A stretch of 64,000 bases of DNA, taken from the NCBI RefSeq assembly GCF_015291665.1, contig NZ_CP030048.1, positions 4,278,001-4,342,000 of the forward strand, given 5' to 3'. Each line of letters begins with the position of its first letter. Positions within the stretch are counted from its first letter, which is position 1. The position numbers and the translations under genes are program-made. Positions 1 to 64,000 of this stretch are shown here, in pieces. The notes below the pieces were generated by a model. That model was not told the origin of the DNA, did not search any database, and worked only from the letters and a program-made list of their open reading frames with translations. This DNA comes from Bradyrhizobium sp. CCBAU 53338. Lineage in GTDB: Bacteria; Pseudomonadota; Alphaproteobacteria; Rhizobiales; Xanthobacteraceae.

Positions 1-71
1 ACGCCAAGCTCGAGCCGCTGATGGAAACCATCACGGCCTATCTCGACATGCGCCTCGCAAACGTCCGTTGA
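1..71 (+). CDS. C-terminal end of an upstream protein (partial)
   Basis: An open frame enters from the left edge (codons begin at base 3) and stops at TGA 69-71, giving a 22-residue tail ending in RLANVR. It lies 7 bases before the DUF1697 gene on the same strand, so the two may be co-transcribed. The tail is too short to assign a family. Confidence 0.5.
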   Translation, partial: AKLEPLMETITAYLDMRLANVR

Positions 72-78
72 GAATGGC

Positions 79-591
79 ATGGGCGCGTTCGTAGCCCTGC
101 TGCGAGCCGTCAATGTCGGGGGCACCGGCAAGCTGCCGATGACCGAGCTCGAGGCGATGTGCGAAGAGCTCGGCTTCGGTGCCGTGCGGACCTACATCGC
201 CAGCGGCAATGTCGTCTTCACCAGCCGCAAATCGGAAGCCGCAATCAAGGCCGCACTCGAAAAACGGCTGCACGCTTACGCCGGTGCGCCGGTCGGCGTG
301 CTCCTACGCAGTGCGGCCGAGGTGGCAGAGGTTCTGGTCCACAATCCGTTTCCCAAGATGGCGCCCAATCGCACGGTCGCGATCTTCCTCGACAAGGCGC
401 CACCCGCGGACACGCTCGCCGGAATTCGCGGTCAGAGGACCGAAGAGATCAAGCTCGGCCGCCGTGAGATCTATGTGCACTACGGCGAAGGCATGGGGAC
501 GTCAAAACTCGCCATCCCCGCCGCCAAGACAGGCACGGCGCGCAACATGAACACGATCGCGACGCTGGCGAAGATGGCCGCGGAGCTCTAA
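79..591 (+). CDS. DUF1697 family protein
   Basis: A 170-residue soluble protein. The N-terminus reads ALLRAVNVGG, followed by a TYIASGNVVF block and later a LGRREIYVHY block. This order and the length are typical of DUF1697, a family of unknown biochemical function. The ATG follows the upstream stop by 7 bases. Its TAA stop overlaps by three bases the stop of the convergent SMR gene, so there is no room for a terminator between them. No catalytic residues can be named. Confidence 0.9.
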   Translation: MGAFVALLRAVNVGGTGKLPMTELEAMCEELGFGAVRTYIASGNVVFTSRKSEAAIKAALEKRLHAYAGAPVGVLLRSAAEVAEVLVHNPFPKMAPNRTVAIFLDKAPPADTLAGIRGQRTEEIKLGRREIYVHYGEGMGTSKLAIPAAKTGTARNMNTIATLAKMAAEL

Positions 592-911
592 GCCAGCTTG
601 AGCGCGACGATCCCCATCAGCACGAGCGCGATGCCGGCAAGCTTCATCGCACTCATGGTCTCGCCGAATAGCGCGACGCCCATGACGAAGGTGCCGGCGG
701 CTCCGATGCCGGTCCATACCGAATAGGCGACGCCGACCTCGAGCACCTTCAAGGCGCGGCCCAGAAGGACGACGAAAGATGCGAGCAGCACGATCGAGAC
801 CATGCTCCAGCTCGCCCGCGTGTAGCCTTCGGCGTATTTCATCGAGATGGCCCAACCGACATCGAGCGCGCCGGCGATCACCAGCATCAGCCAGGCCAAA
901 GATTGCGACAT
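588..911 (-). CDS. Small multidrug resistance (SMR) family exporter, SugE/Gdx-like
   Basis: A 107-residue protein with four predicted transmembrane helices, the usual SMR size. The block KYAEGYTR and the later VAYSVWTGIGA motif resemble the SugE/Gdx branch, whose studied members export guanidinium or quaternary ammonium with proton antiport. SMR proteins work as dimers in the inner membrane. The position aligned with the essential membrane glutamate of helix 1 (E13 of E. coli SugE) is aspartate here (D17, GAT at 861-863). Family assignment is firm; the substrate is inferred. Confidence 0.9.
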   Translation of the reverse strand: MSQSLAWLMLVIAGALDVGWAISMKYAEGYTRASWSMVSIVLLASFVVLLGRALKVLEVGVAYSVWTGIGAAGTFVMGVALFGETMSAMKLAGIALVLMGIVALKLA

Positions 912-914
912 GGC

Positions 915-1592
915 TCAGGCCGCAAGCTTCAGCAGGTGCGCATCATGGCGCACGAGAAACGCGCGCAGCAATTGTGCATAGTCCGCGCCCACCGCCGTGC
1001 GGACGCTCGGACGTTGCGCGAGCTCCGCGCGCCAGCCGCGAACCTTCGGCACATCGCGGAAGATGCCGTGATCGGTCAGCTCGTCGAACAGGTCGAAATA
1101 GCGAAAGACCGGTGCGAAGACCGCATCGACGAGGCTGAGCGTTGCGCCGGCGAAATAAGGTCCAGGGCCGAGTGCAGCTTCCACGCGCGCGAATTTCGCG
1201 GCCAGCGCCTGACGCTTGCCCTCAAACGTCGCCGGGTCCGTCGCGGTCTCGAGTCCCCAGAGATCGCCGAGGATTGCCGAACCAAACTCCATCCAGGCCC
1301 GATGCTCGGCACGCTCGAGCGCGTCCGCGGGGTGCAGCTTCGTAACGCCTAGCGTCTCCTCGATGTACTCGCAGATCACGTTGCTCTCGAACAGCGCGAC
1401 TTCGCCCTTGTCGGTCGTCACCACCAGCACCGGTACCTTGCCGAGCGGCGATATCTTCAGAAACCAATCGGGTTTGTTGGCGAGATCGATATCGACCCGC
1501 TCGAAAGGCACGCCTTTCTCTTTCAACGCGATCACCGCGCGCTGCACGTACGGGCAAAGCTTGTGGCTGATGAGTTTCAGTGAGGCGGTCAT
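915..1592 (-). CDS. Glutathione S-transferase family protein
   Basis: A 225-residue protein with an N-terminal thioredoxin-like domain and an all-helical C-terminal domain. A CPY motif (C13) sits where omega- and beta-like classes carry the catalytic cysteine. The cis-proline is in KVPVLVV (P54), and the glutathione-binding Glu-Ser is at 69-70. The frame continues upstream to 1646, but that stretch runs through palindromic operators, so I place the start at the ATG at 1592. It probably conjugates or reduces an electrophile with glutathione; the substrate is unknown. The gene begins about 110 bases after the end of anmK and probably has its own promoter. Confidence 0.9.
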   Translation of the reverse strand: MTASLKLISHKLCPYVQRAVIALKEKGVPFERVDIDLANKPDWFLKISPLGKVPVLVVTTDKGEVALFESNVICEYIEETLGVTKLHPADALERAEHRAWMEFGSAILGDLWGLETATDPATFEGKRQALAAKFARVEAALGPGPYFAGATLSLVDAVFAPVFRYFDLFDELTDHGIFRDVPKVRGWRAELAQRPSVRTAVGADYAQLLRAFLVRHDAHLLKLAA

Positions 1593-1613
1593 GGCGTTGA
1601 TCCCGGCGGTTCG

Positions 1614-1674
1614 ATGCAACTGCATCCAATATAGATGCACTTGCATGATTCCGTCAAGATCAATGCACTTGCAT
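1614..1674. promoter_or_regulatory. Three palindromic operator-like repeats ATGCA-N2-TGCAT
   Basis: Perfect inverted repeats lie at 1614-1625 (ATGCAACTGCAT), 1635-1646 and 1663-1674 (both ATGCACTTGCAT). Centre-to-centre distances are 21 and 28 bases. They sit 22-82 bases upstream of the glutathione transferase start, between it and the anmK stop. The arrangement looks like a multi-site operator for a dimeric repressor. No regulator gene is adjacent, so the partner is unknown. Confidence 0.65.
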
Positions 1675-1703
1675 CAACCAGGCGTGACCTCGGGCAATCG
1701 TCC

Positions 1704-2807
1704 TCAGGGTCTGGCGATCACGCCTCCGGTCATTGGCATCGGCACGCCCGTGGTGGCCGGATAGGACAGCGGCAGGCCCTTCAGGCCGCGCGCGGCGAGG
1801 AAGCCGAAGGCCTGCGCCTCGATCGCGTCGGAGGCCCAGCCGAGCGTCTCGGCGGCCTCGACGGTGGCCGAGCCAACACGCTCCCGCAGCATCCGCAGCA
1901 TGGTGAGGTTGCGGGCGCCGCCGCCGCAGACGATCCAGCACCGCGGCCGCCGCGGCAGCAGCGGGATGACGCGAGCGATCGCGGCGGCGGTGAAGGCCGT
2001 CAGCGTCGCGGCACCGTCGGCGGGCAGGACATCGCCGAGCTTCAGGACGGCAAAGTCATTGCGGTCGAGCGACTTTGGCGGCGGGCTTGCGAAGAACGGC
2101 AGGCCAAGCGCTCGCCCGATCCAGGCTTCATCCACCTTGCCGAGCGCTGCAAACTTGCCTTCCGCATCGAACGCCTGATTCATGGTGCGGTACATGAAAT
2201 CGTCGAGCAGCGCGTTGCCGGGCCCGGTGTCGCAGGCGATCAGGGTGTCGTTGCCGTCGATATAGGTAATGTTGGAGACACCGCCGATGTTGACCACGAC
2301 GATTGGCCCCTCACGCGCCAGCGAATTGGCGAGCGCGCGGTGGTAGACCGGCACTAATGGCGCGCCCTGCCCGCCGGCCTCGACATCGGCGGCGCGGAAG
2401 TCGTGCATGACAGGAATATGGATCGCCTTGGCCAGGGCCAGCGCATCGCCGATCTGCACCGTGAGCCGCCGTTCGGGCCGGTGCAGCACGGTCTGGCCGT
2501 GGAAACCGACGATGTCGATCTCCTCCGGCTTCATCCGGTTCTGGGCGACAAAGGCCGCGACGGCCTCGGCATGCGCCAGCGTGACGGCGCGCTCGGCTTC
2601 GGCCAGGATCCCCGGCCGGGCATCGCGTCGCGGCAAATGCACGGCCTCGGTCAGCGCCTGGCGCAACAGGCTGCGCTCGGCTGGGCTATAGGGCCGGTAG
2701 CCTGACGGTCCGAACGCTTTCACCTGCTTTCCGTCGGTTTCGATCAGCGCGACGTCCACCCCGTCCAGCGAGGTGCCGCTCATCAAACCGAGTGCCGTCA
2801 ACATCAT
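1704..2807 (-). CDS. anmK: Anhydro-N-acetylmuramic acid kinase
   Basis: This cytosolic enzyme converts 1,6-anhydro-MurNAc plus ATP to MurNAc-6-phosphate in cell-wall recycling. The N-terminus carries the family signature GLMSGTSLDGVD (residues 7-18). Further in are VNIGGVSN and the DTGPGNALLD block. The length, 367 residues, matches the E. coli enzyme. The frame extends upstream to 2921, but that extension is arginine-rich and family-unlike, so the start is ATG 2807 (or the adjacent ATG 2804). It is divergent from tyrS, a common alphaproteobacterial arrangement. Confidence 0.95.
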   Translation of the reverse strand: MMLTALGLMSGTSLDGVDVALIETDGKQVKAFGPSGYRPYSPAERSLLRQALTEAVHLPRRDARPGILAEAERAVTLAHAEAVAAFVAQNRMKPEEIDIVGFHGQTVLHRPERRLTVQIGDALALAKAIHIPVMHDFRAADVEAGGQGAPLVPVYHRALANSLAREGPIVVVNIGGVSNITYIDGNDTLIACDTGPGNALLDDFMYRTMNQAFDAEGKFAALGKVDEAWIGRALGLPFFASPPPKSLDRNDFAVLKLGDVLPADGAATLTAFTAAAIARVIPLLPRRPRCWIVCGGGARNLTMLRMLRERVGSATVEAAETLGWASDAIEAQAFGFLAARGLKGLPLSYPATTGVPMPMTGGVIARP

Positions 2808-2844
2808 CTCGAGCTGGCCTCGACGCCCCCCGCCCCGACGCCTG

Positions 2845-2873
2845 ACTTGTATCAAACAAGCACATCTTATAAT
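2845..2873 (+). promoter_or_regulatory. Possible housekeeping promoter of tyrS
   Basis: A perfect TATAAT at 2868-2873 lies 94 bases before the tyrS ATG, with a weak -35-like ACTTGT at 2845-2850 (17-base spacer). A short inverted repeat CTTGT-ATCAA-ACAAG overlaps the -35 area. The surrounding DNA is AT-rich for this genome. The -35 match is poor, so this is tentative. Confidence 0.4.
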
Positions 2874-2967
2874 GCCACAACGCGCATATTTGCGGCAGCC
2901 CGGCTGGCGCGGGTTCCTCAACTTGCGGCAATGATCGTAAAATAAGAATGATCAGGTTCGCCGACAG

Positions 2968-4221
2968 ATGACTGCATTTAAATCGGATTTCCTCACTATC
3001 CTGCAAGAGCGTGGCTTCATCCACCAGTGCTCCGATTTCGAGGGGCTGGACGCCCTCGCCGCCAAGGGCGAGGCGATCGCCTATGTCGGCTACGACTGTA
3101 CCGCTCCCTCGCTGCACATCGGCAACTACCTGACGATGATGATGCTGCACTGGTTTCAGCAGTCCGGCAACAAGCCGATCACGCTGATGGGCGGCGGCAC
3201 CACCATGGTCGGGGACCCCTCCGGCAAGGACGAGACGCGCGCGATCCGCACCGTCGCCGAGATCGAGGCCAACAAGGCGTCGATCCGCGGCGTGTTCGCG
3301 AAGGTGCTGCGCTACGGCGAGGCCAAGAGCGACGCCGTCATGCTCGACAACGCGGAGTGGCTGACCAAGCTCAACTGGATCGAGATGCTGCGCGACGTCG
3401 GCAAGCATTTCTCGGTCAACCGCATGCTGACGATGGACTCCGTGCGCCTGCGCCTCGAGCGCGAGCAGGAGATGAGCTTCATCGAGTTCAACTACATGAT
3501 CTGCCAGGCCTACGACTTCGTCGAACTGGCCAAGCGGACCGGCTGCCATCTGCAGATGGGCGGCTCGGACCAGTGGGGCAACATCATCATGGGCGTCGAT
3601 CTCGGCCGCCGCATGGGCGCGCATCAGTTGTTCGCGCTGACGACGCCGCTGCTGACCACCGCCTCGGGCGCCAAGATGGGCAAGACCGCGCAGGGCGCGG
3701 TGTGGCTCAACGCCGACCAGTTCAGCCCTTACGATTTCTGGCAGTACTGGCGCAACACCGAGGATGCCGACGTCGGCAAATTCCTGAAGCTGTTCACGAC
3801 GCTGCCGATAGCTGAGATCAGGAAGCTCGAGGCGCTCGGCGGCTCCGAGATCAACGAGGCCAAGAAGGTCCTCGCGACGGAAGCAACCGCCCTGCTGCAT
3901 GGCCGCGACGCCGCGAACGAAGCGGCCGAGACCGCACGCCGCACCTTCGAGGAAGGCGCGCTTGCCGAGAGCCTGCCGACGGTGGAAATTCCGCGCGGCG
4001 AGTTGGAAGCCGGCCTCGGCGTGCTCAACGCCTTCGTCAAGGCGGGCCTCGTTGCCTCCAATGGCGAAGCACGGCGCCAGATCAAGGGTGGCGGCCTGCG
4101 CGCCAACGATGAGCCGGTCACCGACGAGAAGATGACGCTCACACCGGGCCACCTGACGCCTGAAGGCGTGATCAAGCTGTCCTTCGGCAAGAAGAAGCAC
4201 ATCCTGCTCAAGCCTGCATAG
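2968..4221 (+). CDS. tyrS: Tyrosyl-tRNA synthetase
   Basis: This class I aminoacyl-tRNA synthetase charges tRNA-Tyr in the cytoplasm. The 417-residue protein has the HIGH-type motif HIGN at residues 50-53 in the Rossmann domain and the KMSKS-type loop KMGKT at 236-240. GSDQWGNI, the tyrosine-site block, precedes the loop. The last 70 or so residues form an S4-like RNA-binding domain ([13 protein letters not shown]). Length and order are those of bacterial TyrS. It is divergent from anmK across a 160-base gap. Confidence 0.97.
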
Positions 4222-4277
4222 GCGTATGTGGTTTTGATGCTTGTCAGGGCGTGCCGAAGCGCGCTCCCTGAGGAGCA

Positions 4278-5534
4278 ATGGATCAGAACACGCCCAAGGA
4301 AGCGGCCAGGGAGCGAGGAAGCACGCAGCAAGGTGCGGTGCGCACCGCGCTCGTCGTGCTCGCACTGTGCTTCACGCTGGCCGTGCTCGGCCGCGGCCTC
4401 AGCGAGAGCTTCACCGTCTTCCTCAAGCCGGTTTCCGAAAACTTTGGTTGGGCCCGTGCGCAGGTCGTCTCGATCTATTCGCTGACCTGGCTCATCAGCG
4501 GACTGACCGCGCCGCTGGTCGGCCGCCTGTTCGATCATTCCGGACCACGCATCGTCTACGCACTCGGCTTGTTGCTGCTCGGCTCGGCTTTCCTGATTGC
4601 GGCGCACGCGCAGTCGCTCTGGCAATTCCAGTTCTCGATCGGGCTCTGCGTCGGCATCGGCGTCGCCTTCATCGGCAACGTGCCGAACTCGATCCTGCTC
4701 GGCCGCTGGTTCGGGACGCGATTGCCGACCGCGATGGCGGTGGTCTATTCCGCGATGGGCGGCGGCGTGCTGGCGCTGCTGCCGGCCTCGCAGCTCCTGA
4801 TCGATCACCTGGGCTGGCGTGAGACCTACCAGGTCTACGGCTTCGCCGCGCTCGGTCTGCTGGTGCCGCTCATGCTCCTGCCCTGGCGCATCTTCGCGGC
4901 CGGCTCGCCTCATGTCGCCAAGAAGACCGATCCTGAATTCATCGACAATGGCTGGACGCTTCTCAGCGCGATACGTCACCATGCGTTCTGGGCGCTTTTC
5001 TCGACCTTCTTCTTCACCGCGGTGGGCATGTACTGCATCGCAGCGCAGATCGTCGCCTATCTGATCGATGCCGGCTTCCCGCCGCTTCAAGCCGCAACCG
5101 CCTGGGGCTTCTCAGGTGTCGTGCTCGTGTTCGGCATGTTGGGCGTCTCCGCGCTCGACGGGCTGATCGGGCGCCGCCCATCCGTGCTGCTCAGCTACGC
5201 GATCTCGATCCTCGGCATCTTCCTGCTCTGGCTGCTTCAGTATTATCCAAACGTCATCCTGCTCACCGGCTTCGTCGTCTGCTTCGGCAGCATGATGGGC
5301 TCGCGCGGGCCGCTGATCACGGCAACCGCGATGAAGATCTTCAGGGGCAAGCGGGTCGGCACCATCTTCGGCACGATCTCGATCGGCAGCGGGCTGGGCT
5401 CCGCCTTCGGCTCCTGGAGCGGCGGCCTGATCCACGACGCTACCCACGGCTACAACGCGCTGCTCGTCTTCGCATTTGCGAGCGTCGTGCTCGGGATGAT
5501 TCCATTTCTGGTTGTTCCCGCCTTGCGGCGCTAG
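4278..5534 (+). CDS. MFS transporter
   Basis: A 418-residue inner-membrane protein with about 12 hydrophobic segments. A conserved loop between helices 2 and 3 reads GRLFDHSGPR, the usual MFS position. FGTRLPTAMAVVYS and a GGLIHDATHGYN block near the end resemble the monocarboxylate/oxalate (OxlT, MCT-like) branch. It begins 56 bases after tyrS on the same strand. The substrate cannot be read from sequence. Confidence 0.9.
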   Translation: MDQNTPKEAARERGSTQQGAVRTALVVLALCFTLAVLGRGLSESFTVFLKPVSENFGWARAQVVSIYSLTWLISGLTAPLVGRLFDHSGPRIVYALGLLLLGSAFLIAAHAQSLWQFQFSIGLCVGIGVAFIGNVPNSILLGRWFGTRLPTAMAVVYSAMGGGVLALLPASQLLIDHLGWRETYQVYGFAALGLLVPLMLLPWRIFAAGSPHVAKKTDPEFIDNGWTLLSAIRHHAFWALFSTFFFTAVGMYCIAAQIVAYLIDAGFPPLQAATAWGFSGVVLVFGMLGVSALDGLIGRRPSVLLSYAISILGIFLLWLLQYYPNVILLTGFVVCFGSMMGSRGPLITATAMKIFRGKRVGTIFGTISIGSGLGSAFGSWSGGLIHDATHGYNALLVFAFASVVLGMIPFLVVPALRR

Positions 5535-5755
5535 GTCTCGCAAAGGTAACTTGAGTTCCTCTGCGTCACCGGGGAACTGCAGGCCGACGCGGCGGTTGGA
5601 CCCGCAAAATAATGCGGGTGGCACGCGGTTGAAATTGCAGCCTGCGGTGTTTTGTCCGACATGACGAAAATGTCAGCGCGAATTGATCCGGCGCAGCTTG
5701 CAGGGCGGAACCGAATGCGGTCCTAGTCGCCGCATTGGATGAAGGGCACAAACCA

Positions 5756-6193
5756 ATGAACTTTCCCTACCTCACTCGCTTTCAACCGGTTCTCTTGAGC
5801 CTGTTTCGCTTCGTCACTGGACTTTTGCTGTTCCAGTACGGCGTGGCCAAGCTGTTCAAGTTCCCGGTGCTTCCCTACTTCGCCGACATTCCTCCGCTGA
5901 TCTATGTGGCCGGCACGCTCGAACTGGTGCTCGGCGCGACGCTGATGCTCGGCCTGTTCACCCGCCTCACCGCCTTCATCCTGTCGGGTGAGATGGCCTT
6001 CGCCTACTTCATGGGTCACATGCTCAAGACTGGCACGCCGGTGTTCCTGCCGCTGCTCAATGGCGGAACCGCCGCGATCCTGTTCTGCTTCGCCTGCCTT
6101 TACATCTCGGCCGCGGGCGGCGGTTCGGTCAGCGTCGATGCGCTGATCGGCAAGGAGAGCGACGCACCGGGTGGCGCCTTCGCGCGGCGCTGA
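5756..6193 (+). CDS. DoxX family membrane protein
   Basis: A 145-residue protein with four hydrophobic segments. FRFVTGLLLFQYGVAKLF and the later TLELVLGATLMLGLFTRL match the DoxX family, often linked with quinone or thiol redox in the membrane. A TTG-initiated extension to 5735 is possible, but GAAGGG at 5741-5746 gives a well-spaced ribosome binding site for ATG 5756. The 220-base gap upstream holds no recognisable gene. Biochemical function is unknown. Confidence 0.88.
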   Translation: MNFPYLTRFQPVLLSLFRFVTGLLLFQYGVAKLFKFPVLPYFADIPPLIYVAGTLELVLGATLMLGLFTRLTAFILSGEMAFAYFMGHMLKTGTPVFLPLLNGGTAAILFCFACLYISAAGGGSVSVDALIGKESDAPGGAFARR

Positions 6194-6248
6194 GGCGCGC
6201 TATTGACTCCCACGTCACGAGACGGCGTCGGCAATCGGCCGGCGCCGC

Positions 6249-6335
6249 TCAGCGCGAGCCCAGCACGTTCCAGATCAGGACGAGGGCCGCGACGAGCAGC
6301 ACGGACATGATGAGGCGGTGAACGAATCGGTTCAT
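6249..6335 (-). CDS. Possible 28-residue single-pass membrane peptide
   Basis: An ATG-initiated frame encodes a peptide starting MNRFVHR with one hydrophobic stretch (SVLLVAALVLIWNVL) and ending GSR. It lies 83 bases downstream of the AsmA-like gene on the same strand. The ribosome binding site is weak. Charge placement, basic N-terminus then a membrane helix, is what tiny membrane peptides show, but a chance frame cannot be excluded. Confidence 0.3.
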   Translation of the reverse strand: MNRFVHRLIMSVLLVAALVLIWNVLGSR

Positions 6336-6418
6336 TGCAGGTCCGGCCAGGCGCAACAGCCACCAAAATCTGAGATCGTTCTTTCCAAGCGAGTGTCCCG
6401 GCACGCGGCTGATCGTCG

Positions 6419-9400
6419 CTAACGGCGCGCCAGGCTGCACCCGTTCGACAGCGTTCGTGCCGATCCCGTCGCGCTGTCACCGGAGTGCGCCGACGGCAGT
6501 TCGTCGATCGGCGCGTTTTGTTGCTTGCCGGTGTTGAACTCGAATATCTTGCGGAACAGTCCCGGCGCCATCGCCGAGATGGGGTTCACGCGCATCGACG
6601 GCTTGTCCGGCGTACCGACGACCTCGTAGGTGACGCCGATCAATCCCTCGTTGTTGCCGCCGCCGAGAAAGATTCCGAAGAGTGGAATCTGGCCGAAGAT
6701 GTTGTTCACGCCGTACATCGGCACGAACGTGCCGCTCATGCACACCTGATTGCCGGGATAGTCGATCGAACCCTCGATGGTGGCGCCGATCATCGGACCT
6801 TTCACCACGCCGTCGCGGATCGTCAGCGCGCCGTTCTGCCGCGTGAATTCGGCACGCAACGCACTGAAGGAAACCCCGCTCCCGGTCCCGTTGGGCGCAC
6901 CCGCCGCAACCCGATCGAGCTGCGCCTCGCCCCTCACGGTGAAATCGCGCACGTTGATGAGGCCTTCCCTGGGTACCGAAGCATCGGCCGCAGGAGGCTC
7001 CATTGCCACCACCATCTGGCCGCCGACCGCCTTGGTATAGGTGTCGGTGAACTTCAGCAGCGAGCCGGCATCGTTGGTCTGGAGATAGATCACCTCGCGG
7101 CTGCCCTGCGCGCGGCCGCCGCGCAGATCGGCCGCCACCGGGGTGTTCTGGCCGATCCTGCCGCTCAGCGTGAACGCCTTGATGGCCCCTGCTCGCTTCG
7201 ACATCTTGGCGTCGACGCTGCGCATCGTCTCGCCGTTGAACCCGGCGACCGTGCCGAGCTTCACGTCGATGTCGAAATCGACGTTCTTGAGCTTGCTCTT
7301 GCTGTCGTCCTTGGAATTGCCTGAGATCGCCGACTTCAGGAAGCCGCGGCCGTCGAACACGTCACCGCGCATGGTGCCTCGCACCACGCCGTCCTGACCG
7401 CGCTCCACCTTCAACGAGGTCTTGTCTCCATCGGACGGCGAGTAGATCGGGAAGTTCGCATTCATGAGGTCGCCGTTCGGATCGACCTCCAGCGAACCCT
7501 TGATCGAGGCGCCGCCGCCTTCGATGACGATGTCCTCGAGCCTCGTCGATTGCGCCGTCGGCACCACCTTGAAGGTGGCCTTGCTCGATTTGCCCGGCAG
7601 CTTGACCCAGCCGGGAAGGATGTTGTCGAGCTTGACCGAGGTCAGGTCGGCCTCGATACCGAGCTTCGTCGTCTGCTCGGGGCCGCCGGCAATCTTGCCC
7701 GACACCTTGATCGGAACGGATCCGCTGACCGCGGGACTGAGGTCGAAGCCGAGACGGGCGCGGCCGGCGTCGTCCAGCGTCGTCTGGAGCTTGACGTCGG
7801 CATCGCCATCGGTTGCCTTGCGGTAGTCGAGCGAGGCCGCTTGCCCGTTGATCTTGACGTCGCCCTTGACCTGATAACCCTGGTTGTTCGCAACGATCTT
7901 GAGATTGTTGGCCTCGAGCTTCTGGTTCATCACGAGCTTGTCGGCGGCAAATCCGTTGAGATCGGCGGTGACGGCGTAGACGGTATCCGCCTTGGTCAGC
8001 TCGCCCTTGACCGGCATGCCGAGCTGGATGTTGGCCGTGAACGTGCCCTTGCTGGTGTTGGGATCGACGACGGTCGACGACAGATCGCTCAGCCGATCGT
8101 TCGCCAGCATCTCGGCCGCCGCAGGTACCGGACCGTCGACGCGGAAGCGCGTCCGCGACGGCGATGGCTTCGGCGCCATGTCAGGCACTTCGAAGGTGAA
8201 GTCGGAAATCGTGATCTTGCGGCCCGCAGGCGTGTCGGCAATGCCCTGGGCGATATTCACCGTGGCGGTGCGTCCGGTCACGTGCGCCTTGAGGTCGGCA
8301 TCGTGCACGACAGGCATGCCGTCGACGGGGCGGACCGCGACGCCGCTTGCCACGATATTGACAGACAGGCCGTCGTCGGGAATGGGCGGTCCCTTGCGCG
8401 GAAGGTTGCGCGTCGGCGAGTTGACGCCGACCTCGATGCGCTGAAGCGTCCCGCGCTCGATCCGCTCGATCACCCACTGGCGCAGTTCGGGCACGACGAG
8501 CGTCGGCCACATCCGCTTCAGGGCGGAGGCCGACATCGGCGTTCCCGCAAAGCCAAGCGTCAGGCGCGGCTCGCCGGAATAGTCGATCGCACCGGTGCCG
8601 GCGACGCCGATCTCGCCGTTGCTGATATCGGCCTGCGTCAGCAGCATGCGCTTGTGATCGGTGTCGAAGCGGAAGCCGATCGCGATGCGGTTGAAGACGA
8701 GCGGCGGCTCGTTGTCGATGCCGCCGAGCAGGATCGAGCCTCCGCTGAAGCCGAGTTGCCAGTCGTTGGTGGTGCCATTCGGCGGCTCCAGATGAGCCAG
8801 CAGGGTCACGCGATTGGCGCCCGAGAGGATCTTGAAGGGTGCGACCAGCACCCGGCGTCCCGCATCCCACTCGACGTTGATCTCGGCCGAGTCGATCGCC
8901 ATCGGATAATCGGGCGTGTCGGTGTCGATGATGTTGCCAGCGCCGACCGTGACCTTGCCGCGAAAGAACGTCGGCACCCCGTCACGACCGAGTTCGCCCT
9001 TCATTTCGCCGGTCAGGGGCAGATCGGCCGTATAGGTGAGATCCTTGACGCGCAGCGCCAGCAGGATGTTGGAGGTCGAGACCTTGTCGGCGCGGATATC
9101 GACCGAACGCACGCCATTCTCGGTGGGACCGATCGTGGCACGCAGCGACCACGGATGCGCGCCCTCCTCGCCGAGGCTCAGCGTGACACCGCCTTGGCTC
9201 GGCCGGCGCAGGCTGAGCGTGATGTTCTCGAACGTCCATTTGCTGCCGCGCTGCTGATCGTCGACGATCAGGTTGCCGTTCTTGAGACCGATCTCGTTGA
9301 GGTTCTGGCCGTCGAGGCCGGTCATGCTGAGGCTGTCGAGCCAGTCGAGGCCCTGAAGAATTCCACTCTGCTGCGGTGTCGGCCGAGGTGCGGCCTGAGG

Positions 9401-10138
9401 CGCGTCCGGGGTTGCGGGGGCCATCCCGAACGGCGGCGGCGGGACGCCGTTGCGCGGGAATGTCGGCGGCAGGCCCGCTTGCTTCTTGGACGCGACACCG
9501 GTTGCGAGCGGCTTGGCCGTGTCGCCGGCGGACACCGTGACCGTCCCGTCAGGCGCGATCCGGATCGCGAGCTCGGCATCGACGAGGTTGAGGCTTTCGG
9601 CGCGCAGATGCCCGGTGAGAAGCGCGACGCCCGAGAGCCTCACCTCGGCCTTCGGGGCGCTGGCAACGATGGCATGGTCATGATCGCGTACGATGATGTC
9701 GCGGATGCGCACCGCAATCCTGATACGCCCCGCGCGCTCGATCTGGGTGCCGCCCACCTCCACGGTGTTGCCGTGGCCGATATTGTCCTCGATCGCGGCA
9801 GCGAGCCAGGGCGTTGCCATGTCGAGATTGATCGGGCCGGCGCCAAGTCGCCACCACAGAGCGCCAAAGCAGCCGACGAAGATGACGATCATGGCCCCAA
9901 GAACGACGGACATGCGGCGCAGCCAGCGTCCGCTCGGCAGCATCCGCCGGAACGCCGAGAAGCTGTCGCCGATGCGGAAGCGCGAGCTGGAACGCGATAG
10001 CAGGCGGCGTGCGCGATGCCCCGCCTCCTCTTCCTGATCCTGATCCCAGTCGGCCTCGTCCCACTCCGGCTGCTCGTGATGGCCGCCGTGCCGATCGAAA
10101 TCCCGATTGTGATCCTGGGGCGACGTATTCCTTGCCAT
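6419..10138 (-). CDS. Giant AsmA/YhdP-like protein (DUF3971, AsmA-like C-terminus)
   Basis: About 1239 residues. From ATG 10138 there is a hydrophilic, acidic and His-rich cytoplasmic N-terminus, one transmembrane helix near residues 76-96, then a very long beta-rich periplasmic part. The C-terminus (GLINVRDFTVRGEAQLDR, then VCMSGTFVPMYGVNNIFG) is the AsmA-like region. Relatives (YhdP, TamB, AsmA) form bridges that carry phospholipid to the outer membrane. The frame is open to 10261, but the MARNTS start is preferred because the upstream residues look non-coding. It is divergent from the peroxiredoxin gene. Function is inferred from the family. Confidence 0.88.
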   Translation of the reverse strand: MARNTSPQDHNRDFDRHGGHHEQPEWDEADWDQDQEEEAGHRARRLLSRSSSRFRIGDSFSAFRRMLPSGRWLRRMSVVLGAMIVIFVGCFGALWWRLGAGPINLDMATPWLAAAIEDNIGHGNTVEVGGTQIERAGRIRIAVRIRDIIVRDHDHAIVASAPKAEVRLSGVALLTGHLRAESLNLVDAELAIRIAPDGTVTVSAGDTAKPLATGVASKKQAGLPPTFPRNGVPPPPFGMAPATPDAPQAAPRPTPQQSGILQGLDWLDSLSMTGLDGQNLNEIGLKNGNLIVDDQQRGSKWTFENITLSLRRPSQGGVTLSLGEEGAHPWSLRATIGPTENGVRSVDIRADKVSTSNILLALRVKDLTYTADLPLTGEMKGELGRDGVPTFFRGKVTVGAGNIIDTDTPDYPMAIDSAEINVEWDAGRRVLVAPFKILSGANRVTLLAHLEPPNGTTNDWQLGFSGGSILLGGIDNEPPLVFNRIAIGFRFDTDHKRMLLTQADISNGEIGVAGTGAIDYSGEPRLTLGFAGTPMSASALKRMWPTLVVPELRQWVIERIERGTLQRIEVGVNSPTRNLPRKGPPIPDDGLSVNIVASGVAVRPVDGMPVVHDADLKAHVTGRTATVNIAQGIADTPAGRKITISDFTFEVPDMAPKPSPSRTRFRVDGPVPAAAEMLANDRLSDLSSTVVDPNTSKGTFTANIQLGMPVKGELTKADTVYAVTADLNGFAADKLVMNQKLEANNLKIVANNQGYQVKGDVKINGQAASLDYRKATDGDADVKLQTTLDDAGRARLGFDLSPAVSGSVPIKVSGKIAGGPEQTTKLGIEADLTSVKLDNILPGWVKLPGKSSKATFKVVPTAQSTRLEDIVIEGGGASIKGSLEVDPNGDLMNANFPIYSPSDGDKTSLKVERGQDGVVRGTMRGDVFDGRGFLKSAISGNSKDDSKSKLKNVDFDIDVKLGTVAGFNGETMRSVDAKMSKRAGAIKAFTLSGRIGQNTPVAADLRGGRAQGSREVIYLQTNDAGSLLKFTDTYTKAVGGQMVVAMEPPAADASVPREGLINVRDFTVRGEAQLDRVAAGAPNGTGSGVSFSALRAEFTRQNGALTIRDGVVKGPMIGATIEGSIDYPGNQVCMSGTFVPMYGVNNIFGQIPLFGIFLGGGNNEGLIGVTYEVVGTPDKPSMRVNPISAMAPGLFRKIFEFNTGKQQNAPIDELPSAHSGDSATGSARTLSNGCSLARR

Positions 10139-10429
10139 TGCCTCTCGATACAGGCGCCCATCGTGGGATTGAGCGCCGCCGGGGCCGCAACCATTGACGG
10201 GAATCGACGCTCCCCGCCCCGGCATTGCCGCCATACCTCTGATGTTCCTGCTGTTCGTCATTTCGCCCCGGGAGCGCGTTCAACGAGCAGTGGGGTGGTG
10301 CGTGGAATTCCTTGTAACCATACTCCGTCGCCCCCAAAATTGCCCAGCCGAGGGCGCGAATCCGGCACACCGGACGAGAGCTGCAATACCGCTTCGGTTG
10401 ACCCGCCGAAAGCGACGAAAGGAAGGCGT

Positions 10430-11131
10430 ATGTCCAAGAAATCCCGAAAGAAATCGTCCAAAACGCCCTCCGGCAATCCGACGGCTAAGAACAAGGCCCT
10501 GAAAACACGGGCATCGACTCGAACACGCAGCGCGAAAATCCAGCCGGCATCGCCAGGCAAATCAACCAAGACGGGCGCGAAAGCAGCATCGCATAAGGCC
10601 GCATCGAAACGGTTAAAATCTTCTGAAAAGGCCTCCGAGCCCGCCGCGGCATCGGCCGGTGCCAAATCCGCGCTGGCCGAGGGCCAGACGGCCCCTGCGT
10701 TCCGCCTGCCTCGCGACGGCGGCAACGTCGTCACGTCGGCCGATTACGCCGGCCAGAAGCTCGTCCTGTTTTTCTACCCCCGGGCCGATACGCCGGGCTG
10801 CACCCGCGAGGCGATCGACTTCACCCGCCTCAAGGACGCCTTCACCTCTGCCGGCACTGCCGTGCTCGGCATTTCGGCCGATCCGTTAAAGGCCCAGGAG
10901 AAGTTCCGCGACAAGCACGGTCTCGGTATCCCACTGATCTCGGACGAGCAGCACGAGATGCTGGAGGCCTACGGCGCCTGGGGCGAAAAATCCATGTACG
11001 GCAGGAGTTTCCTCGGGATTCTTCGCACCACGGTGCTGATCGGTGCCAACGGCAAAGTGGCCAGGATCTGGCGCAATGTCCGGGTTGATGGACATGCTGA
11101 CGAGGTGCTGGCCGCGGCAAGAAGCCTTTAA
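10430..11131 (+). CDS. Bcp-type peroxiredoxin with lysine-rich N-terminal tail
   Basis: Residues 1-67 hold 16 Lys and 5 Arg against one Glu, mixed with Ala, Ser and Thr, like a histone H1 tail. From about residue 85 there is a Bcp/PrxQ fold. The peroxidatic site PRADTPGC places the cysteine at C124. The second cysteine found five residues later in E. coli Bcp is absent, and no other cysteine occurs, so it should work as a one-cysteine enzyme reducing peroxides with an external thiol. AAAGGAAGG at 10418-10426 fixes the start. The frame is open further upstream, but without such a site. Confidence 0.9.
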   Translation: MSKKSRKKSSKTPSGNPTAKNKALKTRASTRTRSAKIQPASPGKSTKTGAKAASHKAASKRLKSSEKASEPAAASAGAKSALAEGQTAPAFRLPRDGGNVVTSADYAGQKLVLFFYPRADTPGCTREAIDFTRLKDAFTSAGTAVLGISADPLKAQEKFRDKHGLGIPLISDEQHEMLEAYGAWGEKSMYGRSFLGILRTTVLIGANGKVARIWRNVRVDGHADEVLAAARSL

Positions 11132-11242
11132 CCAGCTCGTTAAAATCGGGCGCTCCCGTTTCCGGAAAATTAACCATGACTGGCTCAGATTGCCGCGGCA
11201 ATTAGGCCGCAAGGAACCGTTCCGACCGGCGCGGGAGTGCCG

Positions 11243-12607
11243 ATGTCGAAAAGTTCTGCCCAATATTCGCAGTACCCCCAGCATCATCCCCGCGACCACG
11301 GACGGGCCTTCCATCGCCGTCCTGCTGCCGTGGCGGCGGCGGCGATTCCCCTCCCCGATACCGACGACGCCTACACCATCCAGCATCACGGCAAGCAGGT
11401 TCGCCTCGGGCCGGTCGTGTTCTGGATCGTGGTCGGGACCGTCGTGCTCCTCGGACTCTGGTCGGCAGCGACGGCCACTTATTTCGCTTTCCGCGACGAC
11501 GTCCTGACCCGGCTGATCGCCCGTCAGGCCGAGATGCAGTATGCCTATGAGGACCGGATCGCCGAGCTGCGGGCCAAGGTCGATCGCGCCACCAGCCGGC
11601 AGCTGCTCGACCAGGAGCAGTTCGACCAGAAGCTCGACCAGATCATGAAGCGCCAGACGGCGCTGGAGTCCCGGGCTACGGCGCTCGGCGCCATGCCTGA
11701 TGTCACGGGATCGATTCCCCGCGCAGCGCCGCAGCGTGGCGAAGCGAACCAGACGACGATGCAGGGCACGCCAAAACCGTCACCGATCAGCGACACCGTG
11801 ATCTTCGTGGCGCCCCCCGACCGCGAAGCGCGGCTGGAATCGCGCGCGCCTGCCGTGGTCGCCCCGCCGGTCAATCAATTCGCCAAGAACCAGGGGTTCG
11901 ACAATGTCCTGGCCCGGCTGACGAACTCGCTCGATCAGGTTGAGCGCCGGCAGGTCGCAGCACTCAATGCCGTCGAGGAAGGCATGGATTCGCGGATGCG
12001 GCGGATGCGCGGCGTGGTCAGCGACCTCGGCCTGAACCTCGCCAATCTCGAGGCTGCCGTGCCGCGCGCCGCAATGGGCGGCCCGTTCGTGCCGGTGAAG
12101 CTCGCGGCGAACGCAGGGCCGTTCGAGAAGCAACTCTATCGCATCAATGTCACGCGCGCCGAAATGGATCGGCTCAATCGCACGCTCGCGCAGGTGCCTT
12201 ATCGCAAGCCCGTCGTCGGTGAGGTCGAGTTCACCTCGGGCTTCGGCATTCGCAGCGATCCCTTCCTCGGCCGGCCGGCGATGCACACCGGCCTCGACTT
12301 CCGCGCCGCGACCGGCGATCCCGCACGCGTCACCGCCAACGGCAAAGTGGTCTCGGCCGGCTGGTCCGGTGGTTACGGCCGCATGGTCGAGGTCGATCAC
12401 GGCAACGGGCTGTCGACCAGGTACGGCCATCTCTCCGAGATCAACGTCAAGGTCGGCGAGATCGTCAAGATCGGCCAGGTCATCGGCCTGGTCGGGTCGA
12501 CCGGCCGCTCGACCGGCCCGCATCTGCACTATGAAACCCGCATCGACGGCGAAGCCGTCGACCCGCAGAAATTCCTGCGCGCCGGCGTGCGCCTGAGCGC
12601 GGGTTAG
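11243..12607 (+). CDS. M23 family metallopeptidase-like protein (envelope)
   Basis: A 454-residue protein with one membrane helix around residues 53-75 (VVFWIVVGTVVLLGLW), a predicted coiled coil (DRIAELRAKVDRATSR and after), a Pro-rich linker, and a C-terminal LytM/M23 domain. The zinc motif HTGLDF and the HLHYE motif are intact, so it may be an active peptidoglycan endopeptidase rather than an EnvC-like activator. The preceding GTG at 11237 overlaps the GGGAG ribosome binding site, so ATG 11243 is the start. It would cleave stem-peptide cross-links in the periplasm. Confidence 0.93.
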   Translation: MSKSSAQYSQYPQHHPRDHGRAFHRRPAAVAAAAIPLPDTDDAYTIQHHGKQVRLGPVVFWIVVGTVVLLGLWSAATATYFAFRDDVLTRLIARQAEMQYAYEDRIAELRAKVDRATSRQLLDQEQFDQKLDQIMKRQTALESRATALGAMPDVTGSIPRAAPQRGEANQTTMQGTPKPSPISDTVIFVAPPDREARLESRAPAVVAPPVNQFAKNQGFDNVLARLTNSLDQVERRQVAALNAVEEGMDSRMRRMRGVVSDLGLNLANLEAAVPRAAMGGPFVPVKLAANAGPFEKQLYRINVTRAEMDRLNRTLAQVPYRKPVVGEVEFTSGFGIRSDPFLGRPAMHTGLDFRAATGDPARVTANGKVVSAGWSGGYGRMVEVDHGNGLSTRYGHLSEINVKVGEIVKIGQVIGLVGSTGRSTGPHLHYETRIDGEAVDPQKFLRAGVRLSAG

Positions 12608-12640
12608 AGCCGCGCCCTGCACTTCCAGCGTGCTGAGAGC

Positions 12641-13825
12641 CTAGCGCCGGCCACCGCCCATCCCGCCTCCGGGACCTCCAAAGCCGCCACCACCCATTCC
12701 GCCGGGGCCCATCGGCCCGCCACCGGGCCCACCAAAACCACCGGGACCTGACGGGCCGCTTGGTCCTGACGGCGCGGAGCCGGGATTGCCACCGGGGACA
12801 GATCCGGGCGTACCCGGCGCGCTGGGCGGACTGTTGCCCGAGCCCGGCGCGCTGCGCTCCGGATGCATGATCGAGCTGCCCGGCGACCGGCCGGGATTGC
12901 CGCCGCCGGACGGAGGTGCGCCCGTCGCAGGGCCGATCGCCCGCGTCGATTCGACCTGCAAGCCACGCGAGCGATCGAACACGCCGTTGACGACCATGCG
13001 CGCCTCGCCCGCTGCCGGCCCGAAGCGCGAGCTGTCGCGGGCGACGAGCCCCGAGCCGAGTTGGAGGCTGGAGCCGGCGCGCTGCACATAGGCTTCGATC
13101 GACAGCCGGCTCGCGCCGACGAGATCCGAGAAATCCTCGATGCGGGTGCGCATGGCCTGCATCGCGCCCTGGCTCGTGCTGCCCTCGATCAGTACGCGCT
13201 GGCCGACCAGCAGGGGATCGACGCCGGTCAGCTTCAACCCGCCGATATGCAGGCCGTCGGGCCCGCGCTCGACCAGACCGGTGACGCGTTCGGCTGCATC
13301 CCTGCGCGGCTCGACCAGGCTTGCGACGATCACGCCGTCGGTCCGGCGCAAGCCGTAGACAGCCACATGCGTGCCGGCACGGAGCTTGCTGTCCTTGTTG
13401 CTCGCCACGATCTTCTGGCCGAGGACCGTCAGCTCGTTGCCCTTCACCTGCTCGATCGGCCCCGAAACCTCGCTCGCGATCGCGATGTTTCGCGTGACGA
13501 GCGTGCCGTCGGCCTGCCGCGTCGCGACCACGCGCGCGAGCTGGCCGATGCGCAGCGCCTTCGGGCTCGCCGCCTCGCCGTCGATGCGGACCGGCACGTC
13601 GCTCGCATAGGTGACGCGCTCGCCATTGACGTAGATGCTGCCGAAACGCTGGATCACGCCGACGATGCCGGTGCCGCCGATGCCGTGATCGTCACCGCGC
13701 GTGATTCCGGTCCCGCCGATACCTTGATCCGTGCCGCGCCTGACCTGCGCGCGCGCAATCGCGGTGCCGGCGAGCCAGAACCCGGTCAGCAGCAGACGGC
13801 GCGAAATCAGCGGCGGCCTGCTCAT
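12641..13825 (-). CDS. DUF5666 domain secreted protein with Gly/Pro-rich tail
   Basis: A 394-residue exported protein. The N-terminus RRLLLTGFWLAGTAIARA resembles a Sec or Tat signal peptide. A repeated GIGGTGI motif follows, then several beta-rich DUF5666 units (QRFGSIYVNGERV; VKGNELTVLGQKIV). The last 90 or so residues are low-complexity Gly, Pro and Ser. Its start overlaps the DUF6502 stop by four bases (ATGA, 13822-13825), so the two are translationally coupled. Function is unknown; the OB-like repeats suggest a wall- or surface-associated role. Confidence 0.85.
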   Translation of the reverse strand: MSRPPLISRRLLLTGFWLAGTAIARAQVRRGTDQGIGGTGITRGDDHGIGGTGIVGVIQRFGSIYVNGERVTYASDVPVRIDGEAASPKALRIGQLARVVATRQADGTLVTRNIAIASEVSGPIEQVKGNELTVLGQKIVASNKDSKLRAGTHVAVYGLRRTDGVIVASLVEPRRDAAERVTGLVERGPDGLHIGGLKLTGVDPLLVGQRVLIEGSTSQGAMQAMRTRIEDFSDLVGASRLSIEAYVQRAGSSLQLGSGLVARDSSRFGPAAGEARMVVNGVFDRSRGLQVESTRAIGPATGAPPSGGGNPGRSPGSSIMHPERSAPGSGNSPPSAPGTPGSVPGGNPGSAPSGPSGPSGPGGFGGPGGGPMGPGGMGGGGFGGPGGGMGGGRR

Positions 13826-14703
13826 GAGGAGCTGCCCTCTTTGCCGGGGTCCTTGGCCTCGCCCACGTCATCGTCATAATCTTCGCTATAGATGTAGATG
13901 CCGAAGTTCCAGCGGGCGTCGCCGCCCTTGTCCTTCGCGAGCGCGCGGTTGGCCTCGCGGTTGGCGGTCTTCAGCGCATCCATCGCCAGCTCGCGCGAAC
14001 GTGCCTCGAGGCGCCTGGCGAGCTTCGGCGAGATGTTGTTGTAATGGACGGCACGTTCGAGGAAGCGCGGCGCCGGCCCCGACACGTTCTCGGCGGCGGC
14101 CGCGATATGGTCGTGCAAATTGCGGCCGAGATAATGCCATTTGCTGTCGTCAGCACCGCTCGGAACGAACGCCGCCTCCACCAGTTCGATCTCGTCGTCC
14201 GCATTGATGGTCACGAGCTTGCGGTCGACCCATTCGTCGAGCACTGCGCGCGGGCGAACGTCCTTGGTGACGGAGCCGACGAGCTGCTCGAATGACGGCG
14301 CATCGCCTTCGGCGGTGCGCGGCAGTGCCAGCGGCTCGCCCCTTGCATCGGTGAACTCGGGCGCCGCGAGCCAGCGCGCGATCACCGCGCTCGTCAGCGA
14401 CAGCGCCGCCGGCGTCTCGTTCACAGGCGCGCCGGCGCCGCGCAGGCGCGCGACCTCCTTGCGGTGGATGCCGGTGAGCAGGCTGACGCGGCTGTCGGTC
14501 TGCTCCTTGCCTTCAAGCGCGAAATCATGCTCGGCGACGTTGACGAAGAGCTCGCGGAGCAATTGCGCCAGTGCCGGAAAGGTCATGCCGCTGCGGATAC
14601 AGAGCCGCACGAGCGGGCGCAGCAGCCGCGCCAGCGGCGCGTGCAGCTTTTTCGCGGCATTCGGCTCTGGAGCCGCCGCTTTGGGCCCGGACTTGGCATT
14701 CAT
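13822..14703 (-). CDS. DUF6502 family protein
   Basis: A 293-residue soluble protein with LLRPLVRLCIRSGMTFPALAQLLRELF near residues 27-53, then SRVSLLTGIHRKEVARLRG, which reads like a winged-helix or HTH segment. It matches the DUF6502 pattern and length. It is the first gene of a two-gene unit with the DUF5666 protein and is divergent from the glycan operon. The DNA between carries inverted repeats, so a regulatory role is a reasonable guess but unproved. Confidence 0.8.
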   Translation of the reverse strand: MNAKSGPKAAAPEPNAAKKLHAPLARLLRPLVRLCIRSGMTFPALAQLLRELFVNVAEHDFALEGKEQTDSRVSLLTGIHRKEVARLRGAGAPVNETPAALSLTSAVIARWLAAPEFTDARGEPLALPRTAEGDAPSFEQLVGSVTKDVRPRAVLDEWVDRKLVTINADDEIELVEAAFVPSGADDSKWHYLGRNLHDHIAAAAENVSGPAPRFLERAVHYNNISPKLARRLEARSRELAMDALKTANREANRALAKDKGGDARWNFGIYIYSEDYDDDVGEAKDPGKEGSSS

Positions 14704-14727
14704 GTCTGAATTGTACGCGCGTCACAC

Positions 14728-14783
14728 GTGGGACACAATCCCACATTTTCCCATTACGCGATTGACGTGGTAAATTTTCCCAC
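14728..14783. promoter_or_regulatory. Repeated GTGGGA/TCCCAC operator-like elements
   Basis: A perfect inverted repeat GTGGGA-N5-TCCCAC occupies 14728-14744. An imperfect copy of the same 17-base shape, GTGG to CCCAC, occupies 14767-14783, and a half-site ATTTTCCCA lies at 14745-14753 between them. They sit in the 125-base gap between the DUF6502 start and the small membrane protein start, within an AT-rich promoter area. The binding protein is unknown; DUF6502 itself is a candidate. Confidence 0.5.
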
Positions 14784-14828
14784 ATATACGAAACGCCACT
14801 GAGGGCGCGACGTAAAGGGACTAAACCC

Positions 14829-14990
14829 ATGGCTGACCGCTTGGTCCGCATTTCCAGTTCACCGCGTGCCGTGCCGGCTCCCGACTGGGGGCGCGGCGCG
14901 ATCGAACCGATGCTGCCGGCCCTGCTGCGCGGCGTGATCTTCTTCTCGGTGCTGGCAGCACCGTTCGTCGCAGCACTGCTCGCGGGCTGA
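14829..14990 (+). CDS. 53-residue single-pass membrane protein, first gene of glycan operon
   Basis: The frame starts MADRLVRISSS, continues through a basic and proline-containing stretch, and ends in one hydrophobic helix (GVIFFSVLAAPFVAALLAG). AAAGGGA at 14814-14820 is a good ribosome binding site 8 bases before the ATG. The TGA is only 7 bases before the glycosyltransferase-permease gene, which lacks a strong site of its own, suggesting translational coupling. I recognise no family. It may help assemble the export complex. Confidence 0.65.
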   Translation: MADRLVRISSSPRAVPAPDWGRGAIEPMLPALLRGVIFFSVLAAPFVAALLAG

Positions 14991-14997
14991 CGCCATC

Positions 14998-16926
14998 ATG
15001 CAAAACACCAGCGAACTCCCGCGCCGTCCGTCGGTGCTGCACATCTTCAAGATCTACTATCCCGACCTGTTCGGCGGCACGCTGACGGTGATCCGGGACA
15101 TCTGCGCCAGCCTGCAGGACGCCTTCGCCTCCGCCGTGCTGGTCTGCTCGCAGTCGGCCGAGAAGCGCCAGATCGTCGTCAACGACGTGCCGGTCGAGCG
15201 CGTCCGTTCGTTCGGCAACGTGCTGTCGCTGCCGGCCGCGCCCACCTATCCCTGGCGGCTGTGGCAGAAGATAGCCGAGCACGATCTGCTGGCTCTGCAT
15301 GCGCCCTTCCCGCTCGCCGATCTCGTCTTTGCCTTCGGCTTCGGCCGCAAGCGGCCGCTGGTCGTGCACTGGCACGCCGACATCGTCACCCATGCGGGCC
15401 TGCGCTGGTTGATCCAGCCCCTGATGCGGCGGACGCTGCGCCTGGCCAAGGCGATCATCGTGTCCGACCGGGTGCTGGTGGACGAGACGCCCTTGCTGCG
15501 GGAATTCGCTGACAAATGCCAAGTCGTGCCGTTCGGCATCGACACCGATGTCTACGACTGGCCGAAGATCGAGCCACACCACGTCAACGACCGCGGCCGC
15601 CTCGTGCTCGCCTGCGGTCGGCTCGTGCCCTACAAGGGGTTCGACGTGCTGATCCGCGCGGCCGTCAACCGCAACTTCGAGGTCTGGATCATCGGCGAAG
15701 GCGCCGAGCGCGCCAGGCTCGAGCAACTGATCAGCGAGCTTGGCCTCGGTGATCGCGTCCGCCTGCTCGGCTCCGTCAATGATTGCGAGCGCATCAAGCT
15801 GATGTGCCTCGCCGACGTCTTCGTGATGCCATCGGTCACCAACGCCGAGACCTTCGGCCTCGTCCAGCTGGAAGCCATGGCCGCCGGCCGTCCCGTGGTG
15901 AACACCGCGCTCGACACGGCGGTGCCGCGCGTCGCCCGTCACGGCATGGAAGCGATCACCGTGCCGCCCGGCGACGCCGAAGCGCTCGGCGAGGCCATCG
16001 ACACCCTGATCAGCGATCCCGAGCGGCGGCGCCGCATGGGGCTTTCAGCCCGGACCCGCGCCGTGAGCCGGTATTCCGCCGCAGCCTTCAAGGACGGCAT
16101 GGAATCCGTCTACCGCGCCGCCGTCGCGGCTCCATGCGACAGGCCCGTGCCGGCGGACGATCATGAGAAGCAGAAAGGCTGGTTCGACAGCATCCGGATC
16201 GCCGCGGCGCTGGCCTGGTCCGACATGCGTCATCGCTACGTGCGCTCGCTGCTGGGTCCATTCTGGATGTCGCTCCAGATGGCGATCGTGGTTGCAGTGC
16301 TCGGTTCGGTGATCGGACAGATGTCGAATGCCGACATGCTGGCACGCCTGCCCATGCTGGCCCTCTCGATGACCGCATGGACCTTCCTCAACAGCGTCGT
16401 GCTAGATGCTACCACCGCGCTGCAGAACTCTGCGAGCCTGATCCGCGACCGTGCCCTGCCGCCGGTGATCTTTCTGCTCCAATGCACGTTCCGCCAGGGG
16501 CTGTTCGCCCTGCACAATGCCTGCGTCCCGCTCGCGCTCTGGCTGCTGCTCACGCCGCATCATCTCTCCGGTGGGCTCGCGGCGCTGCCCGGCCTGTCGC
16601 TGTTCGTGATCTGCACCTTCGCCCTCAGCCTCGTCCTCGGCGCACTGGCGACGCGTTATCGCGACCTCAAGCCGATCATCGAATCCACGCTGATGCTCGC
16701 CTTCCTCGCCTCGCCCGTGATCTGGTCTTCGGACATCATCAATCACCGCTCGACCGTAATGCGGCTCAATCCGCTGACGCATCTGTTCGCGGTGTGGCGC
16801 GAGCCGCTCGTCGGCGGCCATGTCGATGCGACCAGCATCATCTATGTCCTGGTGACGCTGGCGCTGCTGCTCTGTGCGAGCGTGCTGACACTGGTGCATT
16901 TGCGCAAAGCCGCCTTCTGGATCTGA
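14998..16926 (+). CDS. Fusion of GT4 glycosyltransferase and ABC-2 polysaccharide-export permease
   Basis: One uninterrupted 642-residue frame. Residues 1 to about 380 form a GT-B fold: an N-terminal LFGGTLTVIRDI loop, GRLVPYKGFDVLIRA, and an ExxxxxxxE pair at E284-E292, the retaining GT4 signature. Residues about 395-642 form a Wzm/KpsM-type permease with RYVRSLLGPFW from R413, six hydrophobic segments and a final NPLTHLFAVWREPL block. These activities are normally separate proteins. The ATPase follows three bases later. The fusion should sit in the inner membrane with the transferase on the cytoplasmic side, adding a sugar at the export gate. The glycan is unknown. Confidence 0.9.
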   Translation: MQNTSELPRRPSVLHIFKIYYPDLFGGTLTVIRDICASLQDAFASAVLVCSQSAEKRQIVVNDVPVERVRSFGNVLSLPAAPTYPWRLWQKIAEHDLLALHAPFPLADLVFAFGFGRKRPLVVHWHADIVTHAGLRWLIQPLMRRTLRLAKAIIVSDRVLVDETPLLREFADKCQVVPFGIDTDVYDWPKIEPHHVNDRGRLVLACGRLVPYKGFDVLIRAAVNRNFEVWIIGEGAERARLEQLISELGLGDRVRLLGSVNDCERIKLMCLADVFVMPSVTNAETFGLVQLEAMAAGRPVVNTALDTAVPRVARHGMEAITVPPGDAEALGEAIDTLISDPERRRRMGLSARTRAVSRYSAAAFKDGMESVYRAAVAAPCDRPVPADDHEKQKGWFDSIRIAAALAWSDMRHRYVRSLLGPFWMSLQMAIVVAVLGSVIGQMSNADMLARLPMLALSMTAWTFLNSVVLDATTALQNSASLIRDRALPPVIFLLQCTFRQGLFALHNACVPLALWLLLTPHHLSGGLAALPGLSLFVICTFALSLVLGALATRYRDLKPIIESTLMLAFLASPVIWSSDIINHRSTVMRLNPLTHLFAVWREPLVGGHVDATSIIYVLVTLALLLCASVLTLVHLRKAAFWI

Positions 16927-16929
16927 CCG

Positions 16930-17670
16930 ATGGCCGAGATCAGCTTGCGCAATGTCTGCCTCGACTATCCCCTCTACGGCGCCTACGACTTTTCACTCAA
17001 GCGGAGGCTGCTCGGCCATCTCATCCGCGAAAAGGGTGAGATGCGGATCATCCGCGCCGTCGACGACATCACCTTCGAGGCCGAGGCCGGGGCGCGTATC
17101 GGGCTTGCAGGCCCCAACGGATCCGGCAAGTCGACGCTGCTGCGGTTGATCGCAGGCGTCTATCCGCCGAGCAGCGGCCGCGTGGCGATCCGCGGAAATG
17201 TCGTGCCCCTGCTCGGCCTCAATGCCGGAGTGAACCTCGACTTCATCGCCGAGGACAACATTGCCCTCTTGCTGCGGATCAGCGGCCGCAAGCCGACGCG
17301 CGCCGTGATCGACGAGATCTGGGCCTTTACCGAACTCGAGGAGCGCATGCAGCGGCTGCCGCTGCGGATGTTCTCCTCGGGCATGCTGATGCGCGTGCTG
17401 TTCGCGACCGCGACCGCCTTTCCGGCCGACATCCTCCTGCTCGACGAATGGCTGAGCGTGGTCGACGAGCATTTTGCCGAGAAGGCCGAGGGGCGCCTGC
17501 AGAACCTGGTCTCGCAGGCCGCCATCGTGATCATCGCCTCGCACGACCTGCCGCTGCTGCGCCGCACCTGCACCAGCATCATCAATCTGGATCACGGCCG
17601 CATCGCCTCGACCGTCACGGTCGAGCAACCGTCGGCTCCTCCTTTCGAGCTCCGCGAGATCAGCGCATGA
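16930..17670 (+). CDS. ABC transporter ATPase for polysaccharide export (KpsT/Wzt/TagH type)
   Basis: A 246-residue nucleotide-binding protein. Walker A is GPNGSGKST (residues 61-69); the signature loop reads MFSSGMLMR; Walker B is LLLDEWLSVVDEHF, the form typical of polysaccharide and teichoic-acid exporters. It lacks the extra C-terminal glycan-binding domain of E. coli O9a Wzt, so it is closer to KpsT. It should pair with the permease half of the preceding fusion. The stop overlaps the next gene's ATG (ATGA, 17667-17670). Confidence 0.93.
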   Translation: MAEISLRNVCLDYPLYGAYDFSLKRRLLGHLIREKGEMRIIRAVDDITFEAEAGARIGLAGPNGSGKSTLLRLIAGVYPPSSGRVAIRGNVVPLLGLNAGVNLDFIAEDNIALLLRISGRKPTRAVIDEIWAFTELEERMQRLPLRMFSSGMLMRVLFATATAFPADILLLDEWLSVVDEHFAEKAEGRLQNLVSQAAIVIIASHDLPLLRRTCTSIINLDHGRIASTVTVEQPSAPPFELREISA

Positions 17671-19046
17671 AGCAGAGTATCCTCGTCGTGTCCGAGTCGC
17701 TCGGACAACCCAACCACAAGCGCGGCATCTTCCACTTCACCCGGGAATTGACGCGCTCGCTCGCCTCTGAGGGCCACGAACTCACATTGCTGGTGGAGAC
17801 CTCGAAGCGTTACCGCAAGCTGTGCCGGCGCGAGCGCCGCACGAAGCTGTTTCCGGCGCAGTCGCGCAACATCGAGCTGCTCGCGCTCTATCGCTTTCTG
17901 GACGAAGTCAACGTGAGCGGACCGGTGACGCTCAGCGGCACGCGGCGCAAGTTCGACTGGCTGCGCCACAGGGTCGGCATGTTGTTGTCGCGCGACAATT
18001 TTCTCTGCCTCCTCGGCGCGATCGGCCTGCGTAGCCTGCACGCGCGGCTGATCGAGAACAGGACCGCCGCGCTCGAATACATTCCGCCGGATCTGAGCCA
18101 TCTCGAACTGTTTCGCGACTTTCAGCTCGAGCCCGGATTTTTCAACTATCAGGACTCCTCGGCCTTCTTCCTGCTGCCGCCGCCACGGATCGACGCGCGC
18201 GACTACGACGTCATCGTCGTGGATACACCGACACGGGTGGCGATCAAGCGCAGGCCGGACACCAAGGTCATCTGCGTGATCCACGATTTGTTGCCGCTCA
18301 CCGACCTCAAGCTCAGCGACATCGCTACGCGGCAGTTCCTGGCGCGAATCCGTACCAGCCTGCGTCAGGCCGACGAACTCGCCTTCGTTTCAAACTACAG
18401 CATGATGCGGTTCAGGGAACTGTTGCCGCAATTTGCTCACCTACCGGCGCGGGTCGTGTATCCCCGCACCCGGTTCGACGCTCCGGATGTCCTGCACCTC
18501 CCAGCCCCGTCGGGGCGTCCGGGGCGGCCGAACTTCGTCATCATCGTGTCGAACGAGCCGCGCAAGAACGTCGCCACGGTCCTTCGCGCCTTTCGCAACA
18601 TCCCGCAGGCCGATCTCGTGGTGATCGGCTACGCCGGCCAGATCAGCCGGATGAGCAATCTTCCGAAGAATGTCCGTTTCGCCGGTTATGTCGACGAGCA
18701 GGAGAAGGCCGCGCTGATCGCGGAGGCACACGGGCTGATCATGCCTAGCCTGGCCGAGGGTTTCGGCATCCCGATCATCGAGGCGCTCGCCGCCAATACG
18801 CCGGTGCTGTGCTCCGACATCACCGTGTTTCGTGAGGTCGCGGGCGAACTGGCCGATTATTTCGATCCGTTCTCACCTGAGTCGATCGTCGCCTCCGTCA
18901 CCAGGGTGCTGGCGCGACAGGAGGAAGCTCGCAGCAAGATCCGGGCGCGCCGCTCCGAGCTTGCGGAGCGCTTCGGCTACCAGACCCAGGCCCGCGACTT
19001 CATGGGGCATTATCTGCCGCCGGAACGACTGGTCGCGGCGCAGTAG
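17667..19046 (+). CDS. Glycosyltransferase family 4 protein
   Basis: A 459-residue cytosolic transferase. The N-terminal half begins VVSESLGQPNHKRGIFHFTREL, and the C-terminal donor domain has VSNEPRKNVATVLRAFRNI and the PSLAEGFGIPIIEALA motif with the paired glutamates of GT4. The frame is open upstream to 17448, but the four-base overlap with the ATPase stop marks 17667 as the start. It likely adds sugars to the exported glycan. Donor and acceptor are unknown. Confidence 0.92.
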   Translation: MKQSILVVSESLGQPNHKRGIFHFTRELTRSLASEGHELTLLVETSKRYRKLCRRERRTKLFPAQSRNIELLALYRFLDEVNVSGPVTLSGTRRKFDWLRHRVGMLLSRDNFLCLLGAIGLRSLHARLIENRTAALEYIPPDLSHLELFRDFQLEPGFFNYQDSSAFFLLPPPRIDARDYDVIVVDTPTRVAIKRRPDTKVICVIHDLLPLTDLKLSDIATRQFLARIRTSLRQADELAFVSNYSMMRFRELLPQFAHLPARVVYPRTRFDAPDVLHLPAPSGRPGRPNFVIIVSNEPRKNVATVLRAFRNIPQADLVVIGYAGQISRMSNLPKNVRFAGYVDEQEKAALIAEAHGLIMPSLAEGFGIPIIEALAANTPVLCSDITVFREVAGELADYFDPFSPESIVASVTRVLARQEEARSKIRARRSELAERFGYQTQARDFMGHYLPPERLVAAQ

Positions 19047-19051
19047 GCTCG

Positions 19052-20314
19052 GTGAGCATGACAGCCGACACCGCGGCGTGCGCGGGAGCCGTCACCGCAC
19101 CGGCCCGGCAACGCTCGGCGGCACTGTTCAAGGCCGCCGACGTGCTCGCCATGTCGATCGCGGCGTCACTACCATGGTCAACCACCGCGCCCTCGATCTT
19201 CGTTGGCCTCTGGCTGCTCGCGGTGACGCCGACCATCGACTGGCGGGACTATGCGCGCCGCCTCGTGCAGCCTGCTTACGCCCTGCCCTTCGTCATCCTG
19301 CTGCTCGCGCTTCTGGGTGTCCTGTGGTCCGATGGGGTCTGGGTCGACCGGCTGCACGCGGTCAAGCCGGTCGCCAAGCTCGTGCTGATTCCGCCGCTGC
19401 TCTATCATTTCAGCCGGTCGGAGCGCGGCTTCCATGTTTGCGCGGCCTTTCTCGTCTCCTGCGCGCTGCTGGCGGTGTACGCCTGGATCGTGCTGCTCGA
19501 TCCCGCCCTGAAGCTGACCGCAACCGCGTCATCGGGTGTTCCCGTCAAGAACTACATCGACCAGAGCCAGGAGTTCACGCTGTGCGTCTTCGCGCTCGCT
19601 CTGCCGGCGCTGTGGTTCTGGCGCGGCGGCAGCCTGATCGCCACGGCCGCATGCCTCGCGCTGATCGCTCTGTTCGTGACCAACATGGTCTTCGTCGCCT
19701 CCGCCCGCACCGCGCTGCTCTGCATTGCAGTGCTGCTGTTGCTGTTTGCGTGGCGGCACCTGAGCCGGCGCGCAGCCCTGCTGCTGTTCGCGAGTGCGGC
19801 GGCCGCGAGCGCTCTGGCCTGGACGGCGTCACCCTATCTGCGCCATCGCGTCACCGACATCGCCGTGGAATATCAGCACGGACGCGAGGACATCAGCCGC
19901 GCCTCGACTGCGCAGCGCCTGACCTATTGGCGCAAGGCAGCCACAGCCTTTGCCGAAGCACCGTTATTCGGCCACGGCACGGGATCGATCAAGCGCCAGT
20001 TCGAGCGCGCAGCTTCGGGCGAAACCAGCCTCGACGCCGAGATCGTGAGCAATCCCCATAACCAGACCCTGCATGTCGCGGTGCAATGGGGGCTATTGGG
20101 CGTCATTCTCCTCTATGCCATGTGGTTGGCACACCTTCGCCTGTTCACCGGCAACAGTCTTGCCGCCTGGATCGGCCTCGTCGTCGTCGTGCAAAACATC
20201 ACGAGTTCGCTCGTGAATTCGCATCTCACTGATTTCCACGAGGGCTGGATCTACGTGCTCGGCGTCGGTGTCGCCGGCGGCATGATTCTGAGAACCAACG
20301 CCGGCCAGCGCTGA
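19052..20314 (+). CDS. O-antigen ligase/polymerase family (WaaL/Wzy-like) protein
   Basis: A 420-residue polytopic protein with about 10-12 hydrophobic segments and one large periplasmic loop (residues about 255-335). That loop carries an AEAPLFGHGTGS block and NPHNQTLHVAVQWG, the His-Asn motif of the Wzy_C family. Start is GTG 19052 or ATG 19058. Ligases transfer an undecaprenyl-linked glycan to an acceptor, and polymerases join repeat units. Finding one beside an ABC exporter points to ligation of an exported glycan. The stop abuts the convergent binding-protein stop. Confidence 0.88.
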   Translation: MSMTADTAACAGAVTAPARQRSAALFKAADVLAMSIAASLPWSTTAPSIFVGLWLLAVTPTIDWRDYARRLVQPAYALPFVILLLALLGVLWSDGVWVDRLHAVKPVAKLVLIPPLLYHFSRSERGFHVCAAFLVSCALLAVYAWIVLLDPALKLTATASSGVPVKNYIDQSQEFTLCVFALALPALWFWRGGSLIATAACLALIALFVTNMVFVASARTALLCIAVLLLLFAWRHLSRRAALLLFASAAAASALAWTASPYLRHRVTDIAVEYQHGREDISRASTAQRLTYWRKAATAFAEAPLFGHGTGSIKRQFERAASGETSLDAEIVSNPHNQTLHVAVQWGLLGVILLYAMWLAHLRLFTGNSLAAWIGLVVVVQNITSSLVNSHLTDFHEGWIYVLGVGVAGGMILRTNAGQR

Positions 20315-21550
20315 TCATTGGCTGTGTTCGTGGCCGACCTCGCCGGTGATGACATCGCCGAACAGCTCCCAGGCCTGCCCGTTGAAACGCATCAGCTGCA
20401 TCTGCTCGATTGGGAAATAATCATCCGGCGAGGTGTTGACCATAACGCCAGGCAGCATCAGTTCGGTGTGGAAATTCTTCAGGCTGGCGGCCTGCTTCAT
20501 GACGTTGTCGCGCGTAAGATTGTCGTCGCATTGCTTCAGCACCTGCGCCATCGCCTCGGCCTGCACATAGCCATAGAGATTGTTGGCATTGGCCTTGTCG
20601 CCGTCAGGGTAATACTTGTCCATGAAGGCGCGCCACGCGATCACGGCCGGATCCTTGTCCCAGGTCGGATCGGTCGGGTCCTTCAGGTAGGCGGTCGAGA
20701 TGATATCCTTGGAGTATTCGAGCCCTGCTGGCTTGAGCACCGAGGCAATCGACGTCGCAGTGTTGGCCAGAAAGAACTTCGGCTTCCAGCCGAGTTCGCC
20801 CACTTTACGGATCGCCTGCGCCGAGCCCTTGGGCGCGGCCCATGAGAAGAAGATGTCGGCCCCGGAATCGTGCAGCGCGACGATCTGCGAGTCGATCGAG
20901 GGATCGCTGACCTCATAGGATTTGTCGGCGATGATCATGCTGGCCTTGTCGCCGAGCCCGTCCTTCAGGCCCTTGAACTGGTCCTTGCCGGCGTCATCGT
21001 TCTGCCAGAACACCGCGATCTTGCCGTTCGGAAAATGGTCGCGGATGTATTTTGCGTAGATTCGCCCCTCGCTCTGGTAGTTCGGCTGAAAACCCATGGT
21101 CCACGGAAAGTTCTTGGGGTCGCCGAACTTGGTGCCGCCCGAGGCGACGAAGAGCTGCGGCACTTTCTTGGCGTTCATGTATTTCATGATCGCGGAGTTC
21201 GAGGGCGTGCCGAGCGCCTGGAAGATCAGCAGCACCTCGTCGCTCTCGACCAGCTTGCGCGCCTGCTCGATCGCCTTCGGCGGCGAATAGGCATCGTCAT
21301 AGCTGATGAAGTTGATCTTGCGGCCGTTGATGCCGCCTTGATCATTGATCATCTTGAAGAACGCGGCCTCGGTCTTGCCGATCACGCCATAGGACGACGC
21401 AGGTCCGCTATAGGGCATGATGTTGCCGATCTTGATTTCGGTATCGCTCGCGCCGGGATCGTATTTCTTCTGCGCCAGGGCCGGTGTCATGACGAGCACG
21501 CCGGCAGCGAGCATGGCGAGGGCAGCAAGGTTTTTGCGACGACCCGGCAT
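20315..21550 (-). CDS. ABC transporter substrate-binding protein, LivK-like (branched-chain amino acid type)
   Basis: A 411-residue periplasmic protein. The signal peptide ends near TPALA before QKKYDPG. The mature part starts EIKIGNIMPYSGPASSYG, the usual opening of type I periplasmic binding proteins of the LivJ/LivK family, and contains INDQGGINGRKI. GGGAG upstream supports ATG 21550. No permease or ATPase gene lies beside it, so it is an orphan or uses a distant transporter. Many relatives in Bradyrhizobium bind aromatic acids or amides instead of amino acids. Confidence 0.92.
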   Translation of the reverse strand: MPGRRKNLAALAMLAAGVLVMTPALAQKKYDPGASDTEIKIGNIMPYSGPASSYGVIGKTEAAFFKMINDQGGINGRKINFISYDDAYSPPKAIEQARKLVESDEVLLIFQALGTPSNSAIMKYMNAKKVPQLFVASGGTKFGDPKNFPWTMGFQPNYQSEGRIYAKYIRDHFPNGKIAVFWQNDDAGKDQFKGLKDGLGDKASMIIADKSYEVSDPSIDSQIVALHDSGADIFFSWAAPKGSAQAIRKVGELGWKPKFFLANTATSIASVLKPAGLEYSKDIISTAYLKDPTDPTWDKDPAVIAWRAFMDKYYPDGDKANANNLYGYVQAEAMAQVLKQCDDNLTRDNVMKQAASLKNFHTELMLPGVMVNTSPDDYFPIEQMQLMRFNGQAWELFGDVITGEVGHEHSQ

Positions 21551-21657
21551 CGTTATCTCCCCGATTTTGTAGTCTTGTTTTGTGGGGAGTGTCGCAAGGC
21601 GGAGAGTGACTGGCAAGCGGCAGGATTTTCCGCGCAATGAAACTGCAGCTTGGGAAC

Positions 21658-22569
21658 TTATCCGACGCGCTGCAACATTCTCAGCACTCGTCCGTCGATT
21701 ACGATCAACGCGCTGCCGATGACGATCGCACCGGCGATCTCACGCGCGGAGATCGGCTCGCCCAACACCAGCCATCCAAGAAGGATAGCCGTCACGGGGA
21801 TGAGCAGCGTCACCAGCATGACATTCGTTGCGCCGGAGCGTCGTATGATCTGAAAAAAGACGATGTAGGCGAGCGCCGTCGAGAGTGCGGCAAGGCCAAG
21901 CACAGCGAGCCAGGTCGCCACGCCCGGCATCGCCAGATGCCACGGCTGCTCCACCGCGCCGGCAACGATTGCCATCATCGCCGTCGATGCCATCAGTTGA
22001 AACGTCGCCGTACCCAAGGGGGCTGAGTCCTTCAGCAATCGCCGGGCGGCAAGCGCGGCGAAGCCATAGCTCAGCGCGCCGCCGAGACAGAGCAAAATGC
22101 CGAGCCCCTGCCCCGTACGCGCCTCGATACCCCACCCGCGCAGGATGATCACCCCGGCAAGGCCCAGCGCCACGCCGGCCACCCGCCGTGCCTGCAACGC
22201 CTCTTCGCCCGCCATAGCCATCACCATCACCGTGAACAGCGGCGTGGTCGCGTTCAGGATCGAGGCCAGCCCGCTTGGAACGAACGTCTGGCCGGCGACA
22301 ATCAGCGAAAACGGAACGACGTTGTTGAGCAGTCCGATCACGAAAAACGGCTTCCAGCCCGCTACGCCTCTCGGAAAGCTGATCCCCTGCCGGCCCAGCA
22401 GCGGCAGCAGAATGACCGCACCGAGCGCGACGCGCAGGAACACCAGCGTCAGCGGCGGCAACTCGCGGAGCGCGGCGCCGTTGAAGAAGAACGAGCCGCC
22501 CCAGAAGATCGAGAGCACAGCGAGTAGCGACCAGTCTCGTGCGTCGATCCTGATATCGTTCGGGGGCAT
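21658..22569 (-). CDS. EamA/DMT family transporter
   Basis: A 303-residue protein with ten predicted helices in two EamA repeats: IFWGGSFFFNGAALRELPP in the first, and a second repeat starting with GILLCLGGALSYGFAALAARR. FVPSGLASILNATTPLFT is a strong family marker. GAGGTGA six bases upstream favours ATG 22569 over the GTG at 22578. It is a probable exporter of metabolites; the substrate is unknown. Confidence 0.92.
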   Translation of the reverse strand: MPPNDIRIDARDWSLLAVLSIFWGGSFFFNGAALRELPPLTLVFLRVALGAVILLPLLGRQGISFPRGVAGWKPFFVIGLLNNVVPFSLIVAGQTFVPSGLASILNATTPLFTVMVMAMAGEEALQARRVAGVALGLAGVIILRGWGIEARTGQGLGILLCLGGALSYGFAALAARRLLKDSAPLGTATFQLMASTAMMAIVAGAVEQPWHLAMPGVATWLAVLGLAALSTALAYIVFFQIIRRSGATNVMLVTLLIPVTAILLGWLVLGEPISAREIAGAIVIGSALIVIDGRVLRMLQRVG

Positions 22570-22839
22570 AGGTTTCACCTCAGCGGCCGAACCTGCCGCC
22601 TAGAGCAACGTGACAGATGTAACCACCCGATTCCCGACAGACGCCGCTGCGCGGATCTCCCCAAACCCACCCGGATTCAGAACGACATCAGCCGCATCTC
22701 GAGCGTCGCGATCAGCGAGGTCTGACCCGAGGGCAGCAAGCGCCCTCGACCAGCAACCTCTCCTTAACGGCGCGAATTCTCCTTTCTGCCGCAATCCTGG
22801 CGTGTTGTTCCAGAACTGGAACGGATAGAGGACGATGCG

Positions 22840-23247
22840 ATGAAATTGAGTCTCACAAGCGGCACAATGGGCGCAAGTCTGATGTTTGCATGCTCTCTGC
22901 TGATCGCCCCAATGGCTCACGGGGCACCACAGACGTGCTCAGTCGAGAAACTCCAGGGCCGCTATGTATTTACTGGCCAGGGCACAAACTATCACTACGG
23001 CGCGTTTGACTTTGACGGGGCAGGAAAGTTTTCAGGCAAACAGACCTCCCTGCGTCATGCGATCGTTCAACGCGAAACTCTGAACGGGACGTACACGATT
23101 GACAAGGACTGCACGGGAACGATCACCCTCCAGGGTCAACCCGGCGGCACAGCGCACTGGGACGTCTTTTTGACTGATGACGGGAAGAAGGGACGCATGA
23201 TCCGGACGGATTCCGGCATACAGGGCGTTCGCACGTTCGAGCAATAA
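22840..23247 (+). CDS. Small secreted protein of unknown function
   Basis: A 135-residue protein with a signal peptide ending near MAHGA. The mature part has two cysteines (C31 and the C in DKDCTGT). Its repeating pattern, GRYVFTGQG, DFDGAGKFSG, NGTYTIDKDCTGT, recalls a small beta-barrel family of secreted proteins of unknown role. It lies between genes of the opposite strand and is preceded by a 261-base gap with no other recognisable feature. It is less GC-rich than its neighbours, which could mean recent acquisition. Confidence 0.75.
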   Translation: MKLSLTSGTMGASLMFACSLLIAPMAHGAPQTCSVEKLQGRYVFTGQGTNYHYGAFDFDGAGKFSGKQTSLRHAIVQRETLNGTYTIDKDCTGTITLQGQPGGTAHWDVFLTDDGKKGRMIRTDSGIQGVRTFEQ

Positions 23248-23259
23248 TGCAGATCAAAC

Positions 23260-23289
23260 GCGCGGCTCATCCCGGAGATCGGGCCGCGC
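23260..23289. terminator. Hairpin between convergent genes
   Basis: A 7-base stem GCGCGGC (23260-23266) pairs with GCCGCGC (23283-23289) between the secreted protein and the convergent dehydrogenase. There is no T-run, so intrinsic termination is uncertain. Confidence 0.3.
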
Positions 23290-23305
23290 ATTGCTCGCGC
23301 CGCGG

Positions 23306-24187
23306 TCAGACCGCGCCCTTCGGCCGCGACACCAACTCGATCATCTTGCCTTCATCGTCGTCGGGCATCGCGGCTTTGGCCTGCGCGTAGGCCTCGACCG
23401 CAGCGCGCGAGACCAGCGGCTTGTCCGCCAGCAGGCTCTCGGCGAGCTTCACGGCGTAGGCGGCATCCTTGTGCCGGAGCGCGGCCGTGAAGGTTGCGCC
23501 ACTGAAATCGCGCGCGACCATGCGCTTGGAATGGCGCTGCACCTGCGGGCTCGCAGCAACGCCGGCCTGGATCGACTCCAGCACCAGCTTCATATCGAGC
23601 CCCGCCTGCTCGGCAATCGCGAGGCCCTCGGCGAGACCCGCGATCTGGATGGCGCCGAGGAGATTGTTGATGAGCTTGTAGACCGTGCCCGAGCCGACCG
23701 CGCCGAAATGGCGGATGGTCGAACCGATCGGTTCGAGGAACGGCCGCGCGCGCTCGAGGTCGGCGCTATCTGCGCCGGCGAGCAACGTCAGCTTTCCGGC
23801 GGCTGCCGCATCCGGCAATCCCGTCACGGGGCAATCGATGTAGATGAGCCCACGCGCATTGAGCTCGCGGCCCATCTCGCGCGCATGGTCGTAGGAAACG
23901 GTGGAGCACTCGATCGCGATGGTGCCCGCCTTCGCCGTTTTGGCGGCCCCGTTGGGCCCGAGCCAGACCGCGCGCGAGGCTTCGTCGTCGGCGACCATGG
24001 TCACGACAGCGTCAGCGTCTATCGCGGCGTCCTCGGGCGAGGTTGCCCATTTCGCGCCGCGCGCAATCAGGTCTTCCGCTTTTGATCTGCTGCGATTCCA
24101 CAGCGTCACGGTAAAGCCGGCATCGAGATAGCGGCCGGCCATGCCGTGACCCATCCGCCCCAATCCGATGAAGGCGACGCGGCTCAT
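23306..24187 (-). CDS. NAD(P)-dependent beta-hydroxyacid dehydrogenase family protein
   Basis: A 293-residue enzyme. The Rossmann motif GLGRMGHGMAGRYLDAG is at the N-terminus, the substrate loop reads IDCPVTGLPDAAAAGKLTLLAG, and the catalytic lysine lies in the YKLINNLLGAIQIAGLAEG helix. This is the 3-hydroxyisobutyrate or tartronate semialdehyde reductase-like family, which oxidises 3-hydroxyacids. It starts two bases after the prfB stop, so it shares that transcript. The exact substrate is not visible. The frame is open far upstream, but over the prfB coding region. Confidence 0.92.
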   Translation of the reverse strand: MSRVAFIGLGRMGHGMAGRYLDAGFTVTLWNRSRSKAEDLIARGAKWATSPEDAAIDADAVVTMVADDEASRAVWLGPNGAAKTAKAGTIAIECSTVSYDHAREMGRELNARGLIYIDCPVTGLPDAAAAGKLTLLAGADSADLERARPFLEPIGSTIRHFGAVGSGTVYKLINNLLGAIQIAGLAEGLAIAEQAGLDMKLVLESIQAGVAASPQVQRHSKRMVARDFSGATFTAALRHKDAAYAVKLAESLLADKPLVSRAAVEAYAQAKAAMPDDDEGKMIELVSRPKGAV

Positions 24188-24189
24188 GA

Positions 24190-25321
24190 TCAGTCCACGT
24201 CCTCGACGTCGCCGGCGGTGGTGCCGAAGGCGCGCTGCGCGAGCGTTGCGGCCATGAAGTCGTCGAGCTCGCCGTTGAGCACGCCCGAGGTGTCGGAGGT
24301 CTGCACACCGGTGCGCAGGTCCTTCACCATCTGATACGGCTGCAGCACGTAGGAGCGGATCTGGTGGCCCCAGCCGATATCGGTCTTGGCGGCCTGATCG
24401 GCGGCGGCTTTCTCCTCGCGCTTCTTCAGCTCGATCTCGTAGAGGCGCGCGCGCAGCATGTCCCAGGCCTGCGCGCGATTCTTGTGCTGGGAGCGGCCGG
24501 CCTGGCACACCACCGCGACGCCGGTCGGAATGTGCGTCAGGCGCACCGCGGATTCGGTCTTGTTGACGTGCTGGCCGCCGGCTCCGCCCGACCGCATGGT
24601 GTCGGTGCGGACGTCGGATTCCTTGATGTCGATCTTGATGCTGTCGTCGATGACAGGGAACACCTGCACGCTCGAAAACGAGGTGTGTCGCCGTGCATTG
24701 GAATCGAACGGCGAGATGCGCACCAGCCGGTGCACGCCGGCTTCCGTCTTCAGCCAGCCATAGGCATTGTGACCGGAGACCTGGATGGTCGCGGACTTGA
24801 TGCCGGCTTCTTCGCCCTCGGACTCTTCGAGGTATTCGACCTTGAAGCCGTGCGTTTCGGCCCAGCGCGTGTACATGCGCAAGAGCATCTGCGCCCAGTC
24901 CTGGCTCTCGGTGCCGCCGGCGCCGGCATGGACTTCGAGATAGGAATCAAAGCGGTCGGCTTCGCCCGACAGCAGCGCCTCGAGCTCGCGTCGAGCGACT
25001 TCCTTCTTGAGGGTCTTCAGCGCGGCTTCGGCCTCGGCGACCACGCCGTCATCGCCCTCGGCCTCGCCGAGCTCGATCATGCCGATATCGTCTTCGAGCT
25101 CCTGCTCGACCTTGCCGATGCCCGAGAGCGAATCCTCCAGCGAGGTTCGCTCCTGCATCAGCTTCTGGGCCTTCTGGGGATCGTTCCAGAGGTTGGGATC
25201 TTCTGCGAGCTTGTTCAGCTCAGCGAGGCGCGCCGTCGATTTCTCGACGTCAAAGATGCCTCCTCAGCAGCCCGACTGACTGCTTGATCTCTTCTACCAA
25301 CCGTTCGATTTCGGCGCGCAT
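24190..25321 (-). CDS. prfB: Peptide chain release factor 2 (programmed +1 frameshift)
   Basis: RF2 recognises UGA and UAA stops and releases the peptide. The gene is in two frames. A 23-codon first frame starts at ATG 25321 and stops at an in-frame TGA (25250-25252); the main frame continues one base on. The joined product is 376 residues. It carries the SPF anticodon tripeptide (203-205) and the GGQ catalytic motif (248-250), almost exactly as in E. coli. Low RF2 lets the ribosome shift at the TGA, so the protein controls its own synthesis. It lies between PBP1A and the dehydrogenase. Confidence 0.97.
25250..25264 (-). promoter_or_regulatory. RF2 programmed frameshift site
   Basis: On the minus strand the site reads AGGAGG-CAT-CTT-TGA followed by C. 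The internal Shine-Dalgarno-like AGGAGG (25259-25264) is three bases from the CTT slippery codon (25253-25255), and the TGA is at 25250-25252. This spacing is that of the classic bacterial RF2 site. The Shine-Dalgarno element here is the perfect AGGAGG, slightly different from AGGGGG in E. coli. Confidence 0.95.
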
Positions 25322-25422
25322 GTCGTTCTCGGATCTCGCGGAATCCCGCGTACAATTCAGATGGGGGATGTAGCGGCGGCGGCCGCAAAGCGCAACCGCG
25401 ATCGCCTGTCTTATCCGCTGGC

Positions 25423-27933
25423 CTAGTACAGCCCGCCGGTGCCCGGCCGCATGAATAAGCCTGAATCCGGTGCCTGCGTCGGCGCCGGCGGCACGCCGCC
25501 GCGTCCGTCGGCGTCGGCGACACCGATGACCGAGTAATTGTCCGGCGGCGCCGTGCCCGGCTTGAAGGCTTCGAGGATGGTTCCACCGGTCTCGCCGGGG
25601 CCGGCGCGCATGCCGGTCTTGGCGACGACGCGGATCAGCTTGATGCCGGCCGGCACCTTGAAGGGAACGGCGGGCTTGTCGGCGAGCGCGAGCTTGAGGA
25701 AATCGCGGGCGATGGGGGCAGCCAGATGACCGCCGGTCGCGGCGTTGCCCTTACCCAGCGGACGCGGCTTGTCGTAGCCCATGTAGATGGCGACCGCGAT
25801 GTCAGGCGAGAAGCCGACGAACCAGGCGTCCTTCGCTTCGTTGGTCGTACCGGTCTTGCCGGCGATCGGCTTGCCGACTTCCCTTACGACGGTCGCGGTA
25901 CCGGCCTGGACCACACCTTCCATCAGCTCTGTGATCTGATAGGCGGTCATGGAATCCAGCACCTGCTCGCGGCGGTCGATCAGCTGCGGTTCAGGCTGGT
26001 TCTTCCAGCCGCCGGGCGCATCGCAGCCACGGCATTCGCGCTGGTCGTGCTTGAAGATGGTGTGTCCGTAGCGGTCCTGGATGCGGTCGATCAAGGTCGG
26101 CTTCACGCGGCGGCCGCCATTTGCGATCATCGAATAGGCCGTGACCATGCGCATCGCCGTGGTCTCGCCGGCGCCGAGTGCGTAGGAGAGATAGTTCGGC
26201 AACTCATCATAGACGCCGAAGCGGCGCGCATATTCGCCGATCAGGGGCATGCCAATGTCCTGCGCGAGGCGCACCGTCACCGTGTTGAGCGACTGCCGCA
26301 GCGCGTTCCGCAGCGTCACCGGTCCCTGATATTTGTTCGCCGAGAAGTTTTCAGGACGCCACACGCCCGCGCCCTGGCCCTGATCGATTTCGATCGGCGC
26401 GTCGAGCACGACGGTCGACGGCGTGTAGCCGTTGTCGAGTGCCGCCGAGTAGACGATCGGCTTGAACGACGATCCCGGCTGCCGGTAGGCCTGGGTAGCG
26501 CGGTTGAACTGGCTCTGGTCGAACGAGAAGCCACCGACCATCGCGAGCACGCGGCCGGTCCATGGGTCCATCACCACCATCGCGCCCGACACTTCGGGGA
26601 TCTGGCGCAGACGGTACTGACCTTCGACCGGTTGTCCTTCCTTGCTGTAGAGCGGATCTGCATAGATCACGTCGCCGGGCTGGAGCACCTGCGCGACTGA
26701 CGTGGGCGTCTTGCCTTTCAGATTGCCCTGGGCCGCCCTCGCCCAGCGCACGCCGTCGAGCGTGACGAGGCCGGTCTCGCGCTGCTTGCTGACGGCACCG
26801 CCGAGCTCGCGGTTCGGCTGGAAGCCGATGCGCGCCGACTGGTCGCTGGTCTCCAGCACCACCGCCATGCGCCAGGGCGAGATGTCGGAGAGCGACTTGA
26901 TCTCGGCGAGCTTCACGCCCCAATCGCCCGAAATGTCGAGCTTGCTGATGGCGCCGCGATAGCCCTGCTGTTCGTCATAGTTCACGAGGCCAGCGACCAT
27001 GGTCTTGCGCGCCATGACCTGGATCTTCGGATCGAGCGTGGTGCGGACCGAGAGGCCGCCCTCGTAGAGCTTCTTCTCGCCATAGCGTTCGAAGATGTCG
27101 CGGCGGACCTCCTCGGCGAAATACTCGCCGGCGAAGGTGTGGGCGCCGTTGGAGCGGTTGGTGACGACCAGCGGCTCCTTGCGGGCCTTGTCGGCGTCGG
27201 CCTGCTTGATCCAGCCGTTCTCCTGGAGGCGGTCGATCACGTAGTTGCGACGCTCGATGGCGCGATCGCGGTTGCGGACCGGATGCAGCGTCGCCGGCAT
27301 CTTCGGCAGCGCCGCGAGGTAGGCGGCTTCCGCCACGGTGAGTTCGTTCACCGACTTGTCGAAATAGACCAGCGAGGCGGCGGCGATGCCGTAGGCGCCG
27401 AGGCCGAGATAGATCTCGTTCAGGTACAGCTCGAGGATCTTGTCCTTCGAATAGGTCTTCTCGATTCGCATCGCGAGCAAGGCTTCCTTGATCTTGCGCG
27501 CAAACGAGACCTCGTTGGTCAGAAGGAAGTTCTTGGCGACCTGCTGGGTGATGGTCGAGGCACCCTGCGGGCGGCGGTTGGAGCCGTAGTTCTGCAGGTA
27601 AAGCAGGCCCGCGCGCGCCATGCCGGTGTAGTCGATGCCGCCATGCTCGTAGAAATTCTTGTCTTCGGCCGCGAGGAACGCGTTGATCACCAGCTTCGGC
27701 ACCGCCTGGATCGGCAGGTAAAGCCGCCGCTCCTTGGCGTATTCGCCGAGCAGCGAGCCGTCGACCGCGTGCACACGGGTCATCACCGGCGGCTCGTAAT
27801 CCTGAAGCTGAGAGTAGTCGGGCAAGTCCTTGGAAAAATGCCAGATCAGGCCTGCCACGGCACCGACACCGACAAGGAACACCACCGTTCCCGCAGCGAA
27901 CAGGAAGCCCATGAACCGCACAAGCAAGCGCAT
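25423..27933 (-). CDS. mrcA: Penicillin-binding protein 1A (bifunctional)
   Basis: An 836-residue class A PBP anchored by an N-terminal helix (residues about 8-32). The glycosyltransferase domain has EDKNFYEHGG with the catalytic E90 and QQVAKNFLLTNE. The transpeptidase domain has SSFK (S488 to K491), SLN and AGKTGTTNE. An OB-like insertion lies between them. The enzyme polymerises lipid II and cross-links peptidoglycan at the inner membrane. It lies downstream of amiC and upstream of prfB in the usual alphaproteobacterial order. Confidence 0.96.
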   Translation of the reverse strand: MRLLVRFMGFLFAAGTVVFLVGVGAVAGLIWHFSKDLPDYSQLQDYEPPVMTRVHAVDGSLLGEYAKERRLYLPIQAVPKLVINAFLAAEDKNFYEHGGIDYTGMARAGLLYLQNYGSNRRPQGASTITQQVAKNFLLTNEVSFARKIKEALLAMRIEKTYSKDKILELYLNEIYLGLGAYGIAAASLVYFDKSVNELTVAEAAYLAALPKMPATLHPVRNRDRAIERRNYVIDRLQENGWIKQADADKARKEPLVVTNRSNGAHTFAGEYFAEEVRRDIFERYGEKKLYEGGLSVRTTLDPKIQVMARKTMVAGLVNYDEQQGYRGAISKLDISGDWGVKLAEIKSLSDISPWRMAVVLETSDQSARIGFQPNRELGGAVSKQRETGLVTLDGVRWARAAQGNLKGKTPTSVAQVLQPGDVIYADPLYSKEGQPVEGQYRLRQIPEVSGAMVVMDPWTGRVLAMVGGFSFDQSQFNRATQAYRQPGSSFKPIVYSAALDNGYTPSTVVLDAPIEIDQGQGAGVWRPENFSANKYQGPVTLRNALRQSLNTVTVRLAQDIGMPLIGEYARRFGVYDELPNYLSYALGAGETTAMRMVTAYSMIANGGRRVKPTLIDRIQDRYGHTIFKHDQRECRGCDAPGGWKNQPEPQLIDRREQVLDSMTAYQITELMEGVVQAGTATVVREVGKPIAGKTGTTNEAKDAWFVGFSPDIAVAIYMGYDKPRPLGKGNAATGGHLAAPIARDFLKLALADKPAVPFKVPAGIKLIRVVAKTGMRAGPGETGGTILEAFKPGTAPPDNYSVIGVADADGRGGVPPAPTQAPDSGLFMRPGTGGLY

Positions 27934-28177
27934 TATGTGTTTATCCGTTCAATCCCAGGATCAGCCCAAGGCCCCCAACCAACCGCCCAAACAAGGCGGC
28001 TCAAACGGGCGCCATCCTCACGTCGCGAATTCACCGGCCTACTCGATTACACCGCCACCGGACCGAAAGACGCTTGCCGAACGGGATTCTCGTCGATTCC
28101 GGAACCCCCTGCATCGTTTTTATAAGGCGTCCGCTGTGGCCAAACTAGGGCTTAACAGCGGAACCGGCATGCCCTTG

Positions 28178-29476
28178 TCAATTGCTGGCCCCTGCCGTCG
28201 CCATCCGCTTGGCCAGGAATGTGTCGATCGCCTGGGCCATCGAGCCCACGGCCTTGGACCGCCAGCCCTCGGACACGAGGTGCTCGAGGTCCCCCTTGTT
28301 GGAGACGTAGCCGATCTCGACCAGCACCGAGGGCACGTCGGGCGCCTTCAGCACCCGGAAGCCGGCCGACTTCAGGGGATGCTTGTGCATCCGCACGGTC
28401 GTCTTCATTTCACCCATCAATAAATGGGCAAAGCGGTTTGAAAAGGTGCGCGTTTCCCGCTGCGTCAGATCGATCAGGATGTCGGCGACATCGGTCGGCT
28501 CCTCGGCGAGGTTGAAGCCGGCGATTGCGTCCGCGCGGTTTTCGGCATCCGCCAGGCGCTGGGCTTCGGCATCCGAGGCCTTGTCCGACAGCGTGTAAAT
28601 GGTGGCGCCCTGCGCATCGCCTTCGGCCTTCGGCAGCGCGTCGGCGTGGATCGAGACGAACAGCGCAGCGTTCAGATTGCGGGCGATCTTGCTTCGGTCG
28701 TTGAGCGGAATGAAGGTGTCGTCGTCCCGGGTCATTACCACGCGGTATTTGCCTGATTTTTCCAGCCGGTCGCGCAGCGCAAGACCGAAGGCCAGCACCA
28801 GGTTCTTCTCGCTCTCGCCGCTCGACTGGGTGCCGTTGTCGATGCCGCCATGACCGGGGTCGATGACGACCACCGGTCGTCCATCGGCCGGCGCGGCCGG
28901 CTTCTGCGGCGCGGGCTCCGGAGCTGTGGGAATCGTTGCCGGCGGCGCGGCGGCGATCGTCGGCCGCAGTTCGGAGCGATTTTCGGGCGCCGGCGTCTGC
29001 ACGAAGGCCGCGCGGTCGACCTCCTCGAGCTCGAGCACCAGCCGGGCCGGCTGGCCATTGGCCGCCTCGAGCACGTAGGAATTGGTGATCTTGGCTGGTC
29101 CCGTCAGATCGAACACGATTCGGGAGCCGCCTGGCATCACCAGCCCATAGCGGAACGCCTTGACCAGTCCTCGTCCGGCCCCGGTACCCGGTGCCAGCTG
29201 AAAGTTCATCTGGGGGACGTCGACCACGACACGATAGGGGTCGGCGAGCGTCGTGGCGCGGAAGCTGACGGTCTGGTCGAGGTCGAGAATAAAGCGGGTC
29301 TGCTTGCCGTCACCAGCGAGCCGCGCGGCCGAGGCAATCGGAAAATTCGCCGCCGCAACAGAGGGTTGCGGTGTGCTCTCCGCCGCATTCAGACGAGACG
29401 AATCGGCGCACGGCAATGCTGCGGCGCAAAGGAGCGCAAATCCCAGCAAAACCCGTTGATTTGTGCGGCTCGCCAC
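28178..29476 (-). CDS. amiC: N-acetylmuramoyl-L-alanine amidase with AMIN domain
   Basis: A 432-residue periplasmic zinc amidase that removes stem peptides from glycan strands during septum splitting. A signal peptide is followed by an AMIN domain (about 60-155, TRFILDLDQTVSFRA), a proline-rich linker, and an Amidase_3 domain with VVIDPGHGGIDNG carrying the first zinc histidine, and NAALFVSIHADA carrying the later one. The start codon is GTG, with GGAGG upstream. A 244-base gap separates it from PBP1A downstream. Confidence 0.94.
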   Translation of the reverse strand: MASRTNQRVLLGFALLCAAALPCADSSRLNAAESTPQPSVAAANFPIASAARLAGDGKQTRFILDLDQTVSFRATTLADPYRVVVDVPQMNFQLAPGTGAGRGLVKAFRYGLVMPGGSRIVFDLTGPAKITNSYVLEAANGQPARLVLELEEVDRAAFVQTPAPENRSELRPTIAAAPPATIPTAPEPAPQKPAAPADGRPVVVIDPGHGGIDNGTQSSGESEKNLVLAFGLALRDRLEKSGKYRVVMTRDDDTFIPLNDRSKIARNLNAALFVSIHADALPKAEGDAQGATIYTLSDKASDAEAQRLADAENRADAIAGFNLAEEPTDVADILIDLTQRETRTFSNRFAHLLMGEMKTTVRMHKHPLKSAGFRVLKAPDVPSVLVEIGYVSNKGDLEHLVSEGWRSKAVGSMAQAIDTFLAKRMATAGASN

Positions 29477-30179
29477 CGATTCCGTGCCTCCGAGCAGCCT
29501 CTTTAACGCAATAGAACCACAGGGTTAATCGATCCTTAATGACGGTAGCGCGAAACTCTCCGACTGTGACCGGCGTGCGACGCTCCCTTGCACGGATGGC
29601 CCATTCCTCGTATGTACGGATTGCTGACGGCCAATGATTTCCGGTTGTGTCGCATTCAGCCTCTCGGTGCAGCGCCGGAGTTCCCAAAGTTCAGGAATTC
29701 CAGCGTTTTTCTGTTCCCCTCAACGACCAGCGCGGTGCGCGGCGGCGAGGCGGAACGGGGCAAGCCCCGGTGGCGGACGGTTTCCGGTTACCACACTGTT
29801 TCCGGGACAGTTTTGACAGCGACGCGACCAGTTACCCGGCTTCTCAATCCTGAGGGGGCGGTTCTTGATCCAGGGCGAGTGCGCACGCGCCATGCCTGGC
29901 CAGCAGCAACTGATTAGGGGTGGCTCCGCCGCCCAATGTTTCATACGGGCCGACGCTTGATGCGCCAGACTGTGCCGACGAATTCTAAGGGACCGTTCGC
30001 GACGCTGCGGAGTGAAAAACCCGCGCGCCGCTTCGGTCCTGAAGCTTCCGTTTCGGCAAGGCGCGAGAGACGGCGTTTCGGCCTTCCCCTCACCCCCGAA
30101 TCAGGTGGACCGTCGCGTCACCCGGCAGCGCAGATTGCGCCCACGGTCGATCGCGCCCGCCGCCGCCAAGAGTTAAGAC
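29477..30179 (+). other. Long non-coding gap, probable rne leader
   Basis: These 703 bases between the divergent amiC and rne starts hold no convincing gene. Two compact hairpins can be seen: CGGGGC/GCCCCG at 29756-29769 and a 7-pair stem GGGTGGC/GCCGCCC with loop TCC at 29918-29934. RNase E genes commonly have long leaders through which the enzyme controls its own mRNA, so part of this is likely transcribed leader. I see no protein-coding signal. Confidence 0.45.
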
Positions 30180-33100
30180 ATGCCCAACAAGATGTTGATC
30201 GATGCCACCCACCCGGAGGAGACCCGGGTCGTCGTGGTCCGTGGCAATCGCGTCGAAGAGTTTGACTTCGAGACCGCGCAACGCAAGCAACTGCGCGGGA
30301 ATATCTACCTCGCCAAGGTCACCAGGGTCGAACCCTCGCTCCAGGCCGCCTTCGTTGAATATGGCGGCAACCGCCACGGCTTCCTCGCCTTCAGCGAAAT
30401 CCATCCAGACTACTACCAGATCCCGGTCGCCGACCGGCAGGCGCTGATCGAGGCCGAGGAGCAGGCTCATCGCGAAGCCGAGGAAGAGAGCGAGAACCGC
30501 TCCCACGGCCGCCGCCGCTCGCGCCACCGCAACGCCCGCCGTCGCGGCCATGGCGAGCGCGTTCGCAGCGACATCGTCGAGGGTCTCGATGCCGGGGCAG
30601 ATTCCGCGGCCCAGCCGGTCGAGGGGCAGCCCCTGCTCGAGCATGCCGAGGGTGCGCCCCATGAAGGCGAGCACCTGCACGCCGATGCGGAGCATCACGG
30701 CGAGCACGAGGGCCGCGACCATCACGACCACGATCATCACGATCACGACGATCACGAGCATGATGATCACGGCCACCACGATCATCCGCACACCCATGAT
30801 GACGCGCATGCGCACGATCATGACGATCATGGTCACGACCACGCGCACGATCATCACGACCACGAACATCACGCCGAAGAGACGTCTGCGCCCGTCGCGG
30901 CGATCGGCGCAGAGCCCGTCGTTGCGGCCGAGACCGCTGCCGAACTTCAGGAGGCCCCGACCTCCGAAGCACATGGCGAGGTTTTTGCCGAAGTCGTAAC
31001 CGCCGTCACCGAGCCGGCTGATGCTGTTTACGCCGCCGGCGAAACGGCCGAGGCGCCGGATGGCGAGGCTGCGGAAGCTGCTGGTGAAGACGACGAGGAC
31101 GAGGAAGACGGCGAGGAAGCCGAAGAGGAAGTCGTCGAATCCGTCGGCGGTGACGACGTGCTCGAGGAAGTGCCGGAGCGCACCTTCCGTCCGCGCCGCC
31201 AGTACAAGATCCAGGAAGTCATCAAGCGCCGCCAGGTGATGCTGGTGCAGGTGGTGAAGGAAGAGCGCGGCAACAAGGGCGCGGCGCTGACGACCTATCT
31301 GTCGCTCGCCGGCCGCTATGCCGTGTTGATGCCGAACACTGCGCGCGGCGGCGGCATCAGCCGCAAGATCACTTCGGCTCAGGACCGTTCGCGCCTGAAG
31401 GAAGTGGTGCAGGATCTCGACGTGCCCGAGGGCATGGGCATCATCCTGCGCACGGCAGGCGCCGCCCGTACCAAGCCCGAGATCAAGCGCGACTTCGAGT
31501 ACCTGATCCGGATGTGGGAGACGGTGCGCGACCTGACGCTGAAGTCGCAGGCCCCCACCCTCGTCTACGAGGAAGGCTCGCTGATCAAGCGCTCGCTGCG
31601 CGACCTCTACAACAAGGAGATCGACGAGATCTCGGTCGCCGGTGACGCCGGCTACCGCGAAGCACGCGACTTCATGAAGATGCTGATGCCCGCCAATGTC
31701 AGTGCGGTGAAACAGTACCGCGACGGCCAGCCGCTGTTCTCGCGCATGGGCGTCGAGAGTCAGCTCGACGCAATGTTCTCGCCGACGGTGCAGCTGCGCT
31801 CCGGCGGCTACATCGTGATCAACCAGACCGAAGCGCTGGTCTCGATCGACGTCAACTCCGGACGCTCGACGCGCGAGCACCATATCGAGGACACCGCGCT
31901 CAAGACCAATCTGGAGGCGGCCGAAGAGGTTGCCCGCCAGCTTCGCCTGCGCGACCTCGCCGGCCTGATCGTCATCGACTTCATCGACATGGACGAGAAG
32001 CGCAACAACCGTGCGGTCGAGCGCAAGCTGTCCGACTGCCTCAGGCAGGATCGCGCGCGCATCCAGGTCGGCCGCATCTCGCATTTCGGCCTGCTCGAGA
32101 TGTCGCGCCAGCGCATCCGCGCCAGCGTGCTCGAGAGCTCGACCGACCCCTGCCCGCATTGCGGCGGCACCGGCCATGTCCGCTCGGTGTCCTCGGTGGC
32201 GCTGCAATTGCTGCGCGGCCTCGAAGAGATCCTGATGAAGGGCGCGACCCACAATCTCGTGGTACGCACCCGCACCGACGTCGCGCTGTATGTGCTCAAC
32301 CACAAGCGCGGCCATCTGCGCGACCTCGAAAACGGCTTCAAGGTCACGCTGTCCGTGATCGCCGACCCCAGCGTCAGCGGGCCGCAGGCTTATGTGATTG
32401 ACCGCGGCGAGCAGGTCCATACGCTCGAAGCCGCCAAGGCGCTGCTGGCAGCCCAGGCCGCCGCAAGCCCGCCGCCGCTGGCCGAAGAGGCCTATGACGA
32501 CGAGGACGGCTTTGACCTGGAGACTGAATCCGAGGTCGAGACCGAGGAGACCGAAGGTCTCGCCGAGGAGCAGGCCGCAGGCGACGCTTCTCCCGAGCAG
32601 GACGGTCAGCGCCGCAAGCGCCGCCGCCGCCGCCGCGGTCGCGGCGGCCAGCGCGAGGGCGAGTTGCGCGAGGATTCACCCGCGACGCTTCCCGAGCCTG
32701 CAATGATTGCCGGCGAAGGCGAAGAGGATTCCGAGTCCGAGCAGGACAGCGAGGAAGGCGAGGAACAGGCCGCCCGCGGCGAGCAGCAGGGCAACGGCGA
32801 ACGCCGTCGCCGGCGTGGTCGCAGGGGTGGTCGTCGCCGGCGCGGCGGCAACGAAGAAGGTCTCGCCGGCTCGATCGGCGACGAGCTCGGCGGCAATCCG
32901 CCGTCGGAAGCGACCGACGCGGTGGCCGATTTCGACAGCGCCGGCAACGAGGCGGCGCCGTCGATTGCGCAGTCGGAGCACATCGCCGCGGTTGAGCCCC
33001 AGACCTCCCAGCCCGAGCCCCATTTCCACCAGGCACCGGTTGAAACTCCGGTCCAGGCCGCGCCGGCTGCCATCGTGGAAGACGAGCCCGCAGCCGACGA

Positions 33101-33311
33101 CAAGGCCACGCGACGCCGCTCCACCGTTCGCGAGAAGGTGAGCTTCCTGTCGAGCAGCCCGAGCGAGCCGTCAACCGCTGCTGCAGCAGCGCCGGAGCCT
33201 GTAGCTGCGCCCGCGCCTGCACCTGAACCCGCGCCGGAAGCGACAGTCGAAACGCCGGCGGCTCCGCGTCGCGCAGGCTGGTGGTCGCGGCGTTTCGGCG
33301 GCGGCGAATAG
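30180..33311 (+). CDS. rne: Ribonuclease E
   Basis: A 1043-residue endoribonuclease that cuts single-stranded AU-rich RNA and scaffolds the degradosome. The S1 domain starts at residue 40 or so (GNIYLAKVTRVEPSLQAAFV) and is interrupted by an insertion of about 260 residues. That insertion contains residues 181-231, in which 26 of 51 are His and 16 Asp, followed by an acidic region. The fold resumes at KIQEVIKRRQVMLVQVVKEE. The DNase I-like catalytic Asp pair is D557 and D603, and the zinc-link is CPHC (658-661). The C-terminal third is disordered and alternates acidic and Arg-rich blocks, the usual scaffold. Confidence 0.96.
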   Translation: MPNKMLIDATHPEETRVVVVRGNRVEEFDFETAQRKQLRGNIYLAKVTRVEPSLQAAFVEYGGNRHGFLAFSEIHPDYYQIPVADRQALIEAEEQAHREAEEESENRSHGRRRSRHRNARRRGHGERVRSDIVEGLDAGADSAAQPVEGQPLLEHAEGAPHEGEHLHADAEHHGEHEGRDHHDHDHHDHDDHEHDDHGHHDHPHTHDDAHAHDHDDHGHDHAHDHHDHEHHAEETSAPVAAIGAEPVVAAETAAELQEAPTSEAHGEVFAEVVTAVTEPADAVYAAGETAEAPDGEAAEAAGEDDEDEEDGEEAEEEVVESVGGDDVLEEVPERTFRPRRQYKIQEVIKRRQVMLVQVVKEERGNKGAALTTYLSLAGRYAVLMPNTARGGGISRKITSAQDRSRLKEVVQDLDVPEGMGIILRTAGAARTKPEIKRDFEYLIRMWETVRDLTLKSQAPTLVYEEGSLIKRSLRDLYNKEIDEISVAGDAGYREARDFMKMLMPANVSAVKQYRDGQPLFSRMGVESQLDAMFSPTVQLRSGGYIVINQTEALVSIDVNSGRSTREHHIEDTALKTNLEAAEEVARQLRLRDLAGLIVIDFIDMDEKRNNRAVERKLSDCLRQDRARIQVGRISHFGLLEMSRQRIRASVLESSTDPCPHCGGTGHVRSVSSVALQLLRGLEEILMKGATHNLVVRTRTDVALYVLNHKRGHLRDLENGFKVTLSVIADPSVSGPQAYVIDRGEQVHTLEAAKALLAAQAAASPPPLAEEAYDDEDGFDLETESEVETEETEGLAEEQAAGDASPEQDGQRRKRRRRRRGRGGQREGELREDSPATLPEPAMIAGEGEEDSESEQDSEEGEEQAARGEQQGNGERRRRRGRRGGRRRRGGNEEGLAGSIGDELGGNPPSEATDAVADFDSAGNEAAPSIAQSEHIAAVEPQTSQPEPHFHQAPVETPVQAAPAAIVEDEPAADDKATRRRSTVREKVSFLSSSPSEPSTAAAAAPEPVAAPAPAPEPAPEATVETPAAPRRAGWWSRRFGGGE

Positions 33312-33332
33312 AGCGAACATCCAAATAAAAAA

Positions 33333-33357
33333 CGCCCGGCAAAAGCCGGGCGTTTTT
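33333..33357. terminator. Intrinsic terminator after rne, bidirectional
   Basis: Stem CGCCCGGC (33333-33340) and GCCGGGCG (33345-33352) with an AAAA loop, flanked by an A-run before and TTTTT after (33353-33357). It is placed between rne and the convergent XRE-cupin gene and can serve both strands. Confidence 0.9.
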
Positions 33358-33379
33358 CGTTTCAAACCTCACTGGACCA

Positions 33380-34060
33380 CTACGGCGGCAGTTCGTCATC
33401 CCCGACCGGCGCCACATCGCGCGATGCGATCTGGCGCAGCTGGTCGTAGAGATCGGGCGCCTCGCTGGTGCAGAGACAGACGCCCTTGGCGGAGGCTGCT
33501 TCGCCGGCGTTGAGGTAGGCGTGGCCCATCGTGCTGTCGAGATAGATGCCGTCACCCTCGCCCAGTATCTCCGGCGCGTAGAACTCGGTGTGAACAGCGA
33601 CGCGTCCGCTCGTCACCAGAAAATACTCCTCGCCGGCATGGCGCAGCAGCGGGCCGAACTCGTCGAGCGACCGCGCGCGCACCTCGGCCACGATCGGCAC
33701 CATGCGTTTGCCGATCAGATCGGTGCATTGATAGGTGTAGGTGTAGAACTTCGTATTGATCAGCTGGCCCTGCCCGGCCCGGCTGATGCTCCGCCGCGCG
33801 GTGACCGGCCGTCCCGGCGCGGGCGCTGCGACCGCGGGATTGAACAGCTCCGCGATCTCCATCTTCAGGCCGGAGGTGAGCTGGAGCAGCTTGTCGTAGG
33901 TCAGCGACATCAGGCCGTTCTCGACCTTCGACAGGGTCGAGAGCGCCATGCCGGTCCGTTCCGCCACCTGCTTGAGCGTCAGGCCTCGCGCCTGGCGCGC
34001 AGCCTTGAGACATTGGCCGAGCTGGGAATTGGCACCTTCGGATGTCGTGATCTCGCTCAT
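33380..34060 (-). CDS. XRE-family transcriptional regulator with cupin domain
   Basis: A 226-residue regulator. The HTH (residues about 15-70) reads LKAARQARGLTLKQVAERTGMALSTLSKVENG. A C-terminal cupin (about 115-205) contains RHAGEEYFLVTSGRVAVHTE, a likely ligand sensor. Such proteins often repress adjacent amino acid or amine catabolic genes. It is divergent from the amidase gene, so control of the amidase-MFS-oxidase operon is the natural inference. The terminator at 33333-33357 ends it. Confidence 0.92.
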   Translation of the reverse strand: MSEITTSEGANSQLGQCLKAARQARGLTLKQVAERTGMALSTLSKVENGLMSLTYDKLLQLTSGLKMEIAELFNPAVAAPAPGRPVTARRSISRAGQGQLINTKFYTYTYQCTDLIGKRMVPIVAEVRARSLDEFGPLLRHAGEEYFLVTSGRVAVHTEFYAPEILGEGDGIYLDSTMGHAYLNAGEAASAKGVCLCTSEAPDLYDQLRQIASRDVAPVGDDELPP

Positions 34061-34153
34061 GCAGCATCTCTATCACGAAGCTGAGAAAAGATATTTGCGG
34101 ATCGGCCTAATATTTTCGGCTTATCGCACCCCTGGATACCTTCAACGGTGGCC

Positions 34154-34174
34154 TCCTGGGCATAAAAGCCAGGA
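34154..34174. promoter_or_regulatory. Inverted repeat in the regulator/amidase intergenic region
   Basis: TCCTGG (34154-34159) and CCAGGA (34169-34174) form a 6-base inverted repeat with a 9-base spacer, between the XRE-cupin start and the amidase start. It could be the regulator's operator. The match is short, so confidence is low. Confidence 0.3.
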
Positions 34175-34269
34175 TTTGTGCATGAAGTAGCCGACTTTGA
34201 CGAATATTGGTGCGCCGGCCCTACTTTCCGATATGCTAAATCGTTTTCATAATTTGAAAGGGGCTGGCG

Positions 34270-35766
34270 TTGTCCGAACCGTGTGACACGAGTGCCGTTG
34301 AGCTGCGCCGCCTGCTGGCCGCGCGGGCGATCTCCCCCGTCGAACTGCTCGATTCCTGCCTGTCGCGCATCGCCACCACCAATGCTGCCGTCAACGCCGT
34401 CGTGACACTCGACGAGCCAGGCGCACGCGCTGCGGCAAAGCAAGCCGAGGCCGCGATCCTGCGTGGCGAGGATCGTGGCGCGCTGCACGGGCTTCCCGTC
34501 CTGATCAAGGACACGCAGGACACCGCCGGGATGCGCTCCACCTACGGCAGCCCGCTATTGCGCGACAACGTGCCGGCCGCCGATCAGGGCTCGGTCGCGC
34601 GGCTGCGCGCCGCCGGCGCCATCATCTTCGGCAAGACCAACACGCCGGAATGGGCGGCGGGCGGCAACACGCGCAATCCCGTGTTCGGCGCGACCGGCAA
34701 TCCCTTCGATCCCGCGCGCTCGGCCGCCGGCTCCTCCGGCGGCTCGGCGGTCGCGCTCGCCTGCGGCATGGCCCCGCTCGCCTCGGGCTCCGACACCGGC
34801 GGCTCCTTGCGCAATCCCGCGGGCTATGCCGGCATTGTCGGCATGCGTCCCTCCTACGGCCTCGTGGCGAGCGAGAAGCGCGCCTTCGGCTGGTCCAACC
34901 TGTCGACCGACGGACCGATGGCGCGCAACGTCGCCGATACCGCGCTGATGCTGTCCGTGATGGCGAGCGACGATGCCCGCGATCCACTTGCCTACTCGCT
35001 TCCCGGCGAGCCCTTGCGCGGACGCGCCGAACGCTGGGCCGCGCCGCGTCCCGCAGAGCTCGGCAAGCTACGCCTTGCCTTCACCGAAGATTTCGGCTTC
35101 GCGCCGACGGAGCAGGCCATCCGCCGCGTCTTCCGCGTTCGCGTGAAAAAGCTCGCGCCGCTATTCGCCGAATGCCGCGAGGCGACGCCCGACTGCACCG
35201 GCGCGGACCATGCCTTCGCCGTGCTGCGCGCCGGACTGTTCCTGGCGATGCACGGCAAGAACTACAAGGAACGGCCCGAGATGCTCGGCCCCAATGTCCG
35301 CGCCAATGTCGAGGAAGGGCTGAGCTACACGTTGGAAGACCACGGGCGCGCCGCGACGACGCAGACGCGGATCTATCGCGCCTATCAGAGCTTCTTCGCA
35401 AGCCACGATGTGCTGATCAGTCCGACCATCACGCTCAGTCCACGGCCCTGGTCGGAGCTCTATCCCGCCGAGATCGACGGGGTGCCGACGAAATCCTATT
35501 TCCACTGGCTCGCGCTCGCCTACGCCGTGACGCTGCCGGGCCATCCCGCGATCAGCATTCCGCTCGGCGTCGACGAAGCCGGGCTTCCTTTCGGCCTGCA
35601 GATCGTCGGCCCGCGCGGCGGCGACGCCATCGTGCTCGCGGTTGCCGCGAGCATCGAGGCCGCATTCGCGAATGACGCGCAGATGTGCCAGCCGGTGCCG
35701 GACCTCGCACGGCTTGCCGCAGCGCCGCCGTTGGCGTCTGCGCCCGGCTTCCTCGCCTGGGAATAG
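34270..35766 (+). CDS. Amidase signature family hydrolase
   Basis: A 498-residue enzyme with the intact Ser-cisSer-Lys triad: K80 in VLIKDTQD, cis-Ser S155 in GSSGGSA, and nucleophile S179 in SDTGGSLRNPA. It hydrolyses a carboxamide to acid and ammonia or amine; the substrate is unknown. The start codon is TTG, supported by AAAGGGG about 9 bases upstream. It is the first gene of an amidase-MFS-oxidase operon controlled, by position, by the divergent XRE-cupin protein. Confidence 0.93.
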   Translation: MSEPCDTSAVELRRLLAARAISPVELLDSCLSRIATTNAAVNAVVTLDEPGARAAAKQAEAAILRGEDRGALHGLPVLIKDTQDTAGMRSTYGSPLLRDNVPAADQGSVARLRAAGAIIFGKTNTPEWAAGGNTRNPVFGATGNPFDPARSAAGSSGGSAVALACGMAPLASGSDTGGSLRNPAGYAGIVGMRPSYGLVASEKRAFGWSNLSTDGPMARNVADTALMLSVMASDDARDPLAYSLPGEPLRGRAERWAAPRPAELGKLRLAFTEDFGFAPTEQAIRRVFRVRVKKLAPLFAECREATPDCTGADHAFAVLRAGLFLAMHGKNYKERPEMLGPNVRANVEEGLSYTLEDHGRAATTQTRIYRAYQSFFASHDVLISPTITLSPRPWSELYPAEIDGVPTKSYFHWLALAYAVTLPGHPAISIPLGVDEAGLPFGLQIVGPRGGDAIVLAVAASIEAAFANDAQMCQPVPDLARLAAAPPLASAPGFLAWE

Positions 35767-35825
35767 ACCCCCGGAACAAACCAAGCAGGCATGACCGCCG
35801 GGTCGCCGGCATCACGGAGATCCAC

Positions 35826-37040
35826 ATGGCCGAATTGTCGAACCGCAAGACCGGAATCGTCGCCTTCGTCCTGCTTTATCTCGCCTATTGCATCTCCTAC
35901 ATCGACCGCGCCGCGATCTCGCTGGCGCTGGCGCAGATCGGCAAGGACTTCAATCTCCAGGCTGCCGATCTCGGCATCGTCATCAGCGCGTTCTTCCTGG
36001 GGTACGCCGCGATGCAGGTGCCCGGCGGATGGCTCTCCGACCGCTTCGGCTCGAAATATGTGGTCATCGTCACCATCGTGATGTGGTCGCTGTTCACCTC
36101 GTTCACGAGCCTTGCCTGGTCGCTGACCTCGCTGATCGCGATCCGCTTCATCTTCGGCATCGCCGAGGGCGGCTTTCCCCCGGCGAGCATTCGCGCCATC
36201 GCCGAGCTGTTCAGGAAGGACAGCCGGCCCAAGATGTCGGCGCTGCTGCTGTCGTCGAACTATGCCGGCAGCATGGTCGCGCCGTTGATCATGGCGCCGC
36301 TGATCCTCTGGCTGGGCTGGCGTCATGCCTTCAATGCCATCGGCATCGCCGGCGTCCTGTTCGCGGCGATCTATTTCGTCTTTGTTCCGCATCTCGCGCG
36401 TATCGGCGTGGGGCCGGTGACGGCAAAGCCCCGCGCTCCGATGCGCGAGCTGATGAAGAATCCGCTGCTGTGGCAGCTGATGGTGGTGTGGTTCGGCCTC
36501 TCCTGCGTCAACAAGGGCCTGGATTCCTGGATGCCGCTCTATCTGCTCCAGCAGCGCGGGCTCGACCTCAAGACCGTCGGCGTGGTGGCGCCGATCCCGT
36601 TCGTGATGGCGACGTTCGCGACCGCGATCGGCGGCTGGGTGATGACCACGTTCTTCGCCGAGCGCGAAAAATACCTCTTGATCGGCAGCTCCGCGTTGAC
36701 CGGCATCTTCCTCTACGCCATGTACAAGGCGGAGACGATCACCGCATTGATCGTCTATCAATCGGTGGTCTACTTCTTCAAATCCTTCGTGCTGGCCTCG
36801 GTGGTAGCACTTCCGACAAAGCTGCTGCGTGACGACCAGATCGGATCCGGCATCGGCATGGTCAATCTCGGCGGCCAGAGCGCGGGCTTCGTCGCGCCCG
36901 CCATCATGGGCTTCATCGTGACCGGGTCAGGATCGTTCGACGCGGCCTTCGGCTTCCTGGTCGCGATGACGGCGATGTCGGTCGTCGTCGCCGCGACCAT
37001 CAACACCGCGCAGCCCAGGCTTGCGCCGAAGCCGGCCTGA
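35826..37040 (+). CDS. MFS transporter, anion:cation symporter-like
   Basis: A 404-residue, 12-helix carrier. The N-terminal YCISYIDRAAISLALAQIG and the loop GGWLSDRFGSK are typical of the ACS (anion:cation symporter) group, which takes up organic acids with protons or sodium. The start at ATG 35826 follows a GGAGATCC stretch; the frame is open upstream, but over the end of the amidase gene. It probably imports the amidase substrate or a related organic anion. Confidence 0.9.
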   Translation: MAELSNRKTGIVAFVLLYLAYCISYIDRAAISLALAQIGKDFNLQAADLGIVISAFFLGYAAMQVPGGWLSDRFGSKYVVIVTIVMWSLFTSFTSLAWSLTSLIAIRFIFGIAEGGFPPASIRAIAELFRKDSRPKMSALLLSSNYAGSMVAPLIMAPLILWLGWRHAFNAIGIAGVLFAAIYFVFVPHLARIGVGPVTAKPRAPMRELMKNPLLWQLMVVWFGLSCVNKGLDSWMPLYLLQQRGLDLKTVGVVAPIPFVMATFATAIGGWVMTTFFAEREKYLLIGSSALTGIFLYAMYKAETITALIVYQSVVYFFKSFVLASVVALPTKLLRDDQIGSGIGMVNLGGQSAGFVAPAIMGFIVTGSGSFDAAFGFLVAMTAMSVVVAATINTAQPRLAPKPA

Positions 37041-37056
37041 CAGGAGAGCTCTGCCG

Positions 37057-38289
37057 ATGCAAAGCGCAATCATTCTCGGCGGCGGCATGGTTGGCGTGGG
37101 CGCCGCCGTGCATTTGCGGCAGCGCGGCTGGGCGGTCACGCTGGTCGACCGCAGGGAGCCGGGCCGCGAGACCAGCTACGGCAATGCCGGGATGATCCAG
37201 GCCGAGGCCGTGCGGCCCTATCCGATGCCGCGCGACCTCTCCTCACTCCTGAACATCGCCACGGGGCGCACCAACGATGTGCGCTACAGTTTTTCCTCGC
37301 TGCATCGTCACGTCGAGCCGCTGCTCCGTTATTGGTGGCACTCGGCGCCGAAGCGGCATCGCGAGGCGATCGCCGCCTGGGCCCGCCTGATCGCCCATGC
37401 GACGCCCGAGCACGACGTCCTCATTCGCGAAGCCCATGCCGGCAATCTGATCCGCCGCGCCGGCTATCGCGCGCTGTTTCGCGATCCCGCCGCCATGGAG
37501 CACGCGATCAATGACGCGGAAGCAGACCGCCGCGAGTTCGGCGTGAATTTTCGCGTGCTCTCCGGCAGCGAGCTGACCAAGGCCGAGCCGATCCTGCGCG
37601 ACGACCTTCCCGGCGCGATCCACTGGCTCGATACCTGGACGGTGTCCGATCCGGGCGCGCTGGTGACCGCCTATGCAGAGCTGTTCCAGCGCCTCGGCGG
37701 TCAGATCGTGCTCGGCGATGCGCAGTCGCTGCAGCAGACCGCGACCGGATGGTCCGTCAACACCGACACTGGACGCGTCGATGCCGCCAACGCCGTCGTC
37801 ACGCTCGGGCCGTGGTCGCCGGATCTGTTGCACAAGTTCGGCTATCGCATCCCGCTGGTGCGCAAGCGCGGCTACCACATGCATTACAGCGGCGGTGCCT
37901 CGCTCGATCTGCCGCTGGTCGACAAGGGCCGCGGCTACGCCATGGGCCCGATGGCCAAGGGCATCCGCATCACCACCGGCGCGGAGTTGACGGGGCCCGA
38001 TGCGCTGGCAACGCCGGTGCAGCTCGCCAGTGCCGAAGCCTCCGCGCGTGAGCTGATCGATCTCGGCAAGCGCGCCGAACCCGAACCGTGGTTCGGCACC
38101 CGCCCCTGCACGCCCGACATGGTGCCCGTACTCGGCCGTGCCCCGCGCCACCCGGGCCTCTGGATGAACTTTGGCCACGGCCATCAGGGCTTTACGCTCG
38201 GCCCCGCCACCGGACGGCTGCTCGCGGAGATGATGAACGGCGAGACACCGTCGATCGATCCGACGCCGTACCGGCCGGAGCGGTTCTAG
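37057..38289 (+). CDS. FAD-dependent amine oxidase / D-amino acid dehydrogenase-like protein
   Basis: A 410-residue DAO-family flavoenzyme. The N-terminus IILGGGMVGVGAAVHLRQRG binds the FAD ADP moiety. The middle has TWTVSDPGALVTAYAELFQRLGG, and the C-terminus has WFGTRPCTPDMVPVLG and NFGHGHQGFTLGPATG, as in DadA. It probably oxidises a D-amino acid or secondary amine to an oxo acid. AGGAGAG at 37042-37048 fixes the start. It closes the amidase operon. Confidence 0.92.
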   Translation: MQSAIILGGGMVGVGAAVHLRQRGWAVTLVDRREPGRETSYGNAGMIQAEAVRPYPMPRDLSSLLNIATGRTNDVRYSFSSLHRHVEPLLRYWWHSAPKRHREAIAAWARLIAHATPEHDVLIREAHAGNLIRRAGYRALFRDPAAMEHAINDAEADRREFGVNFRVLSGSELTKAEPILRDDLPGAIHWLDTWTVSDPGALVTAYAELFQRLGGQIVLGDAQSLQQTATGWSVNTDTGRVDAANAVVTLGPWSPDLLHKFGYRIPLVRKRGYHMHYSGGASLDLPLVDKGRGYAMGPMAKGIRITTGAELTGPDALATPVQLASAEASARELIDLGKRAEPEPWFGTRPCTPDMVPVLGRAPRHPGLWMNFGHGHQGFTLGPATGRLLAEMMNGETPSIDPTPYRPERF

Positions 38290-40374
38290 CTAGCTCTCCG
38301 CTTTCGCAGCAAGCGCTGCGAGCGCCGCCGTCAGACGCATCAGCGGATCATCCCATTCGCGGGGCCTGCGCTGGCGAAACAGGCGCATGGTCGGATACCA
38401 CGGGCTGTCCTCGCGATCGCGCAGCCAGCGCCAGTCGAGCGCGTAAGGCGTCAGCATCCACACCGGACGGCCGAGCGCGCCGGCCAGATGCGCCACCGAC
38501 GTGTCGACGGCGATGACGAGATCGAGCGTCGCCACAGCCGCCGCCGTATCCGTGAAATCGCCGAGCGCGGGCGCGAGATCGATGACGTCGTCGCCAAGCG
38601 CTGCCAGCACGGCACCGTCCTCAAGGCGCGGCTCCTTTTGCAGGCTGTAGAGCTGCACGCCCGGCATCAGCAGACATGGCAGCACAGCCTCGGCCGACAG
38701 CGAACGCTGCCGGTCGCCCTTGTGTTTGGGATTGCCGGCCCAGACCACGCCGACCTTCGGCCGCGCCTCGCGACCGAGCGCGGCCTGCCAGCGTGAAACC
38801 TTCTCGGGATCCGCATGCAGATACGGGACCTCAGCAGGCAGATTGTCAAGCGTGGTGCCGAACAGGCGCGGCAGGCTCATCAGCGGCAGTTGCAGATCGA
38901 ACCGCGGCAGCGCCTCGCCGCGCGGGATCACGGTGACATCGGGCAGTTGCCGCAACAGCGTCGCAAGCGCGGGCTGCACCTGCAAAACAATCCTGCCGCC
39001 CTTCCCGGTCACCATCGGCAGATAGCGCACGAAATGCAGGGCATCGCCGAGGCCGTATTCGGCGAACAGCAGCAGCGTCCGGCCTGCGAGCGGCTCGCCC
39101 TGCCATTCCGGCTCGTCGAAATGGGGATCGCCGTCCGACAGCGTCTTGCATTTGCGGCGCCAGCGATAGGCGTCGAACCCCTCGGCGAAATGGCCGTTCA
39201 TCAGCAGGAAATGCGCGTGGTTGTATTGCGCCAGCGGCTGCTCCGGATCGAGCGCGACGGCATGGGCCGAGACCGAAAGCGCTTCGTCGAGCTCGCCGGC
39301 ATTGCGCAGCGCGACCGCGAGATTGGCGTGGCCCTTGGCATAGGATGGATCGACAGCAACCGCGTGGCGATGCGCGGCCACCGCATCGGTGACGCGCTGC
39401 TGTTTCTCGAAGATGATGCCGAGATTGGTGTAGGCCGGCGCGTGGTCGGGCTTGAGCAGCAATGCGCGCTCGCAGGCCGCGACGGCACCGTCGAGCTCGC
39501 CGAGATCGGAGAGACAGGCGCCGAGATTGGTGGCGATCGTGTGATCGTCAGGATCAGCAGCGAATGTCTGCCGGTAGACATCTGCGGCCTCCTGCAAATG
39601 GCGGGCTTCATGCAGGACGAGGCCAAGCAGGCGCAGCGCCGCGACATTGTCGGGCGCGAGCGCGATGGCACGCTGGTACTGCGCGATGGCCTCTTCGAGC
39701 AATCCTTGCCGATAGAGCGCCGCGCCGAGATTGCATAGCAGCCCGACGTCATCGGGATCGAGCTGAAGCGCGCGGCGATAGGCGGCTACCGCATCGCCAA
39801 GCCTGTTCTGGTCCGCAAGGACGTTGCCGAGATTGAGCCAGGCGCCGCGAAAAGCCGGCTCGCGCACGATCACGGCGCGATAGGCGTCCTCCGCCTCGGT
39901 CAGCCGTCCCTGTCCGGCGAGTGCAACGGCAAGGTTGAAGCATGCGCGCGTCAGATGGGCATCGAGCGCGATCGCACGGCGATAGGCCGTCTCGGCCTCG
40001 CCGAAGCGTGACAACTCGCCGAGTGCCACGCCGAGCTTGTTGTGCAGGCCGGCATCATCGGGCCGCCTGCGCAGCGCACGCCGGAACGCGGCCACGGCGC
40101 CCTCGTGCTCGCCTTTCACGGCGAGCGCATCGCCGAGCGTCACCAGCGCGGGCGCATGGTCGGGATCGATCGTGAAGACCCGGTTGAGCAGTGTCGCGCC
40201 GTCGGCGGCACGGTCGGTGACGAAGGCAGCGATCGCGGCCAGATGCAGCGCCGGCAAATGGCGCGGCTCCGATCTCAAGACCTCGGTGCAAAGCAACTCC
40301 GCCCGATCCGGCCGACCGGCCGCAAAATGCTCCGCCGCCTCGCGTACGATCCTGTCCACAGTCGCATTGCCCAC
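38290..40374 (-). CDS. TPR protein with C-terminal glycosyltransferase-like domain
   Basis: A 694-residue protein. Residues about 1-420 are roughly twelve TPR repeats (ANLAVALRNAGELDEALSV and similar units every 34 residues). Residues about 440-690 form a GT-B-like domain with LLLFAEYGLGDALHFVRYLP, VGVVWAGNPKHKGDRQRS and VIAVDTSVAHLAGALGRPVW, resembling heptosyltransferase (GT9) and O-GlcNAc transferase-related domains. Possible roles are protein or glycan glycosylation, with the TPR array selecting the target. The start is GTG. It is convergent with the oxidase. Confidence 0.88.
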   Translation of the reverse strand: MGNATVDRIVREAAEHFAAGRPDRAELLCTEVLRSEPRHLPALHLAAIAAFVTDRAADGATLLNRVFTIDPDHAPALVTLGDALAVKGEHEGAVAAFRRALRRRPDDAGLHNKLGVALGELSRFGEAETAYRRAIALDAHLTRACFNLAVALAGQGRLTEAEDAYRAVIVREPAFRGAWLNLGNVLADQNRLGDAVAAYRRALQLDPDDVGLLCNLGAALYRQGLLEEAIAQYQRAIALAPDNVAALRLLGLVLHEARHLQEAADVYRQTFAADPDDHTIATNLGACLSDLGELDGAVAACERALLLKPDHAPAYTNLGIIFEKQQRVTDAVAAHRHAVAVDPSYAKGHANLAVALRNAGELDEALSVSAHAVALDPEQPLAQYNHAHFLLMNGHFAEGFDAYRWRRKCKTLSDGDPHFDEPEWQGEPLAGRTLLLFAEYGLGDALHFVRYLPMVTGKGGRIVLQVQPALATLLRQLPDVTVIPRGEALPRFDLQLPLMSLPRLFGTTLDNLPAEVPYLHADPEKVSRWQAALGREARPKVGVVWAGNPKHKGDRQRSLSAEAVLPCLLMPGVQLYSLQKEPRLEDGAVLAALGDDVIDLAPALGDFTDTAAAVATLDLVIAVDTSVAHLAGALGRPVWMLTPYALDWRWLRDREDSPWYPTMRLFRQRRPREWDDPLMRLTAALAALAAKAES

Positions 40375-40433
40375 GATACCGCCCGCCGCTCCGACATCAG
40401 ATGCCGGTTAAACGTGCGAGCTCGCCGATTCCG

Positions 40434-41267
40434 TCAGTCGACCTTTGCGGCGAGGACGGCTCTGATACGCGCGGTGTCATCGGGCGTCGCCGGGTTATAG
40501 ACGACCATGCCCAGATCGGGCCGACCATCGACCGCGAAGGCCGAATATTCGAACGCGATCGGGCCGAGCACGGGATGGCGCAGATGCTTGACGCCCTCGC
40601 CATGGGAGCGGACGTCGTTGTCGGCCCACAGTTTCGCAAACTCGGGGCTCTCGCGGCAGAGTTCGTCGACGAACTGCGCGACATGCGAGACCGCGCCCGC
40701 GCGCGCGGCGTCCGCCCGGAACGCTGCGACCACGAAGCGCGCCACGCTGCTCCAATCATACTGTGCGGCCCGCACATGCGGCTCGCAGAAGATCAGGCGC
40801 AGGATGTTGCGCCGTTCCGGCGGGAGCTTCGCGTAGTCGGTCAGCACCATCGTGGCCGCACGATTCCAGGCGACAACGTCCCAGGTCATGGTCCTGATGA
40901 TGGCGGGGCTCGTCTCCAGCGCGTCGAGCACCCGTTGAAGCCGTGGCGAGACGCCTTCGCTCGCCTGGTAACGGACCTCGGGCGGACGGCCGAGCCCGAT
41001 CAAAAACAGATGCTCGCGCTCGACGTCGGTCAGCATCAGCGCACGGGCGATCCGTTCGAGCACATCGGCAGACGGCGCGCCGCCACGGCCCTGCTCCAGC
41101 CAGGTGTACCAGGTCGGGCTGATATTGGCCCGCTGCGCCACCTCTTCGCGCCGCAGCCCCGGCGTGCGCCGGCGGCTGCCGCCAAAGCCGAACGCGGCCG
41201 CATCTAACCGGGTGCGCCGGTCCTTCAGATAGGTCCCGAGCAGATTCCCGCTGGCGATCTCGCTCAT
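40434..41267 (-). CDS. XRE-family regulator with MmyB-like ligand domain
   Basis: A 277-residue regulator. The N-terminal HTH reads RTPGLRREEVAQRANISPTWYTWLEQGRG, the hallmark of this subgroup, and the C-terminal 170 residues form the MmyB-like sensor domain with WDVVAWNRAA. In many genomes such regulators sit divergently from a dehydrogenase or SDR gene that they repress, as here. The start is ATG 41267, ten bases before a palindrome. Confidence 0.92.
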   Translation of the reverse strand: MSEIASGNLLGTYLKDRRTRLDAAAFGFGGSRRRTPGLRREEVAQRANISPTWYTWLEQGRGGAPSADVLERIARALMLTDVEREHLFLIGLGRPPEVRYQASEGVSPRLQRVLDALETSPAIIRTMTWDVVAWNRAATMVLTDYAKLPPERRNILRLIFCEPHVRAAQYDWSSVARFVVAAFRADAARAGAVSHVAQFVDELCRESPEFAKLWADNDVRSHGEGVKHLRHPVLGPIAFEYSAFAVDGRPDLGMVVYNPATPDDTARIRAVLAAKVD

Positions 41268-41276
41268 CCTGTTAGC

Positions 41277-41294
41277 TATTATACTCTGATAATA
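41277..41294. promoter_or_regulatory. Palindrome between MmyB-type regulator and SDR
   Basis: TATTAT (41277-41282) and ATAATA (41289-41294) are perfect 6-base arms with the spacer ACTCTG, in the AT-rich 91-base space between the two divergent starts. Likely operator overlapping both promoters. Confidence 0.5.
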
Positions 41295-41358
41295 TCACTA
41301 CTTTACCCGGATAATTCTAGCGCAGATGTTGGCTCCTACCAACTTTGGGGACCTGCTC

Positions 41359-42243
41359 ATGCGTGTATTCGTCACTGGCGCCACCGGCTTCGTTGGCTCC
41401 GCCGTCGTTGCGGACCTGATCGCCGCCGGCCACAGCGTCCTCGGGCTCGCCCGCTCTGACGCAGGTGCTGCAGCCCTCACCGGAATGAGCGCTCAGGTCC
41501 ATCGGGGATCCCTGGAGGACCATGCCTCCTTGCGCAGCGGCGCGGCCGCATCAGACGGCGTGCTGCACCTCGCCTTCAATCACGACTTCACCAAATTTAC
41601 CGAGAATTGCGAGCTCGACCGCCGCGCCATCATAGCGCTCGGCGAGGAGCTCAAAGGCTCCACGCGTCCGCTCATCGTCACCTCAGGCGTAGCGCTGCTC
41701 GCGCCCGGACGTCTTGCAACCGAAGACGATGTGACGGCCCGTCACTTCCCGCGCGTGTCGGAAGCCGCGGCCGAAGATCTCATCGAGCAAGGCGTTCGCG
41801 CCGGCATGGTGCGGCTGCCGCCAACCACCCATGGTGAAGGCGACCACGGCTTCGTGCCGCGCCTGATTGCGATCGCACGCGAGAAAGGCGCGGCCGCCTA
41901 TATCGGCGACGGCAACAACCGCTGGCCTGCCGCGCACCGCGTCGACGCCGCCCGCGTCTATCGTCTTGCGCTCGAGCAAGGTGCGTCCGCTCGCCGTTAT
42001 CACGCGATCGCAGAGGAAGGCATCCCGTTCAGAACGATTGCGGAGGTGATCGGGAAACGGCTCGGCGTGCCCGTGGTCTCGAAAACGCCTGAAGAAGCCG
42101 AGGCGCATTTCGGCTGGCTCGCGCGTTTTGCGGCCGTCGACGTCCCGACATCGAGCACGAAAACGCGCGCCGCTCTCGGCTGGACGCCGAAACAAAAAGG
42201 GCTGATCGAGGATCTCGACCAGCCCTACTACTTCAAGGTCTGA
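41359..42243 (+). CDS. SDR / NAD-dependent epimerase family oxidoreductase
   Basis: A 294-residue atypical SDR. The cofactor motif is VTGATGFVGSAVV at the N-terminus. The central active-site block with tyrosine is not obvious; a histidine follows LRLPPTTHGEG. The frame is open upstream to ATG 41326, but GGGG at 41347-41350 supports ATG 41359. Relatives include SDRs of the 3-beta-hydroxysteroid and flavonol reductase type. The substrate is unknown. Divergent from the MmyB-type regulator. Confidence 0.88.
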   Translation: MRVFVTGATGFVGSAVVADLIAAGHSVLGLARSDAGAAALTGMSAQVHRGSLEDHASLRSGAAASDGVLHLAFNHDFTKFTENCELDRRAIIALGEELKGSTRPLIVTSGVALLAPGRLATEDDVTARHFPRVSEAAAEDLIEQGVRAGMVRLPPTTHGEGDHGFVPRLIAIAREKGAAAYIGDGNNRWPAAHRVDAARVYRLALEQGASARRYHAIAEEGIPFRTIAEVIGKRLGVPVVSKTPEEAEAHFGWLARFAAVDVPTSSTKTRAALGWTPKQKGLIEDLDQPYYFKV

Positions 42244-42260
42244 CGGCGCGCTGCGCCGTC
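42242..42260. terminator. Hairpin between convergent SDR and dctA
   Basis: Perfect 8-base stem GACGGCGC (42242-42249) and GCGCCGTC (42253-42260) with loop GCT, starting inside the SDR stop codon. There is no T-run on either strand. It may still slow or end transcription from both genes. Confidence 0.4.
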
Positions 42261-42269
42261 GGATCAGGG

Positions 42270-43604
42270 TCAGTCCGTCGTGACGGCGGTTTCCATGTCG
42301 GTCGGATCGATCTGCTGGCTCAGGCGTGCATTGAGCTTGTCGCGATCGAGCTCACCCTCCCACCAGGCGACGATCACGCAGGCGACGCCGTTGCCGCAGA
42401 GATTGGTCAGCGCGCGGCACTCGCTCATGAACTTGTCGATGCCGAGCACGATCGCCATGCCCGGCACGAGGCGCGGATCGACCACGGCGAGCGTCGCCGC
42501 CAGCGTGATGAAGCCCGCGCCTGTGATGCCGGAGGCGCCCTTCGAGGTCAGCATCGCCACGACAAGGATCGTGAGCTGCTGGCCGAAGCTGAGATCGAAA
42601 CCGAGCGCCTGGGCGATGAACAGCGTCGCCAGCGTCATGTAGATGTTGGTGCCGTCCAGGTTGAACGAATAGCCCGTGGGCACCACGAGACCGACCACCG
42701 ACTTGGAGCAGCCGAGACGCTCGAGCTTCTCCATCATGGACGGCAGCGCGCTCTCGGAGGACGAGGTGCCGAGCACGATCAGCAATTCGTCCTTGATGTA
42801 GGCCAGGAACTTGAAGATCGAGAACCCGGCGAGCCGCGCGATGATGCCGAGCACGACGAACACGAACAGCGCGGCAGTGAGGTAGAACGTCGCGATCAGG
42901 CCCATCAGGTTGAGGATCGCACCCGTCCCGAACTTGCCGATGGTGAAGGCCATCGCGCCGAAGGCGCCGACCGGTGCCGCACGCATCACGATCGAGATCA
43001 CGCCGAACACCGCGTGCGCCGCATCGTCGATGAAGCTGCGGATCACGTGGCCGCGCTCGCCGAGCCCCATGATGGCGAAGCCGAACAGCACCGAGAACAG
43101 CAGCACCTGCAGGATCTCGCCCTGCGCGAAGGCGCCGACCACGGTGTCGGGAATGATGTGCAGGATGAAGTCGACGGATTTCTGCGCCTCCGCCTGCTTG
43201 GCGAAACCGGCGACGGCCTGCGCATTGGCGGCGGCATTGCCGAAGCCCGCGCCTGGCTTGATCACGTTGCCGATGATCAGGCCGATCACCAGCGCGAAGG
43301 TGGAGACGACCTCGAAATAGACCAGCGCCTTGATGCCGATACGTCCGACCTTCTTGGCGTCCTGGATGTGGGCGATGCCGGAGACCACGGTGCAGAAGAT
43401 GATCGGGGCGATGACCATCTTGATCAGCTTGATGAAGCCGTCGCCGAGCGCCTTGATCCAGTCGTTGGTGGCGACGTGCGGCCACAGCCAGCCGACGATC
43501 GCGCCGAGCAGGATCGCGATCAGCACCTGTACGTAGAGAATTTTATACCACGGCTTGGCCGTAGCAGGTGCGGCCGGCGCGCCGGCCATCGTTGTCGTTG
43601 TCAT
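42270..43604 (-). CDS. dctA: C4-dicarboxylate:cation symporter DctA
   Basis: A 444-residue inner-membrane carrier of the glutamate/DAACS family for succinate, fumarate and malate. It has [15 protein letters not shown], the serine-rich hairpin motif, and [16 protein letters not shown]. The C-terminus [22 protein letters not shown] matches DctA. GGGGGAAC upstream supports ATG 43604. In rhizobia DctA feeds bacteroids and is driven by DctBD and sigma-54. No dctBD genes lie here and I do not see a clear sigma-54 promoter, so this may be a second copy. Confidence 0.93.
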
Positions 43605-43687
43605 TGTTTCGTTCCCCCTGAAAAATCAGAGCCAGCCAAGATCAACTTGGCCGGCCCTGTCAATTGGAACATTCCGTACGGTGGAAT

Positions 43688-44302
43688 CTAGCCGCGTCTG
43701 TCGACGATCCGACGCGCAGCCGGCATTAGCGCCGCCCCGAGCGCATTCTTGATGACGGAGGCGAGGATGAACGGCGTAACGCCGACGGCCCAAGCCTTGG
43801 TCGCGCCGAGGCCGATGCCATAGGCCAGCCAACCGAAACCGCCGATGAAAATAACGACGTGGCCGACCGCCATCGCCGCAAACAACAGCATGACGTTGCG
43901 ATCCCAGCCGCGTTCGGCGAGCCAGCCGGTGACGAAAGCGGCGGCCACGAAGCCGTAGAGATAACCCGCGGTCGGGCCGACCAGCGGTGCAATTCCACCG
44001 ACCGGGCCCGCGAACACCGGCAGCCCCACCGCACCTTCGGCGAGGTAGGCAATCATGGTTGCGCTGCCAAGACGCCAGCCATAGCCGGCGCCGATCACCA
44101 GCACGACGAGCGTCTGCAACGTCATCGGCACATAAGGCAGCGGCAGGTTCACCTTGGCGGACAATGTCATCAGCGCGGTGCCGATCGCGATCAGCACGAA
44201 AGCGCGAACTGCGCTGACGGCTTCGCCGGGTCGGGTCGGCCACATCACTGCGGCGAGAGGAGAATGCGAGGTGGCGGCGGGCTGGACGATTCGGTCAGAC
44301 AA
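43688..44302 (-). CDS. bioY: Biotin transporter BioY
   Basis: A 204-residue S component with six hydrophobic segments. PLPYVPMTLQTLVVLVIGAGYG and GPTAGYLYGFVAAAFVTGWL are the BioY signatures. BioY binds biotin in the membrane and can work with EcfA/EcfT or alone; no bioMN genes are next to it. The start is TTG 44302, preceded by CGGAG; an internal ATG at 44245 would cut the N-terminus. I looked for a BioR box (TTATAGATAA) upstream and found none. Confidence 0.93.
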   Translation of the reverse strand: MSDRIVQPAATSHSPLAAVMWPTRPGEAVSAVRAFVLIAIGTALMTLSAKVNLPLPYVPMTLQTLVVLVIGAGYGWRLGSATMIAYLAEGAVGLPVFAGPVGGIAPLVGPTAGYLYGFVAAAFVTGWLAERGWDRNVMLLFAAMAVGHVVIFIGGFGWLAYGIGLGATKAWAVGVTPFILASVIKNALGAALMPAARRIVDRRG

Positions 44303-44335
44303 GATGCACTCCGGAAGTGTCGCTAAAACTGGCGG

Positions 44336-45523
44336 CTATTTAAGCCAGTGAGCGATCCGGTCAACCGCCTCGCGCATCTCCGCGGCCGATCGTGCATAAG
44401 AGAATCTGATGAACGAGCGACCGTGAATCGGATCGAAGTCGACCCCCGGTGTTGCCGCAACGTGAGCCTTTTCCAGCATCTGCTTGGCGAAGTCGAAACT
44501 GTCGGACGTGAAATCCGAGACGTCGGCATAGAGATAGAACGCACCATCCGCCGGCAGGAACTTGCTGAGGCCCGCCTTGGGCAATCCCTCGATCAGGATG
44601 CGCCGGTTTTCCTGGTAGCCGTGCTTGATCTCCTCCATCTCGGCCGTGCCGTCGAACGCAGCCTCGGCGGCGATCTGCGACAGCGACGGCACCGAGATCG
44701 AGAGATTCTGCTGGAGCCGCTCGATCGGACGCACCAGCACGTCAGGCACGACCATCCAGCCGACGCGCCAGCCCGTCATGCAAAAATACTTCGAGAACGA
44801 GTTGATCACGAGCGCATGGTCGGACAGCGCCGCCGCCGTCACCGCGGGAAACGCGTAGTCGAGCCCGTGATAGATCTCGTCGGAGATGAAGCGAATGCCG
44901 GCATCCTCGGACGCCGCGATCAGGCCTGCGAGGGCCTCGCGGGACATCATCGTTCCCGTCGGATTGGCGGGGCTGCCGACCAGGACACCCTTCAGCGGCG
45001 CCTTGCGATGGGCCGCCAGCAGCGCCTCGCCGGTCAGCGCGTGTCGCGTGTCGTTGGTGGTCTCGATCAGCACCGGCTCGCAGCCGAGCGCGGTGAGGAT
45101 GTGACGATACGGCGGATAGCCCGGCACGGTGACCGCCACGCGATCGCCGGGTTCGAACATCGACAGGAACGCGAGGATGAAGCCGCCGGAAGAACCTGTG
45201 GTCACCACGATCCTGTCGGGACTGACGGCGCAGCCGTGGGCATCGCGATAATGCCGCGCGATGCGCTCGCGCAAGGAGGGGATGCCGAGCGCCGACGTAT
45301 AGTCGATCCGCCCCTGATGAAGCGCGGCCTGCGCCGCCGTGATCGCAGTCTTCGGAGCTCCCGCCGCGGGCTGGCCGACTTCCATGTGAATGACGTGACC
45401 GCCGGCCGCCTCGATTCGGGCCGCCGCGGCCATCACGTCCATGACCATGAACGGGGGAACATCACTGCGGCGGGACGGCTCGAGCCACTGCCCCACCCGG
45501 TTCCTCAATGTCGCATCGTGCAT
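44336..45523 (-). CDS. PLP-dependent aminotransferase (class I/II)
   Basis: A 395-residue fold-type I enzyme. The PLP lysine is K245 in NSFSKYFCMTGWRVGW. The cofactor cradle GSSGGFILAFLSMFEPGD and GSPANPTGTMMS are also present. It transfers an amino group between an amino acid and a 2-oxo acid; the substrate range is not readable. The region before its start contains a 12-base palindrome CGGACCGGTCCG at 45544-45555. It is divergent from the M48 protease. Confidence 0.93.
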   Translation of the reverse strand: MHDATLRNRVGQWLEPSRRSDVPPFMVMDVMAAAARIEAAGGHVIHMEVGQPAAGAPKTAITAAQAALHQGRIDYTSALGIPSLRERIARHYRDAHGCAVSPDRIVVTTGSSGGFILAFLSMFEPGDRVAVTVPGYPPYRHILTALGCEPVLIETTNDTRHALTGEALLAAHRKAPLKGVLVGSPANPTGTMMSREALAGLIAASEDAGIRFISDEIYHGLDYAFPAVTAAALSDHALVINSFSKYFCMTGWRVGWMVVPDVLVRPIERLQQNLSISVPSLSQIAAEAAFDGTAEMEEIKHGYQENRRILIEGLPKAGLSKFLPADGAFYLYADVSDFTSDSFDFAKQMLEKAHVAATPGVDFDPIHGRSFIRFSYARSAAEMREAVDRIAHWLK

Positions 45524-45698
45524 CGATTTCTGCTATTCGCTGGCGGACCGGTCCGTTCGGTCCGGAAAACAGGGCGCTTGCGCCCCAGACTAGCCGCAAT
45601 ATACGGCTCATAAGGGCATATCGCGTATCCGGTCCGCCGCCAATCGCCAAAACCAAGCACAAATCTGCATTCAACGCCCGTTTGACCCTGACCGTTTG

Positions 45699-47093
45699 AT
45701 GTTGCTCCAGATCGCATTGCGCAAGAAGGCCTCGACGCTGACCGCCGTTGTCACGGCAGCGGCCATGGCGCTGTCACCGTTCGCCTCGGCGCGGGCGCAG
45801 GAGGGCAAAGGACCGCCGGTCCTGCGCGACACCGAAACCGAGCAGCTTCTGCGCGAATATACGCGCCCGATCCTGCGCGTTGCGGGCCTGGAGAAGCAGA
45901 ATATCCGGATGGTGATCATCAACGACAGCACGTTCAATGCGTTCGTTGCCGATGGCCGCCGCATCTTCGTCAATTACGGCGCGATCCTCCAGTCGGAGAC
46001 GCCGAACCAGCTGATCGGCGTGCTCGCGCACGAGACCGGGCATCTGGCCGGCGGCCATCTGGCCAAGCTGCGCGAGCAACTCGCGGGTGCCCAGACCCAG
46101 ATGATCATCGCCATGCTGCTTGGCGCAGGTGCGCTGGCGGCAGGCGCCAGCCGCGGCGGCAATAACGGCCTCGCCAATGCCGGCGCCGCCGCGATCGCCG
46201 GACCGCAGGAGATGATCCGCCGTTCGCTGTTGTCCTATCAACGCCAGCAGGAAGAGAACGCCGACCGGGCCGGCGTGAAATTCCTGACCGCGACCCAGCA
46301 GTCGCCGAAGGGCATGTACGAGACCTTCAAGCGCTTCACCAGCGAGAGCCTGTTCGCGGCGCGCGGCGCCGATCCTTATCTCCAGTCGCACCCGATGCCC
46401 GCCGAGCGCGTCGCGGCGCTCCAGGAGTTTGCCAGCACCAGTCCGTATTGGGACAAGATGGACGATCCCGCGCTCCAGCTCCGGCACGACATGGTGCGCG
46501 CCAAGATCTCGGCCTTCATGGAGCGGCCCGAGACGGTGTACCGCCGCTACCCCCAGACCAACGACAGCTTGCCGGCGCGCTATGCCCGCGCCATCAGCAC
46601 CTATCTGCACGGCGATTTGCGCAGTGCGCTGAGCCAGATCGACGCGCTGATCGCGGTGCAGCCGAACAACCCGTACTTCTACGAGGTCCGCGGCCAGGCC
46701 CTGCTGGAAAGCGGCAAGCCGGCCGACGCGATCGCCCCCCTGCGCAAGGCTGTCGCACTCTCGAACAATGCCCCCCTCATCGAGATGTTACTTGGGCAGG
46801 CTCTGGTTGGAACCGATAATAAGGCCTACACGGACGACGCCATCAAGATTCTCCGTGCCGCGGTGGCGCGCGAGCCCGAGGCGCCGATCGGCTTCACCCA
46901 GCTCGCGATGGCCTATGGCCGGAAGGGAGATTATGCCGAGGCGGATCTCGCCTCCGCCCAGGCCGCGTATTTGCGCGGCGACAACAAGACCGCTCGCGAG
47001 CTCGCCACGCGTGCGAAAACCCGTTTCGCCGTCGGCACGCCCGGATGGGTCAGGGCCGACGACATCGTTGCGTCGAAACCGCCGCGCAACTAG
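45699..47093 (+). CDS. M48 family metalloprotease with TPR repeats (BepA-like)
   Basis: A 464-residue periplasmic protease. The N-terminus has a signal peptide ending around ASARA; the zinc motif HETGH is at H111-H115, with the third ligand in the following QEENADRAGVKF block. The C-terminal part (about 290-450) is TPR-like (NNPYFYEVRGQALLESGKPADAI). BepA relatives check outer membrane proteins such as LptD. ATG 45699 is preferred to the adjacent TTG. The DsbA-like gene follows after 93 bases, suggesting a joint envelope role. Confidence 0.92.
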   Translation: MLLQIALRKKASTLTAVVTAAAMALSPFASARAQEGKGPPVLRDTETEQLLREYTRPILRVAGLEKQNIRMVIINDSTFNAFVADGRRIFVNYGAILQSETPNQLIGVLAHETGHLAGGHLAKLREQLAGAQTQMIIAMLLGAGALAAGASRGGNNGLANAGAAAIAGPQEMIRRSLLSYQRQQEENADRAGVKFLTATQQSPKGMYETFKRFTSESLFAARGADPYLQSHPMPAERVAALQEFASTSPYWDKMDDPALQLRHDMVRAKISAFMERPETVYRRYPQTNDSLPARYARAISTYLHGDLRSALSQIDALIAVQPNNPYFYEVRGQALLESGKPADAIAPLRKAVALSNNAPLIEMLLGQALVGTDNKAYTDDAIKILRAAVAREPEAPIGFTQLAMAYGRKGDYAEADLASAQAAYLRGDNKTARELATRAKTRFAVGTPGWVRADDIVASKPPRN

Positions 47094-47186
47094 ACCGAAG
47101 CCTGAACTGCCGCTTTGACGTCACGACACCACGATTGAGTCCGCCGGGACTTTGTTTGAAACCTGCTCTGGATAGAGGATTTGCCA

Positions 47187-47954
47187 ATGCCTTCGCTGCG
47201 CCTGTTTGCTCCCGCGCTGTTTGCGCTCGCCATCTTCGGCGCAACGGGACCGGCTTCGGCCGACAGCTTCTCGGATGCCCAGCGCACCGATATCGAGGCG
47301 ATCATCAAGAACTACCTCGTCAGCCATCCTGAAGTGCTCGAGGAGGCCATGACCGAGCTCAGCAAGCGCCAGGCCGACGCCGAGACCAAGAAGCACGAGG
47401 CCAGCGTCGCGCAGAACTCGGACGCGATCTTTAACTCGCCGCGCCAGGTCGTGCTCGGCAACAAGGACGGTGACGTCACCTTCGTCGAGTTCTTCGATTA
47501 CAATTGCGGCTACTGCAAGCGCGCGATGAGCGACATGCTGGACCTGATGAAGTCCGATCCCAAGCTGAAGATCGTGCTGAAGGAGTTCCCGGTGCTGAGC
47601 CAGGGCTCGGTCGAGGCGGCGCAGGTCGCCGTCGCGGTGCGCATGCAGGATCCCACCGGCAAGAAGTATCTCGACTTCCACCAGAAGCTGCTCGGCGGTC
47701 GTGGCGCCGCAGACAAGGCACGCGCGATGCAGGCGGCGAAGGAAGCGGGCCTCGACACCGCCAGAATCGAGAAGGACATGGCCAACCCCGAAGTGCGCGC
47801 CACCATCGAGGAGAACTTCAAGCTCGCCGAAGCGATGGGCATGAACGGCACGCCGAGCTACGTGATCGGCAAGCAGATCGTGGTCGGCGCCATCGGCCTC
47901 GAGGGCCTCAAGGAAAAGATCGGCCTCGCCCGCTGCGGCAAGGCGACCTGCTGA
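47187..47954 (+). CDS. DsbA-family thiol:disulfide oxidoreductase
   Basis: A 255-residue periplasmic protein. The signal peptide ends near GPASA. A helical N-terminal region (about 27-90) contains SHPEVLEEAM, typical of the Com1/ScsC-like branch. A thioredoxin fold follows with active site CGYC (C107-C110), a cis-proline in GTPSYV and a C-terminal cysteine pair. It forms or reshuffles disulfides in exported proteins. AGAGGA seven bases upstream supports ATG 47187 over a TTG at 47181. It ends in a strong terminator. Confidence 0.92.
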   Translation: MPSLRLFAPALFALAIFGATGPASADSFSDAQRTDIEAIIKNYLVSHPEVLEEAMTELSKRQADAETKKHEASVAQNSDAIFNSPRQVVLGNKDGDVTFVEFFDYNCGYCKRAMSDMLDLMKSDPKLKIVLKEFPVLSQGSVEAAQVAVAVRMQDPTGKKYLDFHQKLLGGRGAADKARAMQAAKEAGLDTARIEKDMANPEVRATIEENFKLAEAMGMNGTPSYVIGKQIVVGAIGLEGLKEKIGLARCGKATC

Positions 47955-48000
47955 CAAGGCCACTTGCTGGTCAGACATTCTACACCTCACGCACGCAACG

Positions 48001-48026
48001 AGGCCGGCTGAAAAGCCGGCCTTTTT
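48001..48026 (+). terminator. Intrinsic terminator after dsbA-like gene
   Basis: Stem AGGCCGGCT (48001-48009) and AGCCGGCCT (48014-48022), loop GAAA, with a T-run through 48026. Confidence 0.9.
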
Positions 48027-48135
48027 CGTTGGCCGAAGCTCTGCACAAATCTCGACGCGAAGAGTCTGGCGTGAATCCGGCGCGGACGTTCATCCCGCGT
48101 TTAGGAAACAAATGCCGGGGAACAGCAGATGTTCC

Positions 48136-48160
48136 GGAACAACTGGCACCTCCTCCCGTT
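48136..48160 (+). promoter_or_regulatory. EcfG-type general stress promoter of the DUF1236 gene
   Basis: GGAAC at 48136-48140, a 16-base spacer, then CGTT at 48157-48160, 45 bases before the ATG. This matches the consensus known for the alphaproteobacterial EcfG sigma factor (GGAAC-N16/17-CGTT). A palindrome TGTTCCGGAACA (48130-48141) covers the -35 element. Confidence 0.75.
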
Positions 48161-48204
48161 GGTGGCGCGGGCAATGACGCAAAGAAACACGTGAGGAGAA
48201 TACG

Positions 48205-49023
48205 ATGTTGAACCGCTTTATGATCTCGGTTGCCGCACTTGCACTCGTCGCAGGCACCGGTCTGGCGAACGCACAGGGCACGATGAAGAACGAGAGCGGC
48301 GCCGGCGCTCAGCCGATGCAGCACTCGCAGTCTTCGGGCGGCGCCGCCGAGCGCGGCGGCTCGATGGGCAAGGAATCGACCCATGAGAAGGGCACGGTCG
48401 GCCAGGCTGGCGGCTCCAGCACGATGAAGTCCGGCGCCTCCGCCGAGGAGAAGTCCTCCGGTGCTGCCAAGGAGGAACACTCCGGCCGTGAGATGAACAA
48501 GAACGCGGCCGAGGAGAAGTCCGGCGCCACCAAGAGCCAGCGCATGGACCAACGCGCGCAGGGTCAGCAGGACAAGTCCAAGAGCATGAGCCAGGACACC
48601 AGCAAGTCCGGCGCCAAGGACCAGAAGGACATGAAGGCTGAGGGCAGCAAGAGCGGCGCCTCGACCAACAATGCCGAGAACCAGAAGGGCACCGAGACCC
48701 GCACCAACCAGAGCGCCCAGGGCAAGAGCAGCACCAGCACGACGGTTGGCCAGGCTGGCGCCGGCGCCAAGCTCTCGACCGAGCAGCGCACCCAGATCAC
48801 CTCGGTGATCCACGAGGAGCACGTGCGGCCTGTGACCAACGTGAACTTCTCGATCTCGGTCGGCACCCGCATTCCGCGCGAGGGCATCGAGCTGCACGCC
48901 CTGCCGTCGCGGGTCGTGACGATCTATCCGGAGTGGCGGACCTACAAGTTCGTCCTCGTGAAGGAGGAGATCGTGATCATCAATCCGGACACCTACGAGA
49001 TCGTGGCTGTCCTGAACGCCTAG
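48205..49023 (+). CDS. DUF1236 domain secreted protein
   Basis: A 272-residue exported protein. The signal peptide ends near TGLANA. A long low-complexity stretch follows (about 25-190), rich in Ser, Lys, Glu and Gly. The DUF1236 domain at the C-terminus has RVVTIYPEWRTYKFVLVKEEIVIINPDT, seen in rhizobial secreted or outer-membrane-associated proteins. The disordered part resembles stress-protective hydrophilic proteins. An EcfG-type promoter precedes it, and GAGGAG gives a good ribosome binding site. Expression under general stress is the inference. Confidence 0.9.
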   Translation: MLNRFMISVAALALVAGTGLANAQGTMKNESGAGAQPMQHSQSSGGAAERGGSMGKESTHEKGTVGQAGGSSTMKSGASAEEKSSGAAKEEHSGREMNKNAAEEKSGATKSQRMDQRAQGQQDKSKSMSQDTSKSGAKDQKDMKAEGSKSGASTNNAENQKGTETRTNQSAQGKSSTSTTVGQAGAGAKLSTEQRTQITSVIHEEHVRPVTNVNFSISVGTRIPREGIELHALPSRVVTIYPEWRTYKFVLVKEEIVIINPDTYEIVAVLNA

Positions 49024-49046
49024 AGGCCTGAAGACGGCAACCTCCG

Positions 49047-49073
49047 GGGGCGGGCAGCGATGCCCGCCCCTTT
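49047..49073 (+). terminator. Intrinsic terminator after DUF1236 gene
   Basis: A 10-base stem GGGGCGGGCA (49047-49056) and TGCCCGCCCC (49061-49070) with loop GCGA, then a short TTT. Confidence 0.8.
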
Positions 49074-49252
49074 GCGTTCGGCCGGCAGCCATGCTTTGGA
49101 CTGGTTAACAAGCAATTTCCGTAGTTTCCGCACAGGTTTTTGCACACTGGATGAGGTGCCTGAACCGCCCCCCGAGGCCCTTCAAGGCTTCCCCTCACGC
49201 GCTTTGTTACCTATAACCCCCGCCACGCCGAAACACCTTTTCCGGGACAGGA

Positions 49253-49720
49253 ATGGCCGAGCCAGCAACCGACACGATCCTCGTTCTCAACGGGCCGAAC
49301 CTCAACATGTTGGGGACGCGCGAGCCCGAGAAGTATGGCCATGCGACGCTGGCCGACGTCGAGGCGCTGTGCCGGGAGACGGCGGCGGCCTTCGGCCTCA
49401 AGGCCGACTGCCGGCAGTCCAACCGCGAGGGCGAACTGATCGACTTCATCCACGAGGCGCACGCCCGCAAGATGAAGGGCATCATCATCAACGCCGGCGG
49501 CTATTCGCACACCTCGATCGCGCTGCACGACGCGCTGCTCGCGGTGCAGATCCCGACCGTCGAAGTGCACGTGACCAACATCCACGCCCGCGAGAGTTTC
49601 CGTCACCATTCCTACACCGCGCGCGCGGCCTTCGCCTCGCTCTGCGGCTTCGGCATCGAGGGCTACCGCCTCGCCATCCAGGGCCTTGCCGCCAAGCTCG
49701 GCATCAAGCCCAAAGCCTGA
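49253..49720 (+). CDS. aroQ: Type II 3-dehydroquinate dehydratase
   Basis: A 155-residue enzyme of the shikimate pathway that dehydrates 3-dehydroquinate to 3-dehydroshikimate; it forms dodecamers in the cytoplasm. [20 protein letters not shown] holds the catalytic tyrosine, [13 protein letters not shown] the substrate loop, and [17 protein letters not shown] the active-site histidine. Length is typical. It heads the aroQ-accB-accC block common in alphaproteobacteria. Confidence 0.96.
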
Positions 49721-49751
49721 CGCTCCCTCTTCACCCAGAACATTCGGATCA

Positions 49752-50252
49752 ATGAACATGGCGCGCCAGCCAGACGACAAAGCAGCCGCAAAGTTTTCCA
49801 GCGACGATTCCGCGCTCGTCCGCGAGCTTGCTCTGCTGCTCGATGAGACCAGCCTCACCGAGATCGAGATCGAGCGCGCCGGCCTGCGGCTGCGCGTCGC
49901 GCGCAACATCAGCGTCGCCGCGACCATGCCGATGCCGGTCGCAACCGCGGCTCCTGCGCTCGTCGCGGCGCCTGCAGCAGCCGCTCCTGCGGCCGCCGGT
50001 CCCGATTTGTCGAAGCATCCGGGCGCCGTGACCTCGCCGATGGTCGGCACCGCCTATTGGGCGCCGGAGCCCGGCGCCAAGCCGTTCGTCGAGGTCGGCT
50101 CGAAGGTCTCGGTCGGCCAGACCCTGCTGATCATCGAAGCGATGAAGACCATGAACCAGATCCCCTCGCCGCGATCGGGCACGGTGACGCAGATCCTGAT
50201 CGAAGACGGCCAGCCGGTCGAATTCGGCGAGCCGCTGGTCATCATTGAATAA
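49752..50252 (+). CDS. accB: Biotin carboxyl carrier protein of acetyl-CoA carboxylase
   Basis: A 166-residue carrier. A helical N-terminal region is followed by an Ala/Pro-rich linker and a C-terminal biotinyl domain with EAMKTMNQI, where the lysine is biotinylated. Methionines at 49752 and 49758 are both possible starts. It carries carboxybiotin between AccC and AccAD in the first step of fatty acid synthesis. accC follows 31 bases later. Confidence 0.96.
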
Positions 50253-50283
50253 GCGAACGACGAATTTCGCCCGCTGAGGCACC

Positions 50284-51642
50284 ATGTTCGACAAGATTCT
50301 CATAGCCAATCGCGGCGAGATCGCCCTTCGCATCCTGCGGGCCTGCAAGGAGCTCGGCATCGCAACCGTCGCCGTGCACTCCACCGCCGACGCCGATGCC
50401 ATGCATGTGCGCCTGTCGGACGAAAGCGTGTGCATCGGGCCGCCGCCGTCGAAGGACAGCTATCTCAACATTCCCGCGCTGCTCGCAGCCTGCGAGATCA
50501 CCGGCGCCGATGCCGTGCATCCCGGCTACGGCTTCCTGTCGGAGAACGCGCGCTTTGCCGAGATCCTCGGCGAGCACAATCTGCAATTCATCGGCCCCAA
50601 GGCCGAGCACATCCGTCTGATGGGCGACAAGATCGAGGCCAAGAAGACCGCGAAGAAACTCGGCATCCCGGTGGTGCCCGGCTCCGACGGTGCGGTCGGC
50701 CCGAACGACGACGCGATGGCGATCGCGAAGAAGATCGGCTTCCCCGTGCTGGTGAAGGCGGCGGCAGGCGGCGGTGGCCGCGGCATGAAGGTCGCGCAGA
50801 GCGAGGCCGATCTCCAGATCGCGCTGTCGACGGCGGCCAATGAGGCGAAATCCGCCTTCGGCGACGCCTCCGTCTACCTCGAGAAATATCTCCAGAAGCC
50901 GCGCCACATCGAGATCCAGATCCTCGGCGACGGCCGCGGCGGCGCGATCCATCTCGGCGAACGCGACTGCTCGCTGCAGCGCCGCCACCAGAAGGTCTGG
51001 GAGGAAGGCCCCTCGCCCGTGCTGGCTGCGGCGGCCCGCGCCAAGATCGGCGAGACCTGCGCCAAAGCGATGCGCGAGATGAAATATCTCGGCGTCGGTA
51101 CCATCGAATTCCTCTACGAGGACGGCGAGTTCTACTTCATCGAGATGAACACGCGCATCCAGGTGGAGCATCCGGTCACCGAGAGCATCACCGACATCGA
51201 CCTCGTGCTGGAGCAGATCCGCATCGCCGCCGGCGGCGAACTGCCGGCCAGGCAGAGCGAGGTCCAGATCATCGGCCACGCCATCGAGTGCCGCATCAAC
51301 GCGGAGAACCCGCAGACCTTCCGTCCCTCGCCCGGCCGGATCTCGCAGTACCACCCGCCCGGCGGGCTCGGCGTGCGCATCGATTCGGCGGTCTATCAGG
51401 GCTACCAGATCCCGCCTTATTACGATTCCCTCGTCGGCAAGCTGATCGTCCACGGCAAGACCCGCGCCGAGTGCCTGATGCGCTTGCGCCGCGCGCTGGA
51501 CGAGATGGTGGTCGACGGCATCGAGACCACGCTGCCGCTGTTCCGAGACCTCGTCCGCCAGGACGACATCATCAACGGCGACTACCATATCCACTGGCTG
51601 GAACAGTACCTCGCCGGTAAGACGGAACCGGCGGCGAAATAA
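50284..51642 (+). CDS. accC: Biotin carboxylase subunit of acetyl-CoA carboxylase
   Basis: A 452-residue ATP-grasp enzyme that carboxylates AccB-bound biotin with ATP and bicarbonate. It begins [20 protein letters not shown], has the glycine-rich ATP loop [10 protein letters not shown], and [14 protein letters not shown] with the catalytic region. Length and motifs match bacterial AccC. Co-transcribed with accB, and followed by a nested terminator-like hairpin. Confidence 0.97.
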
Positions 51643-51656
51643 TTCGCCGAAATTGT

Positions 51657-51681
51657 GGAACCCCTTGGCCCCAATCGCGTT
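51657..51681 (+). promoter_or_regulatory. EcfG-type general stress promoter of the phosphorelay operon
   Basis: GGAAC at 51657-51661, a 16-base spacer, and CGTT at 51678-51681, about 70 bases before the kinase GTG. A perfect match to the EcfG consensus, on the right strand and at a sensible distance. It lies inside the accC terminator hairpin. Confidence 0.6.
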
Positions 51682-51716
51682 CTGGACGGTTGGGGACAGT
51701 TCCAAGGGGCTATTTT
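51657..51716 (+). terminator. Nested hairpin terminator after accC
   Basis: Outer stem CCCCTTGG (51661-51668) and CCAAGGGG (51702-51709), with an inner stem CCCCAA (51669-51674) and TTGGGG (51690-51695), then CTATTTT. It overlaps the promoter-like element at 51657-51681. Confidence 0.6.
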
Positions 51717-51749
51717 GCACTCCACTTCGCGTAACAAGGCAAGCCCATC

Positions 51750-53267
51750 GTGACGGTCGACGCCCAGCGCCGCCGCACGGTGATGCAAATCCTGCTGCTC
51801 TCGGCGGGATTCCTCGTGCTGGTCGCGATCAGCCTGGCCTCGACGCTGCTGATCAACAAATCCCGCGAGGACAATGCCTGGGTCGTGCACTCGGTCGAGG
51901 CCGAGAACCAGATCTCGACCGTGTTGCTCGAGGTGCGCCGGGCGGAAAGCGCCGTCCGGGCCTATCTGCTGTCCGGCGGCGCGCAATATCTCACGGAATA
52001 TCGGGCGGCCGCTGCCAACGTGCTTCCCGCCATCGATCACCTCGCCCAAGTCACGCGCGACAATCCGGCCCAGGTCGCAAACATTGCCAAGCTGCGCCAG
52101 GCTGCGGAACAACGATTGTCGGAATTTGCCCGCGGCGCCGAGCAGGTCGAGAACAACGATGTCTCGAACGCCGTGACAGCCCTGCGCAACGGCACCTCGA
52201 CCGGCGCGGTCGAGACCATCGCCCAGGTCGGCCGTGACATGCGGGCGGAAGAAGACCGCCTGTTCAGGGAGCGAACCGAGACCGCCGACCGGACCCAGAG
52301 GCTTTCATCGTCGGTCACCATTGCCGGCTCCGGCATGGTCCTGGCGCTCGCCTTCGGCTCGGTGCTGCTGGTGCGGCAATCCTCGCGCGCCCGCGACCGC
52401 GCCGAGACCCGCCTGCGCGACGCCAATCTCAACCTCGAGGCCACCGTCGACGAACGCACGGCAGATCTGCGCGAAGCCAACGACGAGATCCAGCGCTTTG
52501 CCTATATCGTCAGCCACGACCTGCGCTCGCCGCTGGTCAACATCATGGGCTTCACCAGCGAGCTCGAAGAATTGGGCAAGGACATCTTTCGGCGGATCGG
52601 AGGACTCACGGGCGTGCCGGCAGGCACCGCTGCGCTCGATGTCGCGGAGATTCCGCTCGAGGGCCCCGACAAGCAGCTGTCGGCGGATTTTTCCGAAGCG
52701 CTCGGCTTCATCAAATCCTCGATCGCCCGGATGGACCGGTTGATCTCGGCGATCCTCAACCTCACCCGCGAGGGCCGGCGCGAGTTCCACCCCGAGAAAA
52801 TCGACACCCGCGAGTTCGTCGAAACCATCGTATCGACGCTGGCGCATCAATCGGCCGAAGCGCAGGCCGAGATCCACATCGAGCCGCTGCCCGGTATCGT
52901 CAGTGACCGCCTCGCGCTGGAGCAGATCTTCTCCAATCTGATCGATAACGCGATCAAGTATCTGAAGAACGGCGTGCCCGGCGAGATCAGAATTCGCGGG
53001 CGCACCAAGCTCGGCTACGCTATCTTCGAGATCAGCGACAACGGCCGCGGTATCGACGCCAGGGATCATCAGCGGATTTTCGACCTGTTCCGCCGTGCTG
53101 GAACCCAGGACAAGCCCGGCCAGGGCATCGGTCTTGCCCATGTACGTGCACTTGTGCGCCGCCTCGGCGGCACGATGTCGGTATCGTCGGAACTGAACGC
53201 AGGCAGCACCTTCACGATCACGCTGCCCATCACCTGGAACGCCACCAACCGGAACGCCGACAAATGA
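51750..53267 (+). CDS. CHASE3-domain sensor histidine kinase
   Basis: A 505-residue membrane kinase. Two membrane helices (about 13-35 and 190-210) flank a periplasmic CHASE3-like domain with LEVRRAESAVRAYLLSGGAQYL. A coiled coil leads to the HisKA helix with H256 in VSHDLRSPLVNIMGF; the HATPase has NLIDNAIKYLKNG and GRGIDARD, and GQGIGLAHVRALVRRLGG. The start is GTG. The stop overlaps the next gene by four bases. It should autophosphorylate in response to an envelope signal and pass phosphate to the adjacent receiver. Confidence 0.93.
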   Translation: MTVDAQRRRTVMQILLLSAGFLVLVAISLASTLLINKSREDNAWVVHSVEAENQISTVLLEVRRAESAVRAYLLSGGAQYLTEYRAAAANVLPAIDHLAQVTRDNPAQVANIAKLRQAAEQRLSEFARGAEQVENNDVSNAVTALRNGTSTGAVETIAQVGRDMRAEEDRLFRERTETADRTQRLSSSVTIAGSGMVLALAFGSVLLVRQSSRARDRAETRLRDANLNLEATVDERTADLREANDEIQRFAYIVSHDLRSPLVNIMGFTSELEELGKDIFRRIGGLTGVPAGTAALDVAEIPLEGPDKQLSADFSEALGFIKSSIARMDRLISAILNLTREGRREFHPEKIDTREFVETIVSTLAHQSAEAQAEIHIEPLPGIVSDRLALEQIFSNLIDNAIKYLKNGVPGEIRIRGRTKLGYAIFEISDNGRGIDARDHQRIFDLFRRAGTQDKPGQGIGLAHVRALVRRLGGTMSVSSELNAGSTFTITLPITWNATNRNADK

Positions 53268-53704
53268 CCCAGCCTGTCAGCATCATCATGATCGAGGACG
53301 ACGAAGGGCACGCCAGGCTGATCGAGCGCAACATCCGCCGCTCGGGCGTGAACAACGAAATCATCTCGTTCGCCAACGGGACCGATGCGATGAAGCATTT
53401 GTTCGGGCCTGACGGCAGCGGGCTCGTGCAGAAGGGCAACGCGCTCCTGATCCTGCTTGATCTCAACCTGCCCGACATGACCGGGATCGATATCCTCAGG
53501 CAGATCAAGGAAAACAAGTATCTCAAGGCCTCGCCCGTGGTGGTGCTGACCACGACCGACGACAGCCAGGAGATCAAGCGCTGCTACGAACTCGGCTGCA
53601 ACGTCTACATCACGAAACCCGTCAATTACGAGAACTTCGCCAATGCCATCCGGCAGCTCGGCCTGTTCTTCTCGGTCATCCAGGTCCCGCCCGCCGCCTC
53701 ATGA
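53264..53704 (+). CDS. Single-domain response regulator (Rcp1-like)
   Basis: A 146-residue receiver domain with no output domain. The acidic pair is in IEDDEGHARLIERNIRRSG, the phosphoacceptor is D66 in LLDLNLPDMTG, and the conserved Thr and Lys lie in VVLTTTDDSQE and YITKPVNYENF. It overlaps both neighbours by four bases. It resembles the stand-alone regulators paired with phytochrome-type kinases and probably works as a phosphate shuttle between the two kinases. Confidence 0.93.
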   Translation: MTQPVSIIMIEDDEGHARLIERNIRRSGVNNEIISFANGTDAMKHLFGPDGSGLVQKGNALLILLDLNLPDMTGIDILRQIKENKYLKASPVVVLTTTDDSQEIKRCYELGCNVYITKPVNYENFANAIRQLGLFFSVIQVPPAAS

Positions 53705-54807
53705 CCCAACAGCGCACGCCAACATTGCTCTACATCGATGACGACGGCGCACTGGCGCGCCTGGTCGACCGCGGCCTGACGCGGCGCGGCTACAAGGTCA
53801 TCCATGCCGCCAGCGGCGAGGAAGGCCTCGAGCGCATCCGTAAGGCAGGGACCGAGGGCGGCATCGATGTCGTGGCGCTCGACCAGTACATGCCGGGCCT
53901 CGACGGGCTCGACACGCTCGAGCAGATCATGGCGATCCCCGACGCCCCGCCGGTGGTGTTCGTCACGGCCTCGCAGGATTCCAGCATCGCCGTCACCGCG
54001 CTCAAGGCCGGTGCGGCCGATTATCTCGTCAAGGACGTCAAGGGCGACTTCATCCCGCTGCTGCACGTCGCAGCCGAAGGCGCGCTCCGCCAGGCCGAGT
54101 TGCAGCGGGCGCGCGAGGAAGCCGAGGCCGAGATCCATGCCTCGCGCGACCGCTACGCCGCGCTTGCGGCCGAGCGCGAGCTGCTGCTGCGCGAGGTCAA
54201 CCACCGCGTCGGCAATTCGCTGCAGATCATCGCTTCGCTGTTGCATCTTCAGGCGAGCTCCGCCGCGCAGGACGAGGTCAAGGCCGCGCTCACCAACGCG
54301 ATGGGCCGCGTCGCCGCCGTCGCCCAGGTGCACCGTCGCCTCTACACCTCGCAGGACCTCAAGAGCGTGGTGCTGAACCAGTATCTGGATTCCCTGCTCG
54401 AGGATCTCCGCCGCTCCGCCGAAGGCAACCGGATGTCGCGCCTGACGGTGAAGGCCGAGCCGATCGAGATCGACCCGGACCGCGCCGTCGCCGTCGGCAT
54501 CATCGTCAACGAGCTGGTGATGAACGCGGTGAAATACGCCTATCCCGATGGCGCCGGTCCCATTCACGTCGAGCTGACCTCGCAGGGCGAGGATCTCTTG
54601 CTGTCGATCACCGATGACGGCGTCGGCGACAACGTCAAGGCCGATCCGCGCTCCACCGGCATGGGCCAGCGCATCGTCGCCGCCATGGCCTCCAAGCTCG
54701 ATGCCACCGTCGAGCGCGATCCCAACCATTCCGGAACCCGCATCATGCTGCGGTTCCGCCGCACCCCCGCCGTAGCAGGCAAGGCGAACAGCGCCGCAGC
54801 AGGCTGA
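53701..54807 (+). CDS. REC-HisKA_2 hybrid histidine kinase
   Basis: A 368-residue soluble protein. An N-terminal receiver (D61 in VALDQYMPGLDG) is joined by a coiled coil to a HisKA_2 dimerisation domain with H168 in REVNHRVGNSLQIIASLLHLQ and an HATPase with NELVMNAVKYAYP. The HisKA_2/HWE kinases include those that feed the PhyR general stress response in alphaproteobacteria. Receiver-controlled kinase activity would make it the output of the relay. The partner regulator is not in the window. Confidence 0.93.
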   Translation: MTQQRTPTLLYIDDDGALARLVDRGLTRRGYKVIHAASGEEGLERIRKAGTEGGIDVVALDQYMPGLDGLDTLEQIMAIPDAPPVVFVTASQDSSIAVTALKAGAADYLVKDVKGDFIPLLHVAAEGALRQAELQRAREEAEAEIHASRDRYAALAAERELLLREVNHRVGNSLQIIASLLHLQASSAAQDEVKAALTNAMGRVAAVAQVHRRLYTSQDLKSVVLNQYLDSLLEDLRRSAEGNRMSRLTVKAEPIEIDPDRAVAVGIIVNELVMNAVKYAYPDGAGPIHVELTSQGEDLLLSITDDGVGDNVKADPRSTGMGQRIVAAMASKLDATVERDPNHSGTRIMLRFRRTPAVAGKANSAAAG

Positions 54808-54862
54808 TCACCGAGGATAGCCCCCATCGCACCGGCGCCGCGATCCTGCTATTGTTGCGCGC

Positions 54863-55543
54863 ATGACTTCGCGCGACTCCGCCTCGTCTGAAATCACGCC
54901 GGCCGTGCTCCTGCGCGCCTATGCGTGCGGCATCTTTCCGATGGCCGAAAGCGCGGACGACCCGACCCTGTTCTGGGTCGAGCCGGAAATGCGCGGCGTG
55001 ATTCCGCTCGACGGCTTTCGCGTCGCCTCGCGCCTTGCACGCACCGTGCGCTCGGATGTGTTTCGCGTCACCGTCAACACCGCGTTCAAGGCGACCATCG
55101 CGGGCTGCGCCGCGCCGCAGGCCGGGCGCGAGGACACCTGGATCAACAAGCGCATCCGCGATCTCTACGGCGGCCTCTTCGAGCTCGGCCATTGCCACAG
55201 CGTCGAGGCCTGGCAGGGCGACGACCTCGTCGGCGGCCTCTATGGCGTGAGCCTGGGGCGGGCCTTCTTCGGCGAGAGCATGTTTCACACTGCACGCGAT
55301 GCCTCCAAGGTCGCGCTGGTGCATCTGGTCGCGCGTCTCATCCATGGCGGCTTCGAGCTGCTCGACACGCAATACGTCACCGAGCATCTGAAGAGTTTCG
55401 GCGCGGCCGAGATCTCGCGGCGGCGCTATACCGCGCTGCTGGACAAAGCGCTCGCCGGCGAGCCCGGCGATTTCCTGCGGCTGTCGCGCGGCGACGCCGT
55501 CCCAGGGGCGCGCGCGCTCGAGATCATCGCCTCGCGACAATAA
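54863..55543 (+). CDS. aat: Leucyl/phenylalanyl-tRNA--protein transferase
   Basis: A 226-residue enzyme that adds Leu or Phe to proteins with N-terminal Arg or Lys, marking them for ClpS/ClpAP. It has [46 protein letters not shown] and [14 protein letters not shown]. Length is normal. In related genomes aat follows accC directly; here the three-gene phosphorelay lies between them. Confidence 0.95.
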
Positions 55544-55606
55544 ATCGGATTTGCCGGCTGCCGAATTCGGGAGATTTAGCCTGCGCCCAAAGCCCGGGGA
55601 TCTGGC

Positions 55607-56626
55607 CTAGCGCCCAAAACCCGGAATACCGAACAGGCCCGGCCGCTGCTCCGGCGGCGGAGGTGGCGGGGGCGCCGGCTGCGGCGGCAGAGGCTGCGGC
55701 GGACGCTGCTGCACAGCCTGCTTGGGCGCAGCCCTCTTCTGCGCTGGAGGCGGCGGGGGCGCAGCCGGCTTGGTCGCGGGATCGGGTGCCGCGGTCGCAA
55801 TGGTCTGCTGCGGCTCTTTGCAGTCGGTCAGCCAGATATCGTAGATCGGATGCTCGACGCCGTGCAGGCCGGGGCTCGCGGCGAACATCCAGCCGGAAAA
55901 GATCCGCTTCACCTCACCCTGCAAGGTGATCTCGTCGACCTCGACGAAGGCGTCGGTGTTGGCGGCTTCGGTGGCGGGCCGCGTGTAGCACGCATCGGTC
56001 TTCACGCGCAGCGCGCCGAACTGCACGGTCTCGCCGATTTCCTCGTCGAAATTGATGATGCGCCCGGTGATCTTGTCGAGGCCCGAGAAGGTCGCCTTCT
56101 TGTTCACGATCTTCTGGGCCGGCGGCTCGGTCACGACCTCGTCGCCCGGCTGGAGGCTGGCCGGGGCCTGCGGCACGGCACCCTGTTGCGTCCCGCCCTT
56201 TTGCTGGGGCTGGCGCTGGCCGGGAACAGCTCCCGGCGGTGCAATCGCGACGGGCGCCTGGTTCTGCGGCGCGACGGTGGTACCCGGCGGGGGGGCCAGC
56301 GGCTGGCTCTCGACCGGTCCCGGCATCGCATTGCCTTGCCGGCCCGGCGGCGGCATCGGGCGCGACGGCAGCACGCGACCCTGCGGCGGCAGCTCGGGCA
56401 CCTCTTCGTCGTCGTCGGGGGTCGGCTGCGGCATCGGCTGACCGCCACGGGGGATGCTGCCCGGCGGCCGGAGCGGCGGCGGATCGGAGAAGATCGTGCC
56501 GATCTGCGCCTGCGCAGGCGTTGCAACCGTCAGCGCGGTGGCAGCCAGCAGCGCCGCAAGGCCCGTCAGGGTAAAGGTTTTCAACATCTCGCGCGGCTTC
56601 AACAGCGAATCGGGCTTGTTGGACAT
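55607..56626 (-). CDS. DUF2155 domain exported protein
   Basis: A 339-residue protein with a signal peptide ending near TPAQA, long Pro/Gln-rich stretches, and a DUF2155 domain (about 175-275) with FSGLDKITGRIINFDEEIGETVQFGALRV and IFSGWMFAASPGLHGVEHPIYDIW. Function is unknown. The frame is open further upstream, but ATG 56626 gives the family-like start; ATG 56587 is an alternative. In other alphaproteobacteria it is commonly next to aat and NDUFA12. Confidence 0.88.
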   Translation of the reverse strand: MSNKPDSLLKPREMLKTFTLTGLAALLAATALTVATPAQAQIGTIFSDPPPLRPPGSIPRGGQPMPQPTPDDDEEVPELPPQGRVLPSRPMPPPGRQGNAMPGPVESQPLAPPPGTTVAPQNQAPVAIAPPGAVPGQRQPQQKGGTQQGAVPQAPASLQPGDEVVTEPPAQKIVNKKATFSGLDKITGRIINFDEEIGETVQFGALRVKTDACYTRPATEAANTDAFVEVDEITLQGEVKRIFSGWMFAASPGLHGVEHPIYDIWLTDCKEPQQTIATAAPDPATKPAAPPPPPAQKRAAPKQAVQQRPPQPLPPQPAPPPPPPPEQRPGLFGIPGFGR

Positions 56627-56831
56627 TCTACAGGGGATACGGCCGCTCGCAGGCCATCCGGTTAACACGCCGAATACGGCGGGGAAAGGGCGGCATCCCT
56701 GCCCTGCCCACTGCCGGCGTGACAGACCGGCACCCTGATGGGATAGTTGGGGGCCTCTCCCCGGGGCCGACGCGGGCATCGCCCCCGAAAATGACGTCCA
56801 ACGATAACCAGAACCTCTGGGGTACCTGCCC

Positions 56832-57779
56832 ATGCCCGTCGTGCTCGATCCCGATGCCGCTGCCGTCTACAAGGCGTTCCAGGAGGCCGGCCGCCCTGCC
56901 TATGAGACACTGACCGCGGCCGAGGCGCGCGCCTATTACCTGCAGGCGCGCTTTGCCACCAACCCCGAACCGCCCGAACTGGCCCGCGTCGCCTCGCTGT
57001 CGATCCCGGCGCCGCACGGAGCGATCCCCGCGCGCATCTACGTGCCGAAGCAGCCGCGCCGCGAGGACGGGCTGGCGCCCGCGCTGGTGTTCTTTCATGG
57101 CGGCGGCTGGGTGATCGGCGATCTCGACAGCCACGACGTGGTCTGCCGGCAGCTCGCGATCGAGGGCGCGCTGATCGTGATCGCCATCGACTACCGCCTC
57201 GCGCCCGAGCACAAATTTCCCGCCGCGACCGATGACGCGATCGCCGCGACGAAATGGATCGCCGCACATGCGCGCGAACTCGGCGTCGATGCCGCAAGGC
57301 TCTCGGTCGGCGGCGACAGCGCAGGCGGCAATCTCGCCGCCGTGGTCGCGCTCGCCGCGCGTGACGGTGATAGCCCCGAGATTGCGGGCCAGGTGCTGAT
57401 CTATCCGGCCGTCGATTTCGCCATGACGCATGGCTCGCACAGCGAGCCCGAGACCAGCGTGCTGCTGACGCACGGTGTGATCCGCTGGTTCCGCGACCAC
57501 TATCTCAACGGCGCGGCCGACACCCACGATTGGCGCGCCTCGCCCGCGCGCGCCGAAAACCTTGCCGGCCTGCCGCCGGCGTACGTGCTGACCGCCGGCG
57601 CCGATCCCTTGCGCGACGAAGGCAGCGAATATGCCGCGCGCCTGAAGCAGGCCGGTGTGCCGGTCACTTACAAGCACTTCCCCGGCCAGTTCCACGGCTT
57701 CTTCACCATGGGCAAATTGCTGCAACAGGCCAACGTCGCGGTGAGCGAGATCGGCGCCTGGCTCAAGGCCGTGGGCTGA
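56832..57779 (+). CDS. Alpha/beta hydrolase of the hormone-sensitive lipase family
   Basis: A 315-residue esterase. The oxyanion-hole motif is FFHGGGWVIGDLDSHD, the nucleophile S163 is in GGDSAGGNLAA, the acid is in AGADPLRDEG, and the His is in FPGQFHGFF. It hydrolyses short acyl esters in the cytoplasm; the substrate is unknown. It lies 16 bases before the BASS-type carrier, so the two are likely one operon. Confidence 0.94.
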   Translation: MPVVLDPDAAAVYKAFQEAGRPAYETLTAAEARAYYLQARFATNPEPPELARVASLSIPAPHGAIPARIYVPKQPRREDGLAPALVFFHGGGWVIGDLDSHDVVCRQLAIEGALIVIAIDYRLAPEHKFPAATDDAIAATKWIAAHARELGVDAARLSVGGDSAGGNLAAVVALAARDGDSPEIAGQVLIYPAVDFAMTHGSHSEPETSVLLTHGVIRWFRDHYLNGAADTHDWRASPARAENLAGLPPAYVLTAGADPLRDEGSEYAARLKQAGVPVTYKHFPGQFHGFFTMGKLLQQANVAVSEIGAWLKAVG

Positions 57780-57795
57780 CAACGCCCTCAACCCG

Positions 57796-58806
57796 ATGTC
57801 GTCCGCAATTCGCACCGTCTTCTCCCTTCCGCTGCGCGGCCTGGCCTGGCTCGGCAGCCAGGGCACGCGCGCGGTCGCGGCGGTCGTGTTCATCGCGGCG
57901 GCCGTGCCGCCGCTCGGCGCGCTGCTGCGGCCCTACGTCACCGAGGCGATCCTCGTTCTGCTCTGCATCTCCTTCATGCGGGTCGATCTCGTGGCGCTGT
58001 ACGGCCATCTGCGCCGGCCGGCACTGGCGGCATCAGCCACGGCCTGGACCACGATCGGCGTGCCCGTCATCGTTGGACTCGTCACGCATGCGACCGGGCT
58101 CACCGATCGCGCCCCCGGCCTGTCGCTCGCGCTGATGCTCCAGAGCATGGCCTCGCCGATGATGGCCTCTCCGGCGCTCGCAGCGCTCATGGGGCTCGAC
58201 GCGACGCTGGTGCTGGTCACGCTGGTGACCGCGACCGCGATCGTGCCGTTCACCGCCTCGGTGTTCGCAAGCCTGTTCCTCGGCGGCATGCTCAGCATCT
58301 CGCCGCTTATGCTCGGCCTGAAACTGCTCGGCATCCTCGCAGCATCGCTGCTGGCCGCGACATTCATACGCTGGCTGTTCGGCGCGGACGCCATCCAGCG
58401 CCACAAGCAGCCGATCGACGGCTTCAACATCATCATCCTGCTGATCTTCGCATCCGCGATCATGGGCGACGTCGTGAGCGATCTGGTGGCGCGGCCGGTC
58501 TTCACCATCAGCCTCGCAGCCCTGTCCTTCGCGCTCTATTTCACGCTGCTCGCCGTCACGACCTTTCTGTTCCGCCGCATCGGCTACGAGCGCGCGCTGG
58601 CACTCGGGCTGATGGTGTCACAGCGCAATCTCGGCCTGATGCTGGCGGCGACAGCCGGTGCGCTGCCGGCCACGACCTGGCTCTATTTCGCCATGACGCA
58701 GTTTCCGATTCATCTTTCACCCTACATGCTGATGCCGATCGCGCGGCGGCTGACGGCGCGGGCGGATATCTCAGGCACTGCGGCTTCGACCGACGCATCG
58801 GCTTGA
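57796..58806 (+). CDS. Bile acid:sodium symporter (BASS) family-like membrane protein
   Basis: A 336-residue protein with about 9-10 hydrophobic segments. MLQSMASPMMASPALAALMGLD and the late LMVSQRNLGLMLAATAG fit the SBF/BASS family with its crossed-helix motif. The family imports organic anions with sodium. It follows the esterase by 16 bases; a joint pathway for an ester-type compound is possible. Confidence 0.8.
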   Translation: MSSAIRTVFSLPLRGLAWLGSQGTRAVAAVVFIAAAVPPLGALLRPYVTEAILVLLCISFMRVDLVALYGHLRRPALAASATAWTTIGVPVIVGLVTHATGLTDRAPGLSLALMLQSMASPMMASPALAALMGLDATLVLVTLVTATAIVPFTASVFASLFLGGMLSISPLMLGLKLLGILAASLLAATFIRWLFGADAIQRHKQPIDGFNIIILLIFASAIMGDVVSDLVARPVFTISLAALSFALYFTLLAVTTFLFRRIGYERALALGLMVSQRNLGLMLAATAGALPATTWLYFAMTQFPIHLSPYMLMPIARRLTARADISGTAASTDASA

Positions 58807-58928
58807 GTGCCACGAGACTCGGGAGCGCCGGCACGAGACGCGGATCGCTGCTGCTTGCGCTGGATCAATTCGCCTTTTCATCAGCCTGTTAATCAGCTCA
58901 GACTTTATGATTTAATGGAGGTATTAAA

Positions 58929-59297
58929 ATGCTTTTTCGCATTGCATTCCTTCTTGGCGCAGCCGTCTTGGGCTTCATGCCGCTGTCGGCGCAGGCCGCC
59001 TCGGAGTGTCCGGTTGTCGGCACGATGTCGAGCTGGGGCGTCAACTCGACCGGTTACTTCAACGTCTCCTCCGGCGGTACGTGTCTATTTCCCGTGAAGC
59101 TGGACGGAGTGATTGCAGGCTCGACCGTTTCTCAAAAGCCCGCGCACGGGACTCTCAAGAAGGTGAATGCGTCGACCTACACGTACACTGCCAAGGCGGG
59201 TTACAAGGGCAACGACGCCTTTGCCGTGAGCTTCACTGGAAAAGGTCCATCCGGTTCTGGAACATCGGTGATTACGCTCAACGCGACAATTCAGTGA
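58929..59297 (+). CDS. Small secreted Ig-like protein
   Basis: A 122-residue protein. The signal peptide ends near AQA before ASECPVVG. The mature part has two cysteines and a C-terminal block VSQKPAHGTLKKVNASTYTYTAKAGYKGNDAF, which resembles bacterial Ig-like (cadherin-like) domains. GGAGG lies eight bases before the ATG. Unusually AT-rich DNA precedes it (TTTATGATTTAATGGAGG). Function is unknown. Confidence 0.8.
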   Translation: MLFRIAFLLGAAVLGFMPLSAQAASECPVVGTMSSWGVNSTGYFNVSSGGTCLFPVKLDGVIAGSTVSQKPAHGTLKKVNASTYTYTAKAGYKGNDAFAVSFTGKGPSGSGTSVITLNATIQ

Positions 59298-59462
59298 GCC
59301 GAAGCCCCTGCGGCATCCGCCGATGCAGATGATGTGGGGAGCGCGCTGCTCCCTGCATCCCGCCCGAACGCCGGCTCCACCTGTCGCTAGACAAAATTGC
59401 ACGGCGATTGACGGCGCACAGTGACGACGCGCCGACCGCAGGACGCACGAGCTAGGGCGATC

Positions 59463-60257
59463 TCACATCGGCACGCCCGCAGGTTTCGACGCCCTGAAGA
59501 TATACCGATTGGTGCTGAAGAAATATTGTCCCGCCCCGGCCAGGCGCTCGAACTCGCTATGCCACGCGTTCAGGTCATCGACCGAAACGTCGTTCGTACG
59601 GCCGACGAAATCCCGGATTCCCCGGGCCAGTCCCTTGCTGTAGCTGTCGTCGTCGTACTGCAAATTCAGGATCGGAAAGATGGATGCCCCATCCAGATGA
59701 AAACCTGAATTGATCAGCCTGGAGGCCATCGATCTGGGAAGACGCGGATGCGCACAATGCGCTTCCCACGATGTCATCACCGAGGCCATGCGCGCCCGGT
59801 CGTCAGAATGCCACACCACTGCGTCCCAATCCGTTGCGACAAAAACCGTTCGGCCGCCCGGCTTCAGAACGCGGAACGCCTCCCTGAGAACGCGGTCGAC
59901 ATCAGGGACGTACTCGGCGACCTGCGTGCACACGACCGCGTCGAACGATGCGTCAGGCTGGCCCAATTCCGTCGCGTCCCCGATGGCATAGGAAATCCAT
60001 TCCGAGGCCTTCTGCCGGTTGCAGACGGCGATCAGGTCGGTCGACACATCGATACCGACGACAGCGCCGTCCGGCCCGACGAGCTGCGCCATGCTTTCAC
60101 AGAGATAACCCGGGCCGCATCCGATATCGAGAACACGTTCGACCGCCGATAGGCCAAGCTGCCGGATCGTCTCCGCCCGCTGGGCCTTTACGTCACTCGT
60201 CAGATAAATTCTTTGAAGCCGCTTCGCGTTCTCGTCGCTGTATTCCATCCCGCTCAT
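59463..60257 (-). CDS. Class I SAM-dependent methyltransferase
   Basis: A 264-residue enzyme. Motif I is VLDIGCGPGYLCESM (about 42-56), the acidic residue ending strand 2 is in VVGIDVSTDLI, and motif III is in FRVLKPGGRTVFVATDWD. The fold is that of UbiE/Methyltransf_11. It transfers a methyl group from S-adenosylmethionine; the acceptor is unknown. AGGAGG upstream supports the start. It follows the GlxA-type regulator gene by 35 bases on the same strand. Confidence 0.92.
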   Translation of the reverse strand: MSGMEYSDENAKRLQRIYLTSDVKAQRAETIRQLGLSAVERVLDIGCGPGYLCESMAQLVGPDGAVVGIDVSTDLIAVCNRQKASEWISYAIGDATELGQPDASFDAVVCTQVAEYVPDVDRVLREAFRVLKPGGRTVFVATDWDAVVWHSDDRARMASVMTSWEAHCAHPRLPRSMASRLINSGFHLDGASIFPILNLQYDDDSYSKGLARGIRDFVGRTNDVSVDDLNAWHSEFERLAGAGQYFFSTNRYIFRASKPAGVPM

Positions 60258-60292
60258 CGTCGCCTCCTCGTTCGAGTGGCACGTAAGAATCC

Positions 60293-61237
60293 CTACCCTG
60301 CCCTTGCCGCCCTCCGCAGCGCCTGCGGCGGCTGGCCGAAGGCGCGGATGAAGGCGCGGCGCATTCTTTCAGGATCGCCGAAGCCGGTCGCCTCCGCGAC
60401 GAGCTCGATGGCCTCGCGCGAGGACTGCACGCGCTCGCGCGCGACCTCGATCCGCAGGCGCTCGATCGCTTTCGACGGCGTGGTGCCGGTCTCCGCGGCA
60501 AAGGCGCGGGCGAAATGCCGCGCGCTCATGCCGGCGCGATCGGCGAGGTTTTCCACCGTCAGCGGCGCATCGAGATTTTCGCGCGCCCAGGACAGCAGCG
60601 CGCCGAAGCGGCCGTTCGGTGTCTTCAATTCCAGCAGCGACGAGAACTGCGACTGGCCGCCGCTGCGGCGATGATAGAGCACGAGCTGGCGGGCGGTCGC
60701 CTGCGCGATCTCCTCGCCATGGTCCTCGGTGACCATCGCGAGCGCGAGATCGATGCCGGCGCTGATGCCCGCCGAGGTCCAGACATGGCCGTCGCGGGTG
60801 AAGATCTGGTCCGGCTCGAACTTGACCTTGGGATAGCGCGCGACGAAATCGCGCGTACGGCCCCAATGCGTGGTGGCGCGGCGGCCGTCGAGCAGGCCGG
60901 CCTCCGCGAGCACGTAGGCGCCCGAGCAGACGCTGGCGATCCGCACGCCGCGCCGGGCCAGCCGCTGCACGAAGGCGAGCGTGGCCGGACACCGCGCCGC
61001 GGCCTCGACGCCCGAACCGCCCGCCACGACCAGCGTCGTCACCGTGTTCGCCGATCTGAAATCGCGAGCCATCATCTCGACGCCGGAGGACGAGCGCACC
61101 GCGCCGGCGTTCAGCGCCAGCACCCGCAGCGCAAGCGGCTTGCCGCCGGCACGCGCCGCGATCTCGAATACCGAGATCGGGCCCGCCGCATCGAGCAACT
61201 GGAAATCCGGGAAGATCAGGATGCCGATCATGGTCAT
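60293..61237 (-). CDS. GlxA family AraC-type transcriptional regulator
   Basis: A 314-residue regulator. The N-terminal DJ-1/PfpI-like domain (about 1-185) has SVCSGAYVLAEAGLLDGRRATTHW, and the C-terminal AraC HTH pair (about 215-310) has LTVENLADRAGMSARHFARAF and PSKAIERLRIEVARERV. The frame is open upstream, but the domain begins at ATG 61237 or 61231. It is divergent from the isonitrile-hydratase-like gene across a palindrome, so it likely controls that gene. Confidence 0.92.
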   Translation of the reverse strand: MTMIGILIFPDFQLLDAAGPISVFEIAARAGGKPLALRVLALNAGAVRSSSGVEMMARDFRSANTVTTLVVAGGSGVEAAARCPATLAFVQRLARRGVRIASVCSGAYVLAEAGLLDGRRATTHWGRTRDFVARYPKVKFEPDQIFTRDGHVWTSAGISAGIDLALAMVTEDHGEEIAQATARQLVLYHRRSGGQSQFSSLLELKTPNGRFGALLSWARENLDAPLTVENLADRAGMSARHFARAFAAETGTTPSKAIERLRIEVARERVQSSREAIELVAEATGFGDPERMRRAFIRAFGQPPQALRRAARAG

Positions 61238-61272
61238 GTCCGAAAGTGAGGGAATTACGCCATTTTGGACAG

Positions 61273-61289
61273 GATGGCACCATGCCATC
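61273..61289. promoter_or_regulatory. Palindrome between GlxA-type regulator and inhA-like gene
   Basis: GATGGCA (61273-61279), spacer CCA, TGCCATC (61283-61289): a perfect 7-base inverted repeat, 34 bases before the inhA-like ATG. Candidate operator. Confidence 0.45.
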
Positions 61290-61322
61290 TTGCGCCCGTC
61301 AAGCATTTCATCGGAGGCTTTC

Positions 61323-62009
61323 ATGTCGGCACCGCTGCAGATCGGACTTTTGGTGTTTCCGCGCGTCACCCAGCTCGACTTCACCGGTCCCCTCCAGGTG
61401 TTTGCCAACGTCCCCGGTGCGAAGCTGCATCTGGTCTGGAAGCGCATTGAGCCGGTTCCGAGCGATTCCGTGCTCACGCTGACGCCGACCACGACGTTTG
61501 CCGACTGCCCGCAGCTCGACGTGATCTGCGTGCCCGGCGGCGGCGGCACCGACGACCTGCTCGACGACGAGGAGGTGCTCGACTTCCTGCGCCGGCAGGC
61601 CGAGGGCGCAAAATACGTGACATCGGTTTGCACGGGATCGCTGGCGCTCGGCGCCGCGGGGTTGCTGAAGGGCTATCGCGCCGCCACCCATTGGAGTGCG
61701 ATGGAGATGCTCAACCAGTTCGGCGCGACGCCGACCAAGACGCGCGTCTGCGTCGACCGCAACCGCGTCACCGGCGGCGGCGTCACCGCGGGGATCGATT
61801 TCGCGCTGACGCTGGTCTCGATCCTGCGCGACCGCACGACGGCGGAAGCGATCCAGCTTCAGCTCGAATACAATCCGGCGCCGCCATTCAATTCAGGCTC
61901 GCCAGAGACTGCGCCTGCGGAGGTGCTCGCCTTGCTGAAGGAGCGTGGCGCGCCAAGGCAGGCCCGCCGCCTCGAAGCCGTCGCGCGAGCGTCGGCACGG
62001 ATGAAGTAG
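61323..62009 (+). CDS. inhA: DJ-1/PfpI family protein, isonitrile hydratase-like
   Basis: A 228-residue enzyme. It matches by eye, along most of its length, the isonitrile hydratase of Pseudomonas putida, which turns isocyanides into N-substituted formamides. The catalytic cysteine corresponds to C103 in VTSVCTGSLALGAAGLL, and the conserved aspartate to D19 in TQLDFTGP. ICVPGGGGTDDL and the C-terminal QLQLEYNPAPPFNSGSP also match. The frame is open upstream, but this start matches the family length. Substrate specificity is inferred. Confidence 0.85.
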   Translation: MSAPLQIGLLVFPRVTQLDFTGPLQVFANVPGAKLHLVWKRIEPVPSDSVLTLTPTTTFADCPQLDVICVPGGGGTDDLLDDEEVLDFLRRQAEGAKYVTSVCTGSLALGAAGLLKGYRAATHWSAMEMLNQFGATPTKTRVCVDRNRVTGGGVTAGIDFALTLVSILRDRTTAEAIQLQLEYNPAPPFNSGSPETAPAEVLALLKERGAPRQARRLEAVARASARMK

Positions 62010-62356
62010 TTTCAGCTCTCGTGTCCCCCCAACAGAAAAAGGCCGCTCGGTTTCCCAAGCGGCCCTTCCTGTCTCACGGCGGCGCACATTCTCATCGGGC
62101 GATTTCGGAACTCCAGACCGGGGGCCTATCTCCCGATCGAGTCCTTCCTCGGCGGCCGCTGCATCTCGGGACAGTCGCGAACTGTTGCCCGAACCGAACG
62201 CGATGGTCTCGCATCTCCGTAAGATGGGTTCATTGAGCCGCATCGCTCGTGCGGACGCAATGGGCACGCGGAAGGCGTCCCCGCTGATCCCGTTGTCCAC
62301 AGCAAGATCGTCAGGATGCGTCTGCATCCAATCCGATGATGGAAGAGCGGTGGCCC
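62010..62356. other. Intergenic region before the IS element
   Basis: About 350 bases with no convincing gene. A hairpin GGCCGCT (62041-62047) and AGCGGCC (62058-62064) follows the inhA-like gene after an A-run and may act as its terminator, though no T-run follows. Open frames here run across the IS boundary and are not credible. Confidence 0.5.
62041..62064 (+). terminator. Possible terminator after inhA-like gene
   Basis: A 7-base stem GGCCGCT/AGCGGCC with extra G-C pairs in the loop, preceded by AAAAA. The downstream side is CTTCC rather than a T-run, so this is weak. Confidence 0.35.
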
Positions 62357-62358
62357 TA

Positions 62359-62384
62359 GAGCATGTTGTTTTTGACTGGAATCG
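62359..62384 (+). repeat. Left terminal inverted repeat of IS630 element
   Basis: Starts GAGCATGTTGTTTTT directly after the TA target dinucleotide at 62357-62358. Confidence 0.85.
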
Positions 62385-62446
62385 GGATTCCCACAGGGAG
62401 CGATTTCTGATTCAACCTCCATGCTGGAGGGCGGAGGCCAGCATGG

Positions 62447-62833
62447 ATGACGCGACCCTATTCTGAAGACATTCGGGAACGGGCTTTGGCGCGAGCTGAC
62501 GCGGGGGAAACGGTTCGTTCGATTGCAGAGGCGCTACAGATCAGCCCCTCCTGCGTGACGAAGTGGAAGAATCTGAGGCGGGATACCGGAGGCCTGTCAC
62601 CTGGCCAAATCGGCGGCCACAAGAAACGGGTTCTGTCGGATGCCAACGCCGACTGGCTGCGCAAACGCATTCGCTCGGGGCCATTCACCCTGCGCAAGCT
62701 GACGCAGGAACTGGCTGCACGCGGGATCAAGACAGACGTGCGGGCGGTGTGGACTTTTGTTCACACCGAAGGGCTCAGCTTCAAAAAAAACGCTTCTACC
62801 AGCCGAGCAGGATCGCCCCGACGTCGCCCGTAA
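62447..62833 (+). CDS. IS630 transposase, N-terminal frame (OrfA)
   Basis: A 128-residue product with a helix-turn-helix (YSEDIRERALARADAGETVRSIAEAL, then SPSCVTKWKNLRRDTGG) that binds the terminal repeats. After the eight-A run at about 62783-62790 the frame drifts into Ser/Arg-rich nonsense. The natural transposase is the fusion with the next frame, reached by slippage in the A-run. Confidence 0.88.
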   Translation: MTRPYSEDIRERALARADAGETVRSIAEALQISPSCVTKWKNLRRDTGGLSPGQIGGHKKRVLSDANADWLRKRIRSGPFTLRKLTQELAARGIKTDVRAVWTFVHTEGLSFKKNASTSRAGSPRRRP

Positions 62834-63389
62834 GCGGACCCGCTGGAAAGCACATCAAGGCAGGATCGACGTCGCGCGGTTGGTGTTTATCGACGAGACG
62901 TGGATCAAAACCAATATGGCACCATTGCGCGGCTGGGGGCCGTGCGGGCAGCGCCTCCAAGCATCTGCACCTTTCGGCCATTGGAAGACAATGACCTTCA
63001 TCGCGGCGCTGCGTCACAATCGGATCAGCGCGCCTTGGGTGATCGATGGTCCCATCAATGGCGAGCTCTTCACGCTGTACGTCGAGAAGGTGTTGGCACC
63101 CACCCTCGCACCGGGCGAGATCGTCATCCTCGACAATCTTGGCAGCCACAAGGGCAAAGCGGCCCGCCAAGCCATCCGCGCCAGAGGCGCTCACCGCATC
63201 TTCTTGCCGCCATACAGCCCTGACCTCAACCCGATCGAGCAGGTCTTCGCCAAACTCAAACACCTCATGCGAGCTGCCGAAACTCGTGACGTCGAGGCAA
63301 CCTGGCGAAAGGTCGGTGAACTCCTCGATCTCTTCTCAGAGCAGGAGTGCACCAACTACTTCAAAAACTCAGGTTACGTTTCCGTATAA
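62757..63389 (+). CDS. IS630 transposase, DDE catalytic frame (OrfB)
   Basis: A 210-residue frame carrying the catalytic acidic triad: first Asp in VFIDETWIKTNM, second in VILDNLGSHKG, Glu in SPDLNPIEQVFAKLK. The residues before the A-run are out-of-frame sequence; meaningful homology starts at TLLPAEQDRPDVARKRT. It joins OrfA by a +1 (or -2) shift at the eight-A stretch. All three catalytic residues are intact, so the copy could be active if slippage occurs. Confidence 0.88.
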   Translation: MFTPKGSASKKTLLPAEQDRPDVARKRTRWKAHQGRIDVARLVFIDETWIKTNMAPLRGWGPCGQRLQASAPFGHWKTMTFIAALRHNRISAPWVIDGPINGELFTLYVEKVLAPTLAPGEIVILDNLGSHKGKAARQAIRARGAHRIFLPPYSPDLNPIEQVFAKLKHLMRAAETRDVEATWRKVGELLDLFSEQECTNYFKNSGYVSV

Positions 63390-63402
63390 AAACATCATGC
63401 TC
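63377..63402 (-). repeat. Right terminal inverted repeat of IS630 element
   Basis: Read on the minus strand it starts GAGCATGATGTTTTT and is followed on the plus strand by the TA duplicate at 63403-63404. The stop of the second transposase frame (63387-63389) lies within it. Confidence 0.85.
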
Positions 63403-63809
63403 TAGCCAGGCGTCCAGGGCTGGTAGTCGCCGGTCGCCTTCGGCCGTTTGCCGCTGGCGAGCGTCGAGCCGGAGGGCCGGTAGGCCTTCGCCGTGCCGGT
63501 GAGATTCGGCTGGTGCGGCTTTTCCCACTCGCGCGGCTGGTAGTTGATCTCGGTCGGCGGGGTATCGACGACGTGATGGATCCAGCCGTGCCAGGCCGGC
63601 GGAATGCGGCTCGCTTCGGCATAGCCGTTGTAGATCACCCAGCGCCGCTCGAAGCCGAGCGTGGGGTCGATCTTGCCGCCTGCGGTGCGGTAGTAGCGAT
63701 TGCCCTGCTCGTCCTGGCCGACCAATTCGCCGAACCTGGAGGTCCAGAGTTGCGTGCCAAAGGTCTGGCCATTCCACCAGGTGAAGAGCTTCAAGAAGAA
63801 TTGTTTCAT
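63402..63809 (-). CDS. NADH:ubiquinone oxidoreductase accessory subunit NDUFA12 family
   Basis: A 135-residue protein of the NDUFA12/B17.2 family. The blocks TFGTQLWTSRFGELVGQDEQGNRYY and RRWVIYNGYAEASRIPPAWHGWIHH are its signature. This accessory subunit of complex I is shared by alphaproteobacteria and mitochondria and helps assemble the membrane and peripheral arms. The TAG stop spans the IS630 junction: TA is the target duplicate and G is the first IS base. The protein end is unchanged. Confidence 0.94.
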   Translation of the reverse strand: MKQFFLKLFTWWNGQTFGTQLWTSRFGELVGQDEQGNRYYRTAGGKIDPTLGFERRWVIYNGYAEASRIPPAWHGWIHHVVDTPPTEINYQPREWEKPHQPNLTGTAKAYRPSGSTLASGKRPKATGDYQPWTPG

Positions 63810-64000
63810 GCGGCAAGGGCCCTGCTTCGTGGGGTCCTGATGCCATCCGGGCGGCCAAATGTCCAGTTCAGCGGGCCGCCCAACGCGCTGACGCGGGCAG
63901 CCAAAGCGACGGCAATAGGAGGCTGCCGCAAATCGGACGCGATCCGTTCATGCCGGGTACAGCGGCCGCGTGAAAATCTGGTTCTCATGCGCAAACCGGT
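63810..64000. other. Right-edge sequence without a supported gene
   Basis: The last 191 bases lie upstream of the NDUFA12 start. A 62-codon frame on the minus strand (63806-63994) is Arg-rich and lacks a ribosome binding site, so I do not call it. It may hold the NDUFA12 promoter. Confidence 0.4.

Follow-up and report, generated by a model that had tools for sequence, protein, structure and literature searches.

A conserved glycosyltransferase–Wzm permease fusion in a putative surface-glycan export operon of Bradyrhizobium

The Klebsiella O1/O2 (D-galactan) system combines a Wzm-type permease with a Wzt ATPase that lacks a carbohydrate-binding module (CBM), and its glycosyltransferase (GT) genes lie with the transporter; the same properties are found in the locus described here. 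How CBM-less Wzm–Wzt exporters take up growing chains is, to our knowledge, unsettled in the field. In the available excerpts on Klebsiella, chain extension is coupled to export, and WbbM, WbbN, WbbO and the transporter are named as separate proteins (PMC11231755), whereas here the N-terminus of Wzm carries a fused GT4 transferase. The Bradyrhizobium operon also carries a WaaL paralogue, unlike Klebsiella O1/O2 as those excerpts describe it. According to an excerpt of a further source, the start of Wzm is a helix at the interface of the nucleotide-binding domain with the membrane domain (PMC6379404). The counterpart for the ligase is Bradyrhizobium WaaL (RfaL; bll5926, BRADO5200): in the available portions of the sources, Wzy_C lies at residues 200-354 in B. 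japonicum WaaL (PMC4581169), and O-antigen is absent when waaL/rfaL is mutated in B. japonicum 61A101C or in photosynthetic strains (PMC4581169, PMC4743980).

The window is a 64,000-nucleotide stretch of a Bradyrhizobium chromosome. The relevant features, by position, are as follows.

12641..13825, minus strand: DUF5666 protein (PF18914); overlaps the 3' end of the DUF6502 gene
13822..14703, minus strand: DUF6502 protein (PF20112), divergent gene, candidate regulator
14728..14744, no strand: palindrome GTGGGACACAATCCCAC, putative operator in the divergent promoter (alignment and genome search)
14762..14790, plus strand: promoter-like TTGACG, 17 bases, TATACG, upstream of the operon (sigma-70 type likeness by eye)
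14829-14990, plus strand: tail-anchored membrane peptide, 53 aa, one C-terminal hydrophobic helix at residues 35-53 (hydropathy)
14998-16926, plus strand: GT4-Wzm fusion, 642 aa; GT4 at residues 1-377, then a linker (about 378-402) and the ABC-2 permease (about 403-642)
16930-17670, plus strand: Wzt-type ATPase, 246 aa, without a C-terminal CBM (PF00005, solved chains, motifs)
17667-19046, plus strand: GT4b, second GT4 glycosyltransferase, 459 aa (PF00534; EX7E at residues 364-372)
19052-20314, plus strand: WaaL-family O-antigen ligase paralogue, third in the genome (PF04932; GTG start, in-frame ATG at 19058)

The five operon genes are packed on the plus strand, and their ORF coordinates give gaps of 7, 3, -4 and 5 bases, exactly as originally predicted. 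Synteny was counted over 18 long-flank fusion loci (L020-L035, L041 and L042), with short loci excluded; some named loci and genus-sample entries are the same genomes (e.g., L028 and L010). The 3-base gap between fusion and ATPase and the 4-base overlap of ATPase and GT4b recur in 18/18, and 6-8 bases separate peptide and fusion in 16 loci (17 in L042). All 18 also have the DUF6502 gene adjoining the operon and the DUF5666 gene after it, and the unit seems to include these divergent upstream genes, beyond 14829..20314. Median pairwise dN/dS values against the window were 0.33 for the peptide (17 comparisons), 0.17 for the fusion (18), 0.14 for the ATPase (18), 0.19 for GT4b (18) and 0.22 for the ligase (15; script-set starts, unsure). 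This set omits the ligase of L024, where the gene is present, and the peptide of L041.

Both halves of the fusion carry the signatures of their families. PF00534, PF13692 and PF13579 match within residues 26-353, the EX7E motif is intact at residues 284-292, and PF01061 matches residues 404-599 (46.2 bits, cut-off 26.9), in an ABC-2 permease domain that spans the length of Wzm. The GT is joined just ahead of the Wzm interface-helix region. Judging from this domain order, the fusion would hold the transferase where the exporter opens to the cytoplasm, and sugars would be added there. Calculated by part, dN/dS is 0.156 for the GT, 0.096 for the permease and 0.612 for the linker. Both halves are under purifying selection and the linker is fast-evolving, which suggests two working domains on a tether.

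In a sample of 242 genomes of the genus, open frames of 642-897 codons surround the permease in 81, with the matched part free of stops; every carrier of this permease (81/81) has the long fused frame, and 161 genomes are without the fusion. Full-length fused matches were obtained from 18 of 36 own-genus genomes and from 16 named loci, with B. stylosanthis BR 446 and B. nitroreducens TSA1 among the carriers, and a second genus of the family also has the fusion. The original prediction had named a frame error unique to this assembly as one way in which the idea could prove false, and had proposed a cross-genome search. That search finds both domains in one frame, with GT4b in the identical position in all 18 long-flank loci. 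An artefact of frame or assembly is ruled out by the conserved long open frames, the full-length matches and the purifying selection; a fusion private to this strain is ruled out by the named loci, the 81 genus genomes and the further genus. The GT4-Wzm fusion is genuine and is conserved in a group of bacteria from soil and root nodules. Our literature search, with most subscription journals outside its scope, found no described GT-Wzm fusion.

The ATPase is an ABC ATPase, as predicted: PF00005 is the sole Pfam family above cut-off, and the motifs are intact (Walker A GPNGSGKS at 61, FSSG at 148, ILLLDE at 168, SH at 204). The accompanying label "KpsT-type" is loose, because NCBIfam ranks the galactan exporter Wzm/Wzt models highest and, among solved chains, 9qfx/9qhw come nearest. 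Neither permease nor ATPase was accepted into the galactan exporter equivalogs, both scoring far under the cut-offs (NF050109, 142.5 versus 380 bits; NF050108, 176.3 versus 400). The closest chains to the ATPase are those of the 9qhw/9qfx series (residues 3-231, E about 1e-43), which we take to be mycobacterial. Permease residues 396-641 align to residues 56-306 of 307 in 9qfx (E 9e-34), a chain (chain A, 307 aa) without a GT. The ATPase stretch YPLYGAYDFSLKRRLLGHL was compared by eye with the Wzt gate helix (Tyr, basic residues near the N-terminus) as given in the available excerpt of PMC6379404.

The second GT4 was also correctly called, by PF00534 and its EX7E motif. Among unfused relatives, G329 (L055/L071) has separate GT, Wzm and Wzt genes in that order, with identities of 43%, 29% and 36%. 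In the Wzm-domain tree, the AU test weakly rejects the fused Wzm as sister to that of L071/L037 (p 0.039; long branches, and a group named after the first tree), so the join is perhaps no simple read-through of such a neighbor pair. Five of the six unfused GT relatives examined have gmd neighbors, an indirect pointer to the donor sugar. L036 (Trichormus) was excluded from these relatives, its GT match being just 23% and in a different frame from the permease; alignment A2 leaves out the L044 GT (stop in translation) and P0140.

The WaaL/Wzy-like protein belongs with WaaL. PF04932 scores 70.1 bits (cut-off 31.7), with Wzy_C at residues 205-354, and identity to the two other copies in the genome is 48% (the copy beside hldD/hldE-like genes) and 45% (the third copy). 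R219, R289, H336 and D394 are invariant among 12 aligned ligases and presumably correspond to E. coli WaaL residues. Eleven palindrome-linked copies form their own clade against the two other genomic copies (support 100/99). The likeness to Bradyrhizobium WaaL lies in the same placement of Wzy_C and a similar size; mutants lose O-antigen there, as far as the source excerpts go, and lipid A-core ligation by the operon copy is predicted. Given this kinship, ligation of the glycan after export would be the natural reading. The ligase is a non-fixed part of the operon: no match was found beside the fusion in L022 and L023 (2/18 long-flank loci) nor in the sister genus G357.

The palindrome of the divergent promoter is identical in 17/17 aligned intergenic regions and has no second match in the 8.28-Mb genome when two mismatches are allowed (control, 0). 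The promoter-like element has mostly invariant columns across the 17-sequence alignment, and a TTCCCAC half-site falls inside its spacer, after the palindrome. The DUF6502 gene is present in 81/81 fusion genomes and in 14 of the 161 other genomes of the genus sample; a palindrome of this kind was found in 14/14 DUF6502-only loci, plus L041, L042 and L080. DUF6502 had no mention in the literature searched, and that the protein binds DNA is our guess. The gene cluster is probably switchable.

Twelve of the 14 DUF6502 genomes without the fusion retain deletion scars, or just the transferase or the ligase by itself. In L038 and L092 the transferase stands alone at the same palindrome; the GT may not need the permease for its activity, or both genes may be in decay. 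Both GT-only copies nest within the fused clade, and a clade made up of fused copies alone does not stand (AU p 0.020), with branches that are long or unsure. Their synonymous distances from the window (0.88 and 0.99) are about those of the other fused subclade, which makes replacement rather than loss possible.

The expectation that transferase and permease are separate in known pathways holds for the Klebsiella proteins, which the excerpts name separately, but not for sporadic enzyme-Wzm fusions in other bacteria: GT2-Wzm, PF03407-Wzm and methyltransferase-Wzm (P0150, P0160, P0182, P0174, P0141; the permease profile is matched in part in P0182 and P0141). As in the Bradyrhizobium fusion, the enzyme is N-terminal and the ABC-2 permease C-terminal. 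These chimeras belong to other enzyme families with 1-6 member sequences each, in contrast to the conserved lineage seen for the Bradyrhizobium fusion. Both chimera searches are limited to permeases that have short words in common with two queries, and the Bradyrhizobium fusions themselves were not returned; more enzyme-Wzm fusions may exist. In a class sample, long open frames hold three permeases at 30-32% identity, those of G831 (595), G644 (455) and G863 (518); no GT match was found upstream of the G831 and G644 permeases (L057, L056).

We lean, with a little more belief than doubt, toward the operon being a regulated auxiliary ABC-transporter-dependent surface-glycan pathway, in which a transferase at the channel mouth couples elongation to export and a dedicated ligase follows. 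A lipid-linked acceptor would be initiated by an enzyme encoded elsewhere and extended at the cytoplasmic face by the two GT4 transferases. A (fusion)2-Wzt2 transporter would hold two GT copies beside the channel entrance, with the fusion fixing the transferase-to-exporter ratio. The Wzt has no carbohydrate-binding module and the operon showed no recognizable terminator, so elongation and export would be coupled as they are in Klebsiella O2a. The WaaL paralogue would then move the exported chain to lipid A-core, and the glycan may decorate the cell surface. The tail-anchored peptide probably serves as an accessory subunit, and control of the divergent promoter probably falls to the DUF6502 protein, acting at the unique palindrome. 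A bolder form of this proposal, speculative and in our judgment improbable, has the ABC exporter acting like a polysaccharide synthase: the welded transferase would feed each extended end into the pore at fixed stoichiometry, tuned by the microprotein and switched by DUF6502 at a single-site operator, and the other enzyme-Wzm fusions would be convergent.

The tether could instead be a mere convenience, with GT and permease working independently in an ordinary ABC-dependent O-antigen locus and the linker having no mechanistic role. The fast evolution of that linker (0.612), the GT-only copies at the same palindrome and the unfused GT of the same kind beside Wzm-Wzt in L071 are all consistent with such an arrangement, but permease carriers of the genus sample are fused without exception and same-order fusions arose elsewhere, and we consider it rather doubtful. 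Also unlikely is a short product in place of a long polymer, a lipid-linked sugar or oligosaccharide flipped by the transporter and then added as a modification to LPS core or O-antigen by the WaaL-like protein or another membrane transferase. Two transferases with zero sugar-nucleotide genes among the five would suit this, and genomes in which a palindrome of this kind precedes just a transferase or just a ligase suggest separable small tasks. On the other hand, the best models and solved chains are polysaccharide and teichoic acid exporters, though under the model cut-offs, and two transferases suffice for homopolymer pathways. According to the original prediction, the product is necessarily small unless genes elsewhere contribute to it. 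Such genes do exist outside the operon: PF00953 is matched by two proteins of the genome, one of them close to the canonical waaL and the other, we would guess, MraY; PF02397 is matched by three, and of four gmd-like matches one has an internal stop. With initiation-type and gmd-like genes at hand, nothing follows about product size, and the notion that it must be small was dropped.

Two further readings concern the class of pathway. PF04932 covers both O-antigen ligases and protein O-oligosaccharyltransferases, and the sole sequence-matched solved chain for the ligase, 9rmk (E 2.6e-7), is named Oligosaccharyltransferase, so the operon might serve protein glycosylation; the 48% and 45% identities to the waaL copy beside hldD/hldE-like genes and to the third copy, together with the Wzy_C position (205-354, compared with 200-354 in the excerpted account of B. 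japonicum WaaL, PMC4581169), make this very unlikely. That the locus is a group 2-like capsule (KpsMT) system we regard as extremely improbable: its ABC-2 permease and ATPase are of the same superfamily, but the five operon proteins include no KpsC/S/E/D-type gene product and have a WaaL-family ligase instead.

The natural covalent link between transferase and permease would afford a direct test of coupling, in which the linker is cut or lengthened and chain length is followed. The fusion would likewise be a handle for trapping a transferase-exporter complex for structure. The natural series of full operon, transferase alone, ligase alone and scars, combined with a single operator-like site, lends itself to clean genetics and suggests a testable role for DUF6502.

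The 53-residue membrane peptide of the original prediction is borne out by its C-terminal hydrophobic helix and by conservation of the ORF. It matched nothing in Pfam or NCBIfam, and tblastn found it in 17/18 long-flank fusion loci. By ORF reading, the L041 peptide is a 68-aa ORF overlapping a possible earlier fusion start, and that of L080 is a 57-aa ORF.

The window belongs to a Bradyrhizobium chromosome (G000, C1:4278001-4342000), and the five-gene layout of the original prediction was recovered. Family profiles place a GT4 glycosyltransferase (GT) and an ABC-2 permease (Wzm) within a single 642-aa frame, identify GT4b as the second GT4 of the operon, and find a Wzy_C (O-antigen ligase) domain in the ligase-like protein; the ATPase gene (Wzt) encodes an ABC ATPase of 246 aa. 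The 53-aa peptide has a single, C-terminal hydrophobic helix and no match among Pfam and NCBIfam family models. Divergent DUF6502 and DUF5666 genes lie upstream, beyond the interval originally assigned to the operon.

12641..13825, minus strand: DUF5666 gene
13822..14703, minus strand: DUF6502 gene
14728-14744: palindrome GTGGGACACAATCCCAC, 17 bases, in the divergent promoter between DUF6502 and the operon
14829..20314: operon (peptide, GT4-Wzm fusion, Wzt, GT4b, ligase)

The GT4-Wzm fusion is genuine. Its permease is present in 81 of 242 genus genomes (69-100% identity; one sample, kinship uncorrected), in open frames of 642-897 codons with no internal stop, and the order peptide-fusion-Wzt-GT4b is retained in 18/18 loci with long flanks, counting the L041 peptide, which was found solely by reading ORFs. 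The ligase follows GT4b in 16 of the 18; L022 and L023 carry the fusion without a ligase and keep the rest. Close named relatives of the window strain include B. manausense. The remaining genus permeases among the matches listed (E up to 1e-25) show 27-35% identity, and their frames span 279-427 codons. Direct, full-length matches to the GT half came from 18 of 36 own-genus genomes and from 16 named loci; in the rest of the 81 carriers its presence is deduced from frame length. The best 120 of 1565 protein matches are 630-649 aa long with at least 83% identity, and every one has precomputed GT and PF01061 domains. Outside the genus, the family sample (248 genomes, 47 genera) contributed a single copy of this kind, from G357 in a second genus (67% identity, GT half 68%), and the class sample (385 genomes) yielded no further close copy, with 14 matches at 28-35%. 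Median dN/dS values against the window of 0.156 (GT half), 0.612 (linker) and 0.096 (permease half) argue that the fusion is a pair of constrained domains joined by a free tether.

Unfused relatives of the GT half are closest, among the loci examined, in G329 (43%), G025 (38-40%) and the own genome (38%). GT, Wzm and Wzt are separate genes in that order in G329 (L071), and ~1.3 kb separates GT from Wzm in G025 (L037). A GDP-mannose 4,6-dehydratase-like (gmd-like) gene lies near five of six unfused relatives examined (L037, L040, L043, L045, L071; none near L044), and four of the five products pass the NCBIfam gmd cut-off. These neighbours are weak evidence for a GDP-linked donor. The L040 copy has ~50% identity to that of L071 and a stop within the match; it sits at L040:7213-8253 (own genome, C1, ~2.531 Mb), directly upstream of the unfused GT paralogue. 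The permease tree gives no resolution of deep branching order. Two chimeric queries designed to reveal long permease-bearing proteins returned 21 and 53 matches, mostly PF01061 alone, some also with an ATPase domain, and a few odd combinations (e.g. P0153, NTP_transf_5 with PqqD). Among them were N-terminal enzyme fusions of other families, GT2-Wzm (P0150, P0160, P0182), PF03407-Wzm (P0174) and methyltransferase-Wzm (P0141), with the permease profile matched only in part in P0182 and P0141. Given these, enzyme-Wzm architecture has more than one origin; within the searches made here, the GT4 version alone is seen as a conserved lineage.

The palindrome GTGGGACACAATCCCAC is identical in 17/17 aligned intergenic regions and, with up to two mismatches allowed, has no other match in the whole genome (0 for the control). 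DUF6502 is found in 95 of 242 genus genomes, namely all 81 fusion carriers and 14 others, and 147 lack both (Fisher p 4e-50, kinship uncorrected). A palindrome of this kind also stands beside the DUF6502 gene in 14/14 DUF6502-only genomes. From position, our guess is that DUF6502 binds the palindrome, and it is a candidate one-operon regulator. In G010 (L041:3310-3995; L075 is from the same genome), DUF6502 and the peptide are separated by an additional ORF of 156 aa that has a second palindrome upstream of it; G004 (L076) likewise has two palindromes.

The 14 genus genomes with DUF6502 and without the fusion form a deletion series. Two loci (L078, L079) retain just the fusion start and ligase end with different joints, four (L086, L091, L093, L095) part of the ligase only, two (L038, L092) a lone transferase, and four (L088, L090, L094, L096) a WaaL-like ligase of near full length as the sole operon gene after the DUF6502 palindrome; L087 and L089 have no operon remnant at the DUF6502 locus. 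This series, with the ligase-less L022 and L023, indicates that the operon unit is dispensable and, it seems, was lost or trimmed on several occasions. All four ligase-only genomes have an unfused Wzm elsewhere. In six loci (L080, L088, L090, L092, L094, L096), both the M23 and the LivK neighbour are missing from the 14-17 kb examined, which argues that the DUF6502-operon block occupies more than one place. In 3 of 34 sequences examined (L025:13326-13413, L026:13324-13411, L079:9567-9626), the ligase end or its scar is followed by a copy of the 3'-terminal 60-88 bases of the M23 peptidase gene. The DUF5666-DUF6502-operon block thus lies between direct repeats of the M23 3' end in these three, as if inserted there.

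Two paralogues of the operon ligase, at 2.604 Mb (48% identity) and 2.512 Mb (45%), bring the number of such ligases in its own genome to three. Eleven palindrome-linked copies form one clade against these two (support 100/99). R219, R289, H336 and D394, which we take to correspond to E. coli WaaL residues, are invariant across 12 aligned ligases. The 2.604-Mb copy adjoins hldD- and hldE-like genes, as read from sequence, and a PF00953 protein is encoded a few genes beyond; these surroundings match the rfaL setting described in PMC4743980.

According to PMC6379404, Wzm starts with an interface helix that lies between the ATPase and membrane domains; the Wzm-Wzt pore begins at the cytosolic interface, close to the gate helix of Wzt. 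With a GT attached right ahead of the interface helix, each dimer would carry two GTs at its mouth. The operon Wzt lacks a carbohydrate-binding module, like the Klebsiella O1/O2 exporter as described in PMC11231755; in Klebsiella O2a, the transporter-to-enzyme ratio sets chain length, and extension and export are coupled (PMC11231755). The fusion would fix this ratio. The initiating enzyme would be a PF00953 or PF02397 protein encoded elsewhere in the genome, and the ligase would hand the chain to lipid A-core.

One locus, L021 (JAUEPE010000003.1), is titled Frankia sp. RB7. It has the Bradyrhizobium operon (74-94% identity over operon genes) and neighbour genes 87-95% identical to Bradyrhizobium ones, so the record is probably misnamed or contaminated.
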